Shown piece by piece: positions 1 through 64,000 of a stretch of 64,000 bases of DNA. Below the pieces are notes generated by a model, which was given only the letters and a program-made list of their open reading frames with translations, was not told where the DNA came from and did no database searches. The translations under genes were made by a program, and so were the position numbers. This stretch comes from Candidatus Dormiibacterota bacterium (lineage in GTDB: Bacteria; Chloroflexota; Dormibacteria; Dormibacterales; Dormibacteraceae), in NCBI GenBank assembly GCA_024280995.1, contig JAMXLM010000018.1:248001-312000 (forward strand), given 5' to 3'. Position 1 is the first letter of the stretch. Each line of letters opens with the position of its first letter.

Positions 1-1
1 C

Positions 2-328
2 GACATCGTCCGCCGGATCGAGGAAGCCCGCCCGGACGTCCTCCTGGTCGCCTTCGGCCACCCCAAGCAGGAGAAGTTCATCGACCTCTACCGCGACCGC
101 CTGCCGGTCTCGGTTGCCATCGGCGTCGGTTGCGTCTTCGACCTGCTCGCGGGCCGGAGCCGCCGCGCGCCTCGATGGATGCAGGCGATCGGCATGGAGT
201 GGGCTTTCCGGCTCAGCCGGGAGCCTCGACGCCTCGTCCGCCGCTACGTGATCGACGCCGCGTGGCTGATACCGATCACCGCGCTCGTGCTTCGGCAGCG
301 GTTCATCGGCGGCGTGGACGGTGCCTGA
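2..328 (+). CDS. WecG/TagA/CpsF-family glycosyltransferase, C-terminal part
   Basis: The frame is open from the left edge and ends at TGA 326-328, leaving 108 residues. It shows the family blocks FGHPKQEKFI, GVGCVFDLLAG and APRWMQAIGMEWAFRLSREP, followed by RRLVRRY, which match the C-terminal half of WecG/TagA/CpsF enzymes. These cytoplasmic enzymes add a ManNAc-type or related sugar to a lipid-linked intermediate early in surface-polymer assembly. The N-terminus lies outside the window. The gene implies that polysaccharide genes continue to the left. The acceptor and donor sugars cannot be told from the sequence. Confidence 0.9.
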   Translation, partial: DIVRRIEEARPDVLLVAFGHPKQEKFIDLYRDRLPVSVAIGVGCVFDLLAGRSRRAPRWMQAIGMEWAFRLSREPRRLVRRYVIDAAWLIPITALVLRQRFIGGVDGA

Positions 329-449
329 GGCAACGATCACACGCTCTTGCTGGGCCATTTGCCCCGGACCGACGACTGGGAAAACCCATGGCGTGCACTC
401 GGCATGACACCTAGAGTCGGATGAGGCTCGCCACCTGCCGTAGAAGCAT

Positions 450-1151
450 GTGTCTGAGAAAACGATGAACGCAACGATCGATCGCCACGAAGAGCTGTTC
501 ACGTCCGGGGCGTACGTCGACGCCTTCCAACCGGACGTCCGGACCAACCCCTTCGAGGGAGACTACGCCCGCAAGCGCGACGCCATCATCGCGTCGGTCG
601 CGGGGTTCGACAAGAGGGTCCTGGATGTCGGCGGCGGCATGGGACGGCTGTCCATACCGCTGTCGGAGCGCCACTTCGTGACGCTCACCGACCTCTCGCC
701 GCACATGCTCGACCTCGCTCGTCCCCAGGCGTCCGACCGGCTGGTCCTGCGCGAGGCCAACGCTCGGTCCCTGCCCTTCGCGGACGCGTCTTTCGACTAC
801 GTGCTCTGCATCGACGTCCTGCCCCACCTGTTCGACCCGGTGGAGGCGCTTCTCGAAGCCCGCCGTGTCCTGGTGCCTGGAGGGCGGCTGCTGGTGGACG
901 TCACGAACGCCAATCCGCTGTGGACGCTGGGCTACCCGCGCTACGTCGGCCGCCGGCCGGGCCGCTGGGTCGAGGTATTTCGCTCCAAGGGCGTCCTTCC
1001 CGAGTGGCGGAGCCGCGTGTGGCACCACCGGCGATCTGAGCTCGTGCGCTTCATCGCCAACGCCGGGCTGCAGCTGGAGTCGATCCGGACCTTTGGGCCG
1101 ATGGCCTGTCCGAAATGGTTTCTCGCCACGGCGCGAAGGCCGAGCTCTTGA
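450..1151 (+). CDS. Class I SAM-dependent methyltransferase
   Basis: A 233-residue protein with the class I methyltransferase fold: motif I VLDVGGGMGRLSIPL (near residue 55), an acidic end to strand 2 (TLTDLSPHMLDLAR), motif II FDYVLCIDVLPHLFDP, and LVPGGRLLVDVTN after it. This is the Methyltransf_11/25 type, which acts on small molecules, sugars or lipids. The GTG at 450 is the longest start; ATG 465 is a possible alternative. It lies between a glycosyltransferase and a secreted protein, so a role in decorating a glycan or lipid is plausible but inferred. The next gene probably starts on a TTG that overlaps this stop codon. Confidence 0.8.
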   Translation: MSEKTMNATIDRHEELFTSGAYVDAFQPDVRTNPFEGDYARKRDAIIASVAGFDKRVLDVGGGMGRLSIPLSERHFVTLTDLSPHMLDLARPQASDRLVLREANARSLPFADASFDYVLCIDVLPHLFDPVEALLEARRVLVPGGRLLVDVTNANPLWTLGYPRYVGRRPGRWVEVFRSKGVLPEWRSRVWHHRRSELVRFIANAGLQLESIRTFGPMACPKWFLATARRPSS

Positions 1152-3013
1152 TCCGCACGCGCCGGCTCGGCTGGCTTGCTCTCGCGGTGGCGGCAGTCAC
1201 CGTCTTCACGGCCGGGCGCCTTCTGCTCGGCGGGCCGGCCGCGCTGGCCGGGAGCACGCTCATGAGCGACGACTTCGAGGCCGACGCGGTCGGTGCTCCC
1301 GCGTCGGGCTGGTCCCCGGTGTCGGGCCAGTGGGCGATCGCGGTCGACGGGACCCAGGTCCTCAAGCAATCCGACACGAACACGGCGACGGCAAAGTCGA
1401 TACACGCCGGATCGAGCGCGTGGACCGACTATTCGGTGGTCGCCCAGATCAAACCCGGCTCCGCGGCGACCGGGACCTCCAACGTCCTGGCGGCGCGCTA
1501 CATCGACGACAACAACGCCTATTCCCTGATCCTCAAGGACGGCAACAGCTGGTACTTCGGGAGGAAGGTCAACGGCGTCTGGACGACCCTCGGGAGTGGC
1601 GCGAAGGCATACAACACTTCGACCTGGTACACGTTTGAGATCGACGTCAGCGGCAAAAACCTGACGGCGTTCCTGAACGGGACGAAGCTGGCCGCGGTGA
1701 CCGATTCGACCTTTTCGGCCGGGGCGATCGCCGTGATGAGCCGGACCACGATCGAGGTCGACAACGTCGTGGTGACCGGGCTCACGCCGCCGCCGCCCCC
1801 GCCGAGCCCTTCGCCCGCGCCATCGCCGACACCCAGCCCTTCGGCGTCACCGTCGCCATCTCCGTCACCATCGCCCTCGCCGTCGCCGCCTCCATCACCG
1901 TCGCCCAGCGCATCGCCCACGCCGCCCTCCAACAACCCTTCGACAATCCAGGGGACGGTGACGGTTGCCGGAACCTTCACGCCGATCGCCGGCGCGACGG
2001 TCACCACGCAGCCGGCGACCACGAGCGCGACCACCGACTCGAATGGCGCCTACTCCCTGAACGTCACGTCGGGCACCTACAACGTGATCTTCCAGGCAGG
2101 AGGCTTCAACTCCGAGTTCGATGGCTCGGTGAACGCGCCGGCCAACGGAGTCGCAACCGCCAACAGCGGGCTGAGCGCCATCATCCCCGGCTCGGCCCAG
2201 GACCTGTTCAGCCGTCCGGACCAGGCGGGGATCGGAACCGCATCGGACGGGCACTCCTGGGCGGACGACCACAACGTCTACCCCACGGCGACCGTCTCCA
2301 TCTCGAGCCGGAGCGCCTACGTCCAGTCGGCCGGCGCGAACACCGACTTCGACACCTGGATGGGCATCCCCTACCGGGACCAGGAGATAACGGCCGACCT
2401 CTACGTGGTTAGGGCGCTGTCGGATCCGCAGTACCTGCACGGCGCACGCCTGCTGGGCCGGGTGCAGGGCTCGGACAGCTGGATCGTGCTCGCGGTCAAC
2501 ACCGCCAACGACACCATCACCATCTGGGTCGACAACTCCGGGAACTGGACTCAGCTGGGAGTGGGCTCGCAGCCGTACTCGCCGAACGTCTGGTACCACG
2601 CCAAGCTGGACATCGTCGGCAGCAGCGTGATGGGCAAGGCCTGGCCGGTCGGCTCGGCCGAGCCTGGGTGGCAGGTGACGGGCCAGCAGACGGCGATCAT
2701 GTCGCCGGGTGTCGGCGGCCTTCGCTGCGGCGCCGCCGACGTCCTGTTCTCCAACTACCAGGAAGCTCCGTTGACCCAGGTCACGGGCAAGGTCACCGAC
2801 GCGACGACCGGGGCCGCCATCGCGGGCGCGACCGTTTCGTTGAGCAACGGCGCCACCGGAGTCAGCGACGCAGCCGGTAAGTACGTGTTCAGCGGCCTGA
2901 CGCCCGGCACGTACACGGTGACGGCCACCGCTACCGGCCACAACACAGCGTCCGCGACGGCCACGGTCAGCCTCGGTCTCAGCGCCACGGGAGTGAACCT
3001 GGCGCTCAGCTAG
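1148..3013 (+). CDS. Secreted two-lectin-domain protein with carboxypeptidase-regulatory-like repeats
   Basis: I start this at TTG 1148, which overlaps the upstream TGA as TTGA, giving 621 residues; a longer reading from 1115 would overlap the methyltransferase by 37 bases. An Arg-rich start and hydrophobic stretch (LAVAAVTVFTAGRLLLGG) form a signal peptide or anchor. Then follow a concanavalin/LamG-like domain (about 38-210), a Pro/Ser linker (about 212-262), a carboxypeptidase-regulatory-like beta-sandwich (about 263-345), a second lectin-like domain (about 346-540) and a second regulatory-like domain to the end. No catalytic motif is visible; an extracellular binding or adhesin role is likely. 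The half after the linker is closely related to the end of the protein at 33025-39144. Confidence 0.8.
   Translation: MIRTRRLGWLALAVAAVTVFTAGRLLLGGPAALAGSTLMSDDFEADAVGAPASGWSPVSGQWAIAVDGTQVLKQSDTNTATAKSIHAGSSAWTDYSVVAQIKPGSAATGTSNVLAARYIDDNNAYSLILKDGNSWYFGRKVNGVWTTLGSGAKAYNTSTWYTFEIDVSGKNLTAFLNGTKLAAVTDSTFSAGAIAVMSRTTIEVDNVVVTGLTPPPPPPSPSPAPSPTPSPSASPSPSPSPSPSPSPPPSPSPSASPTPPSNNPSTIQGTVTVAGTFTPIAGATVTTQPATTSATTDSNGAYSLNVTSGTYNVIFQAGGFNSEFDGSVNAPANGVATANSGLSAIIPGSAQDLFSRPDQAGIGTASDGHSWADDHNVYPTATVSISSRSAYVQSAGANTDFDTWMGIPYRDQEITADLYVVRALSDPQYLHGARLLGRVQGSDSWIVLAVNTANDTITIWVDNSGNWTQLGVGSQPYSPNVWYHAKLDIVGSSVMGKAWPVGSAEPGWQVTGQQTAIMSPGVGGLRCGAADVLFSNYQEAPLTQVTGKVTDATTGAAIAGATVSLSNGATGVSDAAGKYVFSGLTPGTYTVTATATGHNTASATATVSLGLSATGVNLALS
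1783..1935 (+). repeat. Pro/Ser-rich low-complexity linker coding repeat
   Basis: This stretch encodes an alternating Pro-Ser/Thr/Ala run of about 50 residues inside the secreted protein at 1148-3013. It is a typical extended inter-domain linker. The DNA repeat follows from the CCN/TCN codons and needs no other explanation. Confidence 0.85.
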
Positions 3014-3041
3014 TGGCCTTCCCGGTTAGATTGGTTCGGCC

Positions 3042-4109
3042 ATGAATTCGATCGAAGAGGCCCTCGAACGCCTCATCGAGGTGTCAGCGTCCGACCTGAT
3101 CCTGAGCTGCGGCAGCCCGCCGCGAGTACGAAGGGATGGCCTGCTCGAGCTCTTCGGCCAGGGCGAGCCTGTCCTGACGCCGCCAGACACGGAACGGTTG
3201 ATCAAGGAGCTGCTGGCTCCGGTGGACTGGAAGAAGCTCCAGAAGCGCCGTCAGATCGACTTCGCCTTCACATGGCGTGACCGCGCGCGGGTCCGCGCCA
3301 ACGCGTACTTCCAGCGCGACTCTCTTGCGGCCGCGTTTCGAATCCTGCCGCTCGAGATACCGACGTTCGAGGTGCTGGGCATGCCCGAGGTGGTGCACCA
3401 GTTCATGGAGCGGCGGCAGGGGTTGCTCCTGGTGACGGGACCGACCGGCGCGGGTAAGTCGACCACCCTCGCATCCATGATCGATCACCTGAACCGGTCG
3501 CGGGCGTACCACATCATCACGTTCGAGGACCCGATCGAGTACGTCCATCAGCACAAGCTGGGCATCGTCGACCAGCGGCAGGTGGGCGAGGACACGCCCT
3601 CTTTCGGAGAGGGGCTGCGCAGCGTGTTTCGCGAGGACCCCGACGTCGTGCTCATCGGGGAGATGCGAGACCTGGAGACGATCTCCAGCGCCCTCACGAT
3701 CGCCGAGACCGGGCATCTTGTCCTCGCAACCCTCCACACGAACGACGCGCCCTCGGCGCTCAACCGGATCGTGGACAGCTACATGGGCGCGCAGCAGCAG
3801 CAGGTCCGCATCCAGCTCGCGGGCGCGCTGGCGGGCGTGGTCTATCAGCAGCTCGTCCCCGCGGTCGGAGGCGGGCGTGTGGCCGCGTTCGAGATCCTCG
3901 TGGCCAACGTCGCGGTGAGGGCCATGATCAAGGAAGGCAGGATCGACCAGATCCGGAGCGTGCTGCAAACCGGGCTGCGCGAAGGTTCTCAGACCCTCGA
4001 GCGTTCCCTCAGCCAGCTGCTTCGGGTCGGGATCATCAGCGAGCGGGACGCCCGGGCGCACTCCGCCTACCCGAACGAGATCCACGTCGTCTCGCCGGCC
4101 GGGGCCTAG
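3042..4109 (+). CDS. pilT: Type IV pilus retraction ATPase PilT
   Basis: A 355-residue secretion ATPase of normal PilT length. Walker A is GPTGAGKST (about residues 133-141). The Asp box is HIITFEDPIEYVH, the Walker B region is DPDVVLIGEMRDLETI, and the His box is LATLHTNDA. It has the short PilT N-terminal domain rather than the PilB/MshEN domains. PilT hexamers power pilus disassembly and twitching at the inner face of the membrane. It starts 28 bases after the secreted lectin-like gene on the same strand and runs convergently into the pilin cluster. Its TAG stop and the opposing stop share one CTAG at 4106-4109. Confidence 0.95.
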   Translation: MNSIEEALERLIEVSASDLILSCGSPPRVRRDGLLELFGQGEPVLTPPDTERLIKELLAPVDWKKLQKRRQIDFAFTWRDRARVRANAYFQRDSLAAAFRILPLEIPTFEVLGMPEVVHQFMERRQGLLLVTGPTGAGKSTTLASMIDHLNRSRAYHIITFEDPIEYVHQHKLGIVDQRQVGEDTPSFGEGLRSVFREDPDVVLIGEMRDLETISSALTIAETGHLVLATLHTNDAPSALNRIVDSYMGAQQQQVRIQLAGALAGVVYQQLVPAVGGGRVAAFEILVANVAVRAMIKEGRIDQIRSVLQTGLREGSQTLERSLSQLLRVGIISERDARAHSAYPNEIHVVSPAGA

Positions 4110-4510
4110 GTCGTCGCGCGCCTCTCCGTCGCGCGGCGCATCGCGAGACCGGTGAGGACGGCGCCGCCGGCACCAACCAGCGCCAGGCCGACCAGCGCGC
4201 CGGGCCACAGGCCGAGCCAGAGGATCGCCGCCAGCATCGAGCCCGCGCACACGGCTTCGACCAGCGGGGAAGCCACTCCGATGGGGGTCGCGCAGGTCGC
4301 GCAACGGCCCCCACGGACCAGGTAGCCCAGCACCGGGAGCAGGTCGACCGCGTTGAGGACTCGACCGCAGCTGCGGCAGTGGGACCTCGGCGTGAGGATC
4401 GACTCGCCTCGGGGAAGGCGGTCGGCCGCGAGGTTGATGAAGCTGCCCAGCAGCGCAGCGAACAGGACGCAATAGGCGCCGATCAGAAACGCGATGACGG
4501 CTAATTCCAA
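4106..4510 (-). CDS. Stand-alone prepilin peptidase N-terminal domain protein
   Basis: A 134-residue protein matching only the N-terminal domain of PilD/GspO peptidases (PF06750 type): GSFINLAADRLPRGESI, then the zinc-binding pairs CRSCG and CATC, then PIGVASPLVEAV. Two hydrophobic C-terminal stretches follow. The A24 aspartic-peptidase domain with its GxGD motif is absent, because the frame ends in ATERRATT. In the full-length enzyme this domain carries or supports N-methylation of the mature pilin. Start is TTG 4510; I see no in-frame ATG upstream of the conserved core. It lies directly downstream of the pilA terminator. It may be a split enzyme whose peptidase half is elsewhere, or a decayed copy. 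Confidence 0.75.
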   Translation of the reverse strand: MELAVIAFLIGAYCVLFAALLGSFINLAADRLPRGESILTPRSHCRSCGRVLNAVDLLPVLGYLVRGGRCATCATPIGVASPLVEAVCAGSMLAAILWLGLWPGALVGLALVGAGGAVLTGLAMRRATERRATT

Positions 4511-4520
4511 GTCATTTGCT

Positions 4521-4561
4521 TTCGAAAAGGAAGAGGGCGCCGCGTAGTGCTCACGGCGCCC
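4521..4561 (-). terminator. Rho-independent terminator after pilA
   Basis: Bases 4535-4542 (gggcgccg) pair perfectly with 4554-4561 (cggcgccc) around an 11-base loop. On the minus strand the stem is followed by a pyrimidine-rich tail with a TTTT run. It lies 16 bases past the pilA stop codon, so it should end or attenuate pilA transcription before the prepilin-peptidase-like gene. Confidence 0.7.
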
Positions 4562-4576
4562 CCCGGACCTGACTGG

Positions 4577-5050
4577 CTACTTAGGCTGGCAGCTGCTGTT
4601 CTGTGTGCCGCCGGCATCGGTGGCGATCTTGTTGATCTTTCCGAAGCTGTCCCACTGGTAGTAGAACTGCGTGGTTCCGTTCCTCGTGTAGTTCGGCGAC
4701 GTCCCGCTCGGGGCGGAGTTGAACAGAGGTACCGTGCCGTTGTTGGTGTTGGGCGCCGGCTGGCCGCCGACTCCGCCCGTCATGTCGTTGGTCCAGCTTC
4801 CCTCCGCCGCGACGTTCTGCAGGTTGTTGGCGGCCATGTAGGCGTCGAGCGCCGACTGGACCGTCTTGTATTCGGCGTTGCAGGACTGGGCCGTGGCGTT
4901 GCTGGTCAGGCCGACCAGGCTCAGGGTCACGATCGCGGCGAGGATGCCCAGGATCGTCACGACGACCAGGAGCTCGATCAGGGTGAATCCCTTCTGACCC
5001 TTCTTTCCGCGGAGGTTCTGCTGGAACCATCCGTACAAACCTTGCTGCAT
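4577..5050 (-). CDS. pilA: Type IV major pilin precursor (PilA/GspG-like)
   Basis: A 157-residue prepilin when started at ATG 5050, chosen because GAAAGGAG lies 7 bases upstream; an upstream in-frame ATG at 5083 lacks such support. The leader is unusually long (21 residues) and ends KKGQKG, with the cleavage site before FTLIELLVVVTILGILAAIV. Mature residues Phe1 and Glu5 are conserved. The globular part is short, Asn/Thr/Gly-rich, and has two cysteines (in QSCNAEY and near the end in SSCQPK) that could form the C-terminal disulfide loop. It is the last pilin gene of the T4P set, with its own leader of about 160 bases and a strong terminator, consistent with high expression of the major subunit. 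Confidence 0.92.
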   Translation of the reverse strand: MQQGLYGWFQQNLRGKKGQKGFTLIELLVVVTILGILAAIVTLSLVGLTSNATAQSCNAEYKTVQSALDAYMAANNLQNVAAEGSWTNDMTGGVGGQPAPNTNNGTVPLFNSAPSGTSPNYTRNGTTQFYYQWDSFGKINKIATDAGGTQNSSCQPK

Positions 5051-5057
5051 ACGCACG

Positions 5058-5065
5058 CTCCTTTC
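5058..5065 (-). promoter_or_regulatory. Strong ribosome binding site of pilA
   Basis: The minus strand reads GAAAGGAG seven bases before the ATG at 5050. It is one of the best Shine-Dalgarno matches in the window. It decides between the two candidate pilA starts. Confidence 0.8.
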
Positions 5066-5214
5066 ACCCAACCCTGAGGCCATCAGCGGGATAGCTGGTT
5101 TTCGATTGACTCAGGTCAGGGTAGGACCGGTTCCGGGAAACCTGAATAGATGGTGTGGACCACTCGAATGGGCGGTGGTCCCGGTTTTCGCCTGGGCGGT
5201 CCCGGCCGGCGGCT

Positions 5215-5406
5215 CTACCGAACTCCGGCCAGGACGGCTCCTCCGGCCACCAGCAGGACGAGGACGAGGACCTGGCCGAACAGTTGTGCGCATCCACGCC
5301 GGGAGATGGTGGGGATCGCCGGGACTTTTGGCTTGCGCTCTTCGATCAGGTCGATCTCGGGCATGCTGCGCCGGCGTTCGGCTCGCTGGGGGCGTTTCCG
5401 CTTCAC
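5215..5406 (-). CDS. 63-residue single-TM protein in the pilN position
   Basis: A small protein: a basic N-terminus (KRKRPQRAERRR), then MPEIDLIEERKPKVPAIPT, then one hydrophobic segment (LFGQVLVLVLLVAGGAVLAG) that ends the protein. Its ATG overlaps the pilM stop by 4 bases (ATGA), indicating translational coupling. PilN, normally encoded directly after PilM, starts with a short INLLP-type motif that binds PilM, followed by one TM helix and a periplasmic domain. This protein looks like a PilN reduced to the PilM-binding peptide plus TM helix. That assignment rests on position and shape, not on clear homology. Confidence 0.65.
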   Translation of the reverse strand: MKRKRPQRAERRRSMPEIDLIEERKPKVPAIPTISRRGCAQLFGQVLVLVLLVAGGAVLAGVR

Positions 5407-6266
5407 GCGTTCCTCCGCATCAACAGCCCGATGCAGGCCAGGTACGTCGCGTAGCGTACGTCCGAGGGTACGCGGCGGGGCGGCGGCAGCTGGGTCACGG
5501 GATGGCCGACCGCGTGGTTCAGGGCGAAGGCAGAGGCGGACGGCAGGCTCTGCTCGGCGTTGATCAAGATCGGGGCGGCGGTGTCGAAAGACGCGTCGCG
5601 GTGGCGCTTGTAAAAGCGGAGGACCGACTTCAACGGGCCGGTGAGGGCCGTCGCGACGTCCTCGCCGGGCTTTACGGCGAACCTGAACGAGTGCCAGACC
5701 TGCGCCAGGTTGCGGTCGATGAGCACGATCTCGGCCGGGTCACTCATGAGGTCGACCACGACGCAGGCGGATTCGGGGGCGGCTCGCGCGACGCACGCCG
5801 ACTTCAGGTCGACCGCCGCCGGATCCAGGCCGGCGATTCGCGCCGCCTCCGAAACGTTGTTGATCAGCGCGCGGTCCCACGCCACCGCATAGATTCGACG
5901 TTCGTCTTCCTCGGTCGGGACGTCGACCCAGCGGATCGACATGCGCTGGGGGTCCAGGGGCAGCTCGCGGGCGACCGCCGCGCTCACGTTCTGCTCGCTC
6001 GCCGATTGCGGAAGCCGGATGACCCGGAACGTCGCCAGCGCGTCGCTGGCGGTGATCAGGGCCCGATTCTCGATGATCTCGGTTCGCGCCAGCAGCTGCC
6101 GGAGTGCACCGCCCACCGCGGCCGGATCCAGGACGCGACCGTCCACGAGTGCGCCGGTGGGCGTTCCGCCGGAGCCGCACCGCATCGGCCCGCCCAGCGC
6201 TCCGTCGACCACACGGATGAGCGGGCTGGACAGATCGACAGCTAGGCGCGGGGCGAGGGAGGGCAC
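5403..6266 (-). CDS. pilM: PilM-like actin-fold pilus assembly ATPase
   Basis: A 287-residue cytoplasmic protein of the PilM/FtsA-like actin fold: LAVDLSSPLIRVVDG at the start (phosphate-1 type), ALITASDALATFRVIRLP, a RELPLDPQRMSIRWVDVP segment like the PilM IPF-type loop, SACVVVDLMSDPAEIVLIDR (phosphate-2 type), and a helical tail. PilM binds the PilN N-terminus and links the cytoplasmic motor ATPases to the inner-membrane alignment complex. It is shorter than most PilM proteins (about 350 residues). The start is GTG 6266, four bases after the upstream stop. It is followed by an overlapping 63-residue ORF rather than full pilN and pilO. Confidence 0.8.
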   Translation of the reverse strand: MPSLAPRLAVDLSSPLIRVVDGALGGPMRCGSGGTPTGALVDGRVLDPAAVGGALRQLLARTEIIENRALITASDALATFRVIRLPQSASEQNVSAAVARELPLDPQRMSIRWVDVPTEEDERRIYAVAWDRALINNVSEAARIAGLDPAAVDLKSACVARAAPESACVVVDLMSDPAEIVLIDRNLAQVWHSFRFAVKPGEDVATALTGPLKSVLRFYKRHRDASFDTAAPILINAEQSLPSASAFALNHAVGHPVTQLPPPRRVPSDVRYATYLACIGLLMRRNA

Positions 6267-6269
6267 GCG

Positions 6270-7946
6270 TCAGGGGGAATAGTAAGACCAGCCCTGAACG
6301 TGAACGGTTTGCGGGCTGCCCGCCACGCCGACCTCGACCTGTGTCCACAGGCGCGGGTTGATCCCCTTGTCGCAGGCAGGAGGCGTGGTGCTGATGCAGC
6401 TGTTGAAGACCGCATCCCTCGCGTCCAGGAGGACGAGGAACATCCTGCCAGTGGCCGGAGTGTCGGTCGAACCGAAGTAGATGCAGATCCCGGCGGCGCA
6501 CGGCACAACATCGGGCGCGCTCGTGATCGCGCCGGACGAGCCGTACTGCACGACCGCGACCATTCCGCCGCCGCCGATTGGTCTCTGAACCTCAGTCAGT
6601 GTTCCATCGTTGGCGGCGATGAACCAGTCGCCTCCGGCGTCAGCCTCAGGTGTGCTGACGATCGACGCCGCACCCTTGTAGGACTCATACAGGTTCAGGT
6701 TTGTGTCGACGACGTACAGCCCACCGTTGGTGGCCCCGAATCCGATCAAGTTGACCCCGCCGGGGCAGTGGCACCAGTAGGGGGAATCCGCGCTGCCGGC
6801 GGGGAGCGACGCGGTGCCGGCAAGGGTCAGGCCGAACGAAGACGAGATCTGCGCCAGCGCGATCGTTCCAGTGGTGAACGAGATGGCGAGGCGAGCGGGC
6901 AGAGCCGACCCATCGATGGCCGCTCCGACCGGAGCGGCCCCCAGGGTCAGGCTGCTCACCAGCTGCAGGCCCTGCCCGGCCTTGCCCCCCGAGTAGGTGA
7001 ACCTCAGCACGGCCCCAGTCGAATTGTTCGAGACCACGACGAAGATCTCGTCAAGAGCCGTCTTGCCGGTGGGCCCCGCGAACACGTACGGCCCTGCGAC
7101 CACCGCCTCGCCGGCTTGCGACGAGGTGCTCGCCTGGGAGCATTGCCCGCCCTCCGTCGAGTCGTAGGCGTAAAGGTTTCCGGAGTTGTCACCGAAGTAG
7201 GCGATGTCCGGATAGTTCGCTCCGCCGGCCGGCATCGACATGACCTTGTCGCTCGCCGCCATGTAGCAGACCAGGCTCGGTGTGCCGGCCCCGGTGGCGT
7301 TGAGTAGCGCCACGCAATCGTTCGCGGCGCCGCAGCCCGGGTTCACACCGGTGCTCGTTGGTCGCGTAACCGGCAGCAGATAAGACAGGTCCTGGGAGCT
7401 CGACGCGTCCGGCATCGCCAGCGGCGTGGCGGTCGTCTCGCCGCCGAGGCCCACCGACCACCGTGGCGAGCTCTGGCCTGTCTGGGTTGCGAACAGCGTT
7501 CCGCCGCCGTCCGCCGTGAGGTACTCGTCCACGCCGCGAGCGCCGAGCACGACGTGGGTGCCGTCGACCCCGAAGGCCTTCCCAGAGGCCACCTGCGTGA
7601 AGCCCTGCGGGGATCGTGAATCGATCACGGGTGTGCATTTCGTGTAGCTCGAAGCTGCGATCAGATTGTTCACTGAGGCGCTGCCGAGCGATGGGCACCC
7701 GTCGTACAGCGGCGTGGTCTGCGTGTCCTGGAGCCGGCCGACGGCCAGCTCCGCCGCCGAATTCACCGTCGCCTCGGTGGCGACCCGGCTCACGAGTCTG
7801 TCGGCGAGAAGGAAGTTGGTCGACAGAGTGGTCATCAGGGCGCCCGAGATGATCGCCAGGAAGGCGGTGATGATTAGGACCGCGCTCAGCACGCTTCCGC
7901 GCTGGGATCTCTTGCGGTCGGACAGAAGGACGCGAATCGACCTCAT
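6270..7946 (-). CDS. PilX-like pilus protein with a long repeat-rich extracellular domain
   Basis: Start ATG 7946 overlaps the upstream stop (ATGA), giving 558 residues; the in-frame extension to 8057 is discarded. The N-terminus has the PilX pattern QRGSVLSAVLIITAFLAIISG, a pilin-type helix without the FTLIE box. After about residue 60 comes a long Gly/Ala/Ser-rich extracellular region. It has recurrent beta-hairpin units (IAYFGDNSGNLYAYDS, GLYVVDTNLNLYESY, WFIAANDGTLTEVQ) that look like beta-propeller blades, plus several Cys residues. PilX usually has under 200 residues; PilY1 carries a propeller. This protein seems to combine both roles, as a minor pilin or tip adhesin. Confidence 0.7.
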   Translation of the reverse strand: MRSIRVLLSDRKRSQRGSVLSAVLIITAFLAIISGALMTTLSTNFLLADRLVSRVATEATVNSAAELAVGRLQDTQTTPLYDGCPSLGSASVNNLIAASSYTKCTPVIDSRSPQGFTQVASGKAFGVDGTHVVLGARGVDEYLTADGGGTLFATQTGQSSPRWSVGLGGETTATPLAMPDASSSQDLSYLLPVTRPTSTGVNPGCGAANDCVALLNATGAGTPSLVCYMAASDKVMSMPAGGANYPDIAYFGDNSGNLYAYDSTEGGQCSQASTSSQAGEAVVAGPYVFAGPTGKTALDEIFVVVSNNSTGAVLRFTYSGGKAGQGLQLVSSLTLGAAPVGAAIDGSALPARLAISFTTGTIALAQISSSFGLTLAGTASLPAGSADSPYWCHCPGGVNLIGFGATNGGLYVVDTNLNLYESYKGAASIVSTPEADAGGDWFIAANDGTLTEVQRPIGGGGMVAVVQYGSSGAITSAPDVVPCAAGICIYFGSTDTPATGRMFLVLLDARDAVFNSCISTTPPACDKGINPRLWTQVEVGVAGSPQTVHVQGWSYYSP

Positions 7947-8473
7947 GGGTTGACCCGTGGGTAGAACTGCAGGCTCTGGGTCTCCACGTACGAGTCGACG
8001 GTGACCGACATGGTGACGACTACCGTCTGGTGGGGCGCCGTGCCCGAGATGTACCACGCAAATGCCGTGACCCCCGTAGCTGCGTGTTCAGGCGGCGCGG
8101 ACCCGGCCTGCCTGTCCAGCGTGCTGGATCCGTCCCACGTGTAGGTCACCCTGTACGACGACAGGGCCGGGCTGTTCGAGTTGGAGGCCTGCGTGCCTTG
8201 CAGCACAATCGGCTGCGTGGTGCATGGGCTCGCCGCGGTCGCGGCGCATCCGGCCGGGACCGGAAGCCGGCTCAGCGCGAAATCGTCGTATGCGTAGAAC
8301 TCGAAGCTTCGGACCTGGGCGCTCGCGGCCACGCGGTCCGTCGCCGTGACGGCGGCGCGCCACGACGTGAGCACCACGGAGGTCAATCCCGTAAGCACCA
8401 CGACGCTGATCGCGGACGCGACGAGAAGCTCGACCAGCGTGTAGCCGCCCTGACCGCGGAGCGCCGGCTTCAT
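7943..8473 (-). CDS. Minor prepilin, PilW-like
   Basis: Start ATG 8473 overlaps the upstream stop by 4 bases and gives 176 residues; the longer frame to 8623 runs through the upstream gene. The leader MKPALRGQGG is followed by YTLVELLVASAISVVVLTG, a class III signal with Glu5 kept and a Tyr at mature position 1. The remaining domain is beta-rich with two Cys close together (GCAATAASPC). It sits in a run of overlapping pilin genes (PilV-, PilW- and PilX-like) that would make the minor-pilin initiation complex at the pilus tip. Confidence 0.82.
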   Translation of the reverse strand: MKPALRGQGGYTLVELLVASAISVVVLTGLTSVVLTSWRAAVTATDRVAASAQVRSFEFYAYDDFALSRLPVPAGCAATAASPCTTQPIVLQGTQASNSNSPALSSYRVTYTWDGSSTLDRQAGSAPPEHAATGVTAFAWYISGTAPHQTVVVTMSVTVDSYVETQSLQFYPRVNP

Positions 8474-8916
8474 CGATTGACCTTGAGCAGCGAGACCGAT
8501 GAGCCGACCTGGGCTCCGCTCGGCCACTGAACGATCGACACCGTCCACTTCTGGCTCAGGCTCCCGCTGGGTCCCGATCCGACGGTGACGTCCGCCCGGA
8601 GCGTGTACGAGCTGCCTGGGCACGGCGCCTTGAACGAAGGCAAGGTCGTCGGCGGACTGGACGCGCTCTCGGTCGCAAAGCAGTCCGAGTAGGCCTGCGG
8701 TGACGGGTTGTAGGGCGAACCGCCGATCTGCTCCATCTCGTACTGCAGCGCGGCCACGGCGGCTGTATCGCGTTTGGCTTCCGTGGATTGGAGCAGCCCA
8801 GAGCTCAGCGTGCCCACGATCAGTGCGAGGGCCAGGCCCATGATCACGCTCGCCACCAGGAGCTCGACGAGCGTTGCGCCGGACTGCGCCTGGCGCCGGC
8901 TCTTCGGCCAGCGCAT
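8470..8916 (-). CDS. Minor prepilin, PilV/GspI-like
   Basis: A 148-residue prepilin. The leader MRWPKSRRQAQSG precedes ATLVELLVASVIMGLALALIVG, with Glu5 conserved and Ala at mature position 1. A heptad-like helix follows (TEAKRDTAAVAALQYEMEQIG), then a beta-rich domain with Cys in YSDCF and APCPG. The start overlaps the pilC stop by one base (TGATG). Its place between pilC and the PilW-like gene supports a minor pilin role. Confidence 0.82.
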   Translation of the reverse strand: MRWPKSRRQAQSGATLVELLVASVIMGLALALIVGTLSSGLLQSTEAKRDTAAVAALQYEMEQIGGSPYNPSPQAYSDCFATESASSPPTTLPSFKAPCPGSSYTLRADVTVGSGPSGSLSQKWTVSIVQWPSGAQVGSSVSLLKVNR

Positions 8917-10130
8917 CAGCGGACGTGCGAGAGCAGGTTGTACATCGGGAGGATGACCGACACCGCCACGAAACCGACGGCCGCGCCGACCGCGATCACA
9001 AGCGCCGGCTCCATCAGCGCGATCATGTTGCGGACCTTGTAGTCCATCTCGTCGCTCAGGAAGTCGGCGATCTGCTCGAGGCTGTTGTCGAGCGTTCCGG
9101 TCTCTTCGCCGACCCGGATCATCCGGATCATCATGGTTGCGAACAGACCCGTCTCCTCGAGGGGCTCAGAGAAACCGTCGCCGGTGATCATTCGCTGCTT
9201 CACCGCTTCGAGGCCGCGGCGGTAGCGGATGTTGCCGGCCGAAGCCATCGCTACGTCGAACGTCTGGCTGATCGGGATCCCGGCGCGCAGCATGGTCGCG
9301 AGCGTCCGGGTGAACCGCTCGATGATCGAGTAGGTCACGATGCTGCCCACGACCGGCAGCTTGATCACGACGTAGTCCCACATCACCCGGCCGGGCCGGC
9401 TGCTCATGAACACAAGAACGGTGGCGACGACCACGAAGATGCCGGCGACGATCTCGATGCGCCACTGCTGCGCGAAGGCTCCAATGGCAAGGAGGAGCCG
9501 GGTCGGCCACGGCAGGTCTGCATGAAACTCGTGGAACATCGACACGAAGTTGGGCAGCACAAACACGATCAGGACCACGCACACCCCGATGGCGAGGGTC
9601 AGGATGATCGCGGGATAGATCATCGCGCTGCGCAGCTTTTTGATGGCGGTGTCCTGGCGCTGCAGGTACGCGGCCACCTGCGCCAGCACCTTGTCGAGCG
9701 TGCCGCTGTACTCGGCGGCCCGCACCATGTCGATGTAGAGCTGGTTGAAGACGCTCGGGTGATGCTCTATCGCGGTGGAGAACGCCTCTCCGGCGTCGAG
9801 GTCCTCGCTGATGTCCTCCAGCGCCGCCCGGAACGGTCCTGAGTTGGACGTGCCGTGCAGCAGCTTGATCGCATCGGTGATCGGCACTCCCACGCGGATG
9901 AACGTGGAGAGCTGGCGCGAGAAAAGGATCAGGTCGGAAGTGCGAACCTTGAAGAAGGTCGGCAGCTCTCGATAGACCCACCGCCAGCCGGTCCTCTCCG
10001 GGCGAACCGACACCACGCGGTAGCCGCGATCCAGCAGCTGGCGCTGCACTGCCGCCGCGTTCCGCCCAGACGTGACCTTCTCCTCGAGGTGTCCACGCGG
10101 CGAATAGGCGCGGTAAGCGAAATTGCCCAA
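8916..10130 (-). CDS. pilC: T4P inner-membrane platform protein PilC
   Basis: A 404-residue GspF-family protein with two T2SSF domains. The first is LILFSRQLSTFIRVGVPITDAI to YSGTLDKVLAQVAAYL, then a TM segment. The second is FTRTLATMLRAGIPISQTFD to GEETGTLDNSLEQIADFL, with the final TM pair. I start it at TTG 10130 because the protein then begins MGNFAYRAYSPRGH, the normal PilC N-terminus. AGGAG lies 11 bases upstream; the frame further up runs inside pilB. PilC is the membrane rotor on which PilB and PilT act. It begins 15 bases after the pilB stop. Confidence 0.93.
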   Translation of the reverse strand: MGNFAYRAYSPRGHLEEKVTSGRNAAAVQRQLLDRGYRVVSVRPERTGWRWVYRELPTFFKVRTSDLILFSRQLSTFIRVGVPITDAIKLLHGTSNSGPFRAALEDISEDLDAGEAFSTAIEHHPSVFNQLYIDMVRAAEYSGTLDKVLAQVAAYLQRQDTAIKKLRSAMIYPAIILTLAIGVCVVLIVFVLPNFVSMFHEFHADLPWPTRLLLAIGAFAQQWRIEIVAGIFVVVATVLVFMSSRPGRVMWDYVVIKLPVVGSIVTYSIIERFTRTLATMLRAGIPISQTFDVAMASAGNIRYRRGLEAVKQRMITGDGFSEPLEETGLFATMMIRMIRVGEETGTLDNSLEQIADFLSDEMDYKVRNMIALMEPALVIAVGAAVGFVAVSVILPMYNLLSHVR

Positions 10131-10144
10131 GCCCCTTGTCGCTC

Positions 10145-11908
10145 CTAGAGGATGTACACGCTGCGGAGCACTTCGGAGACCGTGGTCGTGCCGGCCTGGA
10201 CCTTTGCCCAGGCGTCGGCGCGCAGCGGAAGCATTCCGCCTCTGACGGCCGCACCGAGGATCTCCCTGTGGCTTGCCTTGCTGATGATCAGACGCTTGAC
10301 CTCGTCGGTCATCGTCAGGACCTCGAAGACCCCGATCCGATCGTAGTAGCCGGTCATGTTGCAGCGGCTGCAGCCCTGGCCATGGAGCATGTGCGTCGGC
10401 GCCGGCATCCCCAGGGACGCCGCGAACTCGAGCTCCTCCTCGTTGGGCGCATACGCGACCTTGCAGCCGTCGCACGTCTTGCGGACGAGACGCTGGGCGA
10501 CGATGGCGATGACCGACGACGCGATCAAAAAGCCCTCGATGCCCATGTCGGTGAAGCGAAGGAGCGCGCCGACGGCGTCGGTCGCGTGAAGCGATGACAG
10601 GACGAGGTGGCCGGTCAGCGCGGACTGGACCGCGATCTCCGCCGTCTCCCGGTCTCTGATCTCGCCGACCAGGATGATGTCGGGGTCCTGGCGGAGGATG
10701 GCGCGGAGGCCGTTGGCGAAGCTGATGTCCGCGAGCTTGTTGATCTGGCTCTGGTTGATGTTGTCGAACATGTACTCGACCGGATCTTCGATGGTCATGA
10801 TGTTTCGGATCTGCTGGTCGAGCTCATGGATCGACGCGTAGAGCGTGGTGGTCTTGCCGCTGCCGGTCGGTCCCGAGACGATCATCATCCCGTACGGCGA
10901 GTGCAGCATTCGGTGGTACTCGTTGTAGGCGTCGCGTGAGAACCCGAGCTGGCGCAGGGTGATCAGTGAGCGGCTGCGGTCGAGGAGTCGCATGACCAGC
11001 TTCTCGCCCCAGATCGTCTCCATCGTCGCCACGCGAACGTCGAGCTCGCGGCCGTCCACGTTGACGCTGATCTGGCCGTCCTGAGCGCGCCGGCGCTCGA
11101 CGATGTTCATGCCGGCCATGATCTTCACGCGCGATGCGATCGCGGCCCCGGTGGAGGTGGGCAGGTGCGCCATGTCCTGCAGCACGCCGTCGATGCGGAA
11201 CCGGACGCGAAGGAAGTCCTTCTGCGGCTCGATGTGAATGTCGGACGCGCGGTCGCGCAAGCCCTGAGTGATCAGCAGGTTGACGATCTCGATCGCGGGC
11301 GAGCTCGACGTGATGCTCCCCAGCTCGAGGGTCATCACCCGGTCGAACGTCAGCTGCGGCCGTGATTCCTGGAGCGTGCGCGCGGCTTCCTGCAGCCGAG
11401 GCCGCATGGTGTGGATCTTGCTGAGGTTGGCCATGATGTCGGACGGGCTGGCGATTAGGGGTGTGATCTCGAGGCCGGTGATCAAACGGAGGTCGTTGAT
11501 CACGGGCAGGTTGCTCGGGTCTCCCATCGCCACCGAGATGTGTCCGTCCTCGCGGGCGACCGGCAGCACCATGTGCCGGCGGGCGAACTCCTCGGGCACG
11601 ATCCGGGCGATGTCGGAGTCGATCTCGAAGTGCTTGAGGTCGGCGATGGGCACCTCGAGGTGCTCGCTCAGGATCGCCGTAAGGCGGTCTTCCTCGATCA
11701 CTCCCTGGCTGACCAGGACCGCCCCGAGCGGGGCGTGGCTGGTGCGCTGGGTGGCGAGCGCCATCGCCAGCTGCGGCTCGGTGATCAGGCCTTGAGCGAC
11801 GAGCAGCTGGCCGATCCGAAGGTCGCCGGCGTGAGCACGTTCGCCTTGCGATTCCGCAAGCTGGAGCGCCACATCTTGATGTTCTCGGTCAGGGGGCGTC
11901 ATGGACAT
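10145..11908 (-). CDS. pilB: T4P extension ATPase PilB
   Basis: A 587-residue GspE/PilB ATPase. The N-terminal MshEN-type domain (LRIGQLLVAQGLITEPQLAMAL, about 30-165) resembles domains that bind cyclic-di-GMP in other PilB and MshE proteins. Then come the N2 domain and the ATPase core: Walker A GPTGSGKTT (about 346-354), Asp box IMTIEDPVEYM, Walker B DPDIILVGEIRDRETAE and His box LSSLHATDA. The zinc pairs CDGC and CSRC are intact. It drives pilus extension. It starts 31 bases after the acyltransferase gene on the same strand, so the two may be co-transcribed. ATG 11902 is an alternative start. Confidence 0.95.
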   Translation of the reverse strand: MSMTPPDREHQDVALQLAESQGERAHAGDLRIGQLLVAQGLITEPQLAMALATQRTSHAPLGAVLVSQGVIEEDRLTAILSEHLEVPIADLKHFEIDSDIARIVPEEFARRHMVLPVAREDGHISVAMGDPSNLPVINDLRLITGLEITPLIASPSDIMANLSKIHTMRPRLQEAARTLQESRPQLTFDRVMTLELGSITSSSPAIEIVNLLITQGLRDRASDIHIEPQKDFLRVRFRIDGVLQDMAHLPTSTGAAIASRVKIMAGMNIVERRRAQDGQISVNVDGRELDVRVATMETIWGEKLVMRLLDRSRSLITLRQLGFSRDAYNEYHRMLHSPYGMMIVSGPTGSGKTTTLYASIHELDQQIRNIMTIEDPVEYMFDNINQSQINKLADISFANGLRAILRQDPDIILVGEIRDRETAEIAVQSALTGHLVLSSLHATDAVGALLRFTDMGIEGFLIASSVIAIVAQRLVRKTCDGCKVAYAPNEEELEFAASLGMPAPTHMLHGQGCSRCNMTGYYDRIGVFEVLTMTDEVKRLIISKASHREILGAAVRGGMLPLRADAWAKVQAGTTTVSEVLRSVYIL

Positions 11909-11939
11909 GGGGATAAGCGGGCTCTGTGGGTCAAGTGTC

Positions 11940-13214
11940 CTAGGTCAACCGGGCTCCAATCCCGGCCTTGCCTTCGGATATGTCGGCGGACGGCGGCGCG
12001 TGCGAGGCTCGACGTCCCCAGGAGGGGAAGAGGATCGAGTACGCCCAGCCTTTGATCTCGACCGGGCGGGAAGTCAACGTGTAGCGCTCGACGAACACGA
12101 ACAGCGCCCAGGCGACCGCGAGCACGAGCGGCAGGGCGGCCACCAGCATGACGAAGGTCTTCGTCGGCGAGAGGCCGAAGTCGGTGTGGAACACGTACGC
12201 GAGCGCCTGGACCATCGGCTGGTGGACCAGGTAAAGGCTGTACGACATGATGCCCAGGACGACCAGTGGTCGCCAGGCGAAGACCTGGTAGGCGACGTTG
12301 CCGGCGGTCAGGACCGCGACGAGAAGCAGCGCGAAAACCGCCCCGAAGGCGAGGTGGCTCAGCGGAAGGCCGACTGTCACGACGGCCACGACCAGCATCG
12401 GCGCCCACAGGTACATAGCCACCCTTGGGAGACGCTCCAGGCGTTGGCGCGCGAAGAGCTCGGCGACCACCATTCCGAATACGAACTCGGCCCAGCGCCC
12501 CGGGAGCAGGTTCGACAGCACGACCGTCTGCTCGAGGCCTGACGGAAGCCAGCCCCGGGCGCCGGCCCAGGCGATGCCGAGGCGGTACACGACGTTCACG
12601 GCCACCGCTGCGAGCAGGGTCGGCACGATCCCGAACCGCCCGGCTCCCAGGATCAGAAGCGGAAGCGCGAGATACAGCTCCCACTCGAGCCCAAGCGACC
12701 AATAGGCGCCGTTCAGCGCGTAGAACGTCTGAAGGAAGAACGGGTGCAGCATCGTCATGTGGGTCCCGAGCTGCACCGCCACGTCGAGGGGACTCAACGA
12801 GGGAAAGCCGAGGTTTTTTCCGCCGATCAGGTTGAGAGCAAGAGCGAAGGCGATCGACACGTAGTAAGCCGGCACGAGCCTTCGCGCGCGCCGGACGAGA
12901 AAAGTTGTCGTCTTGAACCGTGCGTTCCTGCCGCCGGCGAACGGCAGATACAGGCAGAAGCCGCTGATGACCAGGAACAGGCTCACACCCGTGGATCCGC
13001 TTCTCGCGAAGAAGTCCAGTGGCTGGAAGGCAAGGTGCGCGCCGCTGAACGCACGGATGTGAAAGAGCACCACCCAGGACGCCGCGGCCGCGCGAAGACC
13101 GTCCACGCCGGCGAGGCGGTTCAGGGTGCGACCTGCCGCGGCCCGGGGGAGACTTTCAGCGGGGGGCTCCAGGGTGGCGATCGCAGTCGGCATCGCCTCA
13201 GCATTGGCCGCCAC
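11940..13214 (-). CDS. Acyltransferase 3 family membrane protein (OafA-like)
   Basis: A 424-residue integral membrane protein with about ten TM segments. The first conserved block is GVDGLRAAAASWVVLFHIRAF, with the catalytic-type His in the first TM region. The second is SGSTGVSLFLVISGFCLYLPF, then FLVRRARRLVPAYYVS and the late LGIMSYSLYLVHQPMV. These are the signatures of acyltransferase-3 proteins, which move acetyl or other acyl groups onto exported sugars. It sits at the boundary of the T4P and EPS genes. O-acylation of the polysaccharide, or of another surface glycan, is the likely role. Confidence 0.9.
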   Translation of the reverse strand: MAANAEAMPTAIATLEPPAESLPRAAAGRTLNRLAGVDGLRAAAASWVVLFHIRAFSGAHLAFQPLDFFARSGSTGVSLFLVISGFCLYLPFAGGRNARFKTTTFLVRRARRLVPAYYVSIAFALALNLIGGKNLGFPSLSPLDVAVQLGTHMTMLHPFFLQTFYALNGAYWSLGLEWELYLALPLLILGAGRFGIVPTLLAAVAVNVVYRLGIAWAGARGWLPSGLEQTVVLSNLLPGRWAEFVFGMVVAELFARQRLERLPRVAMYLWAPMLVVAVVTVGLPLSHLAFGAVFALLLVAVLTAGNVAYQVFAWRPLVVLGIMSYSLYLVHQPMVQALAYVFHTDFGLSPTKTFVMLVAALPLVLAVAWALFVFVERYTLTSRPVEIKGWAYSILFPSWGRRASHAPPSADISEGKAGIGARLT

Positions 13215-13406
13215 CGCCGCAGTCTAGCCCCCAACCCCCACGACCCAGAATGGGCGACCCGCCCACTCCATGAACCCGGCGTCCCACCTCGGCGCCCGAT
13301 TCCGGGACACCGGTCCCGAGCCGGCCGGTCCTCCACCATTCACCAAGGGTGGTCCGCGCCGGTAACCTCATCCGGTGGTCGCCGAACGTCTTGATGGGAG
13401 GGACCG

Positions 13407-13772
13407 GTGAGCGCTCTGGTCCGCGCCGTGCGGGTTCGCCTCGGCGCCAGGCCGGACGGCGCCTCGCCTCTCGTGATGCCGCTCCGCGGCGGCTCCGGGT
13501 CACTGCTTCCGCGACGGTTGACGCGACGGCTGATCAGTACGGCGACAACCCAAGACGCCGCCGCGCCGAGCCCAGGAATGGCCGGTTTGCTGGAGCGGAT
13601 CCAGGCGAAGCGATCGGCGCTGCTCGTGGTGCCCGACCGGCCGGCGGGGGTGACGATCGCCTTGCGCTGGGGCCTGAGCCCGGAGAAGCTGCGACTCGAG
13701 GACGGGCTCGTGAGCGGCTCTCAGGACGCGGCCGCGACGGGCACGGCCGCCCAGCCCTGGCACGCCCATTAG
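13407..13772 (+). CDS. Hypothetical 121-residue protein
   Basis: Start GTG 13407 is preceded by GGGAGGG 4 bases upstream. The protein is basic at its N-terminus (RAVRVRLGARPDG, RRLTRRLIS) and has a central helix-like stretch (GMAGLLERIQAKRSALLVVPDRP). It then has a mixed region ending QPWHAH. I recognise no family. Codon use matches its neighbours. It ends 11 bases before the next gene on the same strand and probably forms an operon with it. Confidence 0.55.
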   Translation: MSALVRAVRVRLGARPDGASPLVMPLRGGSGSLLPRRLTRRLISTATTQDAAAPSPGMAGLLERIQAKRSALLVVPDRPAGVTIALRWGLSPEKLRLEDGLVSGSQDAAATGTAAQPWHAH

Positions 13773-13783
13773 CCCGAGCGCAA

Positions 13784-15730
13784 ATGACCACGTCCCCGCG
13801 GCCCCGGCTGCTGCTTCTGTTCGCGCCGGCCGACCACCCCCACCGCGATGCCGTTTCCGCGACCGTGGCGTGGCTGGCGGAGGCAGAGCGCCGCCTCTTC
13901 GACTGCTACTACGACAGCCCTCACTCCGGCGTTCACTTCGGCGGCGGGCTGCCCTGGCTGGCGGACCCCGCCGACCTGCGCGGTGGAACGTTCTCCGGCG
14001 GGCACCACCGTGAGCAGTTCGAAACCCTGCTCGAGAGGTTCGACTGCGTCGCGGCATGCCTCGGCGACACCGTCTTCACCCCGATCCTGGAAGCCTCGAA
14101 GGTCGAGCTGCGGGCGCGAAGCGGCGATGTCGTCGAGTTCTACCGCGAGCTGTTCAAAGGCACTGATGTCGGATGGCCCGACACGCTCCTGGTCATCGAT
14201 CCGGGCCGTGATCCGGTCAGCGCCGTCCCCTATGCATGCCATGAGGTCGTCCAGCGCCGGGTGATGGCGATCGCCGGCGGCGACCCGGCGGCCGAAGCGG
14301 CGCTCGGAGTCGACATGCGTGTCGAGCGTCTTTGGGACGGCGACTCCTCGGTCGAGACCCGTTCGCTGGCGATGGCGGAGCGGTGGTCAAAGGCGACTCG
14401 GGGCTACCTCCTGGCCGACCCGGAGGTCGTCGGGCGTTGGATTCCCGCGGCCGTGCGCAACGGCTGGGCGCCGCTGTACGGCATTCCGCAGGTCGACGCG
14501 GTGAACCGAATTTCCGACCGGCTCGAGGCGGTCGACGTGGTCTGGGGCCGCCAGCAGGACGATGCCGACTTCATGGCGCTGTCCCGAGCGGGAGCGGCGT
14601 TCCAGCTCGTCGACCCCGGCCGGCCGCCATTCCCCGTCATCGCCGAGGCGGCGGCTCCGGCCACGCTCCCCGCGTTCCTGCCCGAGCCGGAACCGTCCGA
14701 CGAGGTACTGGCCGGCTGGGCCGCCGAGGGCAGGATCGTCACCAGCATCGTCTTCTGGGCGGGCATGGCCCGCGAGCTCGAATGCTTCTACGGGCTAATG
14801 GACATCCTTCGCGAGACCGGGCTCAAGTCGGGCGTGGCGCTGACCACCGAGAGCTTCAGGTACCTCGATTCCAACCCGCTGGGCTTGATTGGCGTCGACA
14901 AGCGGTCGGGCGGGCTCGCCGGCCAGGTCGAGCCGCTGCTGGCGAGCGCCGGCGCGGGCGGGATGCTCGAGTCGGCGGCGCCTCCGGAGCGGTTCGCCGG
15001 CACGCTTCGCAAGTCGGTTTGCGCGCTGTCCGAGCTGCTGGGCGGCCGCGACAGGGTCCCCGCCGGCTGGTGGGGAGTGATGGACGCGCCGCTGGTGCCT
15101 CGCAAGCTGAGCCGGGTGAGGGTCAGCGCGAATCCGCCCGCCGTGAAGCTTCGCTACCGGCGCCGCGCTCTGAGCTACGCGCGCACGGATGGCGGCGGTC
15201 GCGGCGGCGGCGGATCGGACCTGCGCCGCCGGATCAGAGAGTCACCTCTCTCGCCTCTATTCGAGCCCATCCGGCCATTTGACGAGTGGCAGCCAGGGCC
15301 TCCGTCGCGAACCGTCCTGAGCGCGGTCGGGCAGGCGGGATTTGAGTACGCGTTGACCAAGTCGGAGTTCGGCGCGCCGCCGACTCTGGTCACCGGTGTC
15401 GAGAGCCTGTCCGTCGTCAACTACACCTCCGGCCGGTGGGACGGCTGGACACCCTTCGAGACGGTCAACGACCTTGGCGATGTTTCGCGCGCCGAAAGGC
15501 GGCTGCTGCGCTCAGGGCAGCCCGGATGGCTGCTGGGAAGCATCGACACCTGCCTGTGGACGTTCAGCGCCTACCTGCAAGAACGGGGTGCGGAGCTGCG
15601 CAGGATATGTGGCAGGCTGGCCGAGGGAGGGGAGTCCGGCAGGCTGATCGACGTGACTCCGCGGACCCTGGCCCGCTACGCACGCGTGCTGGGAGAGCGG
15701 GGCCTCGTCAGGAAAGTCGAAGCGACCTGA
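13784..15730 (+). CDS. Unknown 648-residue protein in the EPS locus
   Basis: I start it at ATG 13784 (MTTSPRPRLLLLFAPADHPH), since the frame further upstream runs through the 121-residue gene. There is no signal peptide or TM segment, so it looks cytoplasmic. An alpha/beta N-terminal part (RLLLLFAPADHPHRDAVSA, FDCVAACLGDTVFTPILEAS, PDTLLVIDPGRD) is followed by LYGIPQVDAVNRISDRLEAVDVVWGR. A second part starts near IVTSIVFWAGMARELECFYG and contains WWGVMDAP. A Gly/Arg-rich break (about residue 470) leads to a last domain with SVVNYTSGRWDGWTPFETVND and IDTCLWTFSAYLQ. I cannot name the family. Tryptophan/aromatic richness and context suggest carbohydrate-related work, but that is a guess. Confidence 0.75.
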   Translation: MTTSPRPRLLLLFAPADHPHRDAVSATVAWLAEAERRLFDCYYDSPHSGVHFGGGLPWLADPADLRGGTFSGGHHREQFETLLERFDCVAACLGDTVFTPILEASKVELRARSGDVVEFYRELFKGTDVGWPDTLLVIDPGRDPVSAVPYACHEVVQRRVMAIAGGDPAAEAALGVDMRVERLWDGDSSVETRSLAMAERWSKATRGYLLADPEVVGRWIPAAVRNGWAPLYGIPQVDAVNRISDRLEAVDVVWGRQQDDADFMALSRAGAAFQLVDPGRPPFPVIAEAAAPATLPAFLPEPEPSDEVLAGWAAEGRIVTSIVFWAGMARELECFYGLMDILRETGLKSGVALTTESFRYLDSNPLGLIGVDKRSGGLAGQVEPLLASAGAGGMLESAAPPERFAGTLRKSVCALSELLGGRDRVPAGWWGVMDAPLVPRKLSRVRVSANPPAVKLRYRRRALSYARTDGGGRGGGGSDLRRRIRESPLSPLFEPIRPFDEWQPGPPSRTVLSAVGQAGFEYALTKSEFGAPPTLVTGVESLSVVNYTSGRWDGWTPFETVNDLGDVSRAERRLLRSGQPGWLLGSIDTCLWTFSAYLQERGAELRRICGRLAEGGESGRLIDVTPRTLARYARVLGERGLVRKVEAT

Positions 15731-15731
15731 G

Positions 15732-16340
15732 CTATTCGAACCGCGGAGGCGCAGGCAGCCGGTACCGCGGATCCAGCGAACGGTGGCCGATGACCCTGGC
15801 CGGCACCCCCCCGACGACGTCCAGCGGGGCGACATCGGCGGTGACCACCGCCCCCGCCGCCACCACGGCGCCTCGACCGATCGTCACCCCGGGCAGGACC
15901 ATCGCACGCATGCCGATCCAGACGTGGTCCTCGATCACCACTCCGCGACCTCGAAGAGCGAACTCGACGTCGTTCATGTCGTGCTGTGTGGTGAGGATCG
16001 CGACCTCTGGCGAGATGCTCACGTCGTCGCCGATGCGCAGACCGCTGCGAGCGTCCAGGCACGATCTTCGATTGATGATCGTGCGGGCGCCGATGCTGTT
16101 CCTGAGCCGGCGGTTGCTTCCCGGGCCATACGACCACAGGTAGCAGCCGGACTGCACCGAGCTGCCCGGGCCCATCTCGATTCCCATCACGCGTCGATAC
16201 CATGCGCGTCGCAATGCGTACGACGGGATGTGCGCGACGATGTGATTGGTCGCGAAGTTGAGCGCGTGGGCAGCGAGCTCGACGGCCCGCCGCGACCGGG
16301 CCGCCGGCGCATTTTGAGCGAGCGCCGCGTCAGGCTGCAC
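15732..16340 (-). CDS. Left-handed beta-helix acetyltransferase (WcaF/maltose-acetyltransferase type)
   Basis: A 202-residue hexapeptide-repeat acyltransferase. Coils include [33 protein letters not shown] and [32 protein letters not shown], with the catalytic-type His in LTTQHDMND. The end [12 protein letters not shown] is the usual closing block of CoA-dependent sugar O-acetyltransferases. It likely acetylates a sugar or lipid-linked glycan in the cytoplasm. The final codons overlap the polymerase gene start region by 11 bases on the same strand, fitting an EPS operon. It converges with the unknown 648-residue gene, with the stops almost touching. Confidence 0.9.
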
Positions 16341-17895
16341 TGCGCAGCTTCCGTGATGCGACCGGCCGTTTGACCGTCATCGTGGTGGTGGGCTCGTCCG
16401 CGATGCGGGCGTCACTCGGGAAGCCGCGCGTCGCCTGGGCCGCGCCCAGGAGGCACCCGATCAGGATCGCGATGCGGAACCAGTAGAGGCCCATGTCGTA
16501 GTAGCCCTGCACGACGTATCCGACCAGCGCGGCGGCCAGGGCGAATCCAAGCAGGACGTCGAGGTCGGACCTGCGCCCGCGAATCAGGTTGACCGCGGTC
16601 ATCAGTCCGATCCCGACCACGGTCCAGAAGGCAAGGATGCCCGGCAGCCCGAGACGCAGCCATATGTAGAGGACGGTGTTGTGCGGCAGATAGCTGATGA
16701 AGCTGTCGACGTTGCTGATGTCGACGTTGGGCACCTGCTGCGGAATCGGATGGCCGAACCCCGATCCGAACGGCATCGTCTGGCGGATGGCGACCCCAAG
16801 GTTGACGTCCTCGACGACCCGGTACTGGTTGGACGACTGATCGCGCGCCGCCGGTGAGAGCTGAGACAGAACGGCGCGGGCGGGCTGACCGAGAAGGCCC
16901 GGATCGTTGGAGAACTTGAGCCAGTAGACGCCGGCGAGGACGCAGCCGATGGCCGCGAGCGTGATGATCGTGCGCCGGCGCTCGGGGTAGGCGAAGAAGC
17001 TCAGGACGAAGACGAGGAAAAGGACCGCAGCCGCGATCGCCCAGGCCGTTCGTCTCTGGTTCCCGATGTCGGCGGCCAGCACGAAGGGAGACAGCACGGT
17101 CATCAGCCGGCGAAGCGGGCCTGGCATCGGCATCAACCACAGCGCCGCCACTATCGCCAGGAACAGGCCGAAGAAGAACGATTCCTCGTGGGCGAGGATC
17201 GCTTGAGGCCGGGCGTTGAAGTGCGCCACCAGGGTGACGATTCCCTGCATCGACTTGAGGCCGATGCCGAGGGCCATGACCGCCACCATCGCCATCACCT
17301 GCTTCCGGCTCGTCAGCAGCTGCGAGGCGACGAGGTAGGAGATCGTCATGTAGAGCCAGGGCCGAAGCTCCAGGAGCGAGTCCTGGAACGAGCCTCCGCC
17401 GGTGACGCCGCGGATCCACCCGACTGCGACGATCAGGGCGAACACCGCGACCGAGATGCCCAGCGCGGTGCGCGGGCGCCGCAGCTTGCGGGTCGCAAAG
17501 CCTCTGACGAGCCAGACCGCGAGCAGCACCGCGAGGAACAGCTCGAAGGGACTCGCGTAGATCCCGCCGAGTCCGGCGCCGGAGTTGAGGCTCTGGAAGA
17601 TGACGAGGTGGTCGGTCCCGTCGGAGAACGTTCCCTCCGAGACCAGTGAGAACTGCTCGATGAGCGTCGCCGAAAGGACGAGCGCCATCACCCCCGTCCA
17701 GGGCACGACCCACACGATCACCGCCACGCCAAGGCCGATGAGCGCAGCAAGCGCGAGCGGGCTGCCGAGGATGAGCTGGCCTACCGACCAGCCGACCACG
17801 GCGGCCGCGGCGCTGGCCAAAACGGCCCAGAGCAAGCGCTTCGAACGCATGTCGCGCTCCGCTCCGACCGCGGTCAGCGACGGGACGATCGCCAA
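16330..17895 (-). CDS. O-antigen ligase/Wzy-type polysaccharide polymerase
   Basis: A 521-residue membrane protein with about 11-12 TM helices. A large extracytoplasmic loop (about residues 330-405: [20 protein letters not shown] through [11 protein letters not shown] and [15 protein letters not shown]) carries the Wzy_C signature. The pattern GFGHP, later [12 protein letters not shown], matches the family G-x-G-x-x and HN(x)3 motifs. Enzymes of this family polymerise or ligate undecaprenyl-linked repeat units at the outer face of the membrane. With the flippase and Wzz-like protein nearby, polymerase is the better guess than ligase. ATG 17850 (MRSKRLLW) is a possible shorter start. Confidence 0.85.
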
Positions 17896-17896
17896 C

Positions 17897-18037
17897 CTAC
17901 CCTCCGAGGCTGCGGTACGCCCAGGCCAGCGCGAGGCCGGTGGCGAGAAACATCACGAGGACGGACGTGCGGTCGATCCGGGCTCGCCGCCAGCCGATGA
18001 TGAGCGCGACCACGATCAACGCCAGTCCCCAGGACAC
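17897..18037 (-). CDS. 46-residue two-TM protein
   Basis: A short frame fills the 150-base gap between the CpsD-like and polymerase genes. From GTG 18037 it reads VSWGLALIVVALIIGWRR, then ARIDRTS, then VLVMFLATGLALAWAYR. This gives two hydrophobic helices with a basic turn, as expected for a small hairpin membrane protein. The ribosome site is weak, and no family is recognised. It could help anchor the CpsD-like ATPase or the polymerase, or be a remnant. Confidence 0.45.
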   Translation of the reverse strand: MSWGLALIVVALIIGWRRARIDRTSVLVMFLATGLALAWAYRSLGG

Positions 18038-18044
18038 GGCGCGA

Positions 18045-18776
18045 CTAGATTCCTGCCAGTCGAGCCGCCCACTCTGGGATGCGGGAGTGGGTGCCGTTGA
18101 GAAGCACGCTGGGCGAGGTCGCAAGTCCCGCGATCCCCTCCCGGATCCTCCCAACCGGCGCCACTCCGGCGCGTACCACCAGGACGAGGTCGGCCATCAG
18201 CCCGGCCGCCTGACGCCCAACGCTGCTGCCCAGCAGCGGTGGGAGGTCCGCGACGACGATGCGGCTCTGCTCGGTGATCTCGGTCATGACGTCGAGCCGG
18301 CCTATCTGGCTGATCGCGTAGGGGATCGAGCCGTGAACCTGGCCGGCCGGAATGACGGAGATCCGGGGCCCGATCGGAGTGAGGACGTCCGCGAGCTCGG
18401 ACCGCCCCTCGGCAATGTCGCCCATACCTGGATACTTGGCCGTCGAGAGGCGCTGCCCCAGCTGCGGGTGCGCCAGGTCCAGCTCGACCAGGACGGTCTC
18501 CAGGCCGTACTCGGCCAGCGCCAAAGCCAGCCCAAGCGCCATCGTCGTGCGTCCTTCGCCGCGAAGCGTGCTGGTGACGCCCAGCGTCGTGATCCCTTCG
18601 ACCCCGAGCTGCTGAACCGCTGCGCGGCACCCTTCGAGGATTTCCTCCGGCAGGTACTCCGCCTCGATCGCCGCGGGCGCGACTGGCACGCGGGGACGCG
18701 CATAGATCGAGGAGGGCCACTGTTCCGGCGCTCCGGAACGTTTGGACTGCTTCTTTGCTTCCAGCAACTCGGTCAA
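18045..18776 (-). CDS. CpsD/CapB-like P-loop ATPase with a variant Walker A
   Basis: A 243-residue protein of the bacterial tyrosine-kinase (BY-kinase)/MinD-like group that works with Wzz proteins. Walker A is at residues 69-79, reading STLRGEGRTTM, where families normally read GEGKS/T, so Arg76 replaces the nucleotide-binding Lys. Walker A-prime is TVLVELDLAHPQLG and Walker B is RIVVADLPPLL. The C-terminus (NGTHSRIPEWAARLAGI) lacks a tyrosine cluster. Its start overlaps the Wzz-like gene stop (ATGA). It is probably a chain-length or assembly co-factor with weak or absent kinase activity. Confidence 0.85.
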   Translation of the reverse strand: MTELLEAKKQSKRSGAPEQWPSSIYARPRVPVAPAAIEAEYLPEEILEGCRAAVQQLGVEGITTLGVTSTLRGEGRTTMALGLALALAEYGLETVLVELDLAHPQLGQRLSTAKYPGMGDIAEGRSELADVLTPIGPRISVIPAGQVHGSIPYAISQIGRLDVMTEITEQSRIVVADLPPLLGSSVGRQAAGLMADLVLVVRAGVAPVGRIREGIAGLATSPSVLLNGTHSRIPEWAARLAGI

Positions 18777-19756
18777 ATCCTTGCCGCCAGAGGTGTGCTG
18801 CCCAGGACTCGCATCCCGAGCATCGACTGCACCTCGGAGACTTCGTGGACCGTCGTGTCGAGCCGCACGAGCAAGGCGGCCATCGCCGCCACAGCAGCCA
18901 CGCCGATCAGCATCCCGGCGGCGATCGCGATCAGCTGCTGCTTCCCAAACAGCGATTGCGATGCCGGCGTCTGGGGTGCGTCGACGATCCTGAACGGCGC
19001 CATCTTCGGCTGGTTCGCCAGCGCCAGGTCCGATTGAGCTTGCTGGATCTTGCCGAGCAGCTGAAGGTAGTTCTGCTCGTCCACCGTGGCCCGATCCTGG
19101 AGGATGGCGAGCTGGGGGTCGGTCGCGGCGGCCTTCGGATCCGACGCGAGGGACGGGTGGGCGGCGAGATATGCCCGGACCGCGGCAAGGTCGGTTGCCA
19201 GGGCCGCGGACTGAGCCTGCAGCTGCGTCTGATAGAGCGCGAGCTGAGTCTGGGTCGGCGTCGTGCGCACGGCGATCTCAGCCGCCGACAGCTGGCTCAG
19301 CAGTGCGTCCGCGGTTCCCTTGGCCACGTCCGGCGTGGGCATCGTCACGGTCACGGTGAGCTCGGAAGGACCGAGCTGAGCGATGGTGACGTGCGCCCCG
19401 AGGAAGGCGCGAATGGCGTCGGCGGAAGGCGGTGCAGCCTCGCTGCGGCCGAGCAACGACCTGAAGCTGAAACCTTGAACCGCGTCGGGATGAGCGTCGA
19501 CATAGCTGCCCAGCGGGCTGCCGTCGGCGACGGACATCACGAAGCTGTCGCTCTTCAGAAACTGGTTGATCGTGTCGGACTGCGTCTGCGCGGCGCTCTG
19601 CGTGCCCGCGCCGGATCCGTTGACCCAGATCGTCGCGGTCGCCTGATACGAGGCCGGTTGGAGCAGCACATAGCCCACCGTGCCGATGATCGCCGCGGCA
19701 AACGGACCGATCAGCAGCAGCTTGTGGGCAAAGCACGTTTCCAGGATTCGCCGCAT
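18773..19756 (-). CDS. Wzz-like polysaccharide chain-length/co-polymerase protein
   Basis: A 327-residue membrane protein. The N-terminal TM is KLLLIGPFAAAIIGTVGYVLL, followed by YQATATIWVNG (the Wzz N-domain beta strand). A long extracytoplasmic coiled-coil region rich in Gln and Ala comes next (TQTQLALYQTQLQAQSAALA, residues about 165-235). The C-terminal TM is LIAIAAGMLIGVAAVAAMAALL with a short tail, VLGSTPLAARI. It co-operates with the CpsD-like ATPase encoded next and the Wzy-type polymerase to set polymer length and export. The two genes are translationally coupled. Confidence 0.88.
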   Translation of the reverse strand: MRRILETCFAHKLLLIGPFAAAIIGTVGYVLLQPASYQATATIWVNGSGAGTQSAAQTQSDTINQFLKSDSFVMSVADGSPLGSYVDAHPDAVQGFSFRSLLGRSEAAPPSADAIRAFLGAHVTIAQLGPSELTVTVTMPTPDVAKGTADALLSQLSAAEIAVRTTPTQTQLALYQTQLQAQSAALATDLAAVRAYLAAHPSLASDPKAAATDPQLAILQDRATVDEQNYLQLLGKIQQAQSDLALANQPKMAPFRIVDAPQTPASQSLFGKQQLIAIAAGMLIGVAAVAAMAALLVRLDTTVHEVSEVQSMLGMRVLGSTPLAARI

Positions 19757-19766
19757 GAAGAGCAGG

Positions 19767-20933
19767 TTAGGGGTTGGCCTTCACAGGCCCAATAGGAACT
19801 TGGTGGACCGGAGCCGAGTTCGTCCCGGAAGTCTGGGCGCGTGTCCCGCGTCCTTGTTTCTCCAGGAGCTCGATCGCCGACTGGGCGACGACCTGTGGGT
19901 CAAGCGCGGCCAGCCCGCCGAGTCCGCGGCAGATGGGTGAGTTGCAGCCGGACAGGACGCCCCACCGGCCAAATTCGCACCAGCTGCCGCCCGCCACCTG
20001 CCGATGCGGCTGGATGATCTTGATGCGGTCGCCGTCGAACGCCTCCGTGTAGCGAGCGTCCTCCAGCCCGAGCAGGACGACCGCGGGCGTGCCGACCGTT
20101 CGAGCCACCGCGGCCGCTGCGCTGTTGACGCAGATCAGAAGGTCCAGGCGCCGTACGACCTCGACGAACTGGCCGAACGTGGTCTGTCCACAGGCACGGA
20201 GTGGAGGCTGCGGCATGCCGGCGACGATCTCAGCCTCGAGGTCCATCTCGCCGGCGGCGCCAGTGATCACGATCCCGGCCGGCATGGCCGCCTGCAGCCT
20301 CCGGGCTACGTCGGCGAACGCGTGGGGGTGCCACTGCTGACACGACCAGTCAGAACCGGGATGCAAACCGATGAGCGGACGCGGCTGCCCCGCGAGCATC
20401 TCTTCCGCCATCGCCGCGTCGGATGCGCGAGTCCAGATCTCGACGGGGCCGCCGTCCTCGGCCACCCCGAGGGCGGCGAGGACGCGCCGGTTCTCCGCCC
20501 TGGATGACCCGGTGGCCGGATCGGGCGGCGCGGGATGCGTGTACGCGTCGCCGCCGTAATCGACGCCGGCGCGAATCGGCGACCCGATCACGGCCGCGAG
20601 CCTGCGGATCGCTCCGGCGCTGCGGTGGAAGACGAGGGTCGCGTCGTATCGATTCCTCTTCAGTTGCAGGCCCAGCGTGGCCACCCGCGCCAGCTTCTCG
20701 GCCCTGGCCAACCGCGTGCCCTTGTGCTGAAAGTCACTCCACGTGATCAGCCGGTCGATGTACGGACAGGGCGCCAGGATCGGCCTGGCCGAATCGAGCG
20801 CCAGAACGTGAATCGTGGAGTTGGGGAACGCCTCGCGCAGGCTGCGGATCGCGGGCACAGCGGCCATCGTGTCCGCCAGGTGACCGTAGGAGATGACGAG
20901 GATCTTCTTGTGATCGAGGTTGACGGACTCCAC
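19767..20933 (-). CDS. Glycosyltransferase family 9 (heptosyltransferase-like)
   Basis: A 388-residue GT-B enzyme. ILVISYGHLADTMAAVPAIRSLREAFP matches the GT9 N-terminal signature. The C-terminal half holds LIGLHPGSDWSCQQWHP (donor site), GIVITGAAGEMDLE and LLICVNSAAAAVARTVGTPAVVLLG. GT9 contains LPS heptosyltransferases, but also enzymes of other cell-surface glycans. No heptose or lipid A genes are seen here, so EPS assembly is the reasonable context. The tail after residue 360 is Gln/Thr-rich and probably disordered. It lies 10 bases upstream of the Wzz-like gene. Confidence 0.88.
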   Translation of the reverse strand: MESVNLDHKKILVISYGHLADTMAAVPAIRSLREAFPNSTIHVLALDSARPILAPCPYIDRLITWSDFQHKGTRLARAEKLARVATLGLQLKRNRYDATLVFHRSAGAIRRLAAVIGSPIRAGVDYGGDAYTHPAPPDPATGSSRAENRRVLAALGVAEDGGPVEIWTRASDAAMAEEMLAGQPRPLIGLHPGSDWSCQQWHPHAFADVARRLQAAMPAGIVITGAAGEMDLEAEIVAGMPQPPLRACGQTTFGQFVEVVRRLDLLICVNSAAAAVARTVGTPAVVLLGLEDARYTEAFDGDRIKIIQPHRQVAGGSWCEFGRWGVLSGCNSPICRGLGGLAALDPQVVAQSAIELLEKQGRGTRAQTSGTNSAPVHQVPIGPVKANP

Positions 20934-21012
20934 CGGCGCCGGAGTCTAGGTCGTCTGATCCGGGACGACCATGGGCATCCCGCCCACCGCCCCCGGCGCG
21001 GGTCCCAGCCGT

Positions 21013-21942
21013 TCAGCCACGGGCGAGGAGCCCACGCTCGACCCGGTAGTCGCGCAGGCACCGGCGGTAGGCGTCCGAGAAGTAGTGAAGTCGCCGGTAC
21101 GCTCTCACCGCCTTGTGCGGCGCTCGGCGCCGGTCCGTTTCGAACATGAGGCGAGTTTGCTCGAGCCACTCGGCGCCCAACGGGTTCCCGAGCAAGGTCA
21201 GCTTGCCGGCCGTTCCGCCGTTGCCAGTGGCGTAGTTGCGCTGGCTTCGGAACATGGCCCAGCCGCGCCGCACCCCATATGTGTGCACCACCGTGGCGCG
21301 GGGCGTCGTCAGCATGCGGACTCCGGCCGCTTCGAGCCTGATCTTGTAGTCCGTGTCCTCGCCTGCCGGGAAGTCGGCACCGGCTCCGAGGCATTCGTCG
21401 AACTTGCCCAGGCGGAGCGCCACGTCCTTTCGAATCGCGAAGTTGGCTCCCATCCAGTCCCAGCCCGGCGGTGGCTGGTGCATGACGCCCGCGGGGTCGT
21501 AGAGCGCCTCGGACGGGGAGATGGTCGGGCAGGTCGCGAAGCGGCCCTTGGACTTCGGAGCCACGACCGCGCCCCCGACGACCCCAAGGCGCGAATCCTT
21601 CTGGAACGCGTCGCCGAACGTCGCGAGCCATGTCGGTTCAGGCTCGCAGTCGTCATCGGTGAACGCGACCACGGATCCCGCGGCGTGCTCGAACGCGGCG
21701 TTCCGGGCGCGGCTGAGCCCACGGGTTTTCAAGTGGACGAACCGAACCCGGCGATCCCCCCGCGCCGCCGTGGTCACCGCGATCTCGAGCTGGTCGGTGT
21801 CGCCCTGGCCGAGAACGATCAGCTCCCAGTCGGTCCACGTCTGGGCGCGCACCGCGGCGATCGTCGCGCCGATCGTGTCCGACCGCATCGCCGGCACGCA
21901 GACCGAGATCGGCAAGCCCTTCGCGCCGTTGTTTTCAGGCAA
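21013..21942 (-). CDS. Glycosyltransferase family 2
   Basis: A 309-residue GT-A enzyme. PISVCVPAMRSDTIGATIAAVRAQTW begins the fold. GLSRARNAAFEHAAGSVVAFTDDDCEP holds the metal- and UDP-binding DxD-type motif (FTDDDCEP). DFPAGEDTDYKIRLEAAG carries the catalytic-base ED motif. There are no TM segments, so it is a soluble or peripheral inverting transferase that adds a sugar to the lipid-linked repeat. Its start overlaps the end of the upstream GT4 gene by 8 bases. Confidence 0.92.
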   Translation of the reverse strand: MPENNGAKGLPISVCVPAMRSDTIGATIAAVRAQTWTDWELIVLGQGDTDQLEIAVTTAARGDRRVRFVHLKTRGLSRARNAAFEHAAGSVVAFTDDDCEPEPTWLATFGDAFQKDSRLGVVGGAVVAPKSKGRFATCPTISPSEALYDPAGVMHQPPPGWDWMGANFAIRKDVALRLGKFDECLGAGADFPAGEDTDYKIRLEAAGVRMLTTPRATVVHTYGVRRGWAMFRSQRNYATGNGGTAGKLTLLGNPLGAEWLEQTRLMFETDRRRAPHKAVRAYRRLHYFSDAYRRCLRDYRVERGLLARG

Positions 21943-23071
21943 CGAGGTGCTCGTAGACCGCGCTCAGGCGGGCCGCCATCCGGTCGACCGTGAAGTCTTG
22001 CGACCGGCGGTAGGCCGCCGATCCGAGGCGAGCAAGCAAGGCGGGATCGGCCAGCGCATCGCTCATCGCGCCGGCAAGCGCCTCGGCGTCACCCGGCGGA
22101 ACGAGCAGGCCGTCGACCTCGTTGGTGAGCGCCTCGTCAAATCCGGATCCAGTGGTGGCGATGATCGGCCGGCCAAGAGCCATCGCCTCGAGGCAGGTGT
22201 TCGCAAGGTTCTCCCACCGCGACGGGATCACGACAAGGTTCGCTCCGGCCACGATGTCGAAGAGCGGGGCGTGTGGCATGGGGGCCATGAAGTGCAGGCG
22301 CGACCACGCGGAACCGCATCTCTGTCTTGCGTACTCCGCAAACGATGTTCCGTTGATCCCCATGTCCTGGCCGACGAAGACGCAGTGCACTTCCTGATGC
22401 GTCTGGAGAACCGTGGGAAGGGCATCGATGAGGACGTCGACCCCCTTGCGCAGCTCGAGCCGGCCGAAATAGAGGACGTAAGGCACCTCGGTGAGAAAGT
22501 CCGGGATCGGCTTGCCCGTCGTGCGGATTGGATCGATGGCCTGCGGCACGATCTCGATCGTTGCCTCGTCGAGGCCCCACCTGCGCGCCACCGACCCGGC
22601 GAGGGCGTGCGTGGGCGAGATGATCCTTCGACTGCGCCGGGCCTGAGCCCTTTCCATTCTCGCGGTGAACGTCGATCGCAGGCGCTGATGCAATCGCGCA
22701 CGGTTCATCGCCTGGACCAGGAAGTGGGGTGTCGCCAGCCTGGTCACCAGCGGAGCCGCCGGCCGCAACGAGCAGAAGAGCGCCTCGGCATCCCACTCGC
22801 ACGCCTGGACGACGTCGAACGGGCCGTTCCGGCCGACCGCGGTGGCCGCCGCCCAAGCCCATGCCACGGAGCGCGGCCTGACGGCTGCGGGGCGGATCCG
22901 GCGGATGTGCACGCCCCCGAGCAATTCGTCGGCCGGCAGGTCAGGGCGCGCCTCCGTGAAAAGGTTCACGTCGTGTCCCAGGCGGGCGAGTCCTCGCGCG
23001 GCTTTTGAGCTCCAGGAGCCGATCCCGCCACCGAAAGGCGGGTGCTCGCGGCTGACGATCGCGATCCTCAT
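21935..23071 (-). CDS. Glycosyltransferase family 4
   Basis: A 378-residue GT-B retaining transferase. IAIVSREHPPFGGGIGSWSSKAARGLARLGHDV is a GT4 N-terminal domain with a glycine-rich acceptor loop. IEIVPQAIDP, YVLYFGRLELRKGVDVLIDALP and VVIPSRWENLANTCLEAMALGRPIIATTGSG form the C-terminal domain with the EX7E-type donor motif (E-N-L-A-N-T-C-L-E). It is preceded by a flippase gene with a 4-base overlap (ATGA). It adds one sugar of the repeat unit; donor unknown. Confidence 0.93.
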   Translation of the reverse strand: MRIAIVSREHPPFGGGIGSWSSKAARGLARLGHDVNLFTEARPDLPADELLGGVHIRRIRPAAVRPRSVAWAWAAATAVGRNGPFDVVQACEWDAEALFCSLRPAAPLVTRLATPHFLVQAMNRARLHQRLRSTFTARMERAQARRSRRIISPTHALAGSVARRWGLDEATIEIVPQAIDPIRTTGKPIPDFLTEVPYVLYFGRLELRKGVDVLIDALPTVLQTHQEVHCVFVGQDMGINGTSFAEYARQRCGSAWSRLHFMAPMPHAPLFDIVAGANLVVIPSRWENLANTCLEAMALGRPIIATTGSGFDEALTNEVDGLLVPPGDAEALAGAMSDALADPALLARLGSAAYRRSQDFTVDRMAARLSAVYEHLVA

Positions 23072-24582
23072 TCCAGGACGCTCAGCTGCTGCGTGCCGCG
23101 CAACCTTCGCGATCTCGCCAACGAAAGAAGCTGGTCGATCTCCTGCCGCGTGAGCACGCGGAGTGGGATGGCCAGCATCGGATAGACAAGGAGCCCGACG
23201 GCGATCGCCGGTGCGAGGCCGAAGCGGCGCGCCACGAGGACGGCGAGCCCCATCCCGGCGGTCGCGAGCACGGCTCGACCCATCCGGGCGAAGAACTCGC
23301 GGTTGAAGCAGCGCCGGACCACCGCCACCCCGATCGCCGCGAGAACGAGCTCGGTCACCAGCAGGCTGATGGCCGCGCCGATGGCGCCGTTACCCGACCG
23401 ACTCTGGAAGTACGGAATGAGGACCAGGTTCAGCGCCGGGTTGACCACGCAGGCGAGGCCCATCGCCTTCGTCCACAGCATCTGCTGACGGCGGGCGATG
23501 AGGATCTGGTTGACCATGATGTTCAGGTACATGGGCAGAACCGAAAGAGCCAGCCACGCCATGACCGGCGCGGCCTGGGCGAACTCGTGTCCGTACAGGA
23601 ACGTCATGAGGTGATCCGAGACCAGGACGACGCCGACGCAGACCGGGAGGCTCAGGGCGACCACGATCTCGAGCGGGAAGCGAGAGGCCTTCCACAGCGC
23701 TTCGTCGCTCGACGAGTGCGCGGCGGCGAGCCGGGGCAGCCACGCCGTCGAGAGGATCACGGGCACGAACATCAGCGTTCCGAACAGCTTGGTTGGCAGG
23801 CCGTACCAGCCCAGGACCGCTGGTGGGGTCATCACGCTGAGCATCAGCGAGTCGATCCACAGATAGAAGGTGAAGAACACCGCGAACCCCAGATACGGAA
23901 GGCTGTTCAGGCTAAGCGCCCAGACCTCGGCCGGACGGATCGACCAGTCCACGGTGAAGTTCCGGCGCATCCATACGATGTGGAGGAGCAGGACGGCCGC
24001 GAGGACGACAACCGTGAGGGTCAGAAGAGCGGTCGCATCACGGTAGGCCACGACGAGTAAGACGCTCACGAGGCTGACGCACGTCTTTGTCAGGACGTCC
24101 GAGTAGGCCAGGTACTGCATCTTCTCCAGAGCCTGCAGCCCGGCCTGGATCGGCTCGAACAGGGCGTAGAGGACGGAGACCGCCCAACCCAGGTACAGCA
24201 CGACCACCTGCTCGTCTTTGAAGGGTCCGAAGCGCGCGAACGCAGCGAGCATGACCAGCGTCGGGATGCTCAGCAGTGCCCGCTGGACGATGGCGGTGGG
24301 AATCAGGCGGGAAGCCCGGCCGGGGTCGATCGAGATCTCGCGCACGAGCAGGGGTCGCGTGCCGAGTCCGATGAGTACGGTGAGGATGCCTGACGCCGCC
24401 ACCGAGAGCGTGAATACGCCAGTCTCGCGGGCACCGAGTTGACGGGGTACAAATAGCGCCCAGGCCAGGCTCGCGCACCAGGTGATGACCTGGCTGCCGG
24501 CGAGCACACCGACATTTCTCGCCAGCAGCCTGGAGGGACGCTCCAGGTCATGGGCCGGCGCGATCGGTTCGGTGAGCGCCAC
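23068..24582 (-). CDS. Wzx-type polysaccharide flippase
   Basis: A 504-residue membrane protein with about 13-14 TM helices and an even spread of hydrophobic segments. It has the MOP-superfamily opening (LLARNVGVLAGSQVITWCASLAWALFVPRQLGARETGVFTLS). It fits the polysaccharide_synt/Wzx group that flips undecaprenyl-linked repeat units across the membrane. Genes upstream and downstream are glycosyltransferases, and the stop overlaps the next start. Together with the Wzy-type and Wzz-like genes it completes a Wzx/Wzy-dependent pathway. Confidence 0.9.
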   Translation of the reverse strand: MALTEPIAPAHDLERPSRLLARNVGVLAGSQVITWCASLAWALFVPRQLGARETGVFTLSVAASGILTVLIGLGTRPLLVREISIDPGRASRLIPTAIVQRALLSIPTLVMLAAFARFGPFKDEQVVVLYLGWAVSVLYALFEPIQAGLQALEKMQYLAYSDVLTKTCVSLVSVLLVVAYRDATALLTLTVVVLAAVLLLHIVWMRRNFTVDWSIRPAEVWALSLNSLPYLGFAVFFTFYLWIDSLMLSVMTPPAVLGWYGLPTKLFGTLMFVPVILSTAWLPRLAAAHSSSDEALWKASRFPLEIVVALSLPVCVGVVLVSDHLMTFLYGHEFAQAAPVMAWLALSVLPMYLNIMVNQILIARRQQMLWTKAMGLACVVNPALNLVLIPYFQSRSGNGAIGAAISLLVTELVLAAIGVAVVRRCFNREFFARMGRAVLATAGMGLAVLVARRFGLAPAIAVGLLVYPMLAIPLRVLTRQEIDQLLSLARSRRLRGTQQLSVLE

Positions 24583-25872
24583 CTAGTGAACCCGGGCCAG
24601 GTGCGGGGCGTCGAGCTCGGTGATGGCCGTGCCTGCCCAGATGGCGGTGAGCCTGTGCCCGATCGCCTTCGCTCCGAACCGCCGGGCGGCGGCGGCGGCG
24701 ACGAATCGCCGGTCGGCTCCCTCCATCAGGACCGTGGAGAGGGCCTGGGCCAGCGCTCCATGGGTGAGGTCGCGAGCGCAGGTTCCGAGCGGCGGCTCGA
24801 GGATCTCGATGAACGGATACACAGGGAAGGCGACGACCGCCGTCCCGGCGAGCAGCGCTTCGGTCACTACGTAGCCCCACTCCTCGTACAGGCTTGGCAT
24901 CAGCAGCACGTCCGACTCGAGGAGACGGTCGTGGATCGCCTCGCGAGGCAGCGGCCCTCGAGCCAGGACGTCGACCGACGCCGGAAGCGCGTGGATAACG
25001 TCGGAGAGGGACCGCTCGCCCCGTCCGATCAGCTCGAGCTCGAGCGCGAATCCTGCCGTCGCGAGCCGGCGCACCGCCTGGATCCCCGCCCGCACGTTCT
25101 TGCGGGGGTGAGACAGGTCGCCGCAGATGATGGTGATGCGCCGCCTGTCATGCGACCTGCGCGCGCGAGCATGGTGCTGCCCTGCCGAGGTTGCCGGAGG
25201 CTGGGAGGGCGGCGGGCAAACGACCGCGTTCAGGCCGAGGCTCTTCAGCTGGCCGGCGAGCATCTCGGTCGGGGCCACGATGCAGTCGCTCGCCGAGTAA
25301 CCGAGCCGGTCGTTCCAGTAGTGGGACAGGCCCTTGACGGCGTAGCCGGCGCTGCGCGGGAACCTCCCGCCGGTATGCCTCCAGCTCTCGACCATGCGGC
25401 CCCCCGGGCTGTGTGGATAGAACCACGCCCCGACGACGACGCGCGCGGCGAACGGCCGCACGGCGGGGGCGAGCGCCGGATGGTTTAGATGCGCGACGTC
25501 GAACCACTCCCCGCGCTCGCGGAGCGTCCGCGCCAGCTCCGAACGCATCTCGGCCACGGCGAGGGTGGGCATGCGGCGGGCTGCCGAGAGCACGGCGGAG
25601 TGAGGAAGGGAGCGTGTGGCCGCGACTCGCACGCGAGGTCCGGCCGCCTTGCGCTGCAGCTCAGCGCGGACCACCTCTCCGACCCCCACGAGGGTCACCT
25701 CATGGTTCGCGGTCGCGGCCGCCGCGGCGATCTGCTCGGCGTAGGTGTCGATGCCGCTGAAGCTCCCGCTGTGCAGGGCCACGAGCACGGACAAGTGCGG
25801 GTCTTCCGTCGACATCTGGAAGCTCAACGGTATGGCTCGGCCCGGCGCGCTGACCATCTGACGCTTCGGCAC
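24583..25872 (-). CDS. Glycosyltransferase family 4
   Basis: A 429-residue GT-B protein. The N-terminal domain begins near HLSVLVALHSGSFSGIDTYAEQIAAA. The C-terminal domain holds ITIICGDLSHPRKNVRAGIQAV and VLLMPSLYEEWGYVVTEALLAGTAVVAFP, the donor-binding EX7E-type motif (E-W-G-Y-V-V-T-E). A basic, probably flexible loop (HHARARRSHDRRR) precedes the second domain. The stop codon abuts the flippase ATG. Met20 (position 25815) is a plausible alternative start, since conservation only begins there. Substrate unknown. Confidence 0.88.
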   Translation of the reverse strand: MPKRQMVSAPGRAIPLSFQMSTEDPHLSVLVALHSGSFSGIDTYAEQIAAAAATANHEVTLVGVGEVVRAELQRKAAGPRVRVAATRSLPHSAVLSAARRMPTLAVAEMRSELARTLRERGEWFDVAHLNHPALAPAVRPFAARVVVGAWFYPHSPGGRMVESWRHTGGRFPRSAGYAVKGLSHYWNDRLGYSASDCIVAPTEMLAGQLKSLGLNAVVCPPPSQPPATSAGQHHARARRSHDRRRITIICGDLSHPRKNVRAGIQAVRRLATAGFALELELIGRGERSLSDVIHALPASVDVLARGPLPREAIHDRLLESDVLLMPSLYEEWGYVVTEALLAGTAVVAFPVYPFIEILEPPLGTCARDLTHGALAQALSTVLMEGADRRFVAAAAARRFGAKAIGHRLTAIWAGTAITELDAPHLARVH

Positions 25873-25993
25873 CGCGCGTGTTGCAGTCCCTGACGTGTGG
25901 GACTACGGTCCCAGACGGAGCCGACCCGCCGCACGCACCTGGGCCTCAAGTACCCATAGGAAGCATGGGGCACGGTGACCTACCTTCACTGCG

Positions 25994-27268
25994 ATGGTCA
26001 CGCGATCACGATCGCTAGTTGGCGCCCTGGAGAGGCCTGCCGGGAAATCCGCCCGACGCGGCGACTCCGGACGTTCGATCCTCGTCATCGCGCCTTCGTG
26101 GCCGCATCCGCCGACCTGGGGTTTTGCCACCCGGGTCTTCCAGCTCGCCAAGCAGCTTGCGCGGCGCAACCGGGTGAGCCTTCTCGCCTACGGCGGTGGA
26201 AGCTCGGCGAGGTCGCGGGTCAACGCCGTCTCCATCTTCGAATCGGTCCAGCTTGTCGGGCATCCCGAATCGGTGCGCAACCGGCGCCAGGCCCAGCTCG
26301 ACTCGCTGCGCTCCAGCCGCTCGTTTCACCTGGGCGCGTTCAGGTCGGACGAGATGCACGCCGCCGTTCAGGCCATGCTCGCACGAAGGCACTTCGACAT
26401 CGTGCAGCTCGAGTCGAGCCAGATGGGATTCGTCCTCCCGCTCGGGACCGTTCCAGTCGTGCTCGACGAGCACAACATCGAGTTTCTTCTCCTACGCCGG
26501 CTCGCGGCGGTCGAGTCCTCGATCCCACGCAAGGCTTATGGCTATCTCGAAGCCGCCAAGGCGCGCCGCGAGGAGATGCGGGCCTGGGCCCGCTCGGACG
26601 GGACGGTTCTCACCTCTGACGCCGACCTCTCGGTCGTGCGCCAGGCCATGCCCGAAAAGCCCGCGTGCGTCGTGCCCAACGGAGTGGACACCGAGTACTT
26701 CCACCCCTCCGACGTCGAGCCCGAACCGTCAACCGTGGTGTTCACGGGCGCCATCAACTACCGGCCGAACACCGACGCGGTCGTCCACTTCATCCGCGAG
26801 GTCATGCCCCGGCTCAAACGGCTCAAGCCGTCGGCCAGGTTCCTGGTCGTCGGAGATGGAGCGCCTGGATGGGTCATTCGCACGGCCGGCCCAGACGTCG
26901 AATTCTCGGGCCGCGTCGACGATGTGCGCGTCCCGCTGAACAAGGCGGCCGTCGTCGTCGCGCCGCTGAGGGCCGGAAGCGGCACCCGGCTCAAGATCCT
27001 CGAGGCGCTCGCCATGGCCAAGCCCATCGTCACGACGAGCATCGGCTGCGAAGGCCTGTCGGTTGCAAGCGGCGAGCATCTCGAGATCGCCGATGACCCT
27101 GACGCGTTCGCCCAAATGGTCGCCCGTCTCATGTCGGACAGAGACGCGGCCCGCGACCTTGGAAGGCAGGGGCGTCAGCTCGTCGAACGTGAGTACAGCT
27201 GGGAGGTCGTGGCTCGGCGGCTGGAAGAGTTTCACACGCAATTCATCAGGAAGGAGACCAGAGTTTGA
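25994..27268 (+). CDS. Glycosyltransferase family 4
   Basis: A 424-residue GT-B protein read divergently from the main EPS operon. SILVIAPSWPHPPTWGFATRVFQLAKQLA starts the N-domain, and VPVVLDEHNIEFLLLRRLA is a typical central segment. The C-domain has CVVPNGVDTEYF, TVVFTGAINYRPNTDAVVHF and VVAPLRAGSGTRLKILEALAMAKPIVTT (the R-x-G-S-G-x-R-x-K-x-x-E-A donor motif). The first 25 residues are basic and not conserved, so the true start may be later. It is coupled to a methyltransferase gene whose ATG overlaps its TGA. Confidence 0.92.
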   Translation: MVTRSRSLVGALERPAGKSARRGDSGRSILVIAPSWPHPPTWGFATRVFQLAKQLARRNRVSLLAYGGGSSARSRVNAVSIFESVQLVGHPESVRNRRQAQLDSLRSSRSFHLGAFRSDEMHAAVQAMLARRHFDIVQLESSQMGFVLPLGTVPVVLDEHNIEFLLLRRLAAVESSIPRKAYGYLEAAKARREEMRAWARSDGTVLTSDADLSVVRQAMPEKPACVVPNGVDTEYFHPSDVEPEPSTVVFTGAINYRPNTDAVVHFIREVMPRLKRLKPSARFLVVGDGAPGWVIRTAGPDVEFSGRVDDVRVPLNKAAVVVAPLRAGSGTRLKILEALAMAKPIVTTSIGCEGLSVASGEHLEIADDPDAFAQMVARLMSDRDAARDLGRQGRQLVEREYSWEVVARRLEEFHTQFIRKETRV

Positions 27269-28110
27269 TGGTGCAGGACGTGAGCCAGGGCGCCCCGGTG
27301 CAAGCAGGTGTGGCGCGAGTTTTCGACGATGCGGCGGGCTACTATCGCGAGCTCCGCTGGGACAAGAATCGCCTGACTCAACTCGAGCGATGGCTGACGC
27401 AGACGACGATCGAGGAGGAGCTGGGCGACCAGCGCGTTGGCAGCGCCCTCGAGCTGGGGTGCGGTCCCGGCACCTGGACCGGCTTGCTCGCTGACCGTGC
27501 CGAAGCCGTGCTCGCGGTTGATCTCTCGGAGGCGATGCTGGCCCAGGCCGGGCACGCGCACGCCGGCAGGCCGAACGTCGAGCTGCGCCAGGGCGACATT
27601 GCCCGGTTTGACGAGGCGGGCCGGCGGTTCGACCGCATCCTGAGCGTGCGAGTGCTCGAGTACGTGCCCGAGTGGCAGTCCGTGGTCGAGAGCCTCGGCC
27701 GGCGGCTGGCTCCGGGCGGGCGCGCCGTGATCATCACGAAGACGCCGATCTCGATCTGGCGAGGGACCGGCCGGGAGAGGTGGTTCGGGCCGCGAACGTT
27801 TGCGCGCCGGCTGACCGGCAGGACGCTCAACGCGGACTTCTGGCAGCGCTACATCCCGATCCGAGGCATGGTCCGTGCCTTCGAGACGGCCGGCCTGGTC
27901 GACGTCAAGGTCCGGCCGGTCATCTTCGGTCTACCTATATATATGCGCGGCACCAAGCAGTATCCGATCGTGCCGCCATTCGCCGAGCCGCCGTTCCTGG
28001 CGGCGTCGCGAGGCATGTGGCGCTGGGTGAGCGACGGCTCACAGCTCCGGCGCAACGCCTTCCTCTGGCTTTCGGAGTCATACGCCGTCTCCGGACGGGC
28101 AAAGGGGTAG
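27268..28110 (+). CDS. Class I SAM-dependent methyltransferase
   Basis: About 280 residues. I prefer ATG 27268, overlapping the upstream TGA by one base and preceded by AAGGAG; a TTG one codon earlier is also possible. Motif I is ALELGCGPGTWTGLLA, then VLAVDLSEAMLAQA and RFDRILSVRVLEYVPEW, with LAPGGRAVIITKTP as post-motif. The C-terminal extension (WFGPRTFARRLTGR, FAEPPFLAASRGMWRW) is typical of glycolipid- or polyprenol-sugar-associated methyltransferases. It likely methylates a sugar or lipid made by the neighbouring glycosyltransferase. Confidence 0.85.
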   Translation: MVQDVSQGAPVQAGVARVFDDAAGYYRELRWDKNRLTQLERWLTQTTIEEELGDQRVGSALELGCGPGTWTGLLADRAEAVLAVDLSEAMLAQAGHAHAGRPNVELRQGDIARFDEAGRRFDRILSVRVLEYVPEWQSVVESLGRRLAPGGRAVIITKTPISIWRGTGRERWFGPRTFARRLTGRTLNADFWQRYIPIRGMVRAFETAGLVDVKVRPVIFGLPIYMRGTKQYPIVPPFAEPPFLAASRGMWRWVSDGSQLRRNAFLWLSESYAVSGRAKG

Positions 28111-28121
28111 AGCAAGGCGGT

Positions 28122-28150
28122 GAGTGCTCGCCCTGGCAGGGCGAGCACTC
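28122..28150. terminator. Perfect 13-bp hairpin between convergent genes
   Basis: Bases 28122-28134 pair perfectly with 28138-28150 around a 3-base GGC loop. It stands between the stops of the methyltransferase (plus) and the long glycoside hydrolase gene (minus). Neither side has a strong T-run, so it may act as a bidirectional roadblock or 3' end stabiliser rather than a classical intrinsic terminator. Confidence 0.6.
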
Positions 28151-28179
28151 CTTACTCGGGGCCGGATGTCGTTCGAGCT

Positions 28180-31140
28180 CTAGAGTCGGGCAGGCGGCGG
28201 CGAGGGTGAGATGGGAGGCGGCGTGCCGCCTGTCAGCTGAGTGACCACGACGCTTCCGAACGAAACCGGATCGTTCGCCTCCAGTCCGATGTAACCCGAG
28301 GTCAGTGCGGAGTCGGCGACCTGCATGACGGGCGCCGCGTTGAGCAGGACGGTGATCGTGCCGCCGGTCATCTGGACGGTCAGCGTGTACCAGGCGTATG
28401 GGCTGAACGCGTACTGGATGGACGCAAGCTGCGTGGTCGTGCCCTTGACGAAGCGCGTCAGGACGAGCTGGTTCCCACCCACGATGTCAAGGCTGTAGTG
28501 GCCGCCGTCTGACATGGCAAGAAGAAGTCCGTCGTCTTCGCTGGCCCATGCGGAGGGTTTGATCGACGCGGTGAGCGCGTAGTTCGACCAGCCACCGGCG
28601 CCGGCGGTCAGATAACCCGTCCAGCCCGAATGCGCGACGCACCTCGTGCCACTGCTCTGCACCGACCACGAAGAGTTGACGCCGACGTTTGACCAGCCTG
28701 CCGGCGCTGCGCCGAGGGCATCCGCGCCGAAGTTGTCGCTGAACAAGGTCTGCGACGAGCCCGTCCCAGGTCCGGGGCTCGCGGAAGGAGATGGCGGTGG
28801 AATCGGGCTCGGCAGCGGCGACGGTGACGGAACCGCGCTTGGCGTCGGCCCCGAAGTGGACGAAGAGGGCGGCGGAGGCGCCACCGCCGATGGCAGACCC
28901 GCAAGCCATGCCTTGAAGGTGGCGCCTTCACCGGCGGTCGGAGTGCCGGTCAGCATGTTGGTGACGAGGATGTCATCGGTGTACTGCCACGCATTCCAGG
29001 TCCACGCGACGACGCTGAGGCCGTGGGTGCTTGCCCACGGCAGGAAGGTCGGAAGATAGGTCTCTGGACCGCCGGCGGAATCGCCCGTCTCGCCGACGAC
29101 CACCGGCACCTGCTGCGCGAGTGGCGCGACCACGCTGTCCCAACACCACTGCGCCGCGCATTCGCTCGTGAGGGTCGGGTTGGCGCTCGGGTAGCTGTGC
29201 CACGACGCTGCCACGTTGCTGTCCGCCGGCCGGTGCGCCAGCCACCCGGACAGGTTCCGCGCCCAGTTCGTGCCCCCGACCATGATCACGTTGTGCGCGC
29301 CGGTGGCCCTGACGACCCCGATCAGCTGGTTCATGCCGGCCGACTGCCAGTTGGCGGTGATCGCGAACGGCGTACCGCCTGTTTCGAACTGGTTCAACAC
29401 GCAGCCGTTCATCAGGCAGGTCCACTCGTCCGGGCCTCCGCTGGCGATCCAGTAGAAGAAGGGCTCGTTGTACAGGTCGAAGATGACGCCGAGGTCGCCA
29501 CGGAAGGCGGTTGCGACCGACTGCCAGAAGGCGGGCGAGTGGTCCTCGTCGGGCGCGGGGTTCTGGCTCAACGCCAGCTGCCTGCCCGGCGCCGACCAGT
29601 GCAGGTCGACGATCACGTAGAAGCCCGCCGCCCTGTAGTCGTGGACGAGCTGCACGATCGCCGATTGGTACGCGACGCCCCCGATGCGAGCGCCGTTGAC
29701 GCCGAGCCAGCAGTCCTCGTTGAGCGGGATGCGCACGACGTCGACGTGCCATGAACGCATGGCGGCCATCGTCTGAGGTGAGTCCTCGGGTTGGCCGCCG
29801 AACGGATCGGCGCTCCAACCCTGGGCGCATACGAATTCGGTGCCGGAAAGGTCGGCGCCGTGCAGCGGCACGGTCGCGCCGGCGGCGTCGACGATGCGGT
29901 TGCCGCTGACGCGGAGACCTCCTGTTGCGACCGTGCTGGGGCCAGGTGGAGGCGCCGGGGTCGACGAAGGCGTGGGGCCAGGCAGAGGTGACGAGCTCGG
30001 CGCCGGTGACGGTCCGGGAATCACGGTGGGTGCCGGCGCCGGCGCGCTCGAACCCCCGATCAACGACTGCATCGTCGCGAAGCTCGGCTTCTGCGAGAAG
30101 TCGAAGTTCAAAAGCCCCCACGTCGCGGTCGCTGCCGCGACGGCGGGACAGCAGTTGTAGGCGGAGTCGTCGCGGAGGTTGTACCACTGCGCCATCGCGA
30201 TAGGTCCTGCTGTCGTCAGCGTTGCGGTGATCAGCGCGGACTGGTCGCCCGTCGCCGAAGCGACGCTGTACTCGCCCAGCCAGATCGGACGGCTGTCGCC
30301 ATGCGCGGCCATCGCGCTCTGGATCGCCTGCGCCTCGCCCATCGGATTGCCTACGTAGTTGTGAAACGCCATCACGTCGTACCGCGCGCCAAGGCTGTAC
30401 AGAGTCGAAAGCCATCCGTCTGTCGTCGGGTCGTTGGCCGTCCCGCTGACGATCACCTCGATCGCGGGATCGACGTTCTTCACCGCGGCGTAACCGGGGT
30501 TCAGGATCGAGGTCACATACGCGGTTTCGCCCGAGTTCCAGTAATGGCCGTGGTCCGCCTCGTTCCACATCTCGATCGCCGAGAAGTGATGGTCGTAGCG
30601 CTTGGTGAACGCCGTGACGAACGCGGCGAAGTCAGAGGATTGCGGCGCGACCGTCGTGTTCGCGCCCGCCCATGCCGGCGTGTACACGACTACGGGCTGG
30701 ATCGTGACGTTCGCCGCCTGCGCCGCCGCCATGATCTGGTCGGCCCGCGACCAGTCGTAGACGCCGCTCTGAGGTTCGATCAGAAACCACGGAAACTCGA
30801 GTCGCACATCGGCGGCGCCGAGTTGATGGGCCATGCTCAGCTCGTGACTCATCGTGGTCGTTGGATCGGCGATGCAGTTCGGCTGCACGCACCACCACGA
30901 TCCCGGATTCGCGCCGACGTATCGCCACGGGCGCGCGGAGGGCTCGACGTTGACGCCCGCCGGCCGCAGCGCGCCCGATGCGCGTGTGCCGTGCACCCCG
31001 CCCAAAATGCCGCCGAGCACGATCAACCCGACGGTGACGAAAACGATCCAGGGGTTGCTTTTCGACGATGTCCGCCGCGGGCTTGGGACCGGTGCCCGGG
31101 GTCGCGTCGGTTGGTATGAAACGAACAGAGTCGCGTTCAA
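28180..31140 (-). CDS. Membrane-anchored two-domain glycoside hydrolase with lectin-like tail
   Basis: A 986-residue exported enzyme. One N-terminal TM segment (about 31-48) follows a basic cytoplasmic stretch. Domain 1 (about 60-365) is a TIM-barrel hydrolase of the clan A type (GH39/PslG-like) with IEMWNEADHGHYW (acid/base Glu194) and IWLGEYS (nucleophile Glu290). A Pro/Ser linker follows. Domain 2 (about 405-755) is GH5-like with FDLYNEPFFYW (Glu559) and VVVGETGDS (Glu684). A second linker precedes a lectin/LamG-like domain (about 830-975). Start is TTG 31140 with AGGGGG 9 bases upstream. Role: cutting or trimming a polysaccharide, perhaps the EPS made next door; substrate unknown. Confidence 0.88.
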   Translation of the reverse strand: MNATLFVSYQPTRPRAPVPSPRRTSSKSNPWIVFVTVGLIVLGGILGGVHGTRASGALRPAGVNVEPSARPWRYVGANPGSWWCVQPNCIADPTTTMSHELSMAHQLGAADVRLEFPWFLIEPQSGVYDWSRADQIMAAAQAANVTIQPVVVYTPAWAGANTTVAPQSSDFAAFVTAFTKRYDHHFSAIEMWNEADHGHYWNSGETAYVTSILNPGYAAVKNVDPAIEVIVSGTANDPTTDGWLSTLYSLGARYDVMAFHNYVGNPMGEAQAIQSAMAAHGDSRPIWLGEYSVASATGDQSALITATLTTAGPIAMAQWYNLRDDSAYNCCPAVAAATATWGLLNFDFSQKPSFATMQSLIGGSSAPAPAPTVIPGPSPAPSSSPLPGPTPSSTPAPPPGPSTVATGGLRVSGNRIVDAAGATVPLHGADLSGTEFVCAQGWSADPFGGQPEDSPQTMAAMRSWHVDVVRIPLNEDCWLGVNGARIGGVAYQSAIVQLVHDYRAAGFYVIVDLHWSAPGRQLALSQNPAPDEDHSPAFWQSVATAFRGDLGVIFDLYNEPFFYWIASGGPDEWTCLMNGCVLNQFETGGTPFAITANWQSAGMNQLIGVVRATGAHNVIMVGGTNWARNLSGWLAHRPADSNVAASWHSYPSANPTLTSECAAQWCWDSVVAPLAQQVPVVVGETGDSAGGPETYLPTFLPWASTHGLSVVAWTWNAWQYTDDILVTNMLTGTPTAGEGATFKAWLAGLPSAVAPPPPSSSTSGPTPSAVPSPSPLPSPIPPPSPSASPGPGTGSSQTLFSDNFGADALGAAPAGWSNVGVNSSWSVQSSGTRCVAHSGWTGYLTAGAGGWSNYALTASIKPSAWASEDDGLLLAMSDGGHYSLDIVGGNQLVLTRFVKGTTTQLASIQYAFSPYAWYTLTVQMTGGTITVLLNAAPVMQVADSALTSGYIGLEANDPVSFGSVVVTQLTGGTPPPISPSPPPARL

Positions 31141-31149
31141 GGTGCACTA

Positions 31150-31155
31150 CCCCCT
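31150..31155 (-). promoter_or_regulatory. Ribosome binding site for a TTG start
   Basis: On the minus strand AGGGGG lies nine bases before TTG 31140. It supports the TTG start of the two-domain hydrolase, which has no ATG close by. Confidence 0.65.
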
Positions 31156-31221
31156 GTATCGACATTTGATCTGTCCCAACGGTTGTCTTCGTTGGAGACT
31201 TACGTACGCAACCGACCGTTC

Positions 31222-31233
31222 ACGCGTACGCGT
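31222..31233. promoter_or_regulatory. 12-bp palindrome upstream of a glycoside hydrolase gene
   Basis: ACGCGTACGCGT is a perfect palindrome 82-93 bases upstream of the TTG start at 31140. Its placement fits a binding site for a dimeric regulator. CG-rich palindromes occur by chance in such DNA, so this is only a candidate. Confidence 0.3.
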
Positions 31234-31397
31234 CGACACCGTGCTTCGTCAGCACGAACAAACTCCCTTACCTTCCGCATCAAGCGCTTGTCCCTCCCCT
31301 GAGAGTGCGGTTGATGTGGACGCTTTCAGGCGATCAGAAGATCAGGTCCTTGCGTTTGTCGCGGGAAGCCTAACCAAGTAATCCACGCAGCGCAACC

Positions 31398-31414
31398 CTT
31401 TGTTAACAACAAAG
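31398..31414. repeat. CTTTGTT-3-AACAAAG inverted repeat
   Basis: A perfect 7-bp inverted repeat with a 3-base spacer, 56-72 bases past the stop of the single-domain hydrolase. It could be a weak terminator stem or an operator. Its A/T-rich make-up is unusual here. Confidence 0.35.
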
Positions 31415-31469
31415 AAATTGCGACGACATGATGCGAATCGAATCCGACAGTGATCGATTCGCCTCTGCG

Positions 31470-32936
31470 TCAGATTCTCGAGGACAGTTCGTACACCAGC
31501 AGCAAGATTGCGGCAGCGCACAGCACGCCCCCGCCCAACAGGATCGCGATGTTCAAGTTCGACCTCGGTTTCAACAGCGGCGGCCTTGGTCGCGCGCTCA
31601 TCATCGTTGCAACGTTGGTCGCTCGCAGACCACCCCACCCGAAAGTCACGAGACCGAGCGCAAAGAGCGCGTAAGACAGCCATCGCATCCCGCCGCGCGG
31701 CACCACCGACCGGACCAGGGCTCTCAGCTCTCCCGGCGCGGATGCAATGGCCGACGGCAGCGATGACGCCGTTGGGGTTCCACCGGCGTGCGGCGACGAC
31801 GACGATGGCTGACCACTCCGCGGCGTCGCGGATGGTGAGGTGCTGGGCGAAGGCGATACATGCGCCGGCGTGGGTGAGACGGCCGGCGGGGGAGTCCTGG
31901 GTGGCGGAGGTGGGGAGCTCCCACCGAGGAGCTTCTGCATGGTGTAAAAGCTCGATTTCTTGGTGACGTCGTCGGCCGCCACCACTCCATACAGCTTGTG
32001 CTCGCCGTATGGCGTGGGCGGGCAGCAGAGGTAAACGGACTCGTCGCGCAGCGTGTAGAACTGCGCCATCGCGAGTCCCGGCGTCCCCGCGATGGCGGCC
32101 GAGATCAACGAGCTCTGCTGCGATCCGGTGGCGTCGCTCACTCCGTATTCGCCGAGCCAGATCGGCTTGCCGCCGACCAGGGATCGATACGCGGACACCA
32201 CCTGCGCGTAGTTGCCGCCGTAATCGTGGAATGCCGCGATGTCGAAATACGATCCGCCGCCTGCGCTGATGACTCCGCTCAGCCAGGCGCAGCACGTCCC
32301 CGAGTCGTTGATGCTTCCGCCTTCGATGACGCTGACGCCTGGCCTGACGCTCTTCACCGCGGTGTAGCCGGGCTTCAGGATGTCCTGCACGTAGAGCGCG
32401 GGGTTGTTCGATACGAGCGACTGCCCGCCGTCCGGCTCGTTCCACATCTCGACGGCTCGGATCCGCGATCCGTAGCGGCCCATGAACGTGGTCACGAAAG
32501 CCTGGAAGTCCGCGGCCACGGGGAACTGGTTATATCCGCCGTCCCACGCAGGCGTGTAGACGAGGATCGGCTGGATGGTGACGCCATAGGCGGCGGCGCT
32601 TTGAAAGATGTAGTCGGCTCTCGACCAGCTGTATCCGCCCCTGCTCGGCTCGACGAGAAACCATGGGATCTCGAGCCGTACGTTGGCGACGTTGAGCTGA
32701 TGGGCCAGGCTCATCTCCGTGTTGATGCGGCCGAGAGGATCCGACGTGGTGCATGCACCAACCGGACACCACCAGCTGTCCGGATTCGCGCCGACGTAAC
32801 GCCATGGTCGAGCGGACGGCTCCACGTTGATGCCGCCAAGCGCCGCGGCGTGCACCACTGGAGTGGACTGCACCTGAACGCCGAACGCCGCCGCGCATAA
32901 AAGAAACGCGGAGAGCGCGACCATGCACGCCCGCAT
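31470..32936 (-). CDS. Exported single-domain glycoside hydrolase with C-terminal membrane segments
   Basis: A 488-residue protein from ATG 32936, chosen because GGGGGAG lies 6 bases upstream; a TTG one codon earlier is possible. A signal peptide (ACMVALSAFLLCAAAFGVQ) precedes a TIM-barrel hydrolase domain with AVEMWNEPDGG (acid/base Glu, about 167) and IWLGEYGVSDATG (nucleophile Glu, about 263). A Pro/Ser linker and two TM segments close the protein (LSYALFALGLVTFGWGG and LNIAILLGGGVLCAAAILLLVYEL). It is a clear paralogue of domain 1 of the next protein: GxNVEPSARPWRYVGANPxSWWC and IWLGEY are shared. It is probably held at the outer membrane face and acts on the same kind of glycan. Confidence 0.88.
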   Translation of the reverse strand: MRACMVALSAFLLCAAAFGVQVQSTPVVHAAALGGINVEPSARPWRYVGANPDSWWCPVGACTTSDPLGRINTEMSLAHQLNVANVRLEIPWFLVEPSRGGYSWSRADYIFQSAAAYGVTIQPILVYTPAWDGGYNQFPVAADFQAFVTTFMGRYGSRIRAVEMWNEPDGGQSLVSNNPALYVQDILKPGYTAVKSVRPGVSVIEGGSINDSGTCCAWLSGVISAGGGSYFDIAAFHDYGGNYAQVVSAYRSLVGGKPIWLGEYGVSDATGSQQSSLISAAIAGTPGLAMAQFYTLRDESVYLCCPPTPYGEHKLYGVVAADDVTKKSSFYTMQKLLGGSSPPPPPRTPPPAVSPTPAHVSPSPSTSPSATPRSGQPSSSSPHAGGTPTASSLPSAIASAPGELRALVRSVVPRGGMRWLSYALFALGLVTFGWGGLRATNVATMMSARPRPPLLKPRSNLNIAILLGGGVLCAAAILLLVYELSSRI

Positions 32937-33024
32937 CAACTACTCCCCCCTGAGCCGAACCGGACTCGGGCCTATTCGGCTCTTATCCGAAAATCGTGGT
33001 CCCACCGAATGGGGAACAAGAATA

Positions 33025-36000
33025 TCAAGGACCCAGCGCCACGTTGACGGTCGTCGTGGTGCCGGTGGTCGTGGTGATCTGCAGCGAGGTCTGCGTCTTT
33101 CCGGGAGCCGACACCGTCATCGTGAACGTGGCGCCACCGAGCAGACCCGTCAGCGTGTAGCTGCCGGATGAGTCGGTGGTCGCGGTCGCGCCGTTGCTCA
33201 GGCTCACGGTGGCGCCCGCGATGGGTGTGCCGCTCGAAGCCGATGTCACGACGCCCGCGATCTGGGTGATGGCCGTCTGCCTGAAGTTTGCGTACTGGAC
33301 ATAGGCGCCGGTGGTCCTGAGCCCACCCTGGCCTGGGCCGTTGACGATGTGCTGCGTGGCGGTGATCTGCCAGCCGGGCTCAGCGCTGCCGAAAGACCAG
33401 ATCTTGCCCTCGACGGTGTTGTCGATCACAGCCAGCTTCGCGTGGTACCAGGAGTTGGTCGAGATCGACATCGGCGTCGTCACGAGCAGCGTCCAGTTGT
33501 CGTTGAGCGTTGCCCACAGCTCGAGGTCCTGCGCCGTCGGGTTGATCGACATCAGGATCCACGTCGTCGAGTTCTGCACCCTCGCCAGCAGACGCGAACC
33601 GTGCTGGAAGACCGGATCGACGAGGATCGTGTTCATGTTGAGGTCCGCGCTCACCACCTGGTTCTGGTACTGGTTGCCCATCCACGTGTCGAGGTCCGTC
33701 TGGCTCGACGCCTGCGTATCGACCCATGCCTGGCTGTTGGTGATGCCTGCGTTCGCCGATGGATATCGCGCGAAGTCGTTCGACCACACATTGCCATCGG
33801 TCGAGGTGCCGAAGCCGTTGGATTGGTTAGGCTGCGTGAAGGTGTCCATCGCCGTCTGCGCCGGAATCGGCGCAAGGCTCTGATTCGCCGAGGCCGTTCC
33901 GTTGACAGGGGCCTGAACACCGGCGACGAAGTTCGCGTTGTAGCCGACTGACGCCGCCGTGAACACAACGGTGAACGCGCCCGCCGGCAGGTTCAGCGAG
34001 TAGGCACCCGCGCTGTTGGTCGTCGCGGTCGTCGTGAGTGGGAGAGTCGAGACCTGGACCCCGGCTATCGGCGATCCCGTGTTGACGTCGGTGATCGTTC
34101 CGTTGATCGTCGAGTTCGGGACAGGATTGCCGACGGCGGAGACTGAGAACGTGTCCACCATGACGGGCGTTGCGCTGCCTGCGTATCCATAAAGACCCAT
34201 CTGCCCGGCCGTGGTGATGCCGCTGCTGGTGCCCGACCAGTTCCATGTAGTTGGCTCGGTCGTGCCGTACTGCCAGGCCTTGAGGTTGACGCTGCTGCCC
34301 TGGACCATGAACCGGAGCCAGTAGAAGGTGTTTGCCTGCGGCGTGAAGGGCACCAGAGAGACATGCGTCCATGCCGTGCCGATGCGGTACTCGAACTGTA
34401 GGTGTCCCGCGCCGTCGTAGCGGCCGAGGTACATGTTTCCGTTCGTCTGCTCCCGAAGAACGACCCCGACGGTGTCGGTCGTCGATGCGACTGAGAATCT
34501 GACCAGGCCGTTGCCGTCGAGGCTCGTGGCGGTGCCGATCAGCTCGAAGGAGCTGCCGGTCGACGAGTTGATGACACCTTCGTTGGAGGAGATGGACAGC
34601 GCGGCGGCGGACGGGGCCCACGGCGCGCCGTTGCTCGCCGTTCCCCATGTGCCACTGGTGTTGGCCCGGGTGAATGAGTCCTGCACAAGGGTGCCCGACG
34701 CGACGCTGATCACCTGCGATGCGGTGCCGGTGTTGCCCTGGGTGTCGGTCACGGTGAGCACTGTCGTGAAGCTGCCGGGTGTGACGAAGACGTGGCTGGT
34801 CTTGGGGTTCGCCTGCGGACCGACCACGGGCGTTCCGTCGCCGAAGTTGAAGGTGTAGCTAGCGATCGGGAACGACCCGGCCCCAGAACCGGACGCGTCG
34901 GCGATGACGCTGAGCGGCGCGTAACCGGAGATGGGGTTCTCCGCCAGCGAGGCGGCCGGTGAAGCCACGACGTCGACCGACGCCGTCGCCTGAGCCGTCG
35001 CCTGCGCGGCGTCGGTCACCGTCAGCGTGACGGTGAAGTTGCCGGCGGTCGCGAAGACGTGCGTCGCCTTCGGACTCGCCTGCGGACCGACGACCGGGCT
35101 GCCGTCGCCGAAGTCGAACGTGTAAGAAGCGATGCCGGCCGGGTCGCTGGAGCTTGAGCCGTCAGCGGTCACCGTCAGTGGCGCCCCTCCCGTGCCAGGT
35201 GTAACCGTCAACGCCGCGTTCGGCGGGTTGACCACCGTCACGACCGCGCTGGCCGTCGAGCTGATTCCGACCGTGTCGGAGACGACGACCGACACCGTGT
35301 ACGTGCCCACCGCGGTGTAGGTGTGCGAGACGCTCGCCGTCGCGGATGGCGGCCCTGCCGGCGTGCCGTCGCCGAAGTTGAACTGATACGTCGCGATTGG
35401 ATTGGAGCCCGGTGTCGAGCTCGAGGCGTCGAGCGTGACTCCGAGCGGCACGCCACCGGACGGAGGGGTCAGGACGAGCTTCGCGTTTGGAGGATTGACG
35501 GCGGTGACCGAGACGGTCGCGCCGGCCGTGATCCCCTGCGTGTCGGTCACGGTGACCCGCACGACGTAGGCGCCGCCCGCCGTGTACGTGTGCTGCGCGG
35601 TGGCCGACGCCTGTGGCCCGACCTTCGTCCCGTCGCCGAAGTCGAACGAGTAGCTCGCGATGGGGTTCGTGCCGGGCGTCGAGCCTGACGCGTCGGCGGT
35701 GACGATCATGGGCGTCGCGCCCTGGCCCGGGCTGACCATCAACGACGCGCTCGGCGGCGTCACGGCTCTGACCTGTGCGGAGGCGCCCGAGGAAGCTCCC
35801 GTCCTGTCTCGCACGGTCAGGGTGACGGTGAACGTCCCTCCGGTCGTGTAGGTGTGAGCGGCGGTCGGGTTGGTCTGGGGCCCGACGACGGTTCCATCAC
35901 CGAAGTCGAACGTGTAGGTGGTGATCCCTATCGGATCCGACGAGCTCGATCCGTCCGCCGTCACTGCGAGCGGCGTCGCCCCGAGGCCGGGCGTCGCCTG

Positions 36001-39000
36001 GATCCTGGCGCTTGGCGCGCCGACCGTGACCGTCTCGGTGCTGGCGGACGAATAGCCGGCCGTGTCCTTGACCGTGAGCGTCACGGTGAACACTCCACCG
36101 ACGGTGTAGGTGTGAGCGGCGGTCGACGAGGCCTGCGGGCCGGCGACGGTCCCGTCACCGAAGTCGAACGTGTACGAGGCGATCGGGTTGGTTCCCGCGC
36201 TCGAGCCGGAGCCGTCGGCGGTCACGGGCAGGGGGACGGCCCCGCTCGTCAACGAAAGCGTGAAGCTCGAGACCGGTGGCGCGACCGCCGTGACACCCGT
36301 CGTCGCCGTGGCGGTCGTCGCGGACGTGTCGGCGACGGTGACCTTGACGGTGTAGCTCCCCGCGATGGTGTAGCTGTGGGTGGCCACGGCGGACGCTTGC
36401 GGCCCCACCACCGCGGAGCCATCGCCGAAGTCGAAGGTGTAGGTGGCGATCGGGTTGGAGCCGGGCTTCGAAGCCGAGGCGTTCGCGGTCACCGCCAGGG
36501 GGATCGCGCCCGTCCCCGGCGAGACCGACAGGGCAGCGGTCGGTGGGGCCACCGCGGTCACGCTCGTGGTCGCGGTGCTGTACACACCGATGGTGTCTTT
36601 GACCGTCACCGTGATCGTGTAATGGCCTCCCGCCGCGTAAAGGTGGCCTGCCGCCGGCGATGCCTGAGGACCGACCGGCGCAGAGCCATCACCGAAATCG
36701 AAGGTGTAGCTCGCGATCGGGTTCGTGCCGGCTGTCGAAGCCGATGCGTCGGCGGTCACGGAAAGCGGAGCCGGCCCCGACGCCGGCGTAGCCGAGAGCG
36801 CCGCGCCGGGCGGCACCGCCACGCTGATCGCGGTCGTCGCGGACGCCGAGCCTCCAACGCTGTCGGTGACGGTCACCGTCACCGTGAACGATCCCGTCGA
36901 GGTGTAGGTGTGGGTCGCGGTCGAAGTTGCCTGCGGCCCGACCGCCGGACTGCCGTCGCCGAAATTGAACGTGTAGGTCGCCACGCCGATCGGGTCGGAC
37001 GAGCCGGAGGCGTTCGCGGTGACGGTCAGCGGAGCCGGCCCGGCGTTGGGGCTTGCCGTCACAGCAGCCGTCGGCAGGCCGACCGTCACCGTCTGGGTAG
37101 TGGTTGCAGACGCTCCCGCGACGTCGAGAACGGTGACGCGCACCGTGAACGACCCACCTGTCACGTAGTTGTGAGTCGCGGTCGACGCCGCCTGCGGCCC
37201 GACCACCGTGCCGTCCCCGAAATCGAACGTGTACGTGCTGATCGCGACCGGGTCGGTTGAGCTCGACGCGTCAGCGGTGACGGGGAGCGGCGCCGCGCCC
37301 GAGCCCGGCGAGACGGTCAGCGCGGCAACGGGCTGGCCCACGGTCACCGTCTTGGAGGTGGTCGCGATGGCGCCGGCCGCGTCCGAGACCGATACGACCA
37401 CGATGTACGTCCCGCCCGCCGCGTACGTATGACTCGCGCTCGAGCCGGCCTGCGGTCCGACGGCGGCGCTGCCGTCGCCGAACGAGAAGGTGTAGGAGGT
37501 GATGCCGATCGGATCGGTCGATCCGGCCGCGCTGGCGCTGACAGTGAGAGGCGCACCCCCCGCGGCGGGGTTGACGCTCAGGGCGGCCGCCGGAGCGCCC
37601 ACCGTGACGGTCGCGGTGGCGGTCGCCGGATTGCCGGCGGTGTCGAGGACCGTGACCTTCACGCTGTAAACCCCACCCGCGGAGTAGGTGTGGCCGGCAG
37701 TGGCCGTGGGCTGCGGGCCGACGGCGGCGGTGCCGTCGCCGAAATCAAAGGCGTAGGTCGCGATAGGGTTTGTACCCGCCGTCGAGGCCGAAGCATCGGC
37801 GGTCACCCCGAGCGGCGCCTGCCCGCTGGTTGGAGCGACGGTCAGCGCGGCCGTTGGCGGCGCGCTGCTCGTGACCGCCGCGGTCGCGGTCGACGTGGCG
37901 CCGGCGCTGTCGGCCACCGAGACGGAGACGGTGAAGCTTCCGGCCGTGCCGTACGTGTGGTGCGCGGTGGCTGCCGCCTGCGGTCCGACCAGGGCGCTCC
38001 CGTCACCGAAGTTGAAGGTGTAGGTCGAGATGCCGATCGGATCCGTCGAGGTGGACGCGTTGGCGGTGACCTGGAACGGCGTGACCCCGGACGTCGGGCT
38101 GACGGTGAGCCGAGCCTGGGGTGCGCCGACGAGCACGTTCGCGGTGGCGGTGGCCGTCGCCCCGACGCTGTCGGTGATCGTCACCTGGGCGGTGTACGTG
38201 CCGCCGGCCGCGTACGTGTGGCCCGCGGTCGGCGAGGCCTGCGGGCCTGCCGTGGTCCCGTCGCCGAAAGCAAAGGCGTAGTTCGTGATTCCCAGGGGGT
38301 CGACAGACGCGGACGCGTCGGCTGTCACCGCGAGCGGCGCGGCGCCCGCGGCGGGCGTGACCGTGAGAGCCGCCTTGGGAGCGGGAGCAGGCGTGGTCTT
38401 GAAGACGGCGACGATGGCGCCGTAGTAGCTGCTGTTCGCGGACTTCATCGTCATCGACTGGCCGGCGCTCGACGTCGAGAGCTCGTCCTCGAGGCCTACA
38501 GCGCTGATCCACGGCGAAACGGCCTGCGCGCGCAGCGTGAATCCTGTCCCCGCCGTGAACTGGGTCGTGCCCGACGAAGGAGCAGGGTTCCCGCCGACGC
38601 CGATGACGAGCTCGCCGGACGTCGTGATGGCGGCGGTTGGGCCGGCCGACGGGCTGCCGCTGCTCGCCCGCGCGGCGAACTGGTCCACCGGGTTGGCCGT
38701 GGCCTGCACGCCCGAGTACTCACCGATGGCGAACACGGCCTGGGGGCCGGCGAACGTCACGGTGATCGCGCCGGCGACCGAGTTGCCCCGGTAGTACATG
38801 TCGACGTGGCCGTTGCCGTAGCGCTGCGACGTCAGCTTCGTCCAGCCGCCGTTGAGATTGTCCGAGACGCCGGTGATCGGGTCCGTGCCACCGTCGTTGG
38901 TCGTGATCGCCGCCACCAGCAGGTCGCCTGCCGCGACCGGATTGACGAAAGGAATCTTGGTCTTGCTCGTCGACGCGGTGGCCTGGACGAACGTGGGTTG

Positions 39001-39144
39001 GGATGATCCCGACGCCGGGGTCGGGGTGACCGCCACCGCCGTCGACACGATCACCGATGCCAGGGCCACGATTCCTGACTTTCGGAACACCCTCAGACGG
39101 AGGCGTGAAAGGCCCGTGGCAGACTGGACCAGACGAGCGTTCAC
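33025..39144 (-). CDS. Giant secreted adhesin-like protein with 14 PKD domains
   Basis: A 2039-residue exported protein from GTG 39144 (TGAGG 4 bases upstream). The signal peptide includes GIVALASVIVSTAVAV. An N-terminal beta domain (about 45-245) is followed by 14 PKD repeats (about 252-1482), each of about 88 residues with YxFxFGDGxxVGPQ and HTYxxxGxYTVxVTVxD motifs. Then come a lectin-like domain, a carboxypeptidase-regulatory-like domain, a second lectin-like domain and a final regulatory-like domain. No sortase motif or TM anchor is visible at the C-terminus, VNVALGP. PKD arrays act as spacers in surface and polysaccharide-binding proteins; an adhesin or EPS-binding matrix protein is likely. 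Confidence 0.9.
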   Translation of the reverse strand: MNARLVQSATGLSRLRLRVFRKSGIVALASVIVSTAVAVTPTPASGSSQPTFVQATASTSKTKIPFVNPVAAGDLLVAAITTNDGGTDPITGVSDNLNGGWTKLTSQRYGNGHVDMYYRGNSVAGAITVTFAGPQAVFAIGEYSGVQATANPVDQFAARASSGSPSAGPTAAITTSGELVIGVGGNPAPSSGTTQFTAGTGFTLRAQAVSPWISAVGLEDELSTSSAGQSMTMKSANSSYYGAIVAVFKTTPAPAPKAALTVTPAAGAAPLAVTADASASVDPLGITNYAFAFGDGTTAGPQASPTAGHTYAAGGTYTAQVTITDSVGATATATANVLVGAPQARLTVSPTSGVTPFQVTANASTSTDPIGISTYTFNFGDGSALVGPQAAATAHHTYGTAGSFTVSVSVADSAGATSTATAAVTSSAPPTAALTVAPTSGQAPLGVTADASASTAGTNPIATYAFDFGDGTAAVGPQPTATAGHTYSAGGVYSVKVTVLDTAGNPATATATVTVGAPAAALSVNPAAGGAPLTVSASAAGSTDPIGITSYTFSFGDGSAAVGPQAGSSASHTYAAGGTYIVVVSVSDAAGAIATTSKTVTVGQPVAALTVSPGSGAAPLPVTADASSSTDPVAISTYTFDFGDGTVVGPQAASTATHNYVTGGSFTVRVTVLDVAGASATTTQTVTVGLPTAAVTASPNAGPAPLTVTANASGSSDPIGVATYTFNFGDGSPAVGPQATSTATHTYTSTGSFTVTVTVTDSVGGSASATTAISVAVPPGAALSATPASGPAPLSVTADASASTAGTNPIASYTFDFGDGSAPVGPQASPAAGHLYAAGGHYTITVTVKDTIGVYSTATTSVTAVAPPTAALSVSPGTGAIPLAVTANASASKPGSNPIATYTFDFGDGSAVVGPQASAVATHSYTIAGSYTVKVTVADTSATTATATTGVTAVAPPVSSFTLSLTSGAVPLPVTADGSGSSAGTNPIASYTFDFGDGTVAGPQASSTAAHTYTVGGVFTVTLTVKDTAGYSSASTETVTVGAPSARIQATPGLGATPLAVTADGSSSSDPIGITTYTFDFGDGTVVGPQTNPTAAHTYTTGGTFTVTLTVRDRTGASSGASAQVRAVTPPSASLMVSPGQGATPMIVTADASGSTPGTNPIASYSFDFGDGTKVGPQASATAQHTYTAGGAYVVRVTVTDTQGITAGATVSVTAVNPPNAKLVLTPPSGGVPLGVTLDASSSTPGSNPIATYQFNFGDGTPAGPPSATASVSHTYTAVGTYTVSVVVSDTVGISSTASAVVTVVNPPNAALTVTPGTGGAPLTVTADGSSSSDPAGIASYTFDFGDGSPVVGPQASPKATHVFATAGNFTVTLTVTDAAQATAQATASVDVVASPAASLAENPISGYAPLSVIADASGSGAGSFPIASYTFNFGDGTPVVGPQANPKTSHVFVTPGSFTTVLTVTDTQGNTGTASQVISVASGTLVQDSFTRANTSGTWGTASNGAPWAPSAAALSISSNEGVINSSTGSSFELIGTATSLDGNGLVRFSVASTTDTVGVVLREQTNGNMYLGRYDGAGHLQFEYRIGTAWTHVSLVPFTPQANTFYWLRFMVQGSSVNLKAWQYGTTEPTTWNWSGTSSGITTAGQMGLYGYAGSATPVMVDTFSVSAVGNPVPNSTINGTITDVNTGSPIAGVQVSTLPLTTTATTNSAGAYSLNLPAGAFTVVFTAASVGYNANFVAGVQAPVNGTASANQSLAPIPAQTAMDTFTQPNQSNGFGTSTDGNVWSNDFARYPSANAGITNSQAWVDTQASSQTDLDTWMGNQYQNQVVSADLNMNTILVDPVFQHGSRLLARVQNSTTWILMSINPTAQDLELWATLNDNWTLLVTTPMSISTNSWYHAKLAVIDNTVEGKIWSFGSAEPGWQITATQHIVNGPGQGGLRTTGAYVQYANFRQTAITQIAGVVTSASSGTPIAGATVSLSNGATATTDSSGSYTLTGLLGGATFTMTVSAPGKTQTSLQITTTTGTTTTVNVALGP
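34700..38390 (-). repeat. 14 tandem PKD-coding repeats (about 264 bp period)
   Basis: The FGDG core occurs 14 times in the translated frame at a period near 88 residues. Copies are diverged in sequence but similar in length. Some have an extra residue between GDG and GPQ (GDGSAVVGPQ versus GDGTVVGPQ). The array makes this stretch prone to recombination and assembly collapse. Confidence 0.85.
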
Positions 39145-39147
39145 TGG

Positions 39148-39199
39148 GCCTCAGGTTGGCCGAAAGCCTGTGTGATTTCCATGGGCCAATGCCTCAGGT
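39148..39199. repeat. GCCTCAGGT direct repeat pair
   Basis: GCCTCAGGT occurs at 39148-39156 and 39191-39199, 43 bases apart (about four helical turns). Both copies lie upstream of the giant gene's GTG; the first covers the ribosome site. They may be regulator sites, but the repeat is short. Confidence 0.25.
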
Positions 39200-39249
39200 C
39201 GGCGGGACATTTCGGACCGCGGCCGAGCGCGCCGCGGGACCCGGCAGAC

Positions 39250-39951
39250 CTACGTGCGGCTGAGTCCCATGCGCGTGGCCCACAGCACCGCCTCGGTGCG
39301 GCCATGCAGCTCGAGCTTGCGGTAGATCCTGGCCAGGTGGTTGCGCACCGTCTTGTGACTGATTCCGCGGCTGGCGGCGATCGCCGTGATCGACTTTGCC
39401 TCGCCCACCATCGCCAGGATCTCCAGCTCGGTCGGGGAGAGGTGGTGAGCGAGCCTTCCCCGGTCGTCGCGGACCGGTTCGTTCAGGCGCTCGAGCAGTC
39501 GCCCGACCAGCCCGGAGGCGACGGCGCGATGACCGGCCACGACCGCCCGGACCCCGACGATGAACTCGTCCAGGTTCGCGTTTTTCGTGAACAGGCCGGC
39601 GGCGTCCGTCGCGAGCGCGGCCACGAGCTGCCCGCCGTCGGCTTCATCGCCCAGCACGATCACAGGCAGGCGCGAGCCGTCCTGGGCCAGGGTGCGGGCG
39701 ACGTCGATCGCGGACAGCGGCTCGGCGTGGAGCTCGCAGAAGACGACGTCGATCGGAAAGGAGCGCGCCGTCTCGACGCCGACGTCCGACCGGTGCTCGG
39801 TCAGGACCGTGGCGTACAGCGGCGGCCCTTTGAGCAGTCGCGCGAGGGCGGCGAGGAACAACGGTTGGCGGTCGATGATCAGCGCTCGGATCTGCGCAGG
39901 CGAAGAAGGCTCTGCGGCCAGGTTCGTGTCCGCAGCCGGTATTACGACCAC
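39250..39951 (-). CDS. LuxR/NarL-type regulator with a degenerate receiver
   Basis: I start it at GTG 39951 (233 residues), just before the receiver-like domain; the frame is open to 40206 but that extension is low complexity. The receiver has ALIIDRQPLFLAALARLL and IDVVFCELHAEPLSAIDVA. The paired acidic residues near strand 1 are reduced to one Asp, and the phospho-acceptor Asp is replaced by Glu. The C-terminal GerE-type helix-turn-helix is intact: LSPTELEILAMVGEAKSITAIAASRGISHKTVRNHLARIYRKL. It probably binds DNA without normal phosphorylation control. It is encoded just upstream of the giant PKD gene on the same strand and could control it. Confidence 0.8.
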   Translation of the reverse strand: MVVIPAADTNLAAEPSSPAQIRALIIDRQPLFLAALARLLKGPPLYATVLTEHRSDVGVETARSFPIDVVFCELHAEPLSAIDVARTLAQDGSRLPVIVLGDEADGGQLVAALATDAAGLFTKNANLDEFIVGVRAVVAGHRAVASGLVGRLLERLNEPVRDDRGRLAHHLSPTELEILAMVGEAKSITAIAASRGISHKTVRNHLARIYRKLELHGRTEAVLWATRMGLSRT

Positions 39952-40316
39952 GGTTCCGAACTCTATTGGTCGCGTGTCGGCTCGGTAATGGGATCGTAGT
40001 ACTACGACTGAGACACGACGATGCTCTCGATCGGGACTGACTTTCGATGCCGAGGCACTTGCCGGCTTGTCACGGCCCGAATCGGGACATACTCCGAAAA
40101 ACCCCAATACCCGACCCAACCGAGAAGAGAATCTGGGTCCTCGGAGTTGCCACCCCGGCCAATTTTCAGAACGCGCCGGCCGGTCGCGAGCGCGAATCTG
40201 GCGCAATTCGGCGTTTCCGCCGAACTCGCAGCCACTTCGGCAGGCCTCTCATCGCCGGCGCACCGGGACAACTGTCACCTGTGAACCGCCGGCTCCGCGT
40301 GGCAAGCTCACATCCC
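39952..40316. other. Divergent intergenic region between a LuxR regulator and a membrane protein gene
   Basis: About 365 bases hold no convincing gene if the regulator starts at 39951 and the membrane protein at 40317. Open frames continue on both strands, so either gene could begin earlier. The region includes a 14-bp perfect palindrome (39994-40007) and CCCGA-A-TCGGG near 40077-40087. It is probably the shared promoter region. Confidence 0.5.
39994..40007. promoter_or_regulatory. 14-bp perfect palindrome, candidate operator
   Basis: TCGTAGTACTACGA is a perfect palindrome 43-56 bases upstream of the GTG start of the LuxR-type regulator. LuxR/NarL proteins bind short dyads as dimers, so it is a candidate autoregulatory or divergent-promoter site. 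It overlaps a long but unsupported N-terminal extension of the regulator frame. Confidence 0.45.
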
Positions 40317-40697
40317 ATGAACGACGAGATGGCGCGCGCCCCGAGGTTGCCGGAGCCCAAGCGAGAGAGATATTTCTACGGGTTGTTCTTGCCGATCGGC
40401 GTGATCGCCAACCTGGCCCTGGGCGTCCTAATCCTCGTCGGGCTGAATCCGGGCAGCTGGGCGGCCTGGCTGCAGATCGCGACGGGCGCGCTCTGCTGCA
40501 TGATCGCCGGGTGGCTTGCCGCGGCCGCGTGGTCCAAGTTCTACTGGCATCGCAGCATGTCCCGCCAGGTCGCCACCTGGCGCCGCATCGCCGACGCCTT
40601 CTTCACCTGGGTGGAAGCCGCCCCGGTGCCGCCAGAGTCCCTCCGCAGCCTCAAGTCATCTCTCGAGGAGGTCGTGCCGAACACCGAAGCTCGTTGA
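40317..40697 (+). CDS. Small two-TM membrane protein
   Basis: A 126-residue protein from ATG 40317. A basic N-terminus (RLPEPKRERYF) precedes two helices: YGLFLPIGVIANLALGVLILVGL and WLQIATGALCCMIAGWLAAAAW. A cytoplasmic C-terminal stretch follows (SRQVATWRRIADAFFTWVEAAPVPPESLRSLKSSLEE). GTG 40281 is a possible earlier start. I recognise no family. It sits alone between two regulators and precedes a NarL-type response regulator by 149 bases. Confidence 0.65.
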   Translation: MNDEMARAPRLPEPKRERYFYGLFLPIGVIANLALGVLILVGLNPGSWAAWLQIATGALCCMIAGWLAAAAWSKFYWHRSMSRQVATWRRIADAFFTWVEAAPVPPESLRSLKSSLEEVVPNTEAR

Positions 40698-40846
40698 CCT
40701 TCGGACTCGGATCGGCCAGCGGGAATACAGCCAGATCGCCGGTGATTCCGGACGAAGCGGTCTCGGCTGTGCGCAGATCTCCAAGGGGGTGTATCCTTCC
40801 GCGTGGGTCTTCGGGGGGCTGAGGCGAGAGAAAGGGAGGGGCCCGC

Positions 40847-41518
40847 GTGATCCGTCTTGGCATCGTTGACGATCACCCAGTCTTTCGGCTGGGGCTGATC
40901 CGTCTGTTCGAGCGCGAAAGCGACATCTCGGTCGTCTGGGAGCTGCCCGACGTGACGGAGCTTTTCACCATGCTGGAGCGGATCCCGATCGACGTGCTCC
41001 TCATCGACCTGAGCCTCGGTCCCGACCAGGACGCCGTCGGCGCCATCGAGGCGGTGAGTCGTCGCGACCCACAGGTCAAGGTGATCGTGATCTCGGCTTC
41101 GCTCGACTGGGAGGCCGCGAACGCGGCACGGGCCGCCGGCGCGAGCGGCTACCTGCCGAAGGACCTGTCGACGGCCGACATGCTGGCGACCATCCGCGGC
41201 CTGGCGTCGCCCAACTTCGGCCGCGCGAGCTTCCGCGACCTCCTCGAGGTGAAGGGGCGCACGAACGGCCACCACCCCTGGCACAACGCCCTCAGCCGTC
41301 GGGAGCTGCAGGTGCTGGCCGAGCTGCGGCGGGGCAAGTCGAACAAGGAGATCGCAAGCCAGCTCGGTGTCTCGATAACCACGGTCAACAAGCACGTTCA
41401 GCAAGTCCTCAAAAAGCTTCAAGTAAGGACGAGGTCCCAGGCGGTGGCGATGGTGACCGCGGAGCCATGGACGAAGACGAAGCTGACGACGGGTGTGCGC
41501 CTGCGCGAACGCGCGTGA
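40847..41518 (+). CDS. NarL/FixJ-family response regulator
   Basis: A 223-residue protein from GTG 40847, with GGGAGGGG ending 5 bases upstream. The receiver has the Asp pair in LGIVDDHPVFRLGLIRLF, the phospho-acceptor Asp in IDVLLIDLSLG and Lys in GYLPKDLSTADM. The C-terminal GerE helix-turn-helix is LSRRELQVLAELRRGKSNKEIASQLGVSITTVNKHVQQVLKKLQV. It should be a phosphorylation-controlled transcription factor. The tail (EPWTKTKLTTGVRLRERA) is extra. The kinase partner may be the one encoded 187 bases downstream. Confidence 0.92.
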   Translation: MIRLGIVDDHPVFRLGLIRLFERESDISVVWELPDVTELFTMLERIPIDVLLIDLSLGPDQDAVGAIEAVSRRDPQVKVIVISASLDWEAANAARAAGASGYLPKDLSTADMLATIRGLASPNFGRASFRDLLEVKGRTNGHHPWHNALSRRELQVLAELRRGKSNKEIASQLGVSITTVNKHVQQVLKKLQVRTRSQAVAMVTAEPWTKTKLTTGVRLRERA

Positions 41519-41532
41519 CCGGAGCCTTAAGA

Positions 41533-41659
41533 AATGGTCATTTCAGACCATTGCCAGTTGAGTAATAGGTCGTTAGCCTCATGCAAAGGTGATTCCTGGG
41601 GCAAGTAAGGGAGATTGCCCCGGATCCGCGTGGGACTGGTCCCGCTTGCTGGTCCCACG
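41533..41659 (+). promoter_or_regulatory. Structured leader with three inverted repeats
   Basis: Three perfect inverted repeats follow each other between a response regulator and a histidine kinase gene. They are AATGGTC/GACCATT (41533-41539, 41546-41552), GGGGCAA/TTGCCCC (41598-41604, 41615-41621) and CGTGGGAC/GTCCCACG (41629-41636, 41652-41659). The first could terminate the upstream gene or be an operator. The others could fold in the mRNA leader before the ribosome site at 41691. No known riboswitch is recognised. Confidence 0.45.
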
Positions 41660-41690
41660 TCGAGGGTGTGTTGTCGGTTCGTAATCGTAG

Positions 41691-41696
41691 GGAGGG
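41691..41696 (+). promoter_or_regulatory. Ribosome binding site selecting a TTG start
   Basis: GGAGGG lies nine bases before TTG 41706. It supports that start over ATG 41730 for the histidine kinase. Confidence 0.6.
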
Positions 41697-41705
41697 AATC
41701 TGACG

Positions 41706-42437
41706 TTGTCGTTGTCGCTTGCGGATGCCATGGATGACACGCAAGCGGGGGTTGAGGATCACCTTCGGCGGTTGCTCGCGAGGGAGCTGCACGACCGTGT
41801 CGCGCAAACGCTCACGGGGATGCTGGTCGAAGTCGAGAACTTCAAGTCCGAGCAGGTCGATTGGAAGGACGTGGTGCACCAGCTCGACTTGATCCAGACC
41901 TCCACGCGCGAGGTCCTGGCCAGCATTCGGCAGCTGCTTCACGACCTCAGGGGCGAACAGGGCCTCGGAGGGAGCTTCGTCGAAGCCGTCCGAAGCTACG
42001 CGGCAAGCTTTGCGCTCAAGACCGGCATAGCCGCCCAGATCGAGGTCGGGGAGGGCTGGCCGCAAACTCTGAACGGTGCGGCGTCGCTGAACCTCTTCCG
42101 GATAGTCGAGGAGGCGCTCGCGAACGTGCGGATGCACAGCGGCGCCAAGAGAGTCGAGATAGAGCTGGCAGAGTTCTCGGAGACCGAGGTCAGCCTGATG
42201 ATCCGCGATGACGGCCGTGGTGTCGACACGGACCCTGACCGGCCTGCCGGCTTCGGAACTATCGGCATGCGGGAACGCGCGGTGTTTCTCGGAGGCAAGC
42301 TCCGAATCGACAGTGAGATGGGCCGCGGCACCGTGATCCAGGCGGTCTTTCCAAAACGTCTTCTGGCGGGCCAGCCCGCATCAGTTCCGGCAACAAATTC
42401 GCAATCGAGGAGGACCCGCGATGAGCGTGGCCATTAG
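41706..42437 (+). CDS. Soluble NarL-type sensor histidine kinase
   Basis: A 243-residue kinase core. The HisKA_3 dimerisation box is LLARELHDRVAQTLTGMLVEV, with the phospho-acceptor His in ELHDR. The HATPase_c domain has the N box LNLFRIVEEALANVRMHSGAK, the G1 box IRDDGRGVD and the G2 box GFGTIGMRERAVFLGG. There is no TM or sensory domain: the core begins about 25 residues in. Input must come through a partner or be intracellular. It overlaps the next response regulator gene by 17 bases and should phosphorylate it. Confidence 0.92.
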   Translation: MSLSLADAMDDTQAGVEDHLRRLLARELHDRVAQTLTGMLVEVENFKSEQVDWKDVVHQLDLIQTSTREVLASIRQLLHDLRGEQGLGGSFVEAVRSYAASFALKTGIAAQIEVGEGWPQTLNGAASLNLFRIVEEALANVRMHSGAKRVEIELAEFSETEVSLMIRDDGRGVDTDPDRPAGFGTIGMRERAVFLGGKLRIDSEMGRGTVIQAVFPKRLLAGQPASVPATNSQSRRTRDERGH

Positions 42438-43077
42438 CGCCGTTCGTGTTCTTGTAGTCGACGACCAGACCCTGTTTCGAACAGGTCTGACAAGCCTGTT
42501 GAGTGAGGATCCGAGGGTCGACGTCGTGGCCCAGGCCGTGGACGGCGCGGATGCGATCAAGCAGGCGACCAAGCTGAAGCCCGACGTGGTGCTCATGGAC
42601 ATCAAGATGCCGAACGTCGACGGCATCGAGGCGACCCGCCAGATCGTGGAGGCGGTGCCCGGCGTCAAAGTCCTGATCCTGACCACGTTCGAGACGGACA
42701 GTCAGGTCATCCAGGCGCTGAAGGCCGGCGCCAGCGGCTACGTGCTGAAGGACTCATCCGCGGCCGCCATCGTCAGCAGCATCGTGGCCGTCATGTCCGG
42801 CGAGCGGGTCATGGCCAGCGCCGTCGCCAACAGGGTGCTCGAGATGCTGACCGGAACCGCGACGCCGAAGGAGTTCTACGACGGCTTGACCAACCGCGAG
42901 ATCGAGATCCTGAAGCTGCTCGCCAACGGGATGGCCAACAAGCAGATCGCCTTCCGGCTCAAGATCAGCGAGAAGACGGTCCGCAACCACGTCAGCAACA
43001 TGTACGAGAAGCTCGGTATCTACGACCGCTCGCAGGCCGTGCTGTACGCGGTCAAGAAGGGCCTGGTCGAGGTCTAG
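42421..43077 (+). CDS. NarL/FixJ-family response regulator
   Basis: A 218-residue regulator. The receiver has RVLVVDDQTLFRTGLTSLL, phospho-acceptor Asp in PDVVLMDIKMPNVDG, the Thr in ILILTTFE-type strand 4 (VLILTTFETD) and Lys in GYVLKDSSA. The GerE helix-turn-helix is LTNREIEILKLLANGMANKQIAFRLKISEKTVRNHVSNMYEKL. All control residues are intact. It is translated from within the 3' end of the kinase gene and is followed by a strong terminator, so kinase and regulator form a two-gene unit. Confidence 0.95.
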   Translation: MSVAISAVRVLVVDDQTLFRTGLTSLLSEDPRVDVVAQAVDGADAIKQATKLKPDVVLMDIKMPNVDGIEATRQIVEAVPGVKVLILTTFETDSQVIQALKAGASGYVLKDSSAAAIVSSIVAVMSGERVMASAVANRVLEMLTGTATPKEFYDGLTNREIEILKLLANGMANKQIAFRLKISEKTVRNHVSNMYEKLGIYDRSQAVLYAVKKGLVEV

Positions 43078-43386
43078 CCCGAAGCCGCGCTTCGGCGCCC
43101 GGCGAAGCGACGCGTTGGTCGATCGCGGGGCATGACCGCAGAGGGAGGGGCGCTCCGGCAACGCCGGGCGCCCCTCCTCTTACATAAGGGTTCGGCTGCG
43201 CGCTCGCGCCGGCCCATTGCTTAACAGGACCGGAGTCCCGCCGGCCGGCCCGGCCAATGGTTCGCTTCAGGACAAATGTCGGGTTGTTCGTCCACCCGGC
43301 CTTTCTTAAGGTGGCCACAAGACTTCCTTCATGAGGTGATCGCGCGCCGCCGCATGCAGGGCGTCGAGGGGATGGGTTAAAGGCAG
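43078..43386. other. Intergenic region between the two-component pair and the RDD/Tad operon
   Basis: These 309 bases hold the terminator at 43145-43176 and then about 210 bases that must contain the promoter for the RDD/Tad genes. I looked here for a small Flp pilin gene and found none. Confidence 0.6.
43145..43180 (+). terminator. Rho-independent-type terminator after the response regulator
   Basis: A 9-bp stem (43145-43153 with 43168-43176), a bulged T at 43154, and an inner 5-bp stem (43155-43159 with 43163-43167) around AAC. CTCTTACATAA follows. The stem is very stable, but the T-tract is weak. Confidence 0.75.
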
Positions 43387-43992
43387 ATGCAGGTTTCAAG
43401 TGCGGCCCGGCCAGTCGTGATCAAGACGGCGATCAACTTCGCCGGATTCTGGCTTCGGCTGCTCGCGTGGCTGATCGACTACACGGTCCTCTCCGGCATT
43501 TACTTCTCGATCTACGTCGCCGTTCGCATCCTCGCGCCCGACCAGTTCGGGTCAGGGCCGGTGGTGGTCAACGGCCAGGTCGACGAGACCGCGCTCGTCT
43601 CCACGGTTGTCGCGTTGAGCAATGTCGCGGCGGTCTGCGCCGCGATCGGCTGGGCCTACTTCGTCATCCTGGAGAGCTCGCCCGCGAGGGGAACGTTGGG
43701 AAAGCTGGCGCTCGGCCTTTACGTCGCCGACATACACGGCGACCAGCTCAGCTTCTGGAGAGCCCTCGCCCGCAACCTGCTCAAGTCCTTCTCGAACCTG
43801 CTCTTGGGGCTCGGGTGGGTGATGGCCGCGTTCACCCCGCGCAAGCAAGCGCTTCACGACATGCTCGCGGGAACCCTGGTATTGCGGAAGTCGAATTACC
43901 TCGTGATCGGTCGCGAGCGCCCGACGGAGCCTGGCGACCACTGGGACGGAACACGTTGGGTGGCCTCGGTGCCACCGCTGGAGGGTCGGTAG
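43387..43992 (+). CDS. RDD-family membrane protein
   Basis: A 201-residue membrane protein with the RDD pattern: FAGFWLRLLAWLIDYTVLSGIYFSIYV (Arg and Asp in TM1), a second TM (LSNVAAVCAAIGWAYFVILES), GTLGKLALGLYVADIHGDQLSFWRALARNLLK, and LHDMLAGTLVLRK at the end. RDD proteins are poorly understood; some are linked to ion exchange. The tail, EPGDHWDGTRWVASVP, resembles a short Trp-containing motif found in DUF2510-like proteins. Its stop abuts the CpaB gene start, so it is probably the first gene of the Tad operon. Confidence 0.85.
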   Translation: MQVSSAARPVVIKTAINFAGFWLRLLAWLIDYTVLSGIYFSIYVAVRILAPDQFGSGPVVVNGQVDETALVSTVVALSNVAAVCAAIGWAYFVILESSPARGTLGKLALGLYVADIHGDQLSFWRALARNLLKSFSNLLLGLGWVMAAFTPRKQALHDMLAGTLVLRKSNYLVIGRERPTEPGDHWDGTRWVASVPPLEGR

Positions 43993-44826
43993 ATGGCAGT
44001 TGTTGGACAGGCAAGACCCGGGGTTCCGATGAACGTCCGCACCCCGAACATCAGGACGCCGCTGTTCATCCTGGGCGTGGCGCTGGCGCTCGTCGCGTTC
44101 CTGGTGATGCTCACGTTCGGCCTTCTCTTCGCGAACAAGGCCGGCTCGGGCACCCAGGTGCAGGTGGTGGTCGCTGCGAAGCCGATCGAGGCGCGTCAAT
44201 CGATAACCGCCGACCTGCTGACGACCAGGTCGCTGCCCGCGAGCAGCGTCGGGCCTGGAGCGTTCACCAGGCTCGGGGACCTGAACGGCGATTCCGCCAT
44301 CGTCTCGATCCCTGCCGGCCAGGTGATCAGCTCCAACCTCGTCACCGCCAACCAGGACCTGTTGACGGCCACCGCCAACCCATACCTGCCGATCCCACAA
44401 GGCTGGGTCGCGACCACGTTTTCGACGAACGAGGTGCAGGGTGTCGGCGGATACATCGCACAGGGCGACTACATCAACATCGTCGCCACCCTCAACACCA
44501 CGGTCTTCACTTCGCTCAACCCGCGCACGGTGACCCGGACCGTGTTCACGAACGTGCACGTGATCCGGATCGGCCCCGACGCGACGCTCGTCAAGCAGGG
44601 CCAGGGCCAGGGGCTGACCAGCAGCATCACCGTCGTGATGACGTCGTGTGACGCCGCGTACATGAACTGGCTCGCCACCGTCGGAACGATCAAGTACGAG
44701 CTGCTGAACTACAAGGACTACAACACCGTCACGCCCCAGCCGGACGCCAGCTGCCCGGTGGACTCACTGCCGCCAACCGTCGGTCCAAAGCAGGTCCAGG
44801 CGCGCTGGGACTTCCTGGCCGGATAG
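43993..44826 (+). CDS. cpaB: Flp pilus assembly protein CpaB/RcpC-like (SAF domain)
   Basis: A 277-residue protein with one N-terminal TM (PLFILGVALALVAFLVMLTFGLLFA), then a SAF domain (VVVAAKPIEARQSITADLLTTRSLPAS) and the RcpC-type region (GWVATTFSTNEVQGVGGYIAQGDYINIVATLN). CpaB/RcpC normally lies near the secretin or cell-envelope part of Tad pili and may bind the wall. No secretin gene is present here. ATG 44029 is an alternative start nearer the TM segment. It begins the machinery part of the Tad operon. Confidence 0.85.
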   Translation: MAVVGQARPGVPMNVRTPNIRTPLFILGVALALVAFLVMLTFGLLFANKAGSGTQVQVVVAAKPIEARQSITADLLTTRSLPASSVGPGAFTRLGDLNGDSAIVSIPAGQVISSNLVTANQDLLTATANPYLPIPQGWVATTFSTNEVQGVGGYIAQGDYINIVATLNTTVFTSLNPRTVTRTVFTNVHVIRIGPDATLVKQGQGQGLTSSITVVMTSCDAAYMNWLATVGTIKYELLNYKDYNTVTPQPDASCPVDSLPPTVGPKQVQARWDFLAG

Positions 44827-44848
44827 AGGGGCAGAGGCAATTTCCACA

Positions 44849-46225
44849 ATGAGGCCGCGTCCAACAGTCGCCAGGCTCGAGGAGCCGATGCCGGGAAGGC
44901 CCGTCCTCGCAACCGAGGGGCGCCGAGATCCGTCGTCGCAGAAACGTCACGACCGCCCGGCGCTCGCCTTCCACGACATGGTCTCGCGCGTCAGCACCAT
45001 GGAGCTGGCGCCGGTCTTCTTCAGCCTGCCCGATACGACGCTGCGCGCCCTGGCGCGGCGCGCGCGGCGCCTCAGGTTCAACGCCGGCGACATGATCCTC
45101 TACCAGGGCGAGCCCGGCGACACCATCTTTTTCATCGAGCGCGGCCGCTGTCGCGTGGTGGTCGAGAAGTCGGTAGGCGTGGTCACGGTTGCCCTTCTCG
45201 CGGACGGGGACATATTCGGCGAGAGCGCTTGCCTCCTCAACCGCCCGCAGCAGGCGTCCATCTACGCGCAGACGGAGTGCTACCTGCTCGCAATCGACCG
45301 GCAGAGCCTGCAATTGGTGATGGCGAGCAGGGAGCACGAGGCGCTCGACAAGCTTCGTGCGCTCGCCGAGCAGCGGTTCTCCGCCTACGCGGACGCCAGC
45401 ATCCAGGCGACCTGGAGCCTCCTCCTGCACGAGGCGACGGTGGTGGCGGTGTATTCGCCCAAAGGCGGGTCCGGCGGCACGACGATCTCGCTCAACCTGG
45501 TCGGTGCGCTGGCGCGCAAGTACCCGGGCGAGGTCCTGTTGTTGGACCTCGACTTTCCGTACTCGCACTCTGCGCTCCTCGCGGGCCTGATCCCGACAAG
45601 CTGCCTGGCGCGAATGGGGGCGCTGCCGCAGGAGTCGTTCGAAGAGGTCCTGCTGAGTGCGGTCCTCTACCACGCGGGCGGTCCGATGATCCTTCCGGGC
45701 GCGCTCCGGCCCGAGGAGGCGGACGAGGTCACCCCGGAGCTCATCAACCGGGCGATCACGGTTCTGCGGAAATCGTTCCGCTACGTGGTCGTGGACCTCG
45801 GCGTGACGATCACAGACTCCACCCTGGCCCTGCTCGACCTGACCCAGCACGTCATCGTGGTGACCGTTCCGGAGCTTTCGGCCGTGAAGAGCACCGCGGA
45901 CGCGATGGACATCCTCCGCCGGCTCGGGACGCCTGAAGATCGGGTCACCGCGGTCCTCAACAACAGGTCGCCCAAGGGGGCGATAAGCCGCTCCGCCGTC
46001 GAGAGGTCGCTGAAGCGCGAGATCGATGTCGAGGTGTTGTTCGATGCCGGCCGGCCGGAAGAGGCCGCGGTCAACGCGCAGATCCTGAGCCTGGCCAACC
46101 CGCGAAGCGAGCTGACCAAGGGCGCCGAGGCGCTGGCCGGATTGCTCGAAGCCAAGCACGCCAGACCGGCGATCCGCGCCGGGGCGGAGCCACCGGTCCC
46201 GGCGGGAGCGGGCAAGGAGCGCTGA
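44849..46225 (+). CDS. Fusion of a cNMP-binding-like domain with a CpaE/TadZ-type ATPase
   Basis: A 458-residue protein. Residues about 50-170 form a cyclic-nucleotide-binding fold (FFSLPDTTLRALARRARRL, LYQGEPGDTIFFIERGRCRVVVE, GDIFGESACLL), but the phosphate-binding Arg after FGE is Gln134 (NRPQQASI). Residues about 195-430 form a MinD/ParA-like CpaE domain with VAVYSPKGGSGGTTISLNL, in which the signature Lys205 is kept and the P-loop Lys is Gly210. VLLLDLDFPYSHSALL is the A-prime motif. CpaE/TadZ proteins place the Tad machine in the cell. The extra domain suggests ligand control of pilus positioning or assembly. The stop overlaps the next ATG. Confidence 0.85.
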   Translation: MRPRPTVARLEEPMPGRPVLATEGRRDPSSQKRHDRPALAFHDMVSRVSTMELAPVFFSLPDTTLRALARRARRLRFNAGDMILYQGEPGDTIFFIERGRCRVVVEKSVGVVTVALLADGDIFGESACLLNRPQQASIYAQTECYLLAIDRQSLQLVMASREHEALDKLRALAEQRFSAYADASIQATWSLLLHEATVVAVYSPKGGSGGTTISLNLVGALARKYPGEVLLLDLDFPYSHSALLAGLIPTSCLARMGALPQESFEEVLLSAVLYHAGGPMILPGALRPEEADEVTPELINRAITVLRKSFRYVVVDLGVTITDSTLALLDLTQHVIVVTVPELSAVKSTADAMDILRRLGTPEDRVTAVLNNRSPKGAISRSAVERSLKREIDVEVLFDAGRPEEAAVNAQILSLANPRSELTKGAEALAGLLEAKHARPAIRAGAEPPVPAGAGKER

Positions 46226-47103
46226 TGCCTCCCTCTCCCGCCGGCGTGATCGTCCAGGCTCAAGCCGGCCTGCGGCGCAGCGCCGTTCGCCGCCAGCTGC
46301 GGGCGGTCGCGTCCGGCGCGACGGACGTCCTGTCGATAAACGTCGAGGACAACGGAGTCGACGTCGGCGCGCTTGTCGAAGAGGCGACGCGAGGAGCGCG
46401 TTTGGACGGCCAGGAGCTGCAGAGACTGCGCGTGGGCTTCCTCAACTCGGGCACCGCCGACCGGGTCGTCGCGCAGATGACGGGCAAGAGCCCGGACCAG
46501 CGCATCAGCGGTGCGCGGGTGCTCGGCGCGCTGCGCATGTACGACGGGATTCCCTGGCTCGCCGGGCTCCTTGAATCGCGAGAGCATAAGGTGGCCGACG
46601 CGGCGGCGCGGGCGCTCGGCAAGATCGGCGGCGCAAACAGCGCGGCCGCGATCGTCACGGCCATCCACCGCAGGGGCACCAATCGCCGGCTGGTCGCCGA
46701 GCTCGCGCGGTCCGCACCCGACCTGTTCATCGAAAGCGCGCTCCGGGACGGGCACCGTCCCTCCGTCCGGCCTTCGCTCGTCATGGCGGCCGGATTGCGC
46801 CGGCGACGGGCGGCCATCGCTCCGCTGATCGAGGTGTTGGAGAGAGGCACCCGCCGCGAGCGAGCCATCGCATGCCGCGCGCTGGGATGGATTGGTGCGA
46901 CGTCGGCCATCCCGGTCATCGACGCCGCGCTGATGGACCCCAACTGGCGGATCCGAATGTCCGCGGCAAAGGCGCTTGGGGCGCTGCGCGCAATCGCGGC
47001 ACAGAACGACTTGAAATACACGACCCTCGACCGCAACGCGCGCGTGAGGGAGGCGGCTCGGCTTGCCTTGAACCGGCTCGGAGGGCGCGCTCATGGCGCT
47101 TAA
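46225..47103 (+). CDS. HEAT-repeat protein in the Tad operon
   Basis: A 292-residue soluble protein. After about 85 residues it shows helical HEAT/PBS-lyase-type repeats: DQRISGARVLGALRMYDGIPWLAGLLES, REHKVADAAARALGKIGGANSAAAIV, RRERAIACRALGWIGATSAIPVIDAALM and NWRIRMSAAKALGALRAIA. Such repeats form a curved scaffold for protein binding. The ATG overlaps the upstream stop (TGATG), and the 3' end overlaps the cpaF start by 11 bases. Tight coupling on both sides implies a role in the Tad machine, perhaps bridging CpaE and CpaF. It is not part of standard Tad gene sets. Confidence 0.8.
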   Translation: MPPSPAGVIVQAQAGLRRSAVRRQLRAVASGATDVLSINVEDNGVDVGALVEEATRGARLDGQELQRLRVGFLNSGTADRVVAQMTGKSPDQRISGARVLGALRMYDGIPWLAGLLESREHKVADAAARALGKIGGANSAAAIVTAIHRRGTNRRLVAELARSAPDLFIESALRDGHRPSVRPSLVMAAGLRRRRAAIAPLIEVLERGTRRERAIACRALGWIGATSAIPVIDAALMDPNWRIRMSAAKALGALRAIAAQNDLKYTTLDRNARVREAARLALNRLGGRAHGA

Positions 47104-48520
47104 GGACAGGCTCGAGGCTCGGCGACGCCCCGAGCCGGCTGAGGTCTCATCCGCGGAGGTCGGCCTCAGCGTGATCGAGGGCATGCGTCCGGAGCCCAAA
47201 CCGGTTCAACAGCAGAAGCCGGCCGAAGAGGACGCACAGCGGACAAACCGCGCAGCTTCGTCCGTCACCACGGCGAAGGCCGCGATTCACGCGCTGCTCG
47301 TCGAGCGGCATGCGGACGACATCGACATCACGGACCGGGCCGGTGTCCGGGCGCGGATCACGAGCGTGGCCGACGAGCACGTCAAGAGCGCCGGCATCGC
47401 CATCAACCGTCTCGACTACGGCCACCTGATCGACGCCCTTCTCGACGAAGTCCTCGGCCTCGGCCCGCTGCAGCCGCTTCTCGAGGATCCGGCCGTCAGC
47501 GAGATCATGGTGAACCACCCGCACCAGATCTACGTGGAGCGCAAGGGCCGGGTGAGCCTGAGCCCCGTCGTGTTCGAGACCGCCGCCCAGCTGCGCCAGG
47601 TCATCGACCGGATCGTGAGCACGGTCGGCCGTCGCGTCGACGAGAGCTCGCCGATGTGCGATGCGCGCCTACGCGACGGCTCGCGGGTCAACGTAGTCCT
47701 TCCTCCGCTGGCGATCGACGGCCCATGCCTGACGATCAGAAAGTTCTCGCGCGACAAGCTTCAGCCCGAGGACCTGCTGGCGATGGGCAGCGCGACCACG
47801 GAGATGATCCAGTTCCTGGACGCGGCGGTGCGAAGCCGGCTCAGCATCCTCGTCTCCGGCGGCACGTCCTCCGGCAAGACGACGTTGCTCAACATCCTCT
47901 CGGGATTCATCCCGCCGGACGAGCGCATCGTCACGGTCGAGGATTCGGCCGAGCTGCAGCTCCGCCAGTCGCACGTGATCCGCCTCGAGTCGCGGCCGCC
48001 CAACGTCGAGGGCAAGGGCGCGATCGAGATCCGCGACCTCGTCCGCAACGCCCTGCGGATGCGCCCCGACCGAATCATCGTCGGCGAGTGCCGTGGTGGC
48101 GAGGCGCTCGACATGCTCCAGGCGATGAACACCGGGCATGAAGGGTCGATGAGCACCGTGCACGCGAACAGCAGCTACGACGCGTTCGGACGCCTCGAGA
48201 CGATGGTCATGATGGCCGGCGCGGAACTGCCCTCGCGAGCCATCCAGAAGCAGGTCTCGTCCGCGATCGACCTCGTCGTCCAGGCGGAACGTGTGCGGGG
48301 AGGCGCGCGGAAGATCGTCAACATCACCGAGGTCACGGGCCTCGGAGACGGCGAGATCCAGATGCAGGATCTTTTCGTCTACCGCCAGACCGGCATCGAC
48401 GCGGAAGGCAACGCACGGGGCTTCCACACCGCGACCGGCAAGAGGTCGATTCACCTCGACCACTTCGCGCAGCGCGGCGAGAGAGTGTCCGAAGCGATCT
48501 TCGAGCCGGCGGTCGTCTGA
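47093..48520 (+). CDS. cpaF: Tad secretion ATPase CpaF/TadA
   Basis: A 475-residue GspE-superfamily ATPase. The N-terminal helical domain carries [31 protein letters not shown]. Walker A is [19 protein letters not shown], with the Asp box [12 protein letters not shown], Walker [34 protein letters not shown] and [14 protein letters not shown] following. CpaF/TadA forms the hexameric motor for Flp pilin assembly. The first 90 residues are charged and probably flexible. It is followed directly by TadB and TadC genes. A second, shorter CpaF is encoded 5.2 kb downstream. Confidence 0.94.
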
Positions 48521-48521
48521 G

Positions 48522-49463
48522 ATGGGGATCGTCATCCTCGTCTCCGCCGTGGCCGCCGCCGGTGTGCTCATCGCGGGAATCGCGGTGGCGCTGCCGGCCG
48601 CCTCGTCCGCCGGTAGGGCTCGCTGGGAGACCATCTCTGCGCCAAAGTCACTTCGGACCCGGATCAGCCAGCCGTTCGAGGCGCTGGCGGACCGAAGCAA
48701 CCGCCAGCACAGGCTCAACGGGGGTCTCACGGTCGCCGAGCACCTCGCTCGGGCGGACCTGAAGCTACGCACCGCGGAGTTCGTGATGATCCAGGTCGGG
48801 CTCCTTGTCGGCGGAGCACTCCTTGCGCTGTGGCGATTCGGGTTCTCGCCGCAGTTCGTGATCGCCGGCGTGGTGGCGTACCTGATCCCGATGCGGGTCG
48901 TGAAGTTTCGCCAGCGGCGGCGCCTCACCAAGTTCAACAGCCGGCTTCCGGACACCCTCAGCCTCCTCTCCAACGCGATGAAGGCGGGGCTGTCGCTGCC
49001 GCAAGCCATCGAGTCTGTGGCCAAGAACGCATCGGCTCCAATCTCGGACGAGCTGGAACGGGTCGTCCGAGAGACCAAGCTCGGCAGCTCGACCCCGGCC
49101 GCGCTCGCCAACATGGTGCGGCGCGTCGGGAGCGAGGACCTGGACCTGATCGTGACCGCGATAGCCATCCAGGCGAACGTGGGCGGCAACCTGGCCCGGA
49201 TCCTGGACGGCATCTCGCACACGATCCGGCAGCGGGTTCAGATCAAAGCTCAGATCGGGGCGATGACCGCCCAGATGCGAGCGTCCGGCTGGATCATCAC
49301 CCTACTGCCGTTCATCGTCGCGGCGATCCTCAACGTCGTCACTCCGAGCTACTTCCGCGTGATGTTCACCGAGCCGTTCGGCCGCGTTCTCCTCGTGCTG
49401 GCCGGGATCTCGATCTTCATCGGCAACGTCTTCGTTCGCCGAATCACGAACTTCAGGATCTGA
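48522..49463 (+). CDS. tadB: Tad inner-membrane protein TadB
   Basis: A 313-residue protein starting at ATG 48522, one base after the cpaF stop; the longer frame from 48291 lies inside cpaF. The N-terminal TM is IVILVSAVAAAGVLIAGIAVAL, followed by a TM pair around 90-135. The T2SSF domain is FNSRLPDTLSLLSNAMKAGLSLPQAIESVA to NLARILDGISHTIRQR, and the C-terminal TMs are WIITLLPFIVAAILNVVTP and VLLVLAGISIFIGNVFV. It is the membrane platform for the CpaF motor, paired with TadC. Confidence 0.92.
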   Translation: MGIVILVSAVAAAGVLIAGIAVALPAASSAGRARWETISAPKSLRTRISQPFEALADRSNRQHRLNGGLTVAEHLARADLKLRTAEFVMIQVGLLVGGALLALWRFGFSPQFVIAGVVAYLIPMRVVKFRQRRRLTKFNSRLPDTLSLLSNAMKAGLSLPQAIESVAKNASAPISDELERVVRETKLGSSTPAALANMVRRVGSEDLDLIVTAIAIQANVGGNLARILDGISHTIRQRVQIKAQIGAMTAQMRASGWIITLLPFIVAAILNVVTPSYFRVMFTEPFGRVLLVLAGISIFIGNVFVRRITNFRI

Positions 49464-49464
49464 G

Positions 49465-50400
49465 ATGGCAGCTCTCTACGTCGCGACGATCCTGGGCGCG
49501 ATGGCGGCGCTCGGCGTGTTCATCACGGTGTGGAGCACGATGCCGCAAGGCCCGACCAACGCCGACGTCGTCGAGGGGCGCCTGCGTGTTTACGAGACTG
49601 GCCTGCCGCTGACGGTGGCCGATATCGAGCTCCGCCAGCCCTTCATGGATCGCGTCGTCAAACCCGCGCTCAAGCGAGTCGGACGCCTGGTGGAGCAATC
49701 GACGCCCGAGAAGGTGAGGCAGAAGATCACGACCGACCTGCAGGTGGCGGGTCACCCAGGGGGCATGACGGCGGGAGATCTGATCGCGGTGCGCTACGTG
49801 ACGGCGGTTCTGCTTTGCATCCTCGGCCTCCTTGTCGGCGCGATGCTGCAGAACCCGATCACCCTCGCGGTTCTTGCGGCCACCGGAACGCTGTCGGGTC
49901 TGTACGGCCCGATGATCTGGCTGCGGCTCAAGCTTGCCGGCCGCCGCGCCGAGATTCAGGCGGACCTCCCCGACGTGATCGACGTGCTTGTCGTCTGCGT
50001 CGAGGCCGGCCTGACTTTCGAAGCCGCGATGGAAAAGGTGGTCGAGAAATACGACCACGGCCTCGCCGCCGAGTTCGGCAGAGTCATGCAGGAGATCCGG
50101 ATCGGCCGGCCGCGGCTGGAGGCGCTCAACGACATGGGCCAGCGCAGCGGCGTGGAGGACCTGAACAACTTCGTCCAGGCGATCATCCAGTCGGAGCAGC
50201 TGGGGTCCGGCGTCAGCAAGATCCTTCGCATCCAGTCGGACGAGATTCGCCTCCGCCGGTTCGTCACGGCGCAGGAGCGTGGCGCGCGGGCCTCGCTGAA
50301 GATGCTGCTCCCGATGCTCGGGTGCATCTTCCCGACCCTGTGGGTGATATTGCTCGGGCCTGCCGCACTGCTGGCGATGCGCTTTTTGGCGGGCGGCTAG
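49465..50400 (+). CDS. tadC: Tad inner-membrane protein TadC
   Basis: A 311-residue T2SSF protein: an N-terminal TM, then YVTAVLLCILGLLVGAMLQNP. The domain is IQADLPDVIDVLVVCVEAGLTFEAAMEKV to FVQAIIQSEQLGSGVSKILRI, with a final TM, LGCIFPTLWVILLGPAALLAMRFL. TadC works with TadB as a heteromeric platform. The start is ATG one base after the tadB stop. Length and order (tadA-tadB-tadC) are canonical. Confidence 0.92.
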   Translation: MAALYVATILGAMAALGVFITVWSTMPQGPTNADVVEGRLRVYETGLPLTVADIELRQPFMDRVVKPALKRVGRLVEQSTPEKVRQKITTDLQVAGHPGGMTAGDLIAVRYVTAVLLCILGLLVGAMLQNPITLAVLAATGTLSGLYGPMIWLRLKLAGRRAEIQADLPDVIDVLVVCVEAGLTFEAAMEKVVEKYDHGLAAEFGRVMQEIRIGRPRLEALNDMGQRSGVEDLNNFVQAIIQSEQLGSGVSKILRIQSDEIRLRRFVTAQERGARASLKMLLPMLGCIFPTLWVILLGPAALLAMRFLAGG

Positions 50401-51036
50401 ATGCGCGGTCAGCGAGGCCAGTCCTCGGTCGAGTTCGGCGCCTCCGCGATCGTCCTGTTCCTTCTTCTGTACGGGCTGATCGACCTCGGTCGCGTCTTCT
50501 ACTTCGACGTCGGCCTTACCGGGGCCACCCGCGAGGCCGCACGGCAGGCCAGCTGGTTCTCGGTGCCGAACAACGGCAATGCGGGCAGCAACCCCAGCCT
50601 CTACGACTCCGACGGTTGGACGCAGGACCCATGCCCGTACGAGGCGAACGGCAACCCGAACGGCGATCCAAACGCTTTCCCCGGCATCAAACAGGCGGTC
50701 GACTGCAACCTCAACAAATATCACCTGCCCTCGTCGATCCTGGAGAACCCCGCGACCACGTGTCCGGACGGCACCGATGGAAACGCGAACCACAATCCGC
50801 CCTACGCCGACTCCGTCTATCCGACGACCGTCGACCAGCCGCTGCTGTTCATCTGCTACGACAACACGCCTGGCCTCGACCTGGCCACGGCGCCGGCCGA
50901 CAACTCGTTCAAGGGCCAGGACGTCAACGTGATCTTGATCATGAGCTTCGGGTTCGCGGGCGGGTTCATGCCCAGCGTCGTCGGCAGCTCGGTGCACATC
51001 GTCGCCAACACGCACATGGTCGTCGGGGGTTACTGA
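50401..51036 (+). CDS. TadE-like pseudopilin
   Basis: A 211-residue protein with the TadE signature at its N-terminus: RGQRGQSSVEFGASAIVLFL then LLYGLIDLGRVFYFDVGLTGATREAARQA, including the Glu of the pseudopilin helix. The rest is extracytoplasmic, Asn/Asp/Pro-rich with several Cys (DPCPYEANG, DCNLNKY, TTCPDG, ICYDN), which may form disulfides. TadE proteins are processed by the Tad prepilin peptidase and assist pilus assembly. The ATG directly follows the tadC stop. Confidence 0.85.
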   Translation: MRGQRGQSSVEFGASAIVLFLLLYGLIDLGRVFYFDVGLTGATREAARQASWFSVPNNGNAGSNPSLYDSDGWTQDPCPYEANGNPNGDPNAFPGIKQAVDCNLNKYHLPSSILENPATTCPDGTDGNANHNPPYADSVYPTTVDQPLLFICYDNTPGLDLATAPADNSFKGQDVNVILIMSFGFAGGFMPSVVGSSVHIVANTHMVVGGY

Positions 51037-51037
51037 G

Positions 51038-51592
51038 TTGCGCCTGCGGTTCTCGAACGGTCAGCGCTCCCAGTCGATGGTCGAGTTCGCGATCGTGGCT
51101 CCGGTCCTTCTGCTTTTGCTGTTCGGAATCGTGGACTTCGGCCGGGCGATCTACATCTACGCCACCATCAACCAGGCCGCCAACGAAGGCGCGCGCACCG
51201 CGATCCGGGCGTCCGCGCTGCTGCCAACCAACTCCGACGTGGAGACGGCGGTCAAGCGCCATGCGGTCGACGTTTCGCTCGCGAACCCGTGCCCGAACGG
51301 TCCCGTCGTTGCGGGCCAGACCCCGCCGGCGAACCAGGGGTGGCTGTACATCACCGAACCCGACGCGCCGCCGGCGGTTGAGACGCTCACCCCGACGCTG
51401 GAGAACGCCCCCGGCGGCCAGACATGGGCGAACGCGACCGGCGGCTGCAGCGCCACCAACCCCGCGCACGACCACGCCCCCCTGCAGGTGACCATCCGCT
51501 ACAACTTCGTCCCCATCACGCCGCTCATCCAGCAGGTGACGGCGAGCCACATCGTGCTCAGCGCCTCGGCGACGTACAAGACGGAGTACTGA
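51038..51592 (+). CDS. TadE-like pseudopilin
   Basis: A 184-residue protein from TTG 51038, one base past the upstream stop. The N-terminus is SNGQRSQSMVEFAIVAPVLL, then LLLFGIVDFGRAIYIYATINQAANEGARTAI, a clear TadE helix with Glu at the expected place. The exported part has four Cys-type positions (NPCPNG, GGCSATNP) and ends in beta strands (LSASATYKTEY). It is the second TadE-like gene in tandem; the two probably assemble together with the TadG-like protein. Confidence 0.87.
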   Translation: MRLRFSNGQRSQSMVEFAIVAPVLLLLLFGIVDFGRAIYIYATINQAANEGARTAIRASALLPTNSDVETAVKRHAVDVSLANPCPNGPVVAGQTPPANQGWLYITEPDAPPAVETLTPTLENAPGGQTWANATGGCSATNPAHDHAPLQVTIRYNFVPITPLIQQVTASHIVLSASATYKTEY

Positions 51593-53704
51593 GTGAGGAC
51601 CTCAGGCCGAAGAAGGCAGCGTGGGCAGGCGATCGTTCTCGTCGGCCTCTTGCTCGTGGTCCTCTTCGGCTTCGTGGGCCTGGCGTTGGACGGCGGTCAC
51701 GCCTACCTCGACCGCCGGCAGATGCAAGCCTCGGTCGATGCGGCGTCCCTCGCCGCCGCTTATGACTACATGGCGAGCAACGACGTGAGTCACGCGGACT
51801 ACGCCGCGAGGGACGTGTACGCCAAGAATGAACGGCTCTATTCCCTGCCCACGTGCTCCCTCAGCGGCAGCACTCTGACGTGTCCGTTCGGCGACCCGAC
51901 CAATCAAGTCCTGACGGTCACCTCCACCAACCTTTCGATCGCCGGCGTCACGTTCACGGCCACGGCAACGCATCAGGTGGGTATCGCGATGATGCAGGTG
52001 CTCGGTTCCGGCTCGTTCGTAACGGTCGGCGCGACCGCCACTGCGCTGGCAAGGCAGGCGGGGGCCAACGGCGCGGCCATCCAGACCCTCGACCCGACGT
52101 GCTCGGGATCATTGACGTTCACCGGCAACGGGACCGCCACCCTGATCGGCGACGTCTGGTCGGATGGAAACATCTCCGGCGGGGGCAGCTCGAGCGGCTC
52201 CGTCACCGGGAACGCGGTCGCGGTGTGCTCGAGCCCCGCCCCTCCTTTCTTGCCCGCGCCCTGGACGGTGTCCGGATCCCAGGTCCTGGGGTTCAACATG
52301 CCGGACCCCGACTATCCGATGCCGGCGCTCAGCCTCACCAACCAGAGCTGGAGCTCACCGAACTGCGCCGGCGAATGCCCTGGCCTGTACACGACCGATC
52401 CGCACCCCACTGGTTCGGCGACCTGCTACTTCCTGGACGCCGGGGTCTACGACATGAGCGGCGGGCTGACCCAGGATGGCGGCCTCATCAGCAATGAGCT
52501 CCGGCCCCCCGACGAGCCGAACGTCTACGCCGCGGGCACGCCGAACACGACGACCCTGAACGGAGACCTGACCGGATTGAGGATCACCTCGATCAACGTG
52601 AACGCCATCCCTGGAGCTCTACCCTCGGGGACTCAGCTTTCCGTCGGCGGTCAGACTTTCACCACCTCGGCAGCCGCGGCCGCGGGTGCCACGAGTCTCA
52701 GCATCAGTCGCCAGGACGTGATCGGCACGATCCCCAGCGGGACGCTCGTGGCGTTTCGCGCGCTCCCTCAGTTCTGGGACTCAGTGGCGCCCTGCAGCGG
52801 TTCGTTCCAGGTCGACCCGGTCGGAGGCACCAACAACCTGACCGGGACATGGTCGGTGGAGGTGACGTCCGTCAGGTGGGTGCCATACACGTGTGCAGGC
52901 CAGGCCGCCGGGCCGACTTGCTTCGTCCGCGAGAGCGCACCCTCGATGTGCAAGACCGTGACGCTTGGCAGCAGCACCAACTTCAAGGTGACCGTCGGCA
53001 CGGCGGTGCCGGGGGCGCAGTACCTGAACGTCTACGCCGCCCAGAACGGAACGTGCAGCGGCCTCGCATACCTGACGCAGGTTCAGAACAGCGTCAACGC
53101 GGCGGTGACCGTGAACAGCAGCTTGTTTCCCGCAGGGTGGCCGAGCGGCGCAGCGTCCCCGCCGGACAATCTGAACCCGCCGCTGGCCGGTGGGCTGCCC
53201 GACACGGAGCCCACGCCCGCGGCGCCGCCACACGGAGACCTCGCGAACGAGAACCAGTGCGTCGATCCCACAACCGGCAACGACGTGGCGCCGCTTTTCA
53301 CAGCCAGCCTGCTGCCGCACTGTCCGAACGGCGCCGTAACACCGGGCGCAGTGGTTCTGTTCTTCCCGTCGGGTGGCTGCATCAGCATGAACGCGGGAGG
53401 AGACATCTATGTCTTCACCGGCAACCAGTACAGTCGTGTCGTTCTCTACGAGCCCGGCCCCGAGCAGTCGAGCCAGCCGAACACCTGCGCTAACAAGATC
53501 AACGGGCACGACTTCACGAGCTTCATCGGCATCTTCTACGTGCCCGCCGCCGGCATCACGCTAAACGGGACAAGCCGCGTCCGCGCGACGATCGCGGGCG
53601 GCCTCATCGCTTGGACCGCCACCGTGCTCGGAAGCGAGAACCTGGCCATCACGGCGGATCCATCTTTGCGGGCACTGCCCGCCACAGTGAGGTTGACGCA
53701 ATGA
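51593..53704 (+). CDS. TadG-like Tad pilus-associated protein
   Basis: A 703-residue protein from GTG 51593, directly after the TadE-like stop. It begins RRRQRGQAIVLVGLLLVVLFGFVGLALDGGHAYLDRRQMQASVDAASLAAA, the Tad/TadG N-terminal domain (PF13400 type). The large exported remainder is Ser/Thr/Gly-rich, with many Cys (about 20) and beta-strand patterns, including SINVNAIPGALPSGTQLSVGG and a FIGIFYVPAAGITLNGTSRVRATIAGGLIAW region near the end. TadG is normally the tip or anchoring component; this one is larger than most. Its end overlaps the second cpaF start by 4 bases. Confidence 0.85.
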   Translation: MRTSGRRRQRGQAIVLVGLLLVVLFGFVGLALDGGHAYLDRRQMQASVDAASLAAAYDYMASNDVSHADYAARDVYAKNERLYSLPTCSLSGSTLTCPFGDPTNQVLTVTSTNLSIAGVTFTATATHQVGIAMMQVLGSGSFVTVGATATALARQAGANGAAIQTLDPTCSGSLTFTGNGTATLIGDVWSDGNISGGGSSSGSVTGNAVAVCSSPAPPFLPAPWTVSGSQVLGFNMPDPDYPMPALSLTNQSWSSPNCAGECPGLYTTDPHPTGSATCYFLDAGVYDMSGGLTQDGGLISNELRPPDEPNVYAAGTPNTTTLNGDLTGLRITSINVNAIPGALPSGTQLSVGGQTFTTSAAAAAGATSLSISRQDVIGTIPSGTLVAFRALPQFWDSVAPCSGSFQVDPVGGTNNLTGTWSVEVTSVRWVPYTCAGQAAGPTCFVRESAPSMCKTVTLGSSTNFKVTVGTAVPGAQYLNVYAAQNGTCSGLAYLTQVQNSVNAAVTVNSSLFPAGWPSGAASPPDNLNPPLAGGLPDTEPTPAAPPHGDLANENQCVDPTTGNDVAPLFTASLLPHCPNGAVTPGAVVLFFPSGGCISMNAGGDIYVFTGNQYSRVVLYEPGPEQSSQPNTCANKINGHDFTSFIGIFYVPAAGITLNGTSRVRATIAGGLIAWTATVLGSENLAITADPSLRALPATVRLTQ

Positions 53705-54828
53705 ACGAAGCCGCCGCCGCGGGTCACGACTACTCGCAGCTGGGTCCGCTTGGTCCGCTGATGGCAAACCCGAGGATCACCGAGATCATGGTCATGGGCG
53801 CCCAGCAGGTCTATGTCGAGGTCGACGGCAAGATCATCCTGACGCCCGTCACGTTCGACTCCGATGACCAGCTCATGGGCATCATTCGCGACATCGTCGA
53901 GTCGGTCGGCCGTCGCGTCGACGTGTCGAGCCCGATCTGCGACGCCCGCCTGGCCGACGGCTCGCGTGTGCATATCGCCATCCCACCCGTCGCTGTCGAC
54001 GGCCCGCTGATTAACATTCGCCGTTTCGTGCGCGGCCCGCTCGACATGGCCGACCTGATCCGGCTGGGCAGCTGCAGCGAAAGCGCCTTCGGGTTTCTGA
54101 AGGCCTGCGTCGCCGCTCGCGCGAACATCGTCGTCAGCGGCGGCACCGGCAGCGGCAAGACGACGCTTCTCAACGTGCTGTCCGGCTACCTGCCGGACGA
54201 CGAGCGAATCGTGACGATCGAGGATGCCGCCGAGCTGCAGCTGCGCCAGCGCCACGTCGCGCGGCTCGAGTCTCGGCCTGCCGGGCCAGAAGGCAAGGAG
54301 ATCACGATTCGAGATCTCGTCATCTCCTCGCTGCGCATGAGACCGGACCGCCTGGTCGTCGGTGAGGTTCGAGGGCCGGAGGCGCTCGACATGCTGCAGG
54401 CGATGAACACGGGACATGACGGATCGATGACGTCACTCCACGCCAACAAGCCTCGAGACGTGCTGGCAAGGATCGAGACGCTGGTGCTGATGGCCGGATA
54501 CGACTTGCCGGTGCGAGCGATCCGAACCCAGATCACGAGCGCGGTCAACGTCATCGTCCATCTCGAGCGTATGCGCGACGGAACGCGCAAGGTCGTGCAG
54601 ATCAGCGAGGTCACCGGGATGGAGGAAGACGTGATCACCATGCAGGACGTCTTCCGTTTCATTCGCAGCGGCGTGGACGGCCAGGGGCGCGTGGTCGGGA
54701 GGTTCAGCCCGTCGGGCATCCGGCCGCGGGTGTTCGACCGCCTGGACGACCTCGGGCTCGAGCTGCCTGAGGAGATGCGCTCGCTGTTTTTCGAGGCCGC
54801 GCAGCCCACACAGATGGCCTACCAGTAA
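53701..54828 (+). CDS. Second CpaF/TadA-type ATPase (short form)
   Basis: A 375-residue ATPase starting at ATG 53701, which overlaps the TadG-like stop (ATGA); the longer frame is discarded. It starts almost at the conserved core: LGPLGPLMANPRITEIMVMGAQQVYVEVDG. Walker A is [19 protein letters not shown], Asp box IVTIEDAAELQLRQRH, Walker [34 protein letters not shown]. It lacks the N-terminal charged and helical part of the first CpaF. Catalytic motifs are complete, so it is probably active, perhaps as an antagonistic or retraction-type motor. Confidence 0.92.
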   Translation: MNEAAAAGHDYSQLGPLGPLMANPRITEIMVMGAQQVYVEVDGKIILTPVTFDSDDQLMGIIRDIVESVGRRVDVSSPICDARLADGSRVHIAIPPVAVDGPLINIRRFVRGPLDMADLIRLGSCSESAFGFLKACVAARANIVVSGGTGSGKTTLLNVLSGYLPDDERIVTIEDAAELQLRQRHVARLESRPAGPEGKEITIRDLVISSLRMRPDRLVVGEVRGPEALDMLQAMNTGHDGSMTSLHANKPRDVLARIETLVLMAGYDLPVRAIRTQITSAVNVIVHLERMRDGTRKVVQISEVTGMEEDVITMQDVFRFIRSGVDGQGRVVGRFSPSGIRPRVFDRLDDLGLELPEEMRSLFFEAAQPTQMAYQ

Positions 54829-54829
54829 G

Positions 54830-54835
54830 AGGAGG
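54830..54835 (+). promoter_or_regulatory. Strong ribosome binding site of the Arg-Arg repeat microprotein
   Basis: AGGAGG lies seven bases before ATG 54843. It argues that the short downstream ORF is a real gene. Confidence 0.75.
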
Positions 54836-54842
54836 AAGAGGG

Positions 54843-55043
54843 ATGGCAACCACGATTGAGCAGAGAGGAGATACCCGACGGCGGAACACCGACAGGCGAC
54901 AGGACGAGCGACGATCCGCGGCCGACAGGCGGCAGGCGGTCGCCGAGGTGCCGGCCGACCGCAGAGTCGCGGACAGGCGCTTTGTGGAACGCCGTGCCGA
55001 GGTCCGTCGCCGGCTGAACGACCGCCGGCACCTGCTGACCTAG
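54843..55043 (+). CDS. 66-residue Arg-Arg periodic microprotein
   Basis: A very charged protein with 21 Arg in 66 residues and no hydrophobic core. Arg-Arg pairs, most preceded by Asp or Glu, recur at residues 13, 18, 23, 29 and again 40, 45, 50, 56, 61. The spacing 5-5-6 is repeated with an offset of 27, suggesting an internal duplication. A strong ribosome site lies 7 bases upstream. It is the last gene of the Tad operon, 14 bases after the second ATPase gene. Function unknown: nucleic-acid, polyphosphate or anionic-lipid binding, or a disordered linker to another Tad part, are possibilities. Confidence 0.75.
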   Translation: MATTIEQRGDTRRRNTDRRQDERRSAADRRQAVAEVPADRRVADRRFVERRAEVRRRLNDRRHLLT

Positions 55044-55051
55044 ACACCCTC

Positions 55052-55071
55052 CCGCCGCGTCCACGCGGCGG
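55052..55071. terminator. Hairpin after the Tad operon
   Basis: CCGCCGCG (55052-55059) pairs with CGCGGCGG (55064-55071) around TCCA, just past the microprotein stop and before the convergent HATPase gene stop. There is no T-run. It may block read-through in both directions. Confidence 0.5.
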
Positions 55072-55083
55072 TGTCGACTGCCT

Positions 55084-55557
55084 CTAGCGGGGCACCCTGA
55101 CGTGCACGCTCGTCCCGAAACCGGGGAAGGTGTCGATCCACAGGTCTCCGCCCATCAAAACCGCCCTCTCCGTCATCTCGATCGTGCCCATGCCCACGGT
55201 CGTGGCGCTGCGGTCGAAGCCGCAGCCATAGTCGGTGACCGTCATCGAGAGCTTGCCGCTGGCCAGCGAGCCGAGCTTGACCGACACGTGCTTTGCCCGG
55301 CTGTGCCTCGCGGCGTTCTGCAGCGCCTCGCGCGCGATGCGGTAGAGATTCACCGTGATTCCCGGCGGGGCTGCGGCCGGCCAGCTCCGGCTGACCACGA
55401 GCGCCGTCCGAATGCCGGTCCGGCGTTCAAATCCCCCCACCAGGTCAGACATCAGGTCACAGAAGTCGGCGCCGTCCGAGGTGATCGCGCGGGCGTCGTC
55501 AGGGTCGACGGCAGCGTCGACCGTGTCCTGCTCTGTGCCTTGTGCCGCGATCGCCAA
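55084..55557 (-). CDS. Stand-alone HATPase domain protein (NarL-type kinase family)
   Basis: A 157-residue protein that holds only the ATP-binding half of a HisKA_3-type kinase. N box: LYRIAREALQNAARHSRAKHVSV. G1 box: VTDYGCGFD. G2 box: VGMGTIEMTERAVLMGG, then DTFPGFGTSVHVRVP. The first 35 residues are acidic and unconserved; no ELHD-type His box or dimerisation helices precede it in frame. It could be a kinase remnant, or a regulator that binds a partner, as anti-sigma kinases do. It lies between the Tad operon and an MFS gene transcribed the other way. Confidence 0.75.
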   Translation of the reverse strand: MAIAAQGTEQDTVDAAVDPDDARAITSDGADFCDLMSDLVGGFERRTGIRTALVVSRSWPAAAPPGITVNLYRIAREALQNAARHSRAKHVSVKLGSLASGKLSMTVTDYGCGFDRSATTVGMGTIEMTERAVLMGGDLWIDTFPGFGTSVHVRVPR

Positions 55558-55852
55558 TTTGCTGTTCCTCTTCGATTCTGTCTGGAGTCACGCGAGCCGA
55601 AAGCACCGCGAGGCCCCGAAAAACGATTGGCCGAGGAGCAACGATCGATGCATGTTCCGCGTGGCCGCCTCACGGCGCCCATTTCGCGGAACCACGCGGC
55701 GCTCCCCTAGTCCCTCCCTCGCCGCGTTTGGTGTTCCCAAACGCGAGCGTTCACGTGACATGAGTGTAGAAACCGCCTGGACACGTTCCAATGGGACGTA
55801 TGTCCCTTTCTGCGTGAAGAAAGCGGCCCGAGTTTGGCAACCTATCCGACCG
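55558..55852. other. Divergent intergenic region
   Basis: These 295 bases separate the HATPase gene start and the MFS transporter start. Open frames cross it, but their composition does not look coding. ATG 55759 would extend the transporter by 31 residues. I see no clear promoter boxes or dyads. Confidence 0.4.
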
Positions 55853-57043
55853 ATGGCGGACAACCAGCTTCGCGGATTGCGGTTGGCCTACGTGCTGATG
55901 GGCGTCACAGACGGCAGCCTGCTCCCATTCATCCCTCTCTACCTGCTGCAGCAAGGGCTGAGCCCTTCCGGCATCGGAGCAGTCTTGGCGGCGACCGCGT
56001 TCGTGGCGCTGGTCGCGGGGCTGGGCTGGGCCTATCTTGCCGACCGGCGGCTCAGCCCGGAGAGGTTGGTCGTCGGGGCGGCTTTTTGCGCGGCGGCGGT
56101 CTCGCTCCTGCTCCTCCTGCCGGGTGCGCGGTCGGTCCCCGGCCTCCTCATCGTCGGCCTTTCGCTCGCCCGCTCACCCCTGGCCCTCCTCGACCCCATC
56201 ACCCTGCGAAGGCTGCGCCTGTCGAGCCGGACGGACTACGCCAGGATCCGCCTGCGCACGAGCGCCGGCTGGGCGGCTTCCGCGATCCTGACCGGGGGGG
56301 CGTATGGGATGTTCGGCCTGGCTCTCATACCTCTTATCTATGCGCCGCTTTCCACGCTCCTCGGCATTTGGATCTGGAGAACGATCAAGCCCGACCCCGA
56401 GCCGGCGCTCGGCGCCGTCCCCTCAACCGCCGGGATGGGCGGCATCCCGCGCGTGCTGCTCGGGTTTCTGGGGAGCTTGATGCTGCTCGGCATCGCGCTC
56501 GCGGCAACCCAGAACTTCCTCGTGCTGCAGATCGACCTGCTCGGCGGCGGCGCGCTGCTGGTCGGCGCCGCGGCCGCGTTTCAGGCCCTGACCGAGATCC
56601 CGACGATGGGATACATCCACGTCCTGACGAAGCGGTTCAGCCATCGCATCCTCTTCGCGATCGGGTGCGCGATCTACCTCGCGATCTTCGTCGCCTGGGC
56701 GTTCGCGGGCAGCGCGCTGGTGGCGGCGCTCCTGAAGCTCGGCGTTGGCGTCGCTTTTGCGCTGACCTTCGTCTCCGCGGTGATGATCGCCAACGACCTG
56801 GTGCCGGCGCGGCTGCGCGCGACCGGCCAGGCGCTCGTGAAATCGGTGCTGTTCGGAGCCGCGCCGATCGTCGGGGCGTTCGGCGGGGGCGTCGTCTACG
56901 GGTCGTACGGAGCGCGAGTCATGTTCCTGGCGTCGACATTCGTCGTCGTGGCCGCCGGGGTGATCGCTCTCGTGGTGGTCCCGGCGCGCAGGGCCGTGCC
57001 CGCCGGGGAACCTGTGCTCGCCGCGAGCGCCGCCACGCCCTGA
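55853..57043 (+). CDS. MFS transporter (MFS_1-like)
   Basis: A 396-residue protein from ATG 55853 with 12 predicted TM helices. LAYVLMGVTDGSLLPFIPLYLLQQGLSPSGIGAVLAA is TM1-2, and GWAYLADRRLSPERLVVGAA is the MFS loop 2-3 signature. LRLSSRTDYARIRLRTSAGWAAS and ALTEIPTMGYIHVLTKRFSHRILF resemble the LacY/MFS_1-like group. Substrate unknown. ATG 55759 is a possible longer start, but that extension is not membrane-like. It converges with the cyclase gene, whose stop follows immediately. Confidence 0.85.
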   Translation: MADNQLRGLRLAYVLMGVTDGSLLPFIPLYLLQQGLSPSGIGAVLAATAFVALVAGLGWAYLADRRLSPERLVVGAAFCAAAVSLLLLLPGARSVPGLLIVGLSLARSPLALLDPITLRRLRLSSRTDYARIRLRTSAGWAASAILTGGAYGMFGLALIPLIYAPLSTLLGIWIWRTIKPDPEPALGAVPSTAGMGGIPRVLLGFLGSLMLLGIALAATQNFLVLQIDLLGGGALLVGAAAAFQALTEIPTMGYIHVLTKRFSHRILFAIGCAIYLAIFVAWAFAGSALVAALLKLGVGVAFALTFVSAVMIANDLVPARLRATGQALVKSVLFGAAPIVGAFGGGVVYGSYGARVMFLASTFVVVAAGVIALVVVPARRAVPAGEPVLAASAATP

Positions 57044-59884
57044 TCAGTGCGGGCCGCGAGACTCCGCGTCTTTCGATCGCTCGAGCAGCTCTTCGGCGGC
57101 GGCCTTGTCACCGCGCAGCTCGGCGACGCGGGCCAGGTGCCGCCACGTCCACGGCGGCAGCTGCCGGTCTCCCATCTCCTCCGCGATCCTGATCGCGGCG
57201 CGCAGGTCCTCCTCGGCCGCGTCGAGACGGCCCAGGTTGCGCTTGGCGATCCCGCGGGCCGCGCGTGCGTCGGCTATCTCCCACCGGGCGCCGAGCTCGG
57301 TGAAGATCGCGACCCCGCGGTCGAACCAGGGCAGCGCCTCTTCGCCGCGCCCGAGGTCGTCCAGCAGTCGCCCCTTCTGCACCGCGGTGTTGCCGACGCT
57401 GAAGCGGTCCCCTGACTCCTCCGCCAGCGCGCATGCCTCGTCGATCAGGCGCAGCGCCTCGTCGTTGTGGCCCATCTCCGACTGGTTGATCGAGAGCGCG
57501 GTGAGAGCGCGCACCCGTGCCCAGTGGTCCTTGGGGTCCACCATGTCGAGAGCGCGCCGCCAGATCTTCTCGGCCTCGTCGTAACGGCCCCTCGTCCACG
57601 GCACCCAGCCCGCGAACAGAAGGGAGCGGACGATGACCCACGGCTCACCCAGCTCCTCGGCGGCCTCGACCGACCGATTCAGCAGCCGCTCGCCCTTGTC
57701 GACGTCCGCCTCGAAGTTGATGGCGACGTCGCCGAGGAACCGGAACGCGAGCGCGAGCGCGAACGAATCGTGGTGCCGCTCGCCGATCTCGACCGCGCGG
57801 TTCAAGGCCAGCGCCGCCGCCGGGTATTCGCCGAGCCAGTAGTGCGATTCGCCTTTGCCGGCCAGGATGCGCGCCTCGCGGGCGCCCCACCGGTGCTCGC
57901 CGCCGGCCATGGCCAGCGCGCGCTCGTAGCGGTCGATCGCGGTCCGGCTTTCCATCCTTCGCCGCGCCCTGTCGCCCGCCATCAGGAGTGCATCGGCGGC
58001 GCGGTCCGGAAGCGTGCGGTCGTTCGGATCGAGGTCCATCGCCGCCAGGGCGGCGAGCTCGAGGTGGTCGGCCGCGAGAGGCCTGCCGGTGGCCTGAAGG
58101 TAGTCGGCGACCAGGATGTGAAGTCGCTCCCGTTCGCGCTTGGGCAGGCCGGCATAGATGACGTCCTTCAACGTCGCGTGGCGTAGACGCCACCGCTCGG
58201 ACATGCCGGGCTGCGGGTCGCGGACGATCACCTCGCAGTCTTCGAGCTCCTGCAGCTCTTCCACGGTCGCCTCGGGATCGACCACCGCGATCTCGCTCAG
58301 GTCGAACCCGTACTTGAAGACCGAGACCCGTCGGGCGAGCTCTCGCAACCGCGCGGGCAGGGCGTCGATGCGTGCGCTTATGACCGCCTGGACGGTCGGC
58401 GGGACGGTGCGCGGGCCATGGCCGTCCGCCCCCGCAGGCGGAAGGAGCATGCCTGTCGTCTCGATGATGAAGTAGGGATTTCCTCCCGCCCGTTCGGCGA
58501 TCTCGATCGCTTCGACGTCGCCGACGTGGCCGCCGCCCGCCTGCCTGGCGAGGACCACGGACTCGTCGCGGGACATCGATTCCAGGCGGAGCAGGACCGA
58601 GTTCTCGCTGACCGCACCCCAGGTCGGCCGCTCGTCGAACAGCTCGTTGCGAGCCAGGGCGACGATGAGCAGCCGGCGGGGCCCTTCGCCTTTCACGCCA
58701 AGCCGCTCGATGAGGTCGAGCATCGGCGCCTTCAACAAGTGCGCGTCTTCGAATATCAGGAGCACCGGATGATCGCGCGCGAGGCCGTCGATGACCGAGA
58801 TGAACCCCGCCTGCACCTCGTGGACGAACGCGGCCATGTCCACGCTCTCGCCCATGCCGAACAGCAGAGCGAGTCGCTGGGCGGTGCGCGCCGCCGAGGC
58901 TTGGCTTCCCGTGCGCTCGGCCAGGGCGCGCAGCTTCGCGAGGATCGCCTCCGCGTCGTCGTCGCGGGAGTGGATCTCCGCGAGGTCGGCGACGATCGCC
59001 GCCGCGGGGGAGAAGGTCGCCGTATCGGTCTGCGACCGTGACTGGCCGCGCAGGATCAGGACCGCGGCGCTGACACCCGCCCCAAGCTCGTCGGCGAGGC
59101 GGGACTTGCCGATGCCGGCCTCGCCCGCGACCGTGACCAGGACCGGGCGCCCGGTCGTGCTCGCGAGTCCAAGGCTCTGGCCGAGGACCGCCAGCTCCGA
59201 TGACCGACCGACGAACGGGATGGTGCGGCGCGCCGAGCGCGGCGAAAGCGTCTCGACCGCGTACGCCTCGAGCGCCTGCTCGAAGCCCCTCGCCCTGACG
59301 CGCCGGCGCCGCCCGAAAGCCACGCTCGACTTCGTCAGCACATACGTCGTCGGGCCGACCAGGACCTCTCCAACCTGGGCAGCGGTCTGAAGCCGAGCTG
59401 CGGTGTTCACCACCGGGCCCGTCACCAGGAGCTGGCCGGTCGGCGAGCGGCCGACCGCGGCCTCGCCCGTCTCGACCCCGGTGCGGACCTGGAGCGGCCG
59501 GTCGAGGGCGAGCGATTCCCCGAGCCTCCTGACGCGCGCGCGGATCGCGAGCCCCGCCCGGACGGCACGCAGCGCGTCGTCCTCGTGGACCACCGGCAGC
59601 CCGAACACGGCCATCACCGCGTCGCCGATGAACTTCTCGGGCCGGCCGCGGAGCGCGATCAGCTCCTCGGATGCGACGTCAAAGAACCGGCCCAGCAGCT
59701 CCCGCGCGCGTTCCGCGTCGAAACGCTGCGCCAGCCCGGTCGAGTCCACGAGGTCGGTGAAGAGGACCGTGACCAACTTCCGTTCCTCCGTCTCGACCAG
59801 CGCGCCGACGGCCGAGCCACAGTTCGGGCAGAACCGCGCACCCTCGGGGAGCGGCAGACCGCAGACCGAACACGCCCTGATCAC
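57044..59884 (-). CDS. Class III nucleotide cyclase-AAA-TPR regulator
   Basis: A 946-residue multi-domain protein. A zinc ribbon (CSVCGLPL, FCPNCG) opens it. The class III cyclase domain (about 35-215) has both metal Asp (VTVLFTDLVDSTGL, EKFIGDAVMAVFG), the substrate-type Lys (EKFIGD) and the Asn/Arg transition-state pair (VVNTAARLQ), so it looks active. A STAND/AAA ATPase follows (Walker A VAGEAGIGKSRLADEL near 255, Walker B PVLLIFEDAH). TPR-like helices fill the last about 350 residues. There is no TM. It probably makes cAMP (or cGMP) in response to a ligand sensed by the ATPase/TPR part. It is divergent from a cNMP-domain gene, with only 17 bases between starts. Confidence 0.9.
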   Translation of the reverse strand: MIRACSVCGLPLPEGARFCPNCGSAVGALVETEERKLVTVLFTDLVDSTGLAQRFDAERARELLGRFFDVASEELIALRGRPEKFIGDAVMAVFGLPVVHEDDALRAVRAGLAIRARVRRLGESLALDRPLQVRTGVETGEAAVGRSPTGQLLVTGPVVNTAARLQTAAQVGEVLVGPTTYVLTKSSVAFGRRRRVRARGFEQALEAYAVETLSPRSARRTIPFVGRSSELAVLGQSLGLASTTGRPVLVTVAGEAGIGKSRLADELGAGVSAAVLILRGQSRSQTDTATFSPAAAIVADLAEIHSRDDDAEAILAKLRALAERTGSQASAARTAQRLALLFGMGESVDMAAFVHEVQAGFISVIDGLARDHPVLLIFEDAHLLKAPMLDLIERLGVKGEGPRRLLIVALARNELFDERPTWGAVSENSVLLRLESMSRDESVVLARQAGGGHVGDVEAIEIAERAGGNPYFIIETTGMLLPPAGADGHGPRTVPPTVQAVISARIDALPARLRELARRVSVFKYGFDLSEIAVVDPEATVEELQELEDCEVIVRDPQPGMSERWRLRHATLKDVIYAGLPKRERERLHILVADYLQATGRPLAADHLELAALAAMDLDPNDRTLPDRAADALLMAGDRARRRMESRTAIDRYERALAMAGGEHRWGAREARILAGKGESHYWLGEYPAAALALNRAVEIGERHHDSFALALAFRFLGDVAINFEADVDKGERLLNRSVEAAEELGEPWVIVRSLLFAGWVPWTRGRYDEAEKIWRRALDMVDPKDHWARVRALTALSINQSEMGHNDEALRLIDEACALAEESGDRFSVGNTAVQKGRLLDDLGRGEEALPWFDRGVAIFTELGARWEIADARAARGIAKRNLGRLDAAEEDLRAAIRIAEEMGDRQLPPWTWRHLARVAELRGDKAAAEELLERSKDAESRGPH

Positions 59885-59901
59885 CGGCGATTCACGAGAA
59901 T

Positions 59902-60339
59902 ATGCTGCACGCGATGGCCGACCGCAAGATCGAGGCGCTTGGCAAGGTCCCGCTGTTCGCCCAGGCGAGCCCGAAGGAGCTCCAGTTCATCGCCCGCGAG
60001 GGCGACGAGATCGACGTGCCCCCCGGCAGGAAGCTGATCACCCAGGGCCGGCCGTCTGACACGTTCTACGTCCAGCTCGACGGCGAGTCGGAGGTGGACA
60101 TCGACGGCACGGCGCGGCGGACCCTGAGGCCGGGGGACTTCTTCGGCGAGATCGGGATGATCGATCGCGGCCCTGGCACCGCGACGGTGACCACCCTGAC
60201 CCAGAGCCACTTCTTCGTCATGAGTCACGCCCAGTTCCGCGACGCCATCAAGGGCAACGACTCTCTGATGGTCAAAGTTCTGCGGGTCATGGGCGCGCGG
60301 TTGCGCGACGATCTCGACGTAAGCCGCAAGCCGCGCTGA
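59902..60339 (+). CDS. Single cNMP-binding-like domain protein
   Basis: A 145-residue protein from ATG 59902 (ATG 59914 is an alternative). It is one CRP-type beta-roll: LGKVPLFAQASPKELQFIAREG, KLITQGRPSDTFYVQLDGESEVDID, RPGDFFGEIGMIDRGPGTATV. The Arg that binds the cyclic phosphate (usually P-R-x-A-T-V) is Gly92. There is no DNA-binding domain; the C-terminal helix is followed by LRDDLDVSRKPR. It starts 17 bases from the cyclase start on the other strand, suggesting joint control. It may sense a ligand or act as a partner protein. Confidence 0.85.
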   Translation: MLHAMADRKIEALGKVPLFAQASPKELQFIAREGDEIDVPPGRKLITQGRPSDTFYVQLDGESEVDIDGTARRTLRPGDFFGEIGMIDRGPGTATVTTLTQSHFFVMSHAQFRDAIKGNDSLMVKVLRVMGARLRDDLDVSRKPR

Positions 60340-60343
60340 AGGC

Positions 60344-62029
60344 CTACTGGCCGAGCGGGATCCAGAACTCGACCGTCGTTCCAGCGCCCGGCCGGCTCTC
60401 TATGTTGTAGCGGCCGCCGGCCATCAGGGCGCGCTCCCGCAGCGCGAGCAAGCCGAGGTGACCCGGCAGGTTGCTGCGCTCCGCGACCACGAACCCCCGG
60501 CCGTTGTCGACGATCAAGCCACGCACTCCACCATCGGCCTGACGTAGCGACACCTTGACCTCGGTCGCCCTGGAGTGGCGCTCGACGTTGCCCAGGGCTT
60601 CGGCGACCTGGCGGAACAGCATCGCCTTCAGGTCCAGGCTCAGGTCCTCCGGCAGGTCGAGCTCGACGATCGGCTTGATGCCCGCGGCCTCGAGCCCCGC
60701 CACGCGATCCTTGACCGACTGGGCCAGGCCGTCGGGGTTGTCGAGCGCAGGAGGCCGGACGTCGAAGACGAGTCGGCGAAGTGCGGCTTCGGTCTGCTCG
60801 AGGAGCTCGCGCACCGAAGCGACCACGTCGGTGTCGTCGCGCCGGTCGCCCAGGCGAGCGAGCTGCAGCTCGGCCGCCGTGAGCTTCTGCATCGCGTCGT
60901 CGTGCAGCTCGGCGACGAATCGCTTGCGCTCCTTCTCGACGACGGTGTTCAGGTTCCTCAGGAGGATCTGGCGCGCGCTGTCGATCTTGATCAGTCGCTC
61001 GTCCGTCCGGCGCACGTCCTCCCGCAGCTGCCAGAGCCGGGTGACCACGCCGGCCATGAGGCCGGCCTTCTCCAGCACCCACGTGTCCTCGCGCGAAAAC
61101 CCTCCAGGCCGGGTCGAGTTGTACGCGGACAAAAGACCGAGCCGCTCTTCGCCTGCCCGCCAGGCGACGCTGATGGCGCTGGCGACTCCGAGAGTTTCGA
61201 GCACGTATCCGTGCTCCGGAGGATCGTCGCTGGTGCTGGCGCGAAAGATGTAGTCGTTGAACACGACGCGGCTCGCAAGCTCGTCGCCATCAGGCGTGCA
61301 CGGCGTGGGCTTGAGCCGCGAAAGAAAGTCGGGGTCGATCCGGTAGCCGCCATCGATCGGGGAGAGCATCCCGGAGTCGTCGAGGCGCCACAGAAGCACC
61401 CGTCCCGCGCCGACCAGCTCGCCGACGGTGCGCGCGAGCCGGCGGTAGAAGTCGGACAGGGTCCGGCCCTTGACGGCGTGAGATGAGACCGCGATCAAGA
61501 CCCGGACCGCGAGCTCGTGTGCGCGCTCGACGCGCTCGATGCTCTGCCACATCTCGTCCCATCGGCTCGAAGCTGCGAGCGCCATCGCCACCTGGGCGGC
61601 GAATACGTCCAGGGCGACCTGCTCGTTTGGAGAGTATTCCCCGGGGCGGCTGACCGCGATGCCGCCGATGACCTGCCCGTGCGCGCGGAGCAGCGCGCCG
61701 ATGGCAGCGCCGCGCGCTCGACTCGGAGACCCCGAGCCAGGACGGTGCAGGAGCCCGGCCGTCGAGAGCATCTCGGCGACCTCATCGTCGGCAGGCGGCC
61801 GAGCGTCATCGGCGCTGCGCGCGAAGAAGCGGTCGTAGCGCTCGAACTCGTGGCTGAGTCCGCCCAGGGCCACGACCGCCCGCGTGGAGCGGGTGAGCGC
61901 CAGCAGCAGGTCGGCCGATCGCTGTGCCACCTCGGTGGCGTCGCGAGCGCTTTCCAGTTCAGTCGAAGCCGCGTGGAGCCGTTCGAGCACGTCTCGCAGT
62001 GCCGCATCAAACGGGCTTGCGGTGGCCAA
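60344..62029 (-). CDS. GAF-domain sensor histidine kinase (NarL-type)
   Basis: A 561-residue cytoplasmic kinase. Two GAF-like domains span about 10-160 (AIGALLRAHGQVIGGIAVSRPGEYSPNEQVALDVFA) and 175-345 (VGAGRVLLWRLDDSGMLSP, LGLLSAYNSTRPGGFSREDTWVLE). A coiled linker leads to HisKA_3 (KRFVAELHDDAMQKLTAAELQL, phospho-His in ELHDD) and HATPase_c (RQVAEALGNVERHSRATEVKV, VDNGRGF, GHLGLLALRERALMAGG). No TM: it should sense a small intracellular ligand or redox state. Start TTG 62029 is close behind a GGAGG (3 bases), so the exact start is unsure. The response regulator is probably the divergent REC gene. Confidence 0.92.
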   Translation of the reverse strand: MATASPFDAALRDVLERLHAASTELESARDATEVAQRSADLLLALTRSTRAVVALGGLSHEFERYDRFFARSADDARPPADDEVAEMLSTAGLLHRPGSGSPSRARGAAIGALLRAHGQVIGGIAVSRPGEYSPNEQVALDVFAAQVAMALAASSRWDEMWQSIERVERAHELAVRVLIAVSSHAVKGRTLSDFYRRLARTVGELVGAGRVLLWRLDDSGMLSPIDGGYRIDPDFLSRLKPTPCTPDGDELASRVVFNDYIFRASTSDDPPEHGYVLETLGVASAISVAWRAGEERLGLLSAYNSTRPGGFSREDTWVLEKAGLMAGVVTRLWQLREDVRRTDERLIKIDSARQILLRNLNTVVEKERKRFVAELHDDAMQKLTAAELQLARLGDRRDDTDVVASVRELLEQTEAALRRLVFDVRPPALDNPDGLAQSVKDRVAGLEAAGIKPIVELDLPEDLSLDLKAMLFRQVAEALGNVERHSRATEVKVSLRQADGGVRGLIVDNGRGFVVAERSNLPGHLGLLALRERALMAGGRYNIESRPGAGTTVEFWIPLGQ

Positions 62030-62094
62030 ATTCCTCCCCCCGGGTACCTAACTAACAAGAGTTTACGTCCTGTCTTCGACCTGGGCTCCTCCTG

Positions 62095-62682
62095 ATGCCA
62101 CAGAGTCTGAAGTCGAACATTATGATCAAGCGAACGGTGGTACGGCGATGGGCGGATCCCGTGTCCGCGACAGTGTCCGAACCGTCCTCTGAACCGCTCG
62201 TGTGGTTCCCGCAATACGGCGGAATGAGGAGCGCCGAGATCCCGCAAGCGGTGATTTTTGCGTTACGTCAAAAAGCTCGGCAGCTTCCCGACGTCCATGT
62301 CCTGATGATCGAGGACGACAGCTCGATCGCGGAGATGTATCGCCTCCAGCTCGAGCACGACGGCTATCGCGTCTCGGTGGCGACGACCGGTGAGATCGCC
62401 TTCTCGACGCTGTCCGGCTTGGCTCCGGACCTCGTCCTGCTCGATCTGCTGCTTCCCGATCGCAGCGGCTTCGAGGTTCTCGCCGCTCTGAACGAGCGCT
62501 TTCCCAACCACCCGCCGGTGGTCATCCTCTCCAACTATGGCGAGCCTTCGATGATCGACCGCGGCCGCGCTCTCGGCGCCGTCGAGTACCTCGTCAAATC
62601 TCGCGTCACGCCGGCGGAAATCTCGGGGCAGATCCCAGGCTGGGTCGAGCTGGGACGGAGGCGCGGGCAGAAGGAGTCTTGA
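62095..62682 (+). CDS. Single-domain response regulator (REC)
   Basis: The longest frame is 195 residues, but the receiver only begins at VHVLMIEDDSSIAEMYRLQLEHDGY, so ATG 62224 is a likely start (152 residues). Phospho-acceptor Asp in PDLVLLDLLLPDRSGFEVL, Ser in VVILSNYGEP and Lys in VEYLVKSRVTP are all present. No output domain follows, only a short helical tail. It is therefore a phospho-relay or allosteric partner, perhaps for the neighbouring kinases. The next kinase gene starts on TTG overlapping its stop. Confidence 0.88.
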   Translation: MPQSLKSNIMIKRTVVRRWADPVSATVSEPSSEPLVWFPQYGGMRSAEIPQAVIFALRQKARQLPDVHVLMIEDDSSIAEMYRLQLEHDGYRVSVATTGEIAFSTLSGLAPDLVLLDLLLPDRSGFEVLAALNERFPNHPPVVILSNYGEPSMIDRGRALGAVEYLVKSRVTPAEISGQIPGWVELGRRRGQKES

Positions 62683-64000
62683 CCCAGGCCGCGATCGTCG
62701 CTCAGGACCTCACGGCGCTCGGATTCGTCGCCCTCGGAGTAGCGATCGCGTATCGCTGGTACCGCGATCGCGGCCGGGCCCAGGCCATGCTCGCGGGCGC
62801 GCTCATAAGCCTCGCCGTGGTGGCGGCGCTGGGCAGGATTCCGAACCCACCGCCCGTGCTTTCCGGCGCCGACCTGGCGCTCTTCATGGTGTCAGGCTTC
62901 TTCGTCCTCCTGTTCCGTCACGAGTTCGTGCCGATCGGCCGGACGACGCTGGCCCTCGCCTACGCCCTGCTCGTCGTCGCCATCGGCGTCGGCATTCTCG
63001 ACGTGTTCGTCTTCAGCAACGCCTCTCCGCTCGTGGCCTCCGTGCTGGGCATCGTCATCGTCGTCCCCTGGGCGATCTTCGTCGGCGAGCCGATCGTCCG
63101 GTTCTGGATCGAGAGCATCAGGTTGCCCGCCGTGCAGAAGGCGCGGATGCGTTTCCTTTCCGTCGGGTTCGGCCTCCTGATCGTCGTGCTTCTCGTGGCC
63201 GTGATCGCCGGAAGCGCGATGCGGAGTCCGACCGCGATCATCGCCACCCAGCTCATCGCGCTGGCAGCGGTACCCGTCATCTACGTCAGCTTTGCCCCGC
63301 CGGCGATCCTTCGCCGGATCTGGCGCTTGAGCGAGGAGAACGAGATTCGGGCGGCACTGCAGGACCTCCTGATCTTCAGCCCGTCGCGGCAGGTGATGGC
63401 CGAGCGCGCGGCGTACTGGGCGGTCCGAATGATGGGCGGCAAGTCGGGCTTCGTCAGCGACGCGGACGGCAAGGTCCTTGCCACGAGCGGCATCGACGCG
63501 GCGGACGCGGCAGCCCTTATCGCCGACGCGTCGAACCCCACTGTGATCAAGGCGCCCCTGCACCTCGCCGAGGGAGCCGGTCAGCTGGCGATCACCGCCG
63601 GCCCGTTCACGCCCCTGTTCGGGACCGAGGAGATCGCCCAGCTCAGGGGTTACGCAAACTCGGTGACCGCAAGCCTCGAACGCGCCCGGGTCACCGAGCG
63701 TATGGCCGCACTCGAAGACAGCAAGACACAGTTCCTCAACCTTGCCTCACACGAGCTGCGCGGTCCGGTGACCGTGATGCGTGGCTATGTCTCGATGCTG
63801 GAGAGCGGGCTCTTCGGCCACCTCAACGACCAGGGACGCAAGGCTGCGGGCGTGATGGCGGCAAAGGTCTCGGAGATGAACGAGCTGATTGAGGAGATGA
63901 TCGAGGCGGCGCGGCTCGAGGAAGGCGCGGTCACCATGCACGCCGTCGAAGCGGACCTCCGCGACATCGCGCGCGCCGCCGCCGAAGTGGTCGCTCCGCT
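62679..64000 (+). CDS. Membrane-bound histidine kinase, C-terminus outside the window
   Basis: The frame is open from TTG 62679, which overlaps the upstream TGA (TTGA), to the right edge (440 codons). The start is inferred; AAGGAG is only 2 bases upstream. About seven hydrophobic helices occupy residues 5-215 (ALGFVALGVAIAYRWY, LALFMVSGFFVLLF, FGLLIVVLLVAVIAG, QLIALAAVPVIYVSF). A PAS/GAF-like region follows (GGKSGFVSDADGKVLATSG). HisKA starts at KTQFLNLASHELRGPVTVMRGYVSMLESG, with the phospho-His in SHELR. The HATPase domain is cut off. It is probably co-transcribed with the REC gene. Confidence 0.85.
   Translation, partial: MTQAAIVAQDLTALGFVALGVAIAYRWYRDRGRAQAMLAGALISLAVVAALGRIPNPPPVLSGADLALFMVSGFFVLLFRHEFVPIGRTTLALAYALLVVAIGVGILDVFVFSNASPLVASVLGIVIVVPWAIFVGEPIVRFWIESIRLPAVQKARMRFLSVGFGLLIVVLLVAVIAGSAMRSPTAIIATQLIALAAVPVIYVSFAPPAILRRIWRLSEENEIRAALQDLLIFSPSRQVMAERAAYWAVRMMGGKSGFVSDADGKVLATSGIDAADAAALIADASNPTVIKAPLHLAEGAGQLAITAGPFTPLFGTEEIAQLRGYANSVTASLERARVTERMAALEDSKTQFLNLASHELRGPVTVMRGYVSMLESGLFGHLNDQGRKAAGVMAAKVSEMNELIEEMIEAARLEEGAVTMHAVEADLRDIARAAAEVVAP

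Follow-up and report, generated by a model that had tools for sequence, protein, structure and literature searches.

Why should a Tad pilus operon end in a gene for a small, arginine-rich protein? The window, a 64,000-nucleotide stretch that is part of a 3.0-Mb draft genome of a Candidatus Dormiibacterota bacterium, holds such an operon, and directly behind its second ATPase gene lies an open reading frame (ORF) whose 66-residue product carries Arg-Arg pairs at short, regular intervals. The features concerned are the following, in positions of the window.

43993 to 53704, forward strand: remaining Tad operon, encoding CpaB, a cNMP-binding/ParA-like protein, a HEAT protein, CpaF1, TadB/C, TadE and a TadG-like protein (Pfam, except that TadC, 49465-50400, and TadE, 51038-51592, were read from the sequence).
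53695 to 54828, forward strand: second CpaF/TadA-type ATPase (T2SSE) of the operon, directly 5' of the microprotein (Pfam PF00437, E 4.5e-58; orthologs).
54830 to 54835, forward strand: Shine-Dalgarno AGGAGG, 7 nt ahead of the ATG (sequence).
54843 to 55043, forward strand: ORF of the 66-residue [DE]RR microprotein, stop included (translation; orthologs and alignment A1; pN/pS).
54849 to 54944, forward strand: predicted helix 1, residues 3-34, with RR pairs starting at residues 12/13, 18, 23 and 29 (AlphaFold2).
54954 to 55037, forward strand: predicted helix 2, residues 38-65, with RR pairs starting at residues 40, 45, 50, 55/56 and 61 (AlphaFold2).

At the N terminus of the operon's ParA/MinD-like protein in the TadZ position (44849-46222), Pfam recognizes a cyclic-nucleotide-binding domain (cNMP_binding, E 6e-19); Tad systems do not usually have such an input. 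A HEAT-repeat protein (46225-47100) is encoded between this ParA-like protein and CpaF1, and this one operon contains two different CpaF/TadA-type ATPases (47093-48517 and 53695-54828).

The microprotein ORF starts 14 nt past the cpaF stop. A preliminary description of the locus had credited it with a strong ribosome site and with Arg-Arg pairs at a 5-5-6 spacing, repeated twice at an offset of 27; the AGGAGG 7 nt 5' of the ATG and the residue positions in the translation confirmed both. No terminator-like hairpin was found within 54700-55900, and a search for a promoter near the ORF found none. Arginine accounts for 21 of the 66 residues (32%), and the net charge is +9. None of 100,000 residue shuffles matched the seven [DE]RR triplets of the protein, and a chain of five RR pairs at a spacing of 5 or 6 was attained in 0.085% of them; the plain count of RR pairs was less striking (1.1% of shuffles, P = 0.011). 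When the Arg power spectrum was averaged over ten orthologs, it peaked at 5.33-5.5 residues with a power of 12, while the power at periods of ≤5 and ≥6 residues was about 2 or less.

Conservation of the ORF was evaluated in its genome and 60 relatives, 61 in all. Ten of these gave strong matches (E ≤ 1.6e-8), all within the same genus and all directly 3' of the same cpaF. An ortholog of this gene, cpaF2 (80-100% identity), was present in 12 of the 17 genomes of the genus, and the microprotein ORF followed it in 10 of these 12 (the G007 copy is cut by a contig end); in G001 and G010, cpaF2 was present and the microprotein was absent behind it. Both genomes examined from genus g2 had the microprotein at the same place, and none was seen behind cpaF in five more distant genomes of the same taxonomic family (G018, G021, G023, G031, and G033), the contig of G031 stopping 228 bases on. 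Three of 30 loci were missed by the script used for the cpaF comparison (L047, L054, and L055), the first being a g2 genome covered via L014. The gap between cpaF2 and the microprotein ranged from -1 to 34 nt among orthologs. In 12 of 12 members of alignment A1, the start (ATG, GTG, or TTG) was preceded by a Shine-Dalgarno core of 4 nt or more, a count biased toward success because the starts were chosen by visual inspection, with the ribosome site visible. The preliminary description had held that failure of the ORF or its ribosome site to be conserved in close relatives would count against it; both are kept.

Across the ten genus sequences (45 pairs), the median pS was 0.64 and the median pN 0.27, for a ratio of 0.40 with a maximum of 0.61, synonymous sites being near saturation. 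We conclude that ORF 54843-55043 is a genuine gene under purifying selection. RR columns of the alignment averaged 94% identity, compared with 59% for other columns, and all six Arg codons are used by the gene, indicating that it is the Arg lattice as such that is preserved.

Database comparisons gave the microprotein no name. Pfam returned no family at E ≤ 10 for the window protein and, among 12 orthologs, a single unrelated match (E 0.35); NCBIfam, PHROGs, and PDB sequences gave no usable match, and Foldseek found no match in the PDB for the predicted model. The absence of any Pfam or NCBIfam match also applies to the Tad/Flp/Rcp family of known pilus components. Phages and plasmids yielded no relative, only three chance matches at E 4-8, and a Streptomyces match (L083) was discarded as out of frame and due to chance. 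A literature search, which covered few subscription papers, turned up no account of a family or motif of this kind.

The genome itself, however, encodes at least two further relatives. The copy at G000:C37 belongs to a family of ∼65 amino acids with the consensus ..rgpERR..DRR...RRfgERR.pERA.agRR...pfDRRvaERRf.eRR..wP, which was found (E ≤ 0.01) in 17 of 17 genomes of the genus and 31 of 42 genomes of the taxonomic family. Of 38 loci submitted to a tblastn script, two fell outside the family; thyX, recognized by Pfam Thy1, lay directly upstream on the same strand at 29 loci from 28 genomes, and seven loci were without it. These ORFs started mostly 13-92 nt past the thyX stop, several starts being miscalled by the script. 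Aligned by hhalign, the Tad-linked and thyX-linked families gave a probability of 96% (E 3e-9), compared with 0.7-25% in four reversed-alignment controls that retained the lattice, and a [DE]RRVxxRRF[VL]ERR stretch in the helix 2 region is common to both. Judged by these profiles, the two families are homologous, their similarity reaching beyond the shared RR lattice. A further standalone group occurs in other surroundings (L116, L117, L119, and L133). ThyX itself is unusually long in this lineage, roughly double the normal size, and Pfam marks two Thy1 stretches in it (L020 3-1442; L131).

The module is also carried by enzymes. An alpha/beta hydrolase (Pfam Abhydrolase_1) ends in the thyX-type module as a C-terminal tail in G035, G366, G026, and G420; the same search gave 15 hydrolase orthologs, with the tail in these four, a degraded tail in a fifth (G022), and none in the ten others. 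In G021, a domain of ∼80 residues bearing a [DE]RR tail occurs in three copies. One of them (L128, 2926-3393, reverse strand) lies directly upstream of PhoU_div and PHO4 phosphate-transporter genes (2246-2857 and 1246-2250), neighbors that we did not use as evidence because the N-terminal domain of this type was present, in its three copies, in only 1 of 61 genomes. L164 and L165 may be further fusions, if their upstream frame is coding. The L142/L169 tract, which lies in the frame upstream of what we take to be a phosphoribosyl-pyrophosphate-synthetase-like protein, was dropped as probably untranslated.

On sequence grounds, then, the Tad-linked microprotein is one branch of a small, lineage-specific, undescribed family in one Chloroflexota lineage. 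The core of this family is a module of ∼50 residues, in two halves, with [DE]RR triplets each 5-6 residues, and in the predicted proteins it is either a free microprotein (behind cpaF2, behind thyX, or elsewhere) or a detachable C-terminal enzyme tail. The placement of a polycation gene at the end of the Tad operon stands, and the ORF adjoins cpaF2 in relatives too. The further suggestion that it is pilus linked as such is not supported: the most widespread member follows thyX, others are standalone or enzyme tails, and 2 of 12 genomes with cpaF2 lack the microprotein.

AlphaFold2 modeled the window protein, from a two-sequence alignment, as two helices joined at a Pro (mean pLDDT 74.8; pTM 0.33, at which helix packing is not fixed). 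Ideal-helix angles place the Arg pairs on two roughly opposite faces. R(i)-[DE](i+4) pairs are enriched (5.8 versus 3.7 expected), as is R-x-x-[DE] in 12 orthologs (6.1 versus 3.7 in shuffles).

Our tentative reading, held at somewhat less than even confidence, is that of a portable two-helix Arg-pair module that may bind phosphate-rich ligands and thereby tether its host or neighbor. It fits best because Arg pairs are kept while the rest drifts, two helices are predicted, free and tail forms coexist, and the neighbors are unrelated. The module would fold as two helices with Arg pairs alternating between opposite faces, and these pairs would hold a phosphate-rich ligand at several points, most likely nucleic acid, otherwise polyphosphate or a nucleotide. 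The microprotein, or an enzyme carrying the module, would then be tethered to such a ligand or bridge it. Here, the free module and the pilus ATPase would be co-produced from the Tad operon, and the module could act on the operon RNA, a nucleotide signal, or the ATPase. Use as a tail on an enzyme points to action by the protein itself rather than by its mRNA, and the module is probably reusable and sticky rather than a pilus part. Several points count against the phosphate-ligand tether: the acid before nearly each RR lowers the net charge and makes the microprotein unlike protamine- or histone-like polycations, the helix packing in the model is not fixed, we know of no ligand common to ThyX, the hydrolase, and the pilus ATPase, and so marked an alternation of acid and base would suit pairing with another protein equally well. 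What the genomes present is an undescribed, selectively maintained module with a near-single rule (an acid and an Arg pair each 5-6 residues), placed 3' of unrelated genes and also joined to enzymes. If binding of a nucleotide signal or of nucleic acid were true, one short pattern would allow that activity to be predicted for many small proteins and enzyme tails that now lack annotation, and the Tad pilus would gain a new small regulator.

A narrower ligand, c-di-GMP, was suggested by [DE]RR tracts outside the taxonomic family. A pattern scan for four spaced [DE]RR matched 40 of 400 genomes of the phylum, and among the matches listed and a few fetched stretches, most inspected loci outside the family were minisatellites. 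GC-rich minisatellites of 15 and 18 nt read as DRR or ERR repeats in one frame and mimic the motif in such scans (e.g., families f21 and f38); the same scan of the class of G141 likewise gave mostly minisatellites among the matches listed. Three tracts passed a minisatellite screen with coding-like composition and a plausible frame. In G141, from the distantly related Chloroflexota family f32, the tract forms the N terminus of a GAF-HD-GYP protein, of the c-di-GMP phosphodiesterase type. That of G363 is the C terminus of a GGDEF protein, a borderline case in partly repetitive DNA (self-identity 0.72), and that of G115 is the C terminus of a protein without a Pfam match. Of the 28 genomes in this family, 21 have an ortholog of the GAF-HD-GYP protein. 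Two or more [DE]RR preceded the GAF domain in 20 of the 21 by a script that found no start in about eight of them and there counted the upstream frame too, and in 19 of the 21 by eye from the nearest Met, the exceptions by eye being L275, with one [DE]RR, and L260, with none. The spacing and terminal position of this tract resemble those of the microprotein module, a likeness that is possibly convergent; unlike the microprotein, the tract varies widely in length, up to 10 triplets, and is fused to a signaling enzyme. Against the HD-GYP and GGDEF tracts (f32 and f21), the A1 profile gave a match in G313 at no better than E 2.9e-4, these tracts being too variable for a comparison of common ancestry. 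Together with the hydrolase tails, the tracts on these two signaling proteins bear out the remark in the preliminary description that similar DRR tracts occur in bacterial proteins elsewhere. A link between [DE]RR and c-di-GMP enzymes, noticed after the fact and in few independent cases, may exist.

The microprotein would, in that case, be a cyclic-dinucleotide receptor whose RRxx[DE]RR units hold an R-x-x-[DE] clamp, similar to the inhibitory-site motif of GGDEF proteins, and it would sense or buffer c-di-GMP for the Tad motor. We consider this unlikely. The enrichment of R-x-x-[DE] and the tracts on the two enzymes speak for it, and GGDEF domains occur in 17 of 17 genomes of the genus, with eight in the genome at hand. 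Tad pili of Caulobacter are under c-di-GMP regulation, according to the accessible text of PMC6581867. In the accessible part of PMC4151990, the BldD c-di-GMP signature is RXD-X8-RXXD and that of BldD itself RGD-X8-RQDD, from which residues 8-22 of the window protein (RGD-X8-RQDE) differ by one acid. A relaxed BldD-like form was present in 5 of 12 orthologs, compared with 0.2 per protein in shuffles; the strict signature was present in 0 of 12 and no BldD domain was matched, and a BldD-type receptor was rejected. Nor did the proteins fit a PilZ receptor, with no Pfam match and RxxxR at shuffle level (5.8 versus 5.6). Also against a c-di-GMP receptor, the residues between Arg pairs drift, D and E can stand in for each other, neither thyX nor the hydrolase is known to be connected with c-di-GMP, and the outside tracts may be convergent. 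Still more doubtful is the broader proposal that the lattice is a new portable class of cyclic-dinucleotide binder, in which clamps on two helices would take several c-di-GMP molecules, N- or C-terminal tails would sit on c-di-GMP-making and -breaking enzymes, a tail would also sit on the hydrolase, and free microproteins would link the Tad motor and thymidylate synthesis to c-di-GMP.

Also improbable, in our estimate, is an Arg-rich RNA-binding peptide that targets its own mRNA or small RNAs, like the lambda-N type Arg-rich motifs or the DUF1127 protein CcaF1. An Arg content of 32% in two predicted Arg-rich helices would suit it, as would the position directly behind cpaF2, with paralogs behind thyX, and CcaF1 offers a precedent (PMC12501420, accessible text). 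However, the module is also an enzyme tail, a form in which it is unlikely to act on its own mRNA, and the hairpin search noted above was negative.

We rate as rather improbable a protein-protein regulator whose lattice of charges would dock onto an acidic surface, in this case on CpaF2. Its immediate linkage to cpaF2, with the short gaps described, would be expected, and the accessible text of PMC12501420 supplies precedents in which DUF1127 and MgrB act on sensor kinases (DUF1127-PhoR and MgrB). Yet thyX-linked and hydrolase-borne paralogs would need other partners, G001 and G010 have cpaF2 alone, and the non-Arg residues are poorly conserved. Last, the ORF might be a chance product of high GC content or the in-frame translation of a minisatellite, as the repeats mimicking [DE]RR outside the family could suggest. 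Conservation rules this out, to near certainty: all Arg codons are used, selection is purifying, and start, ribosome site, and position are kept in relatives.

Among known systems, and by analogy, the microprotein would work most like the DUF1127 proteins (CcaF1, YjiS, and the Agrobacterium SDPs), which are likewise short and Arg-rich, with two predicted helices and exposed Arg, and for which both RNA binding and sensor-kinase binding have been reported (PMC12501420, accessible text). With 66 residues, 21 Arg, and helices predicted at 3-34 and 38-65, the window protein resembles them in size, Arg content, and helices. It nevertheless lacks any Pfam match and thus stands outside DUF1127, whose average Arg content is 14% compared with 32% here, and the strict 5-6-residue [DE]RR lattice and use as an enzyme tail also set its family apart. 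Alternating acid and Arg on a charged helix recalls the ER/K single alpha-helices, which are defined by E(i)-R(i+4) pairs; this assignment was rejected, [DE](i)-R(i+4) being depleted (2.3 versus 3.6 expected) and the reverse order enriched instead.
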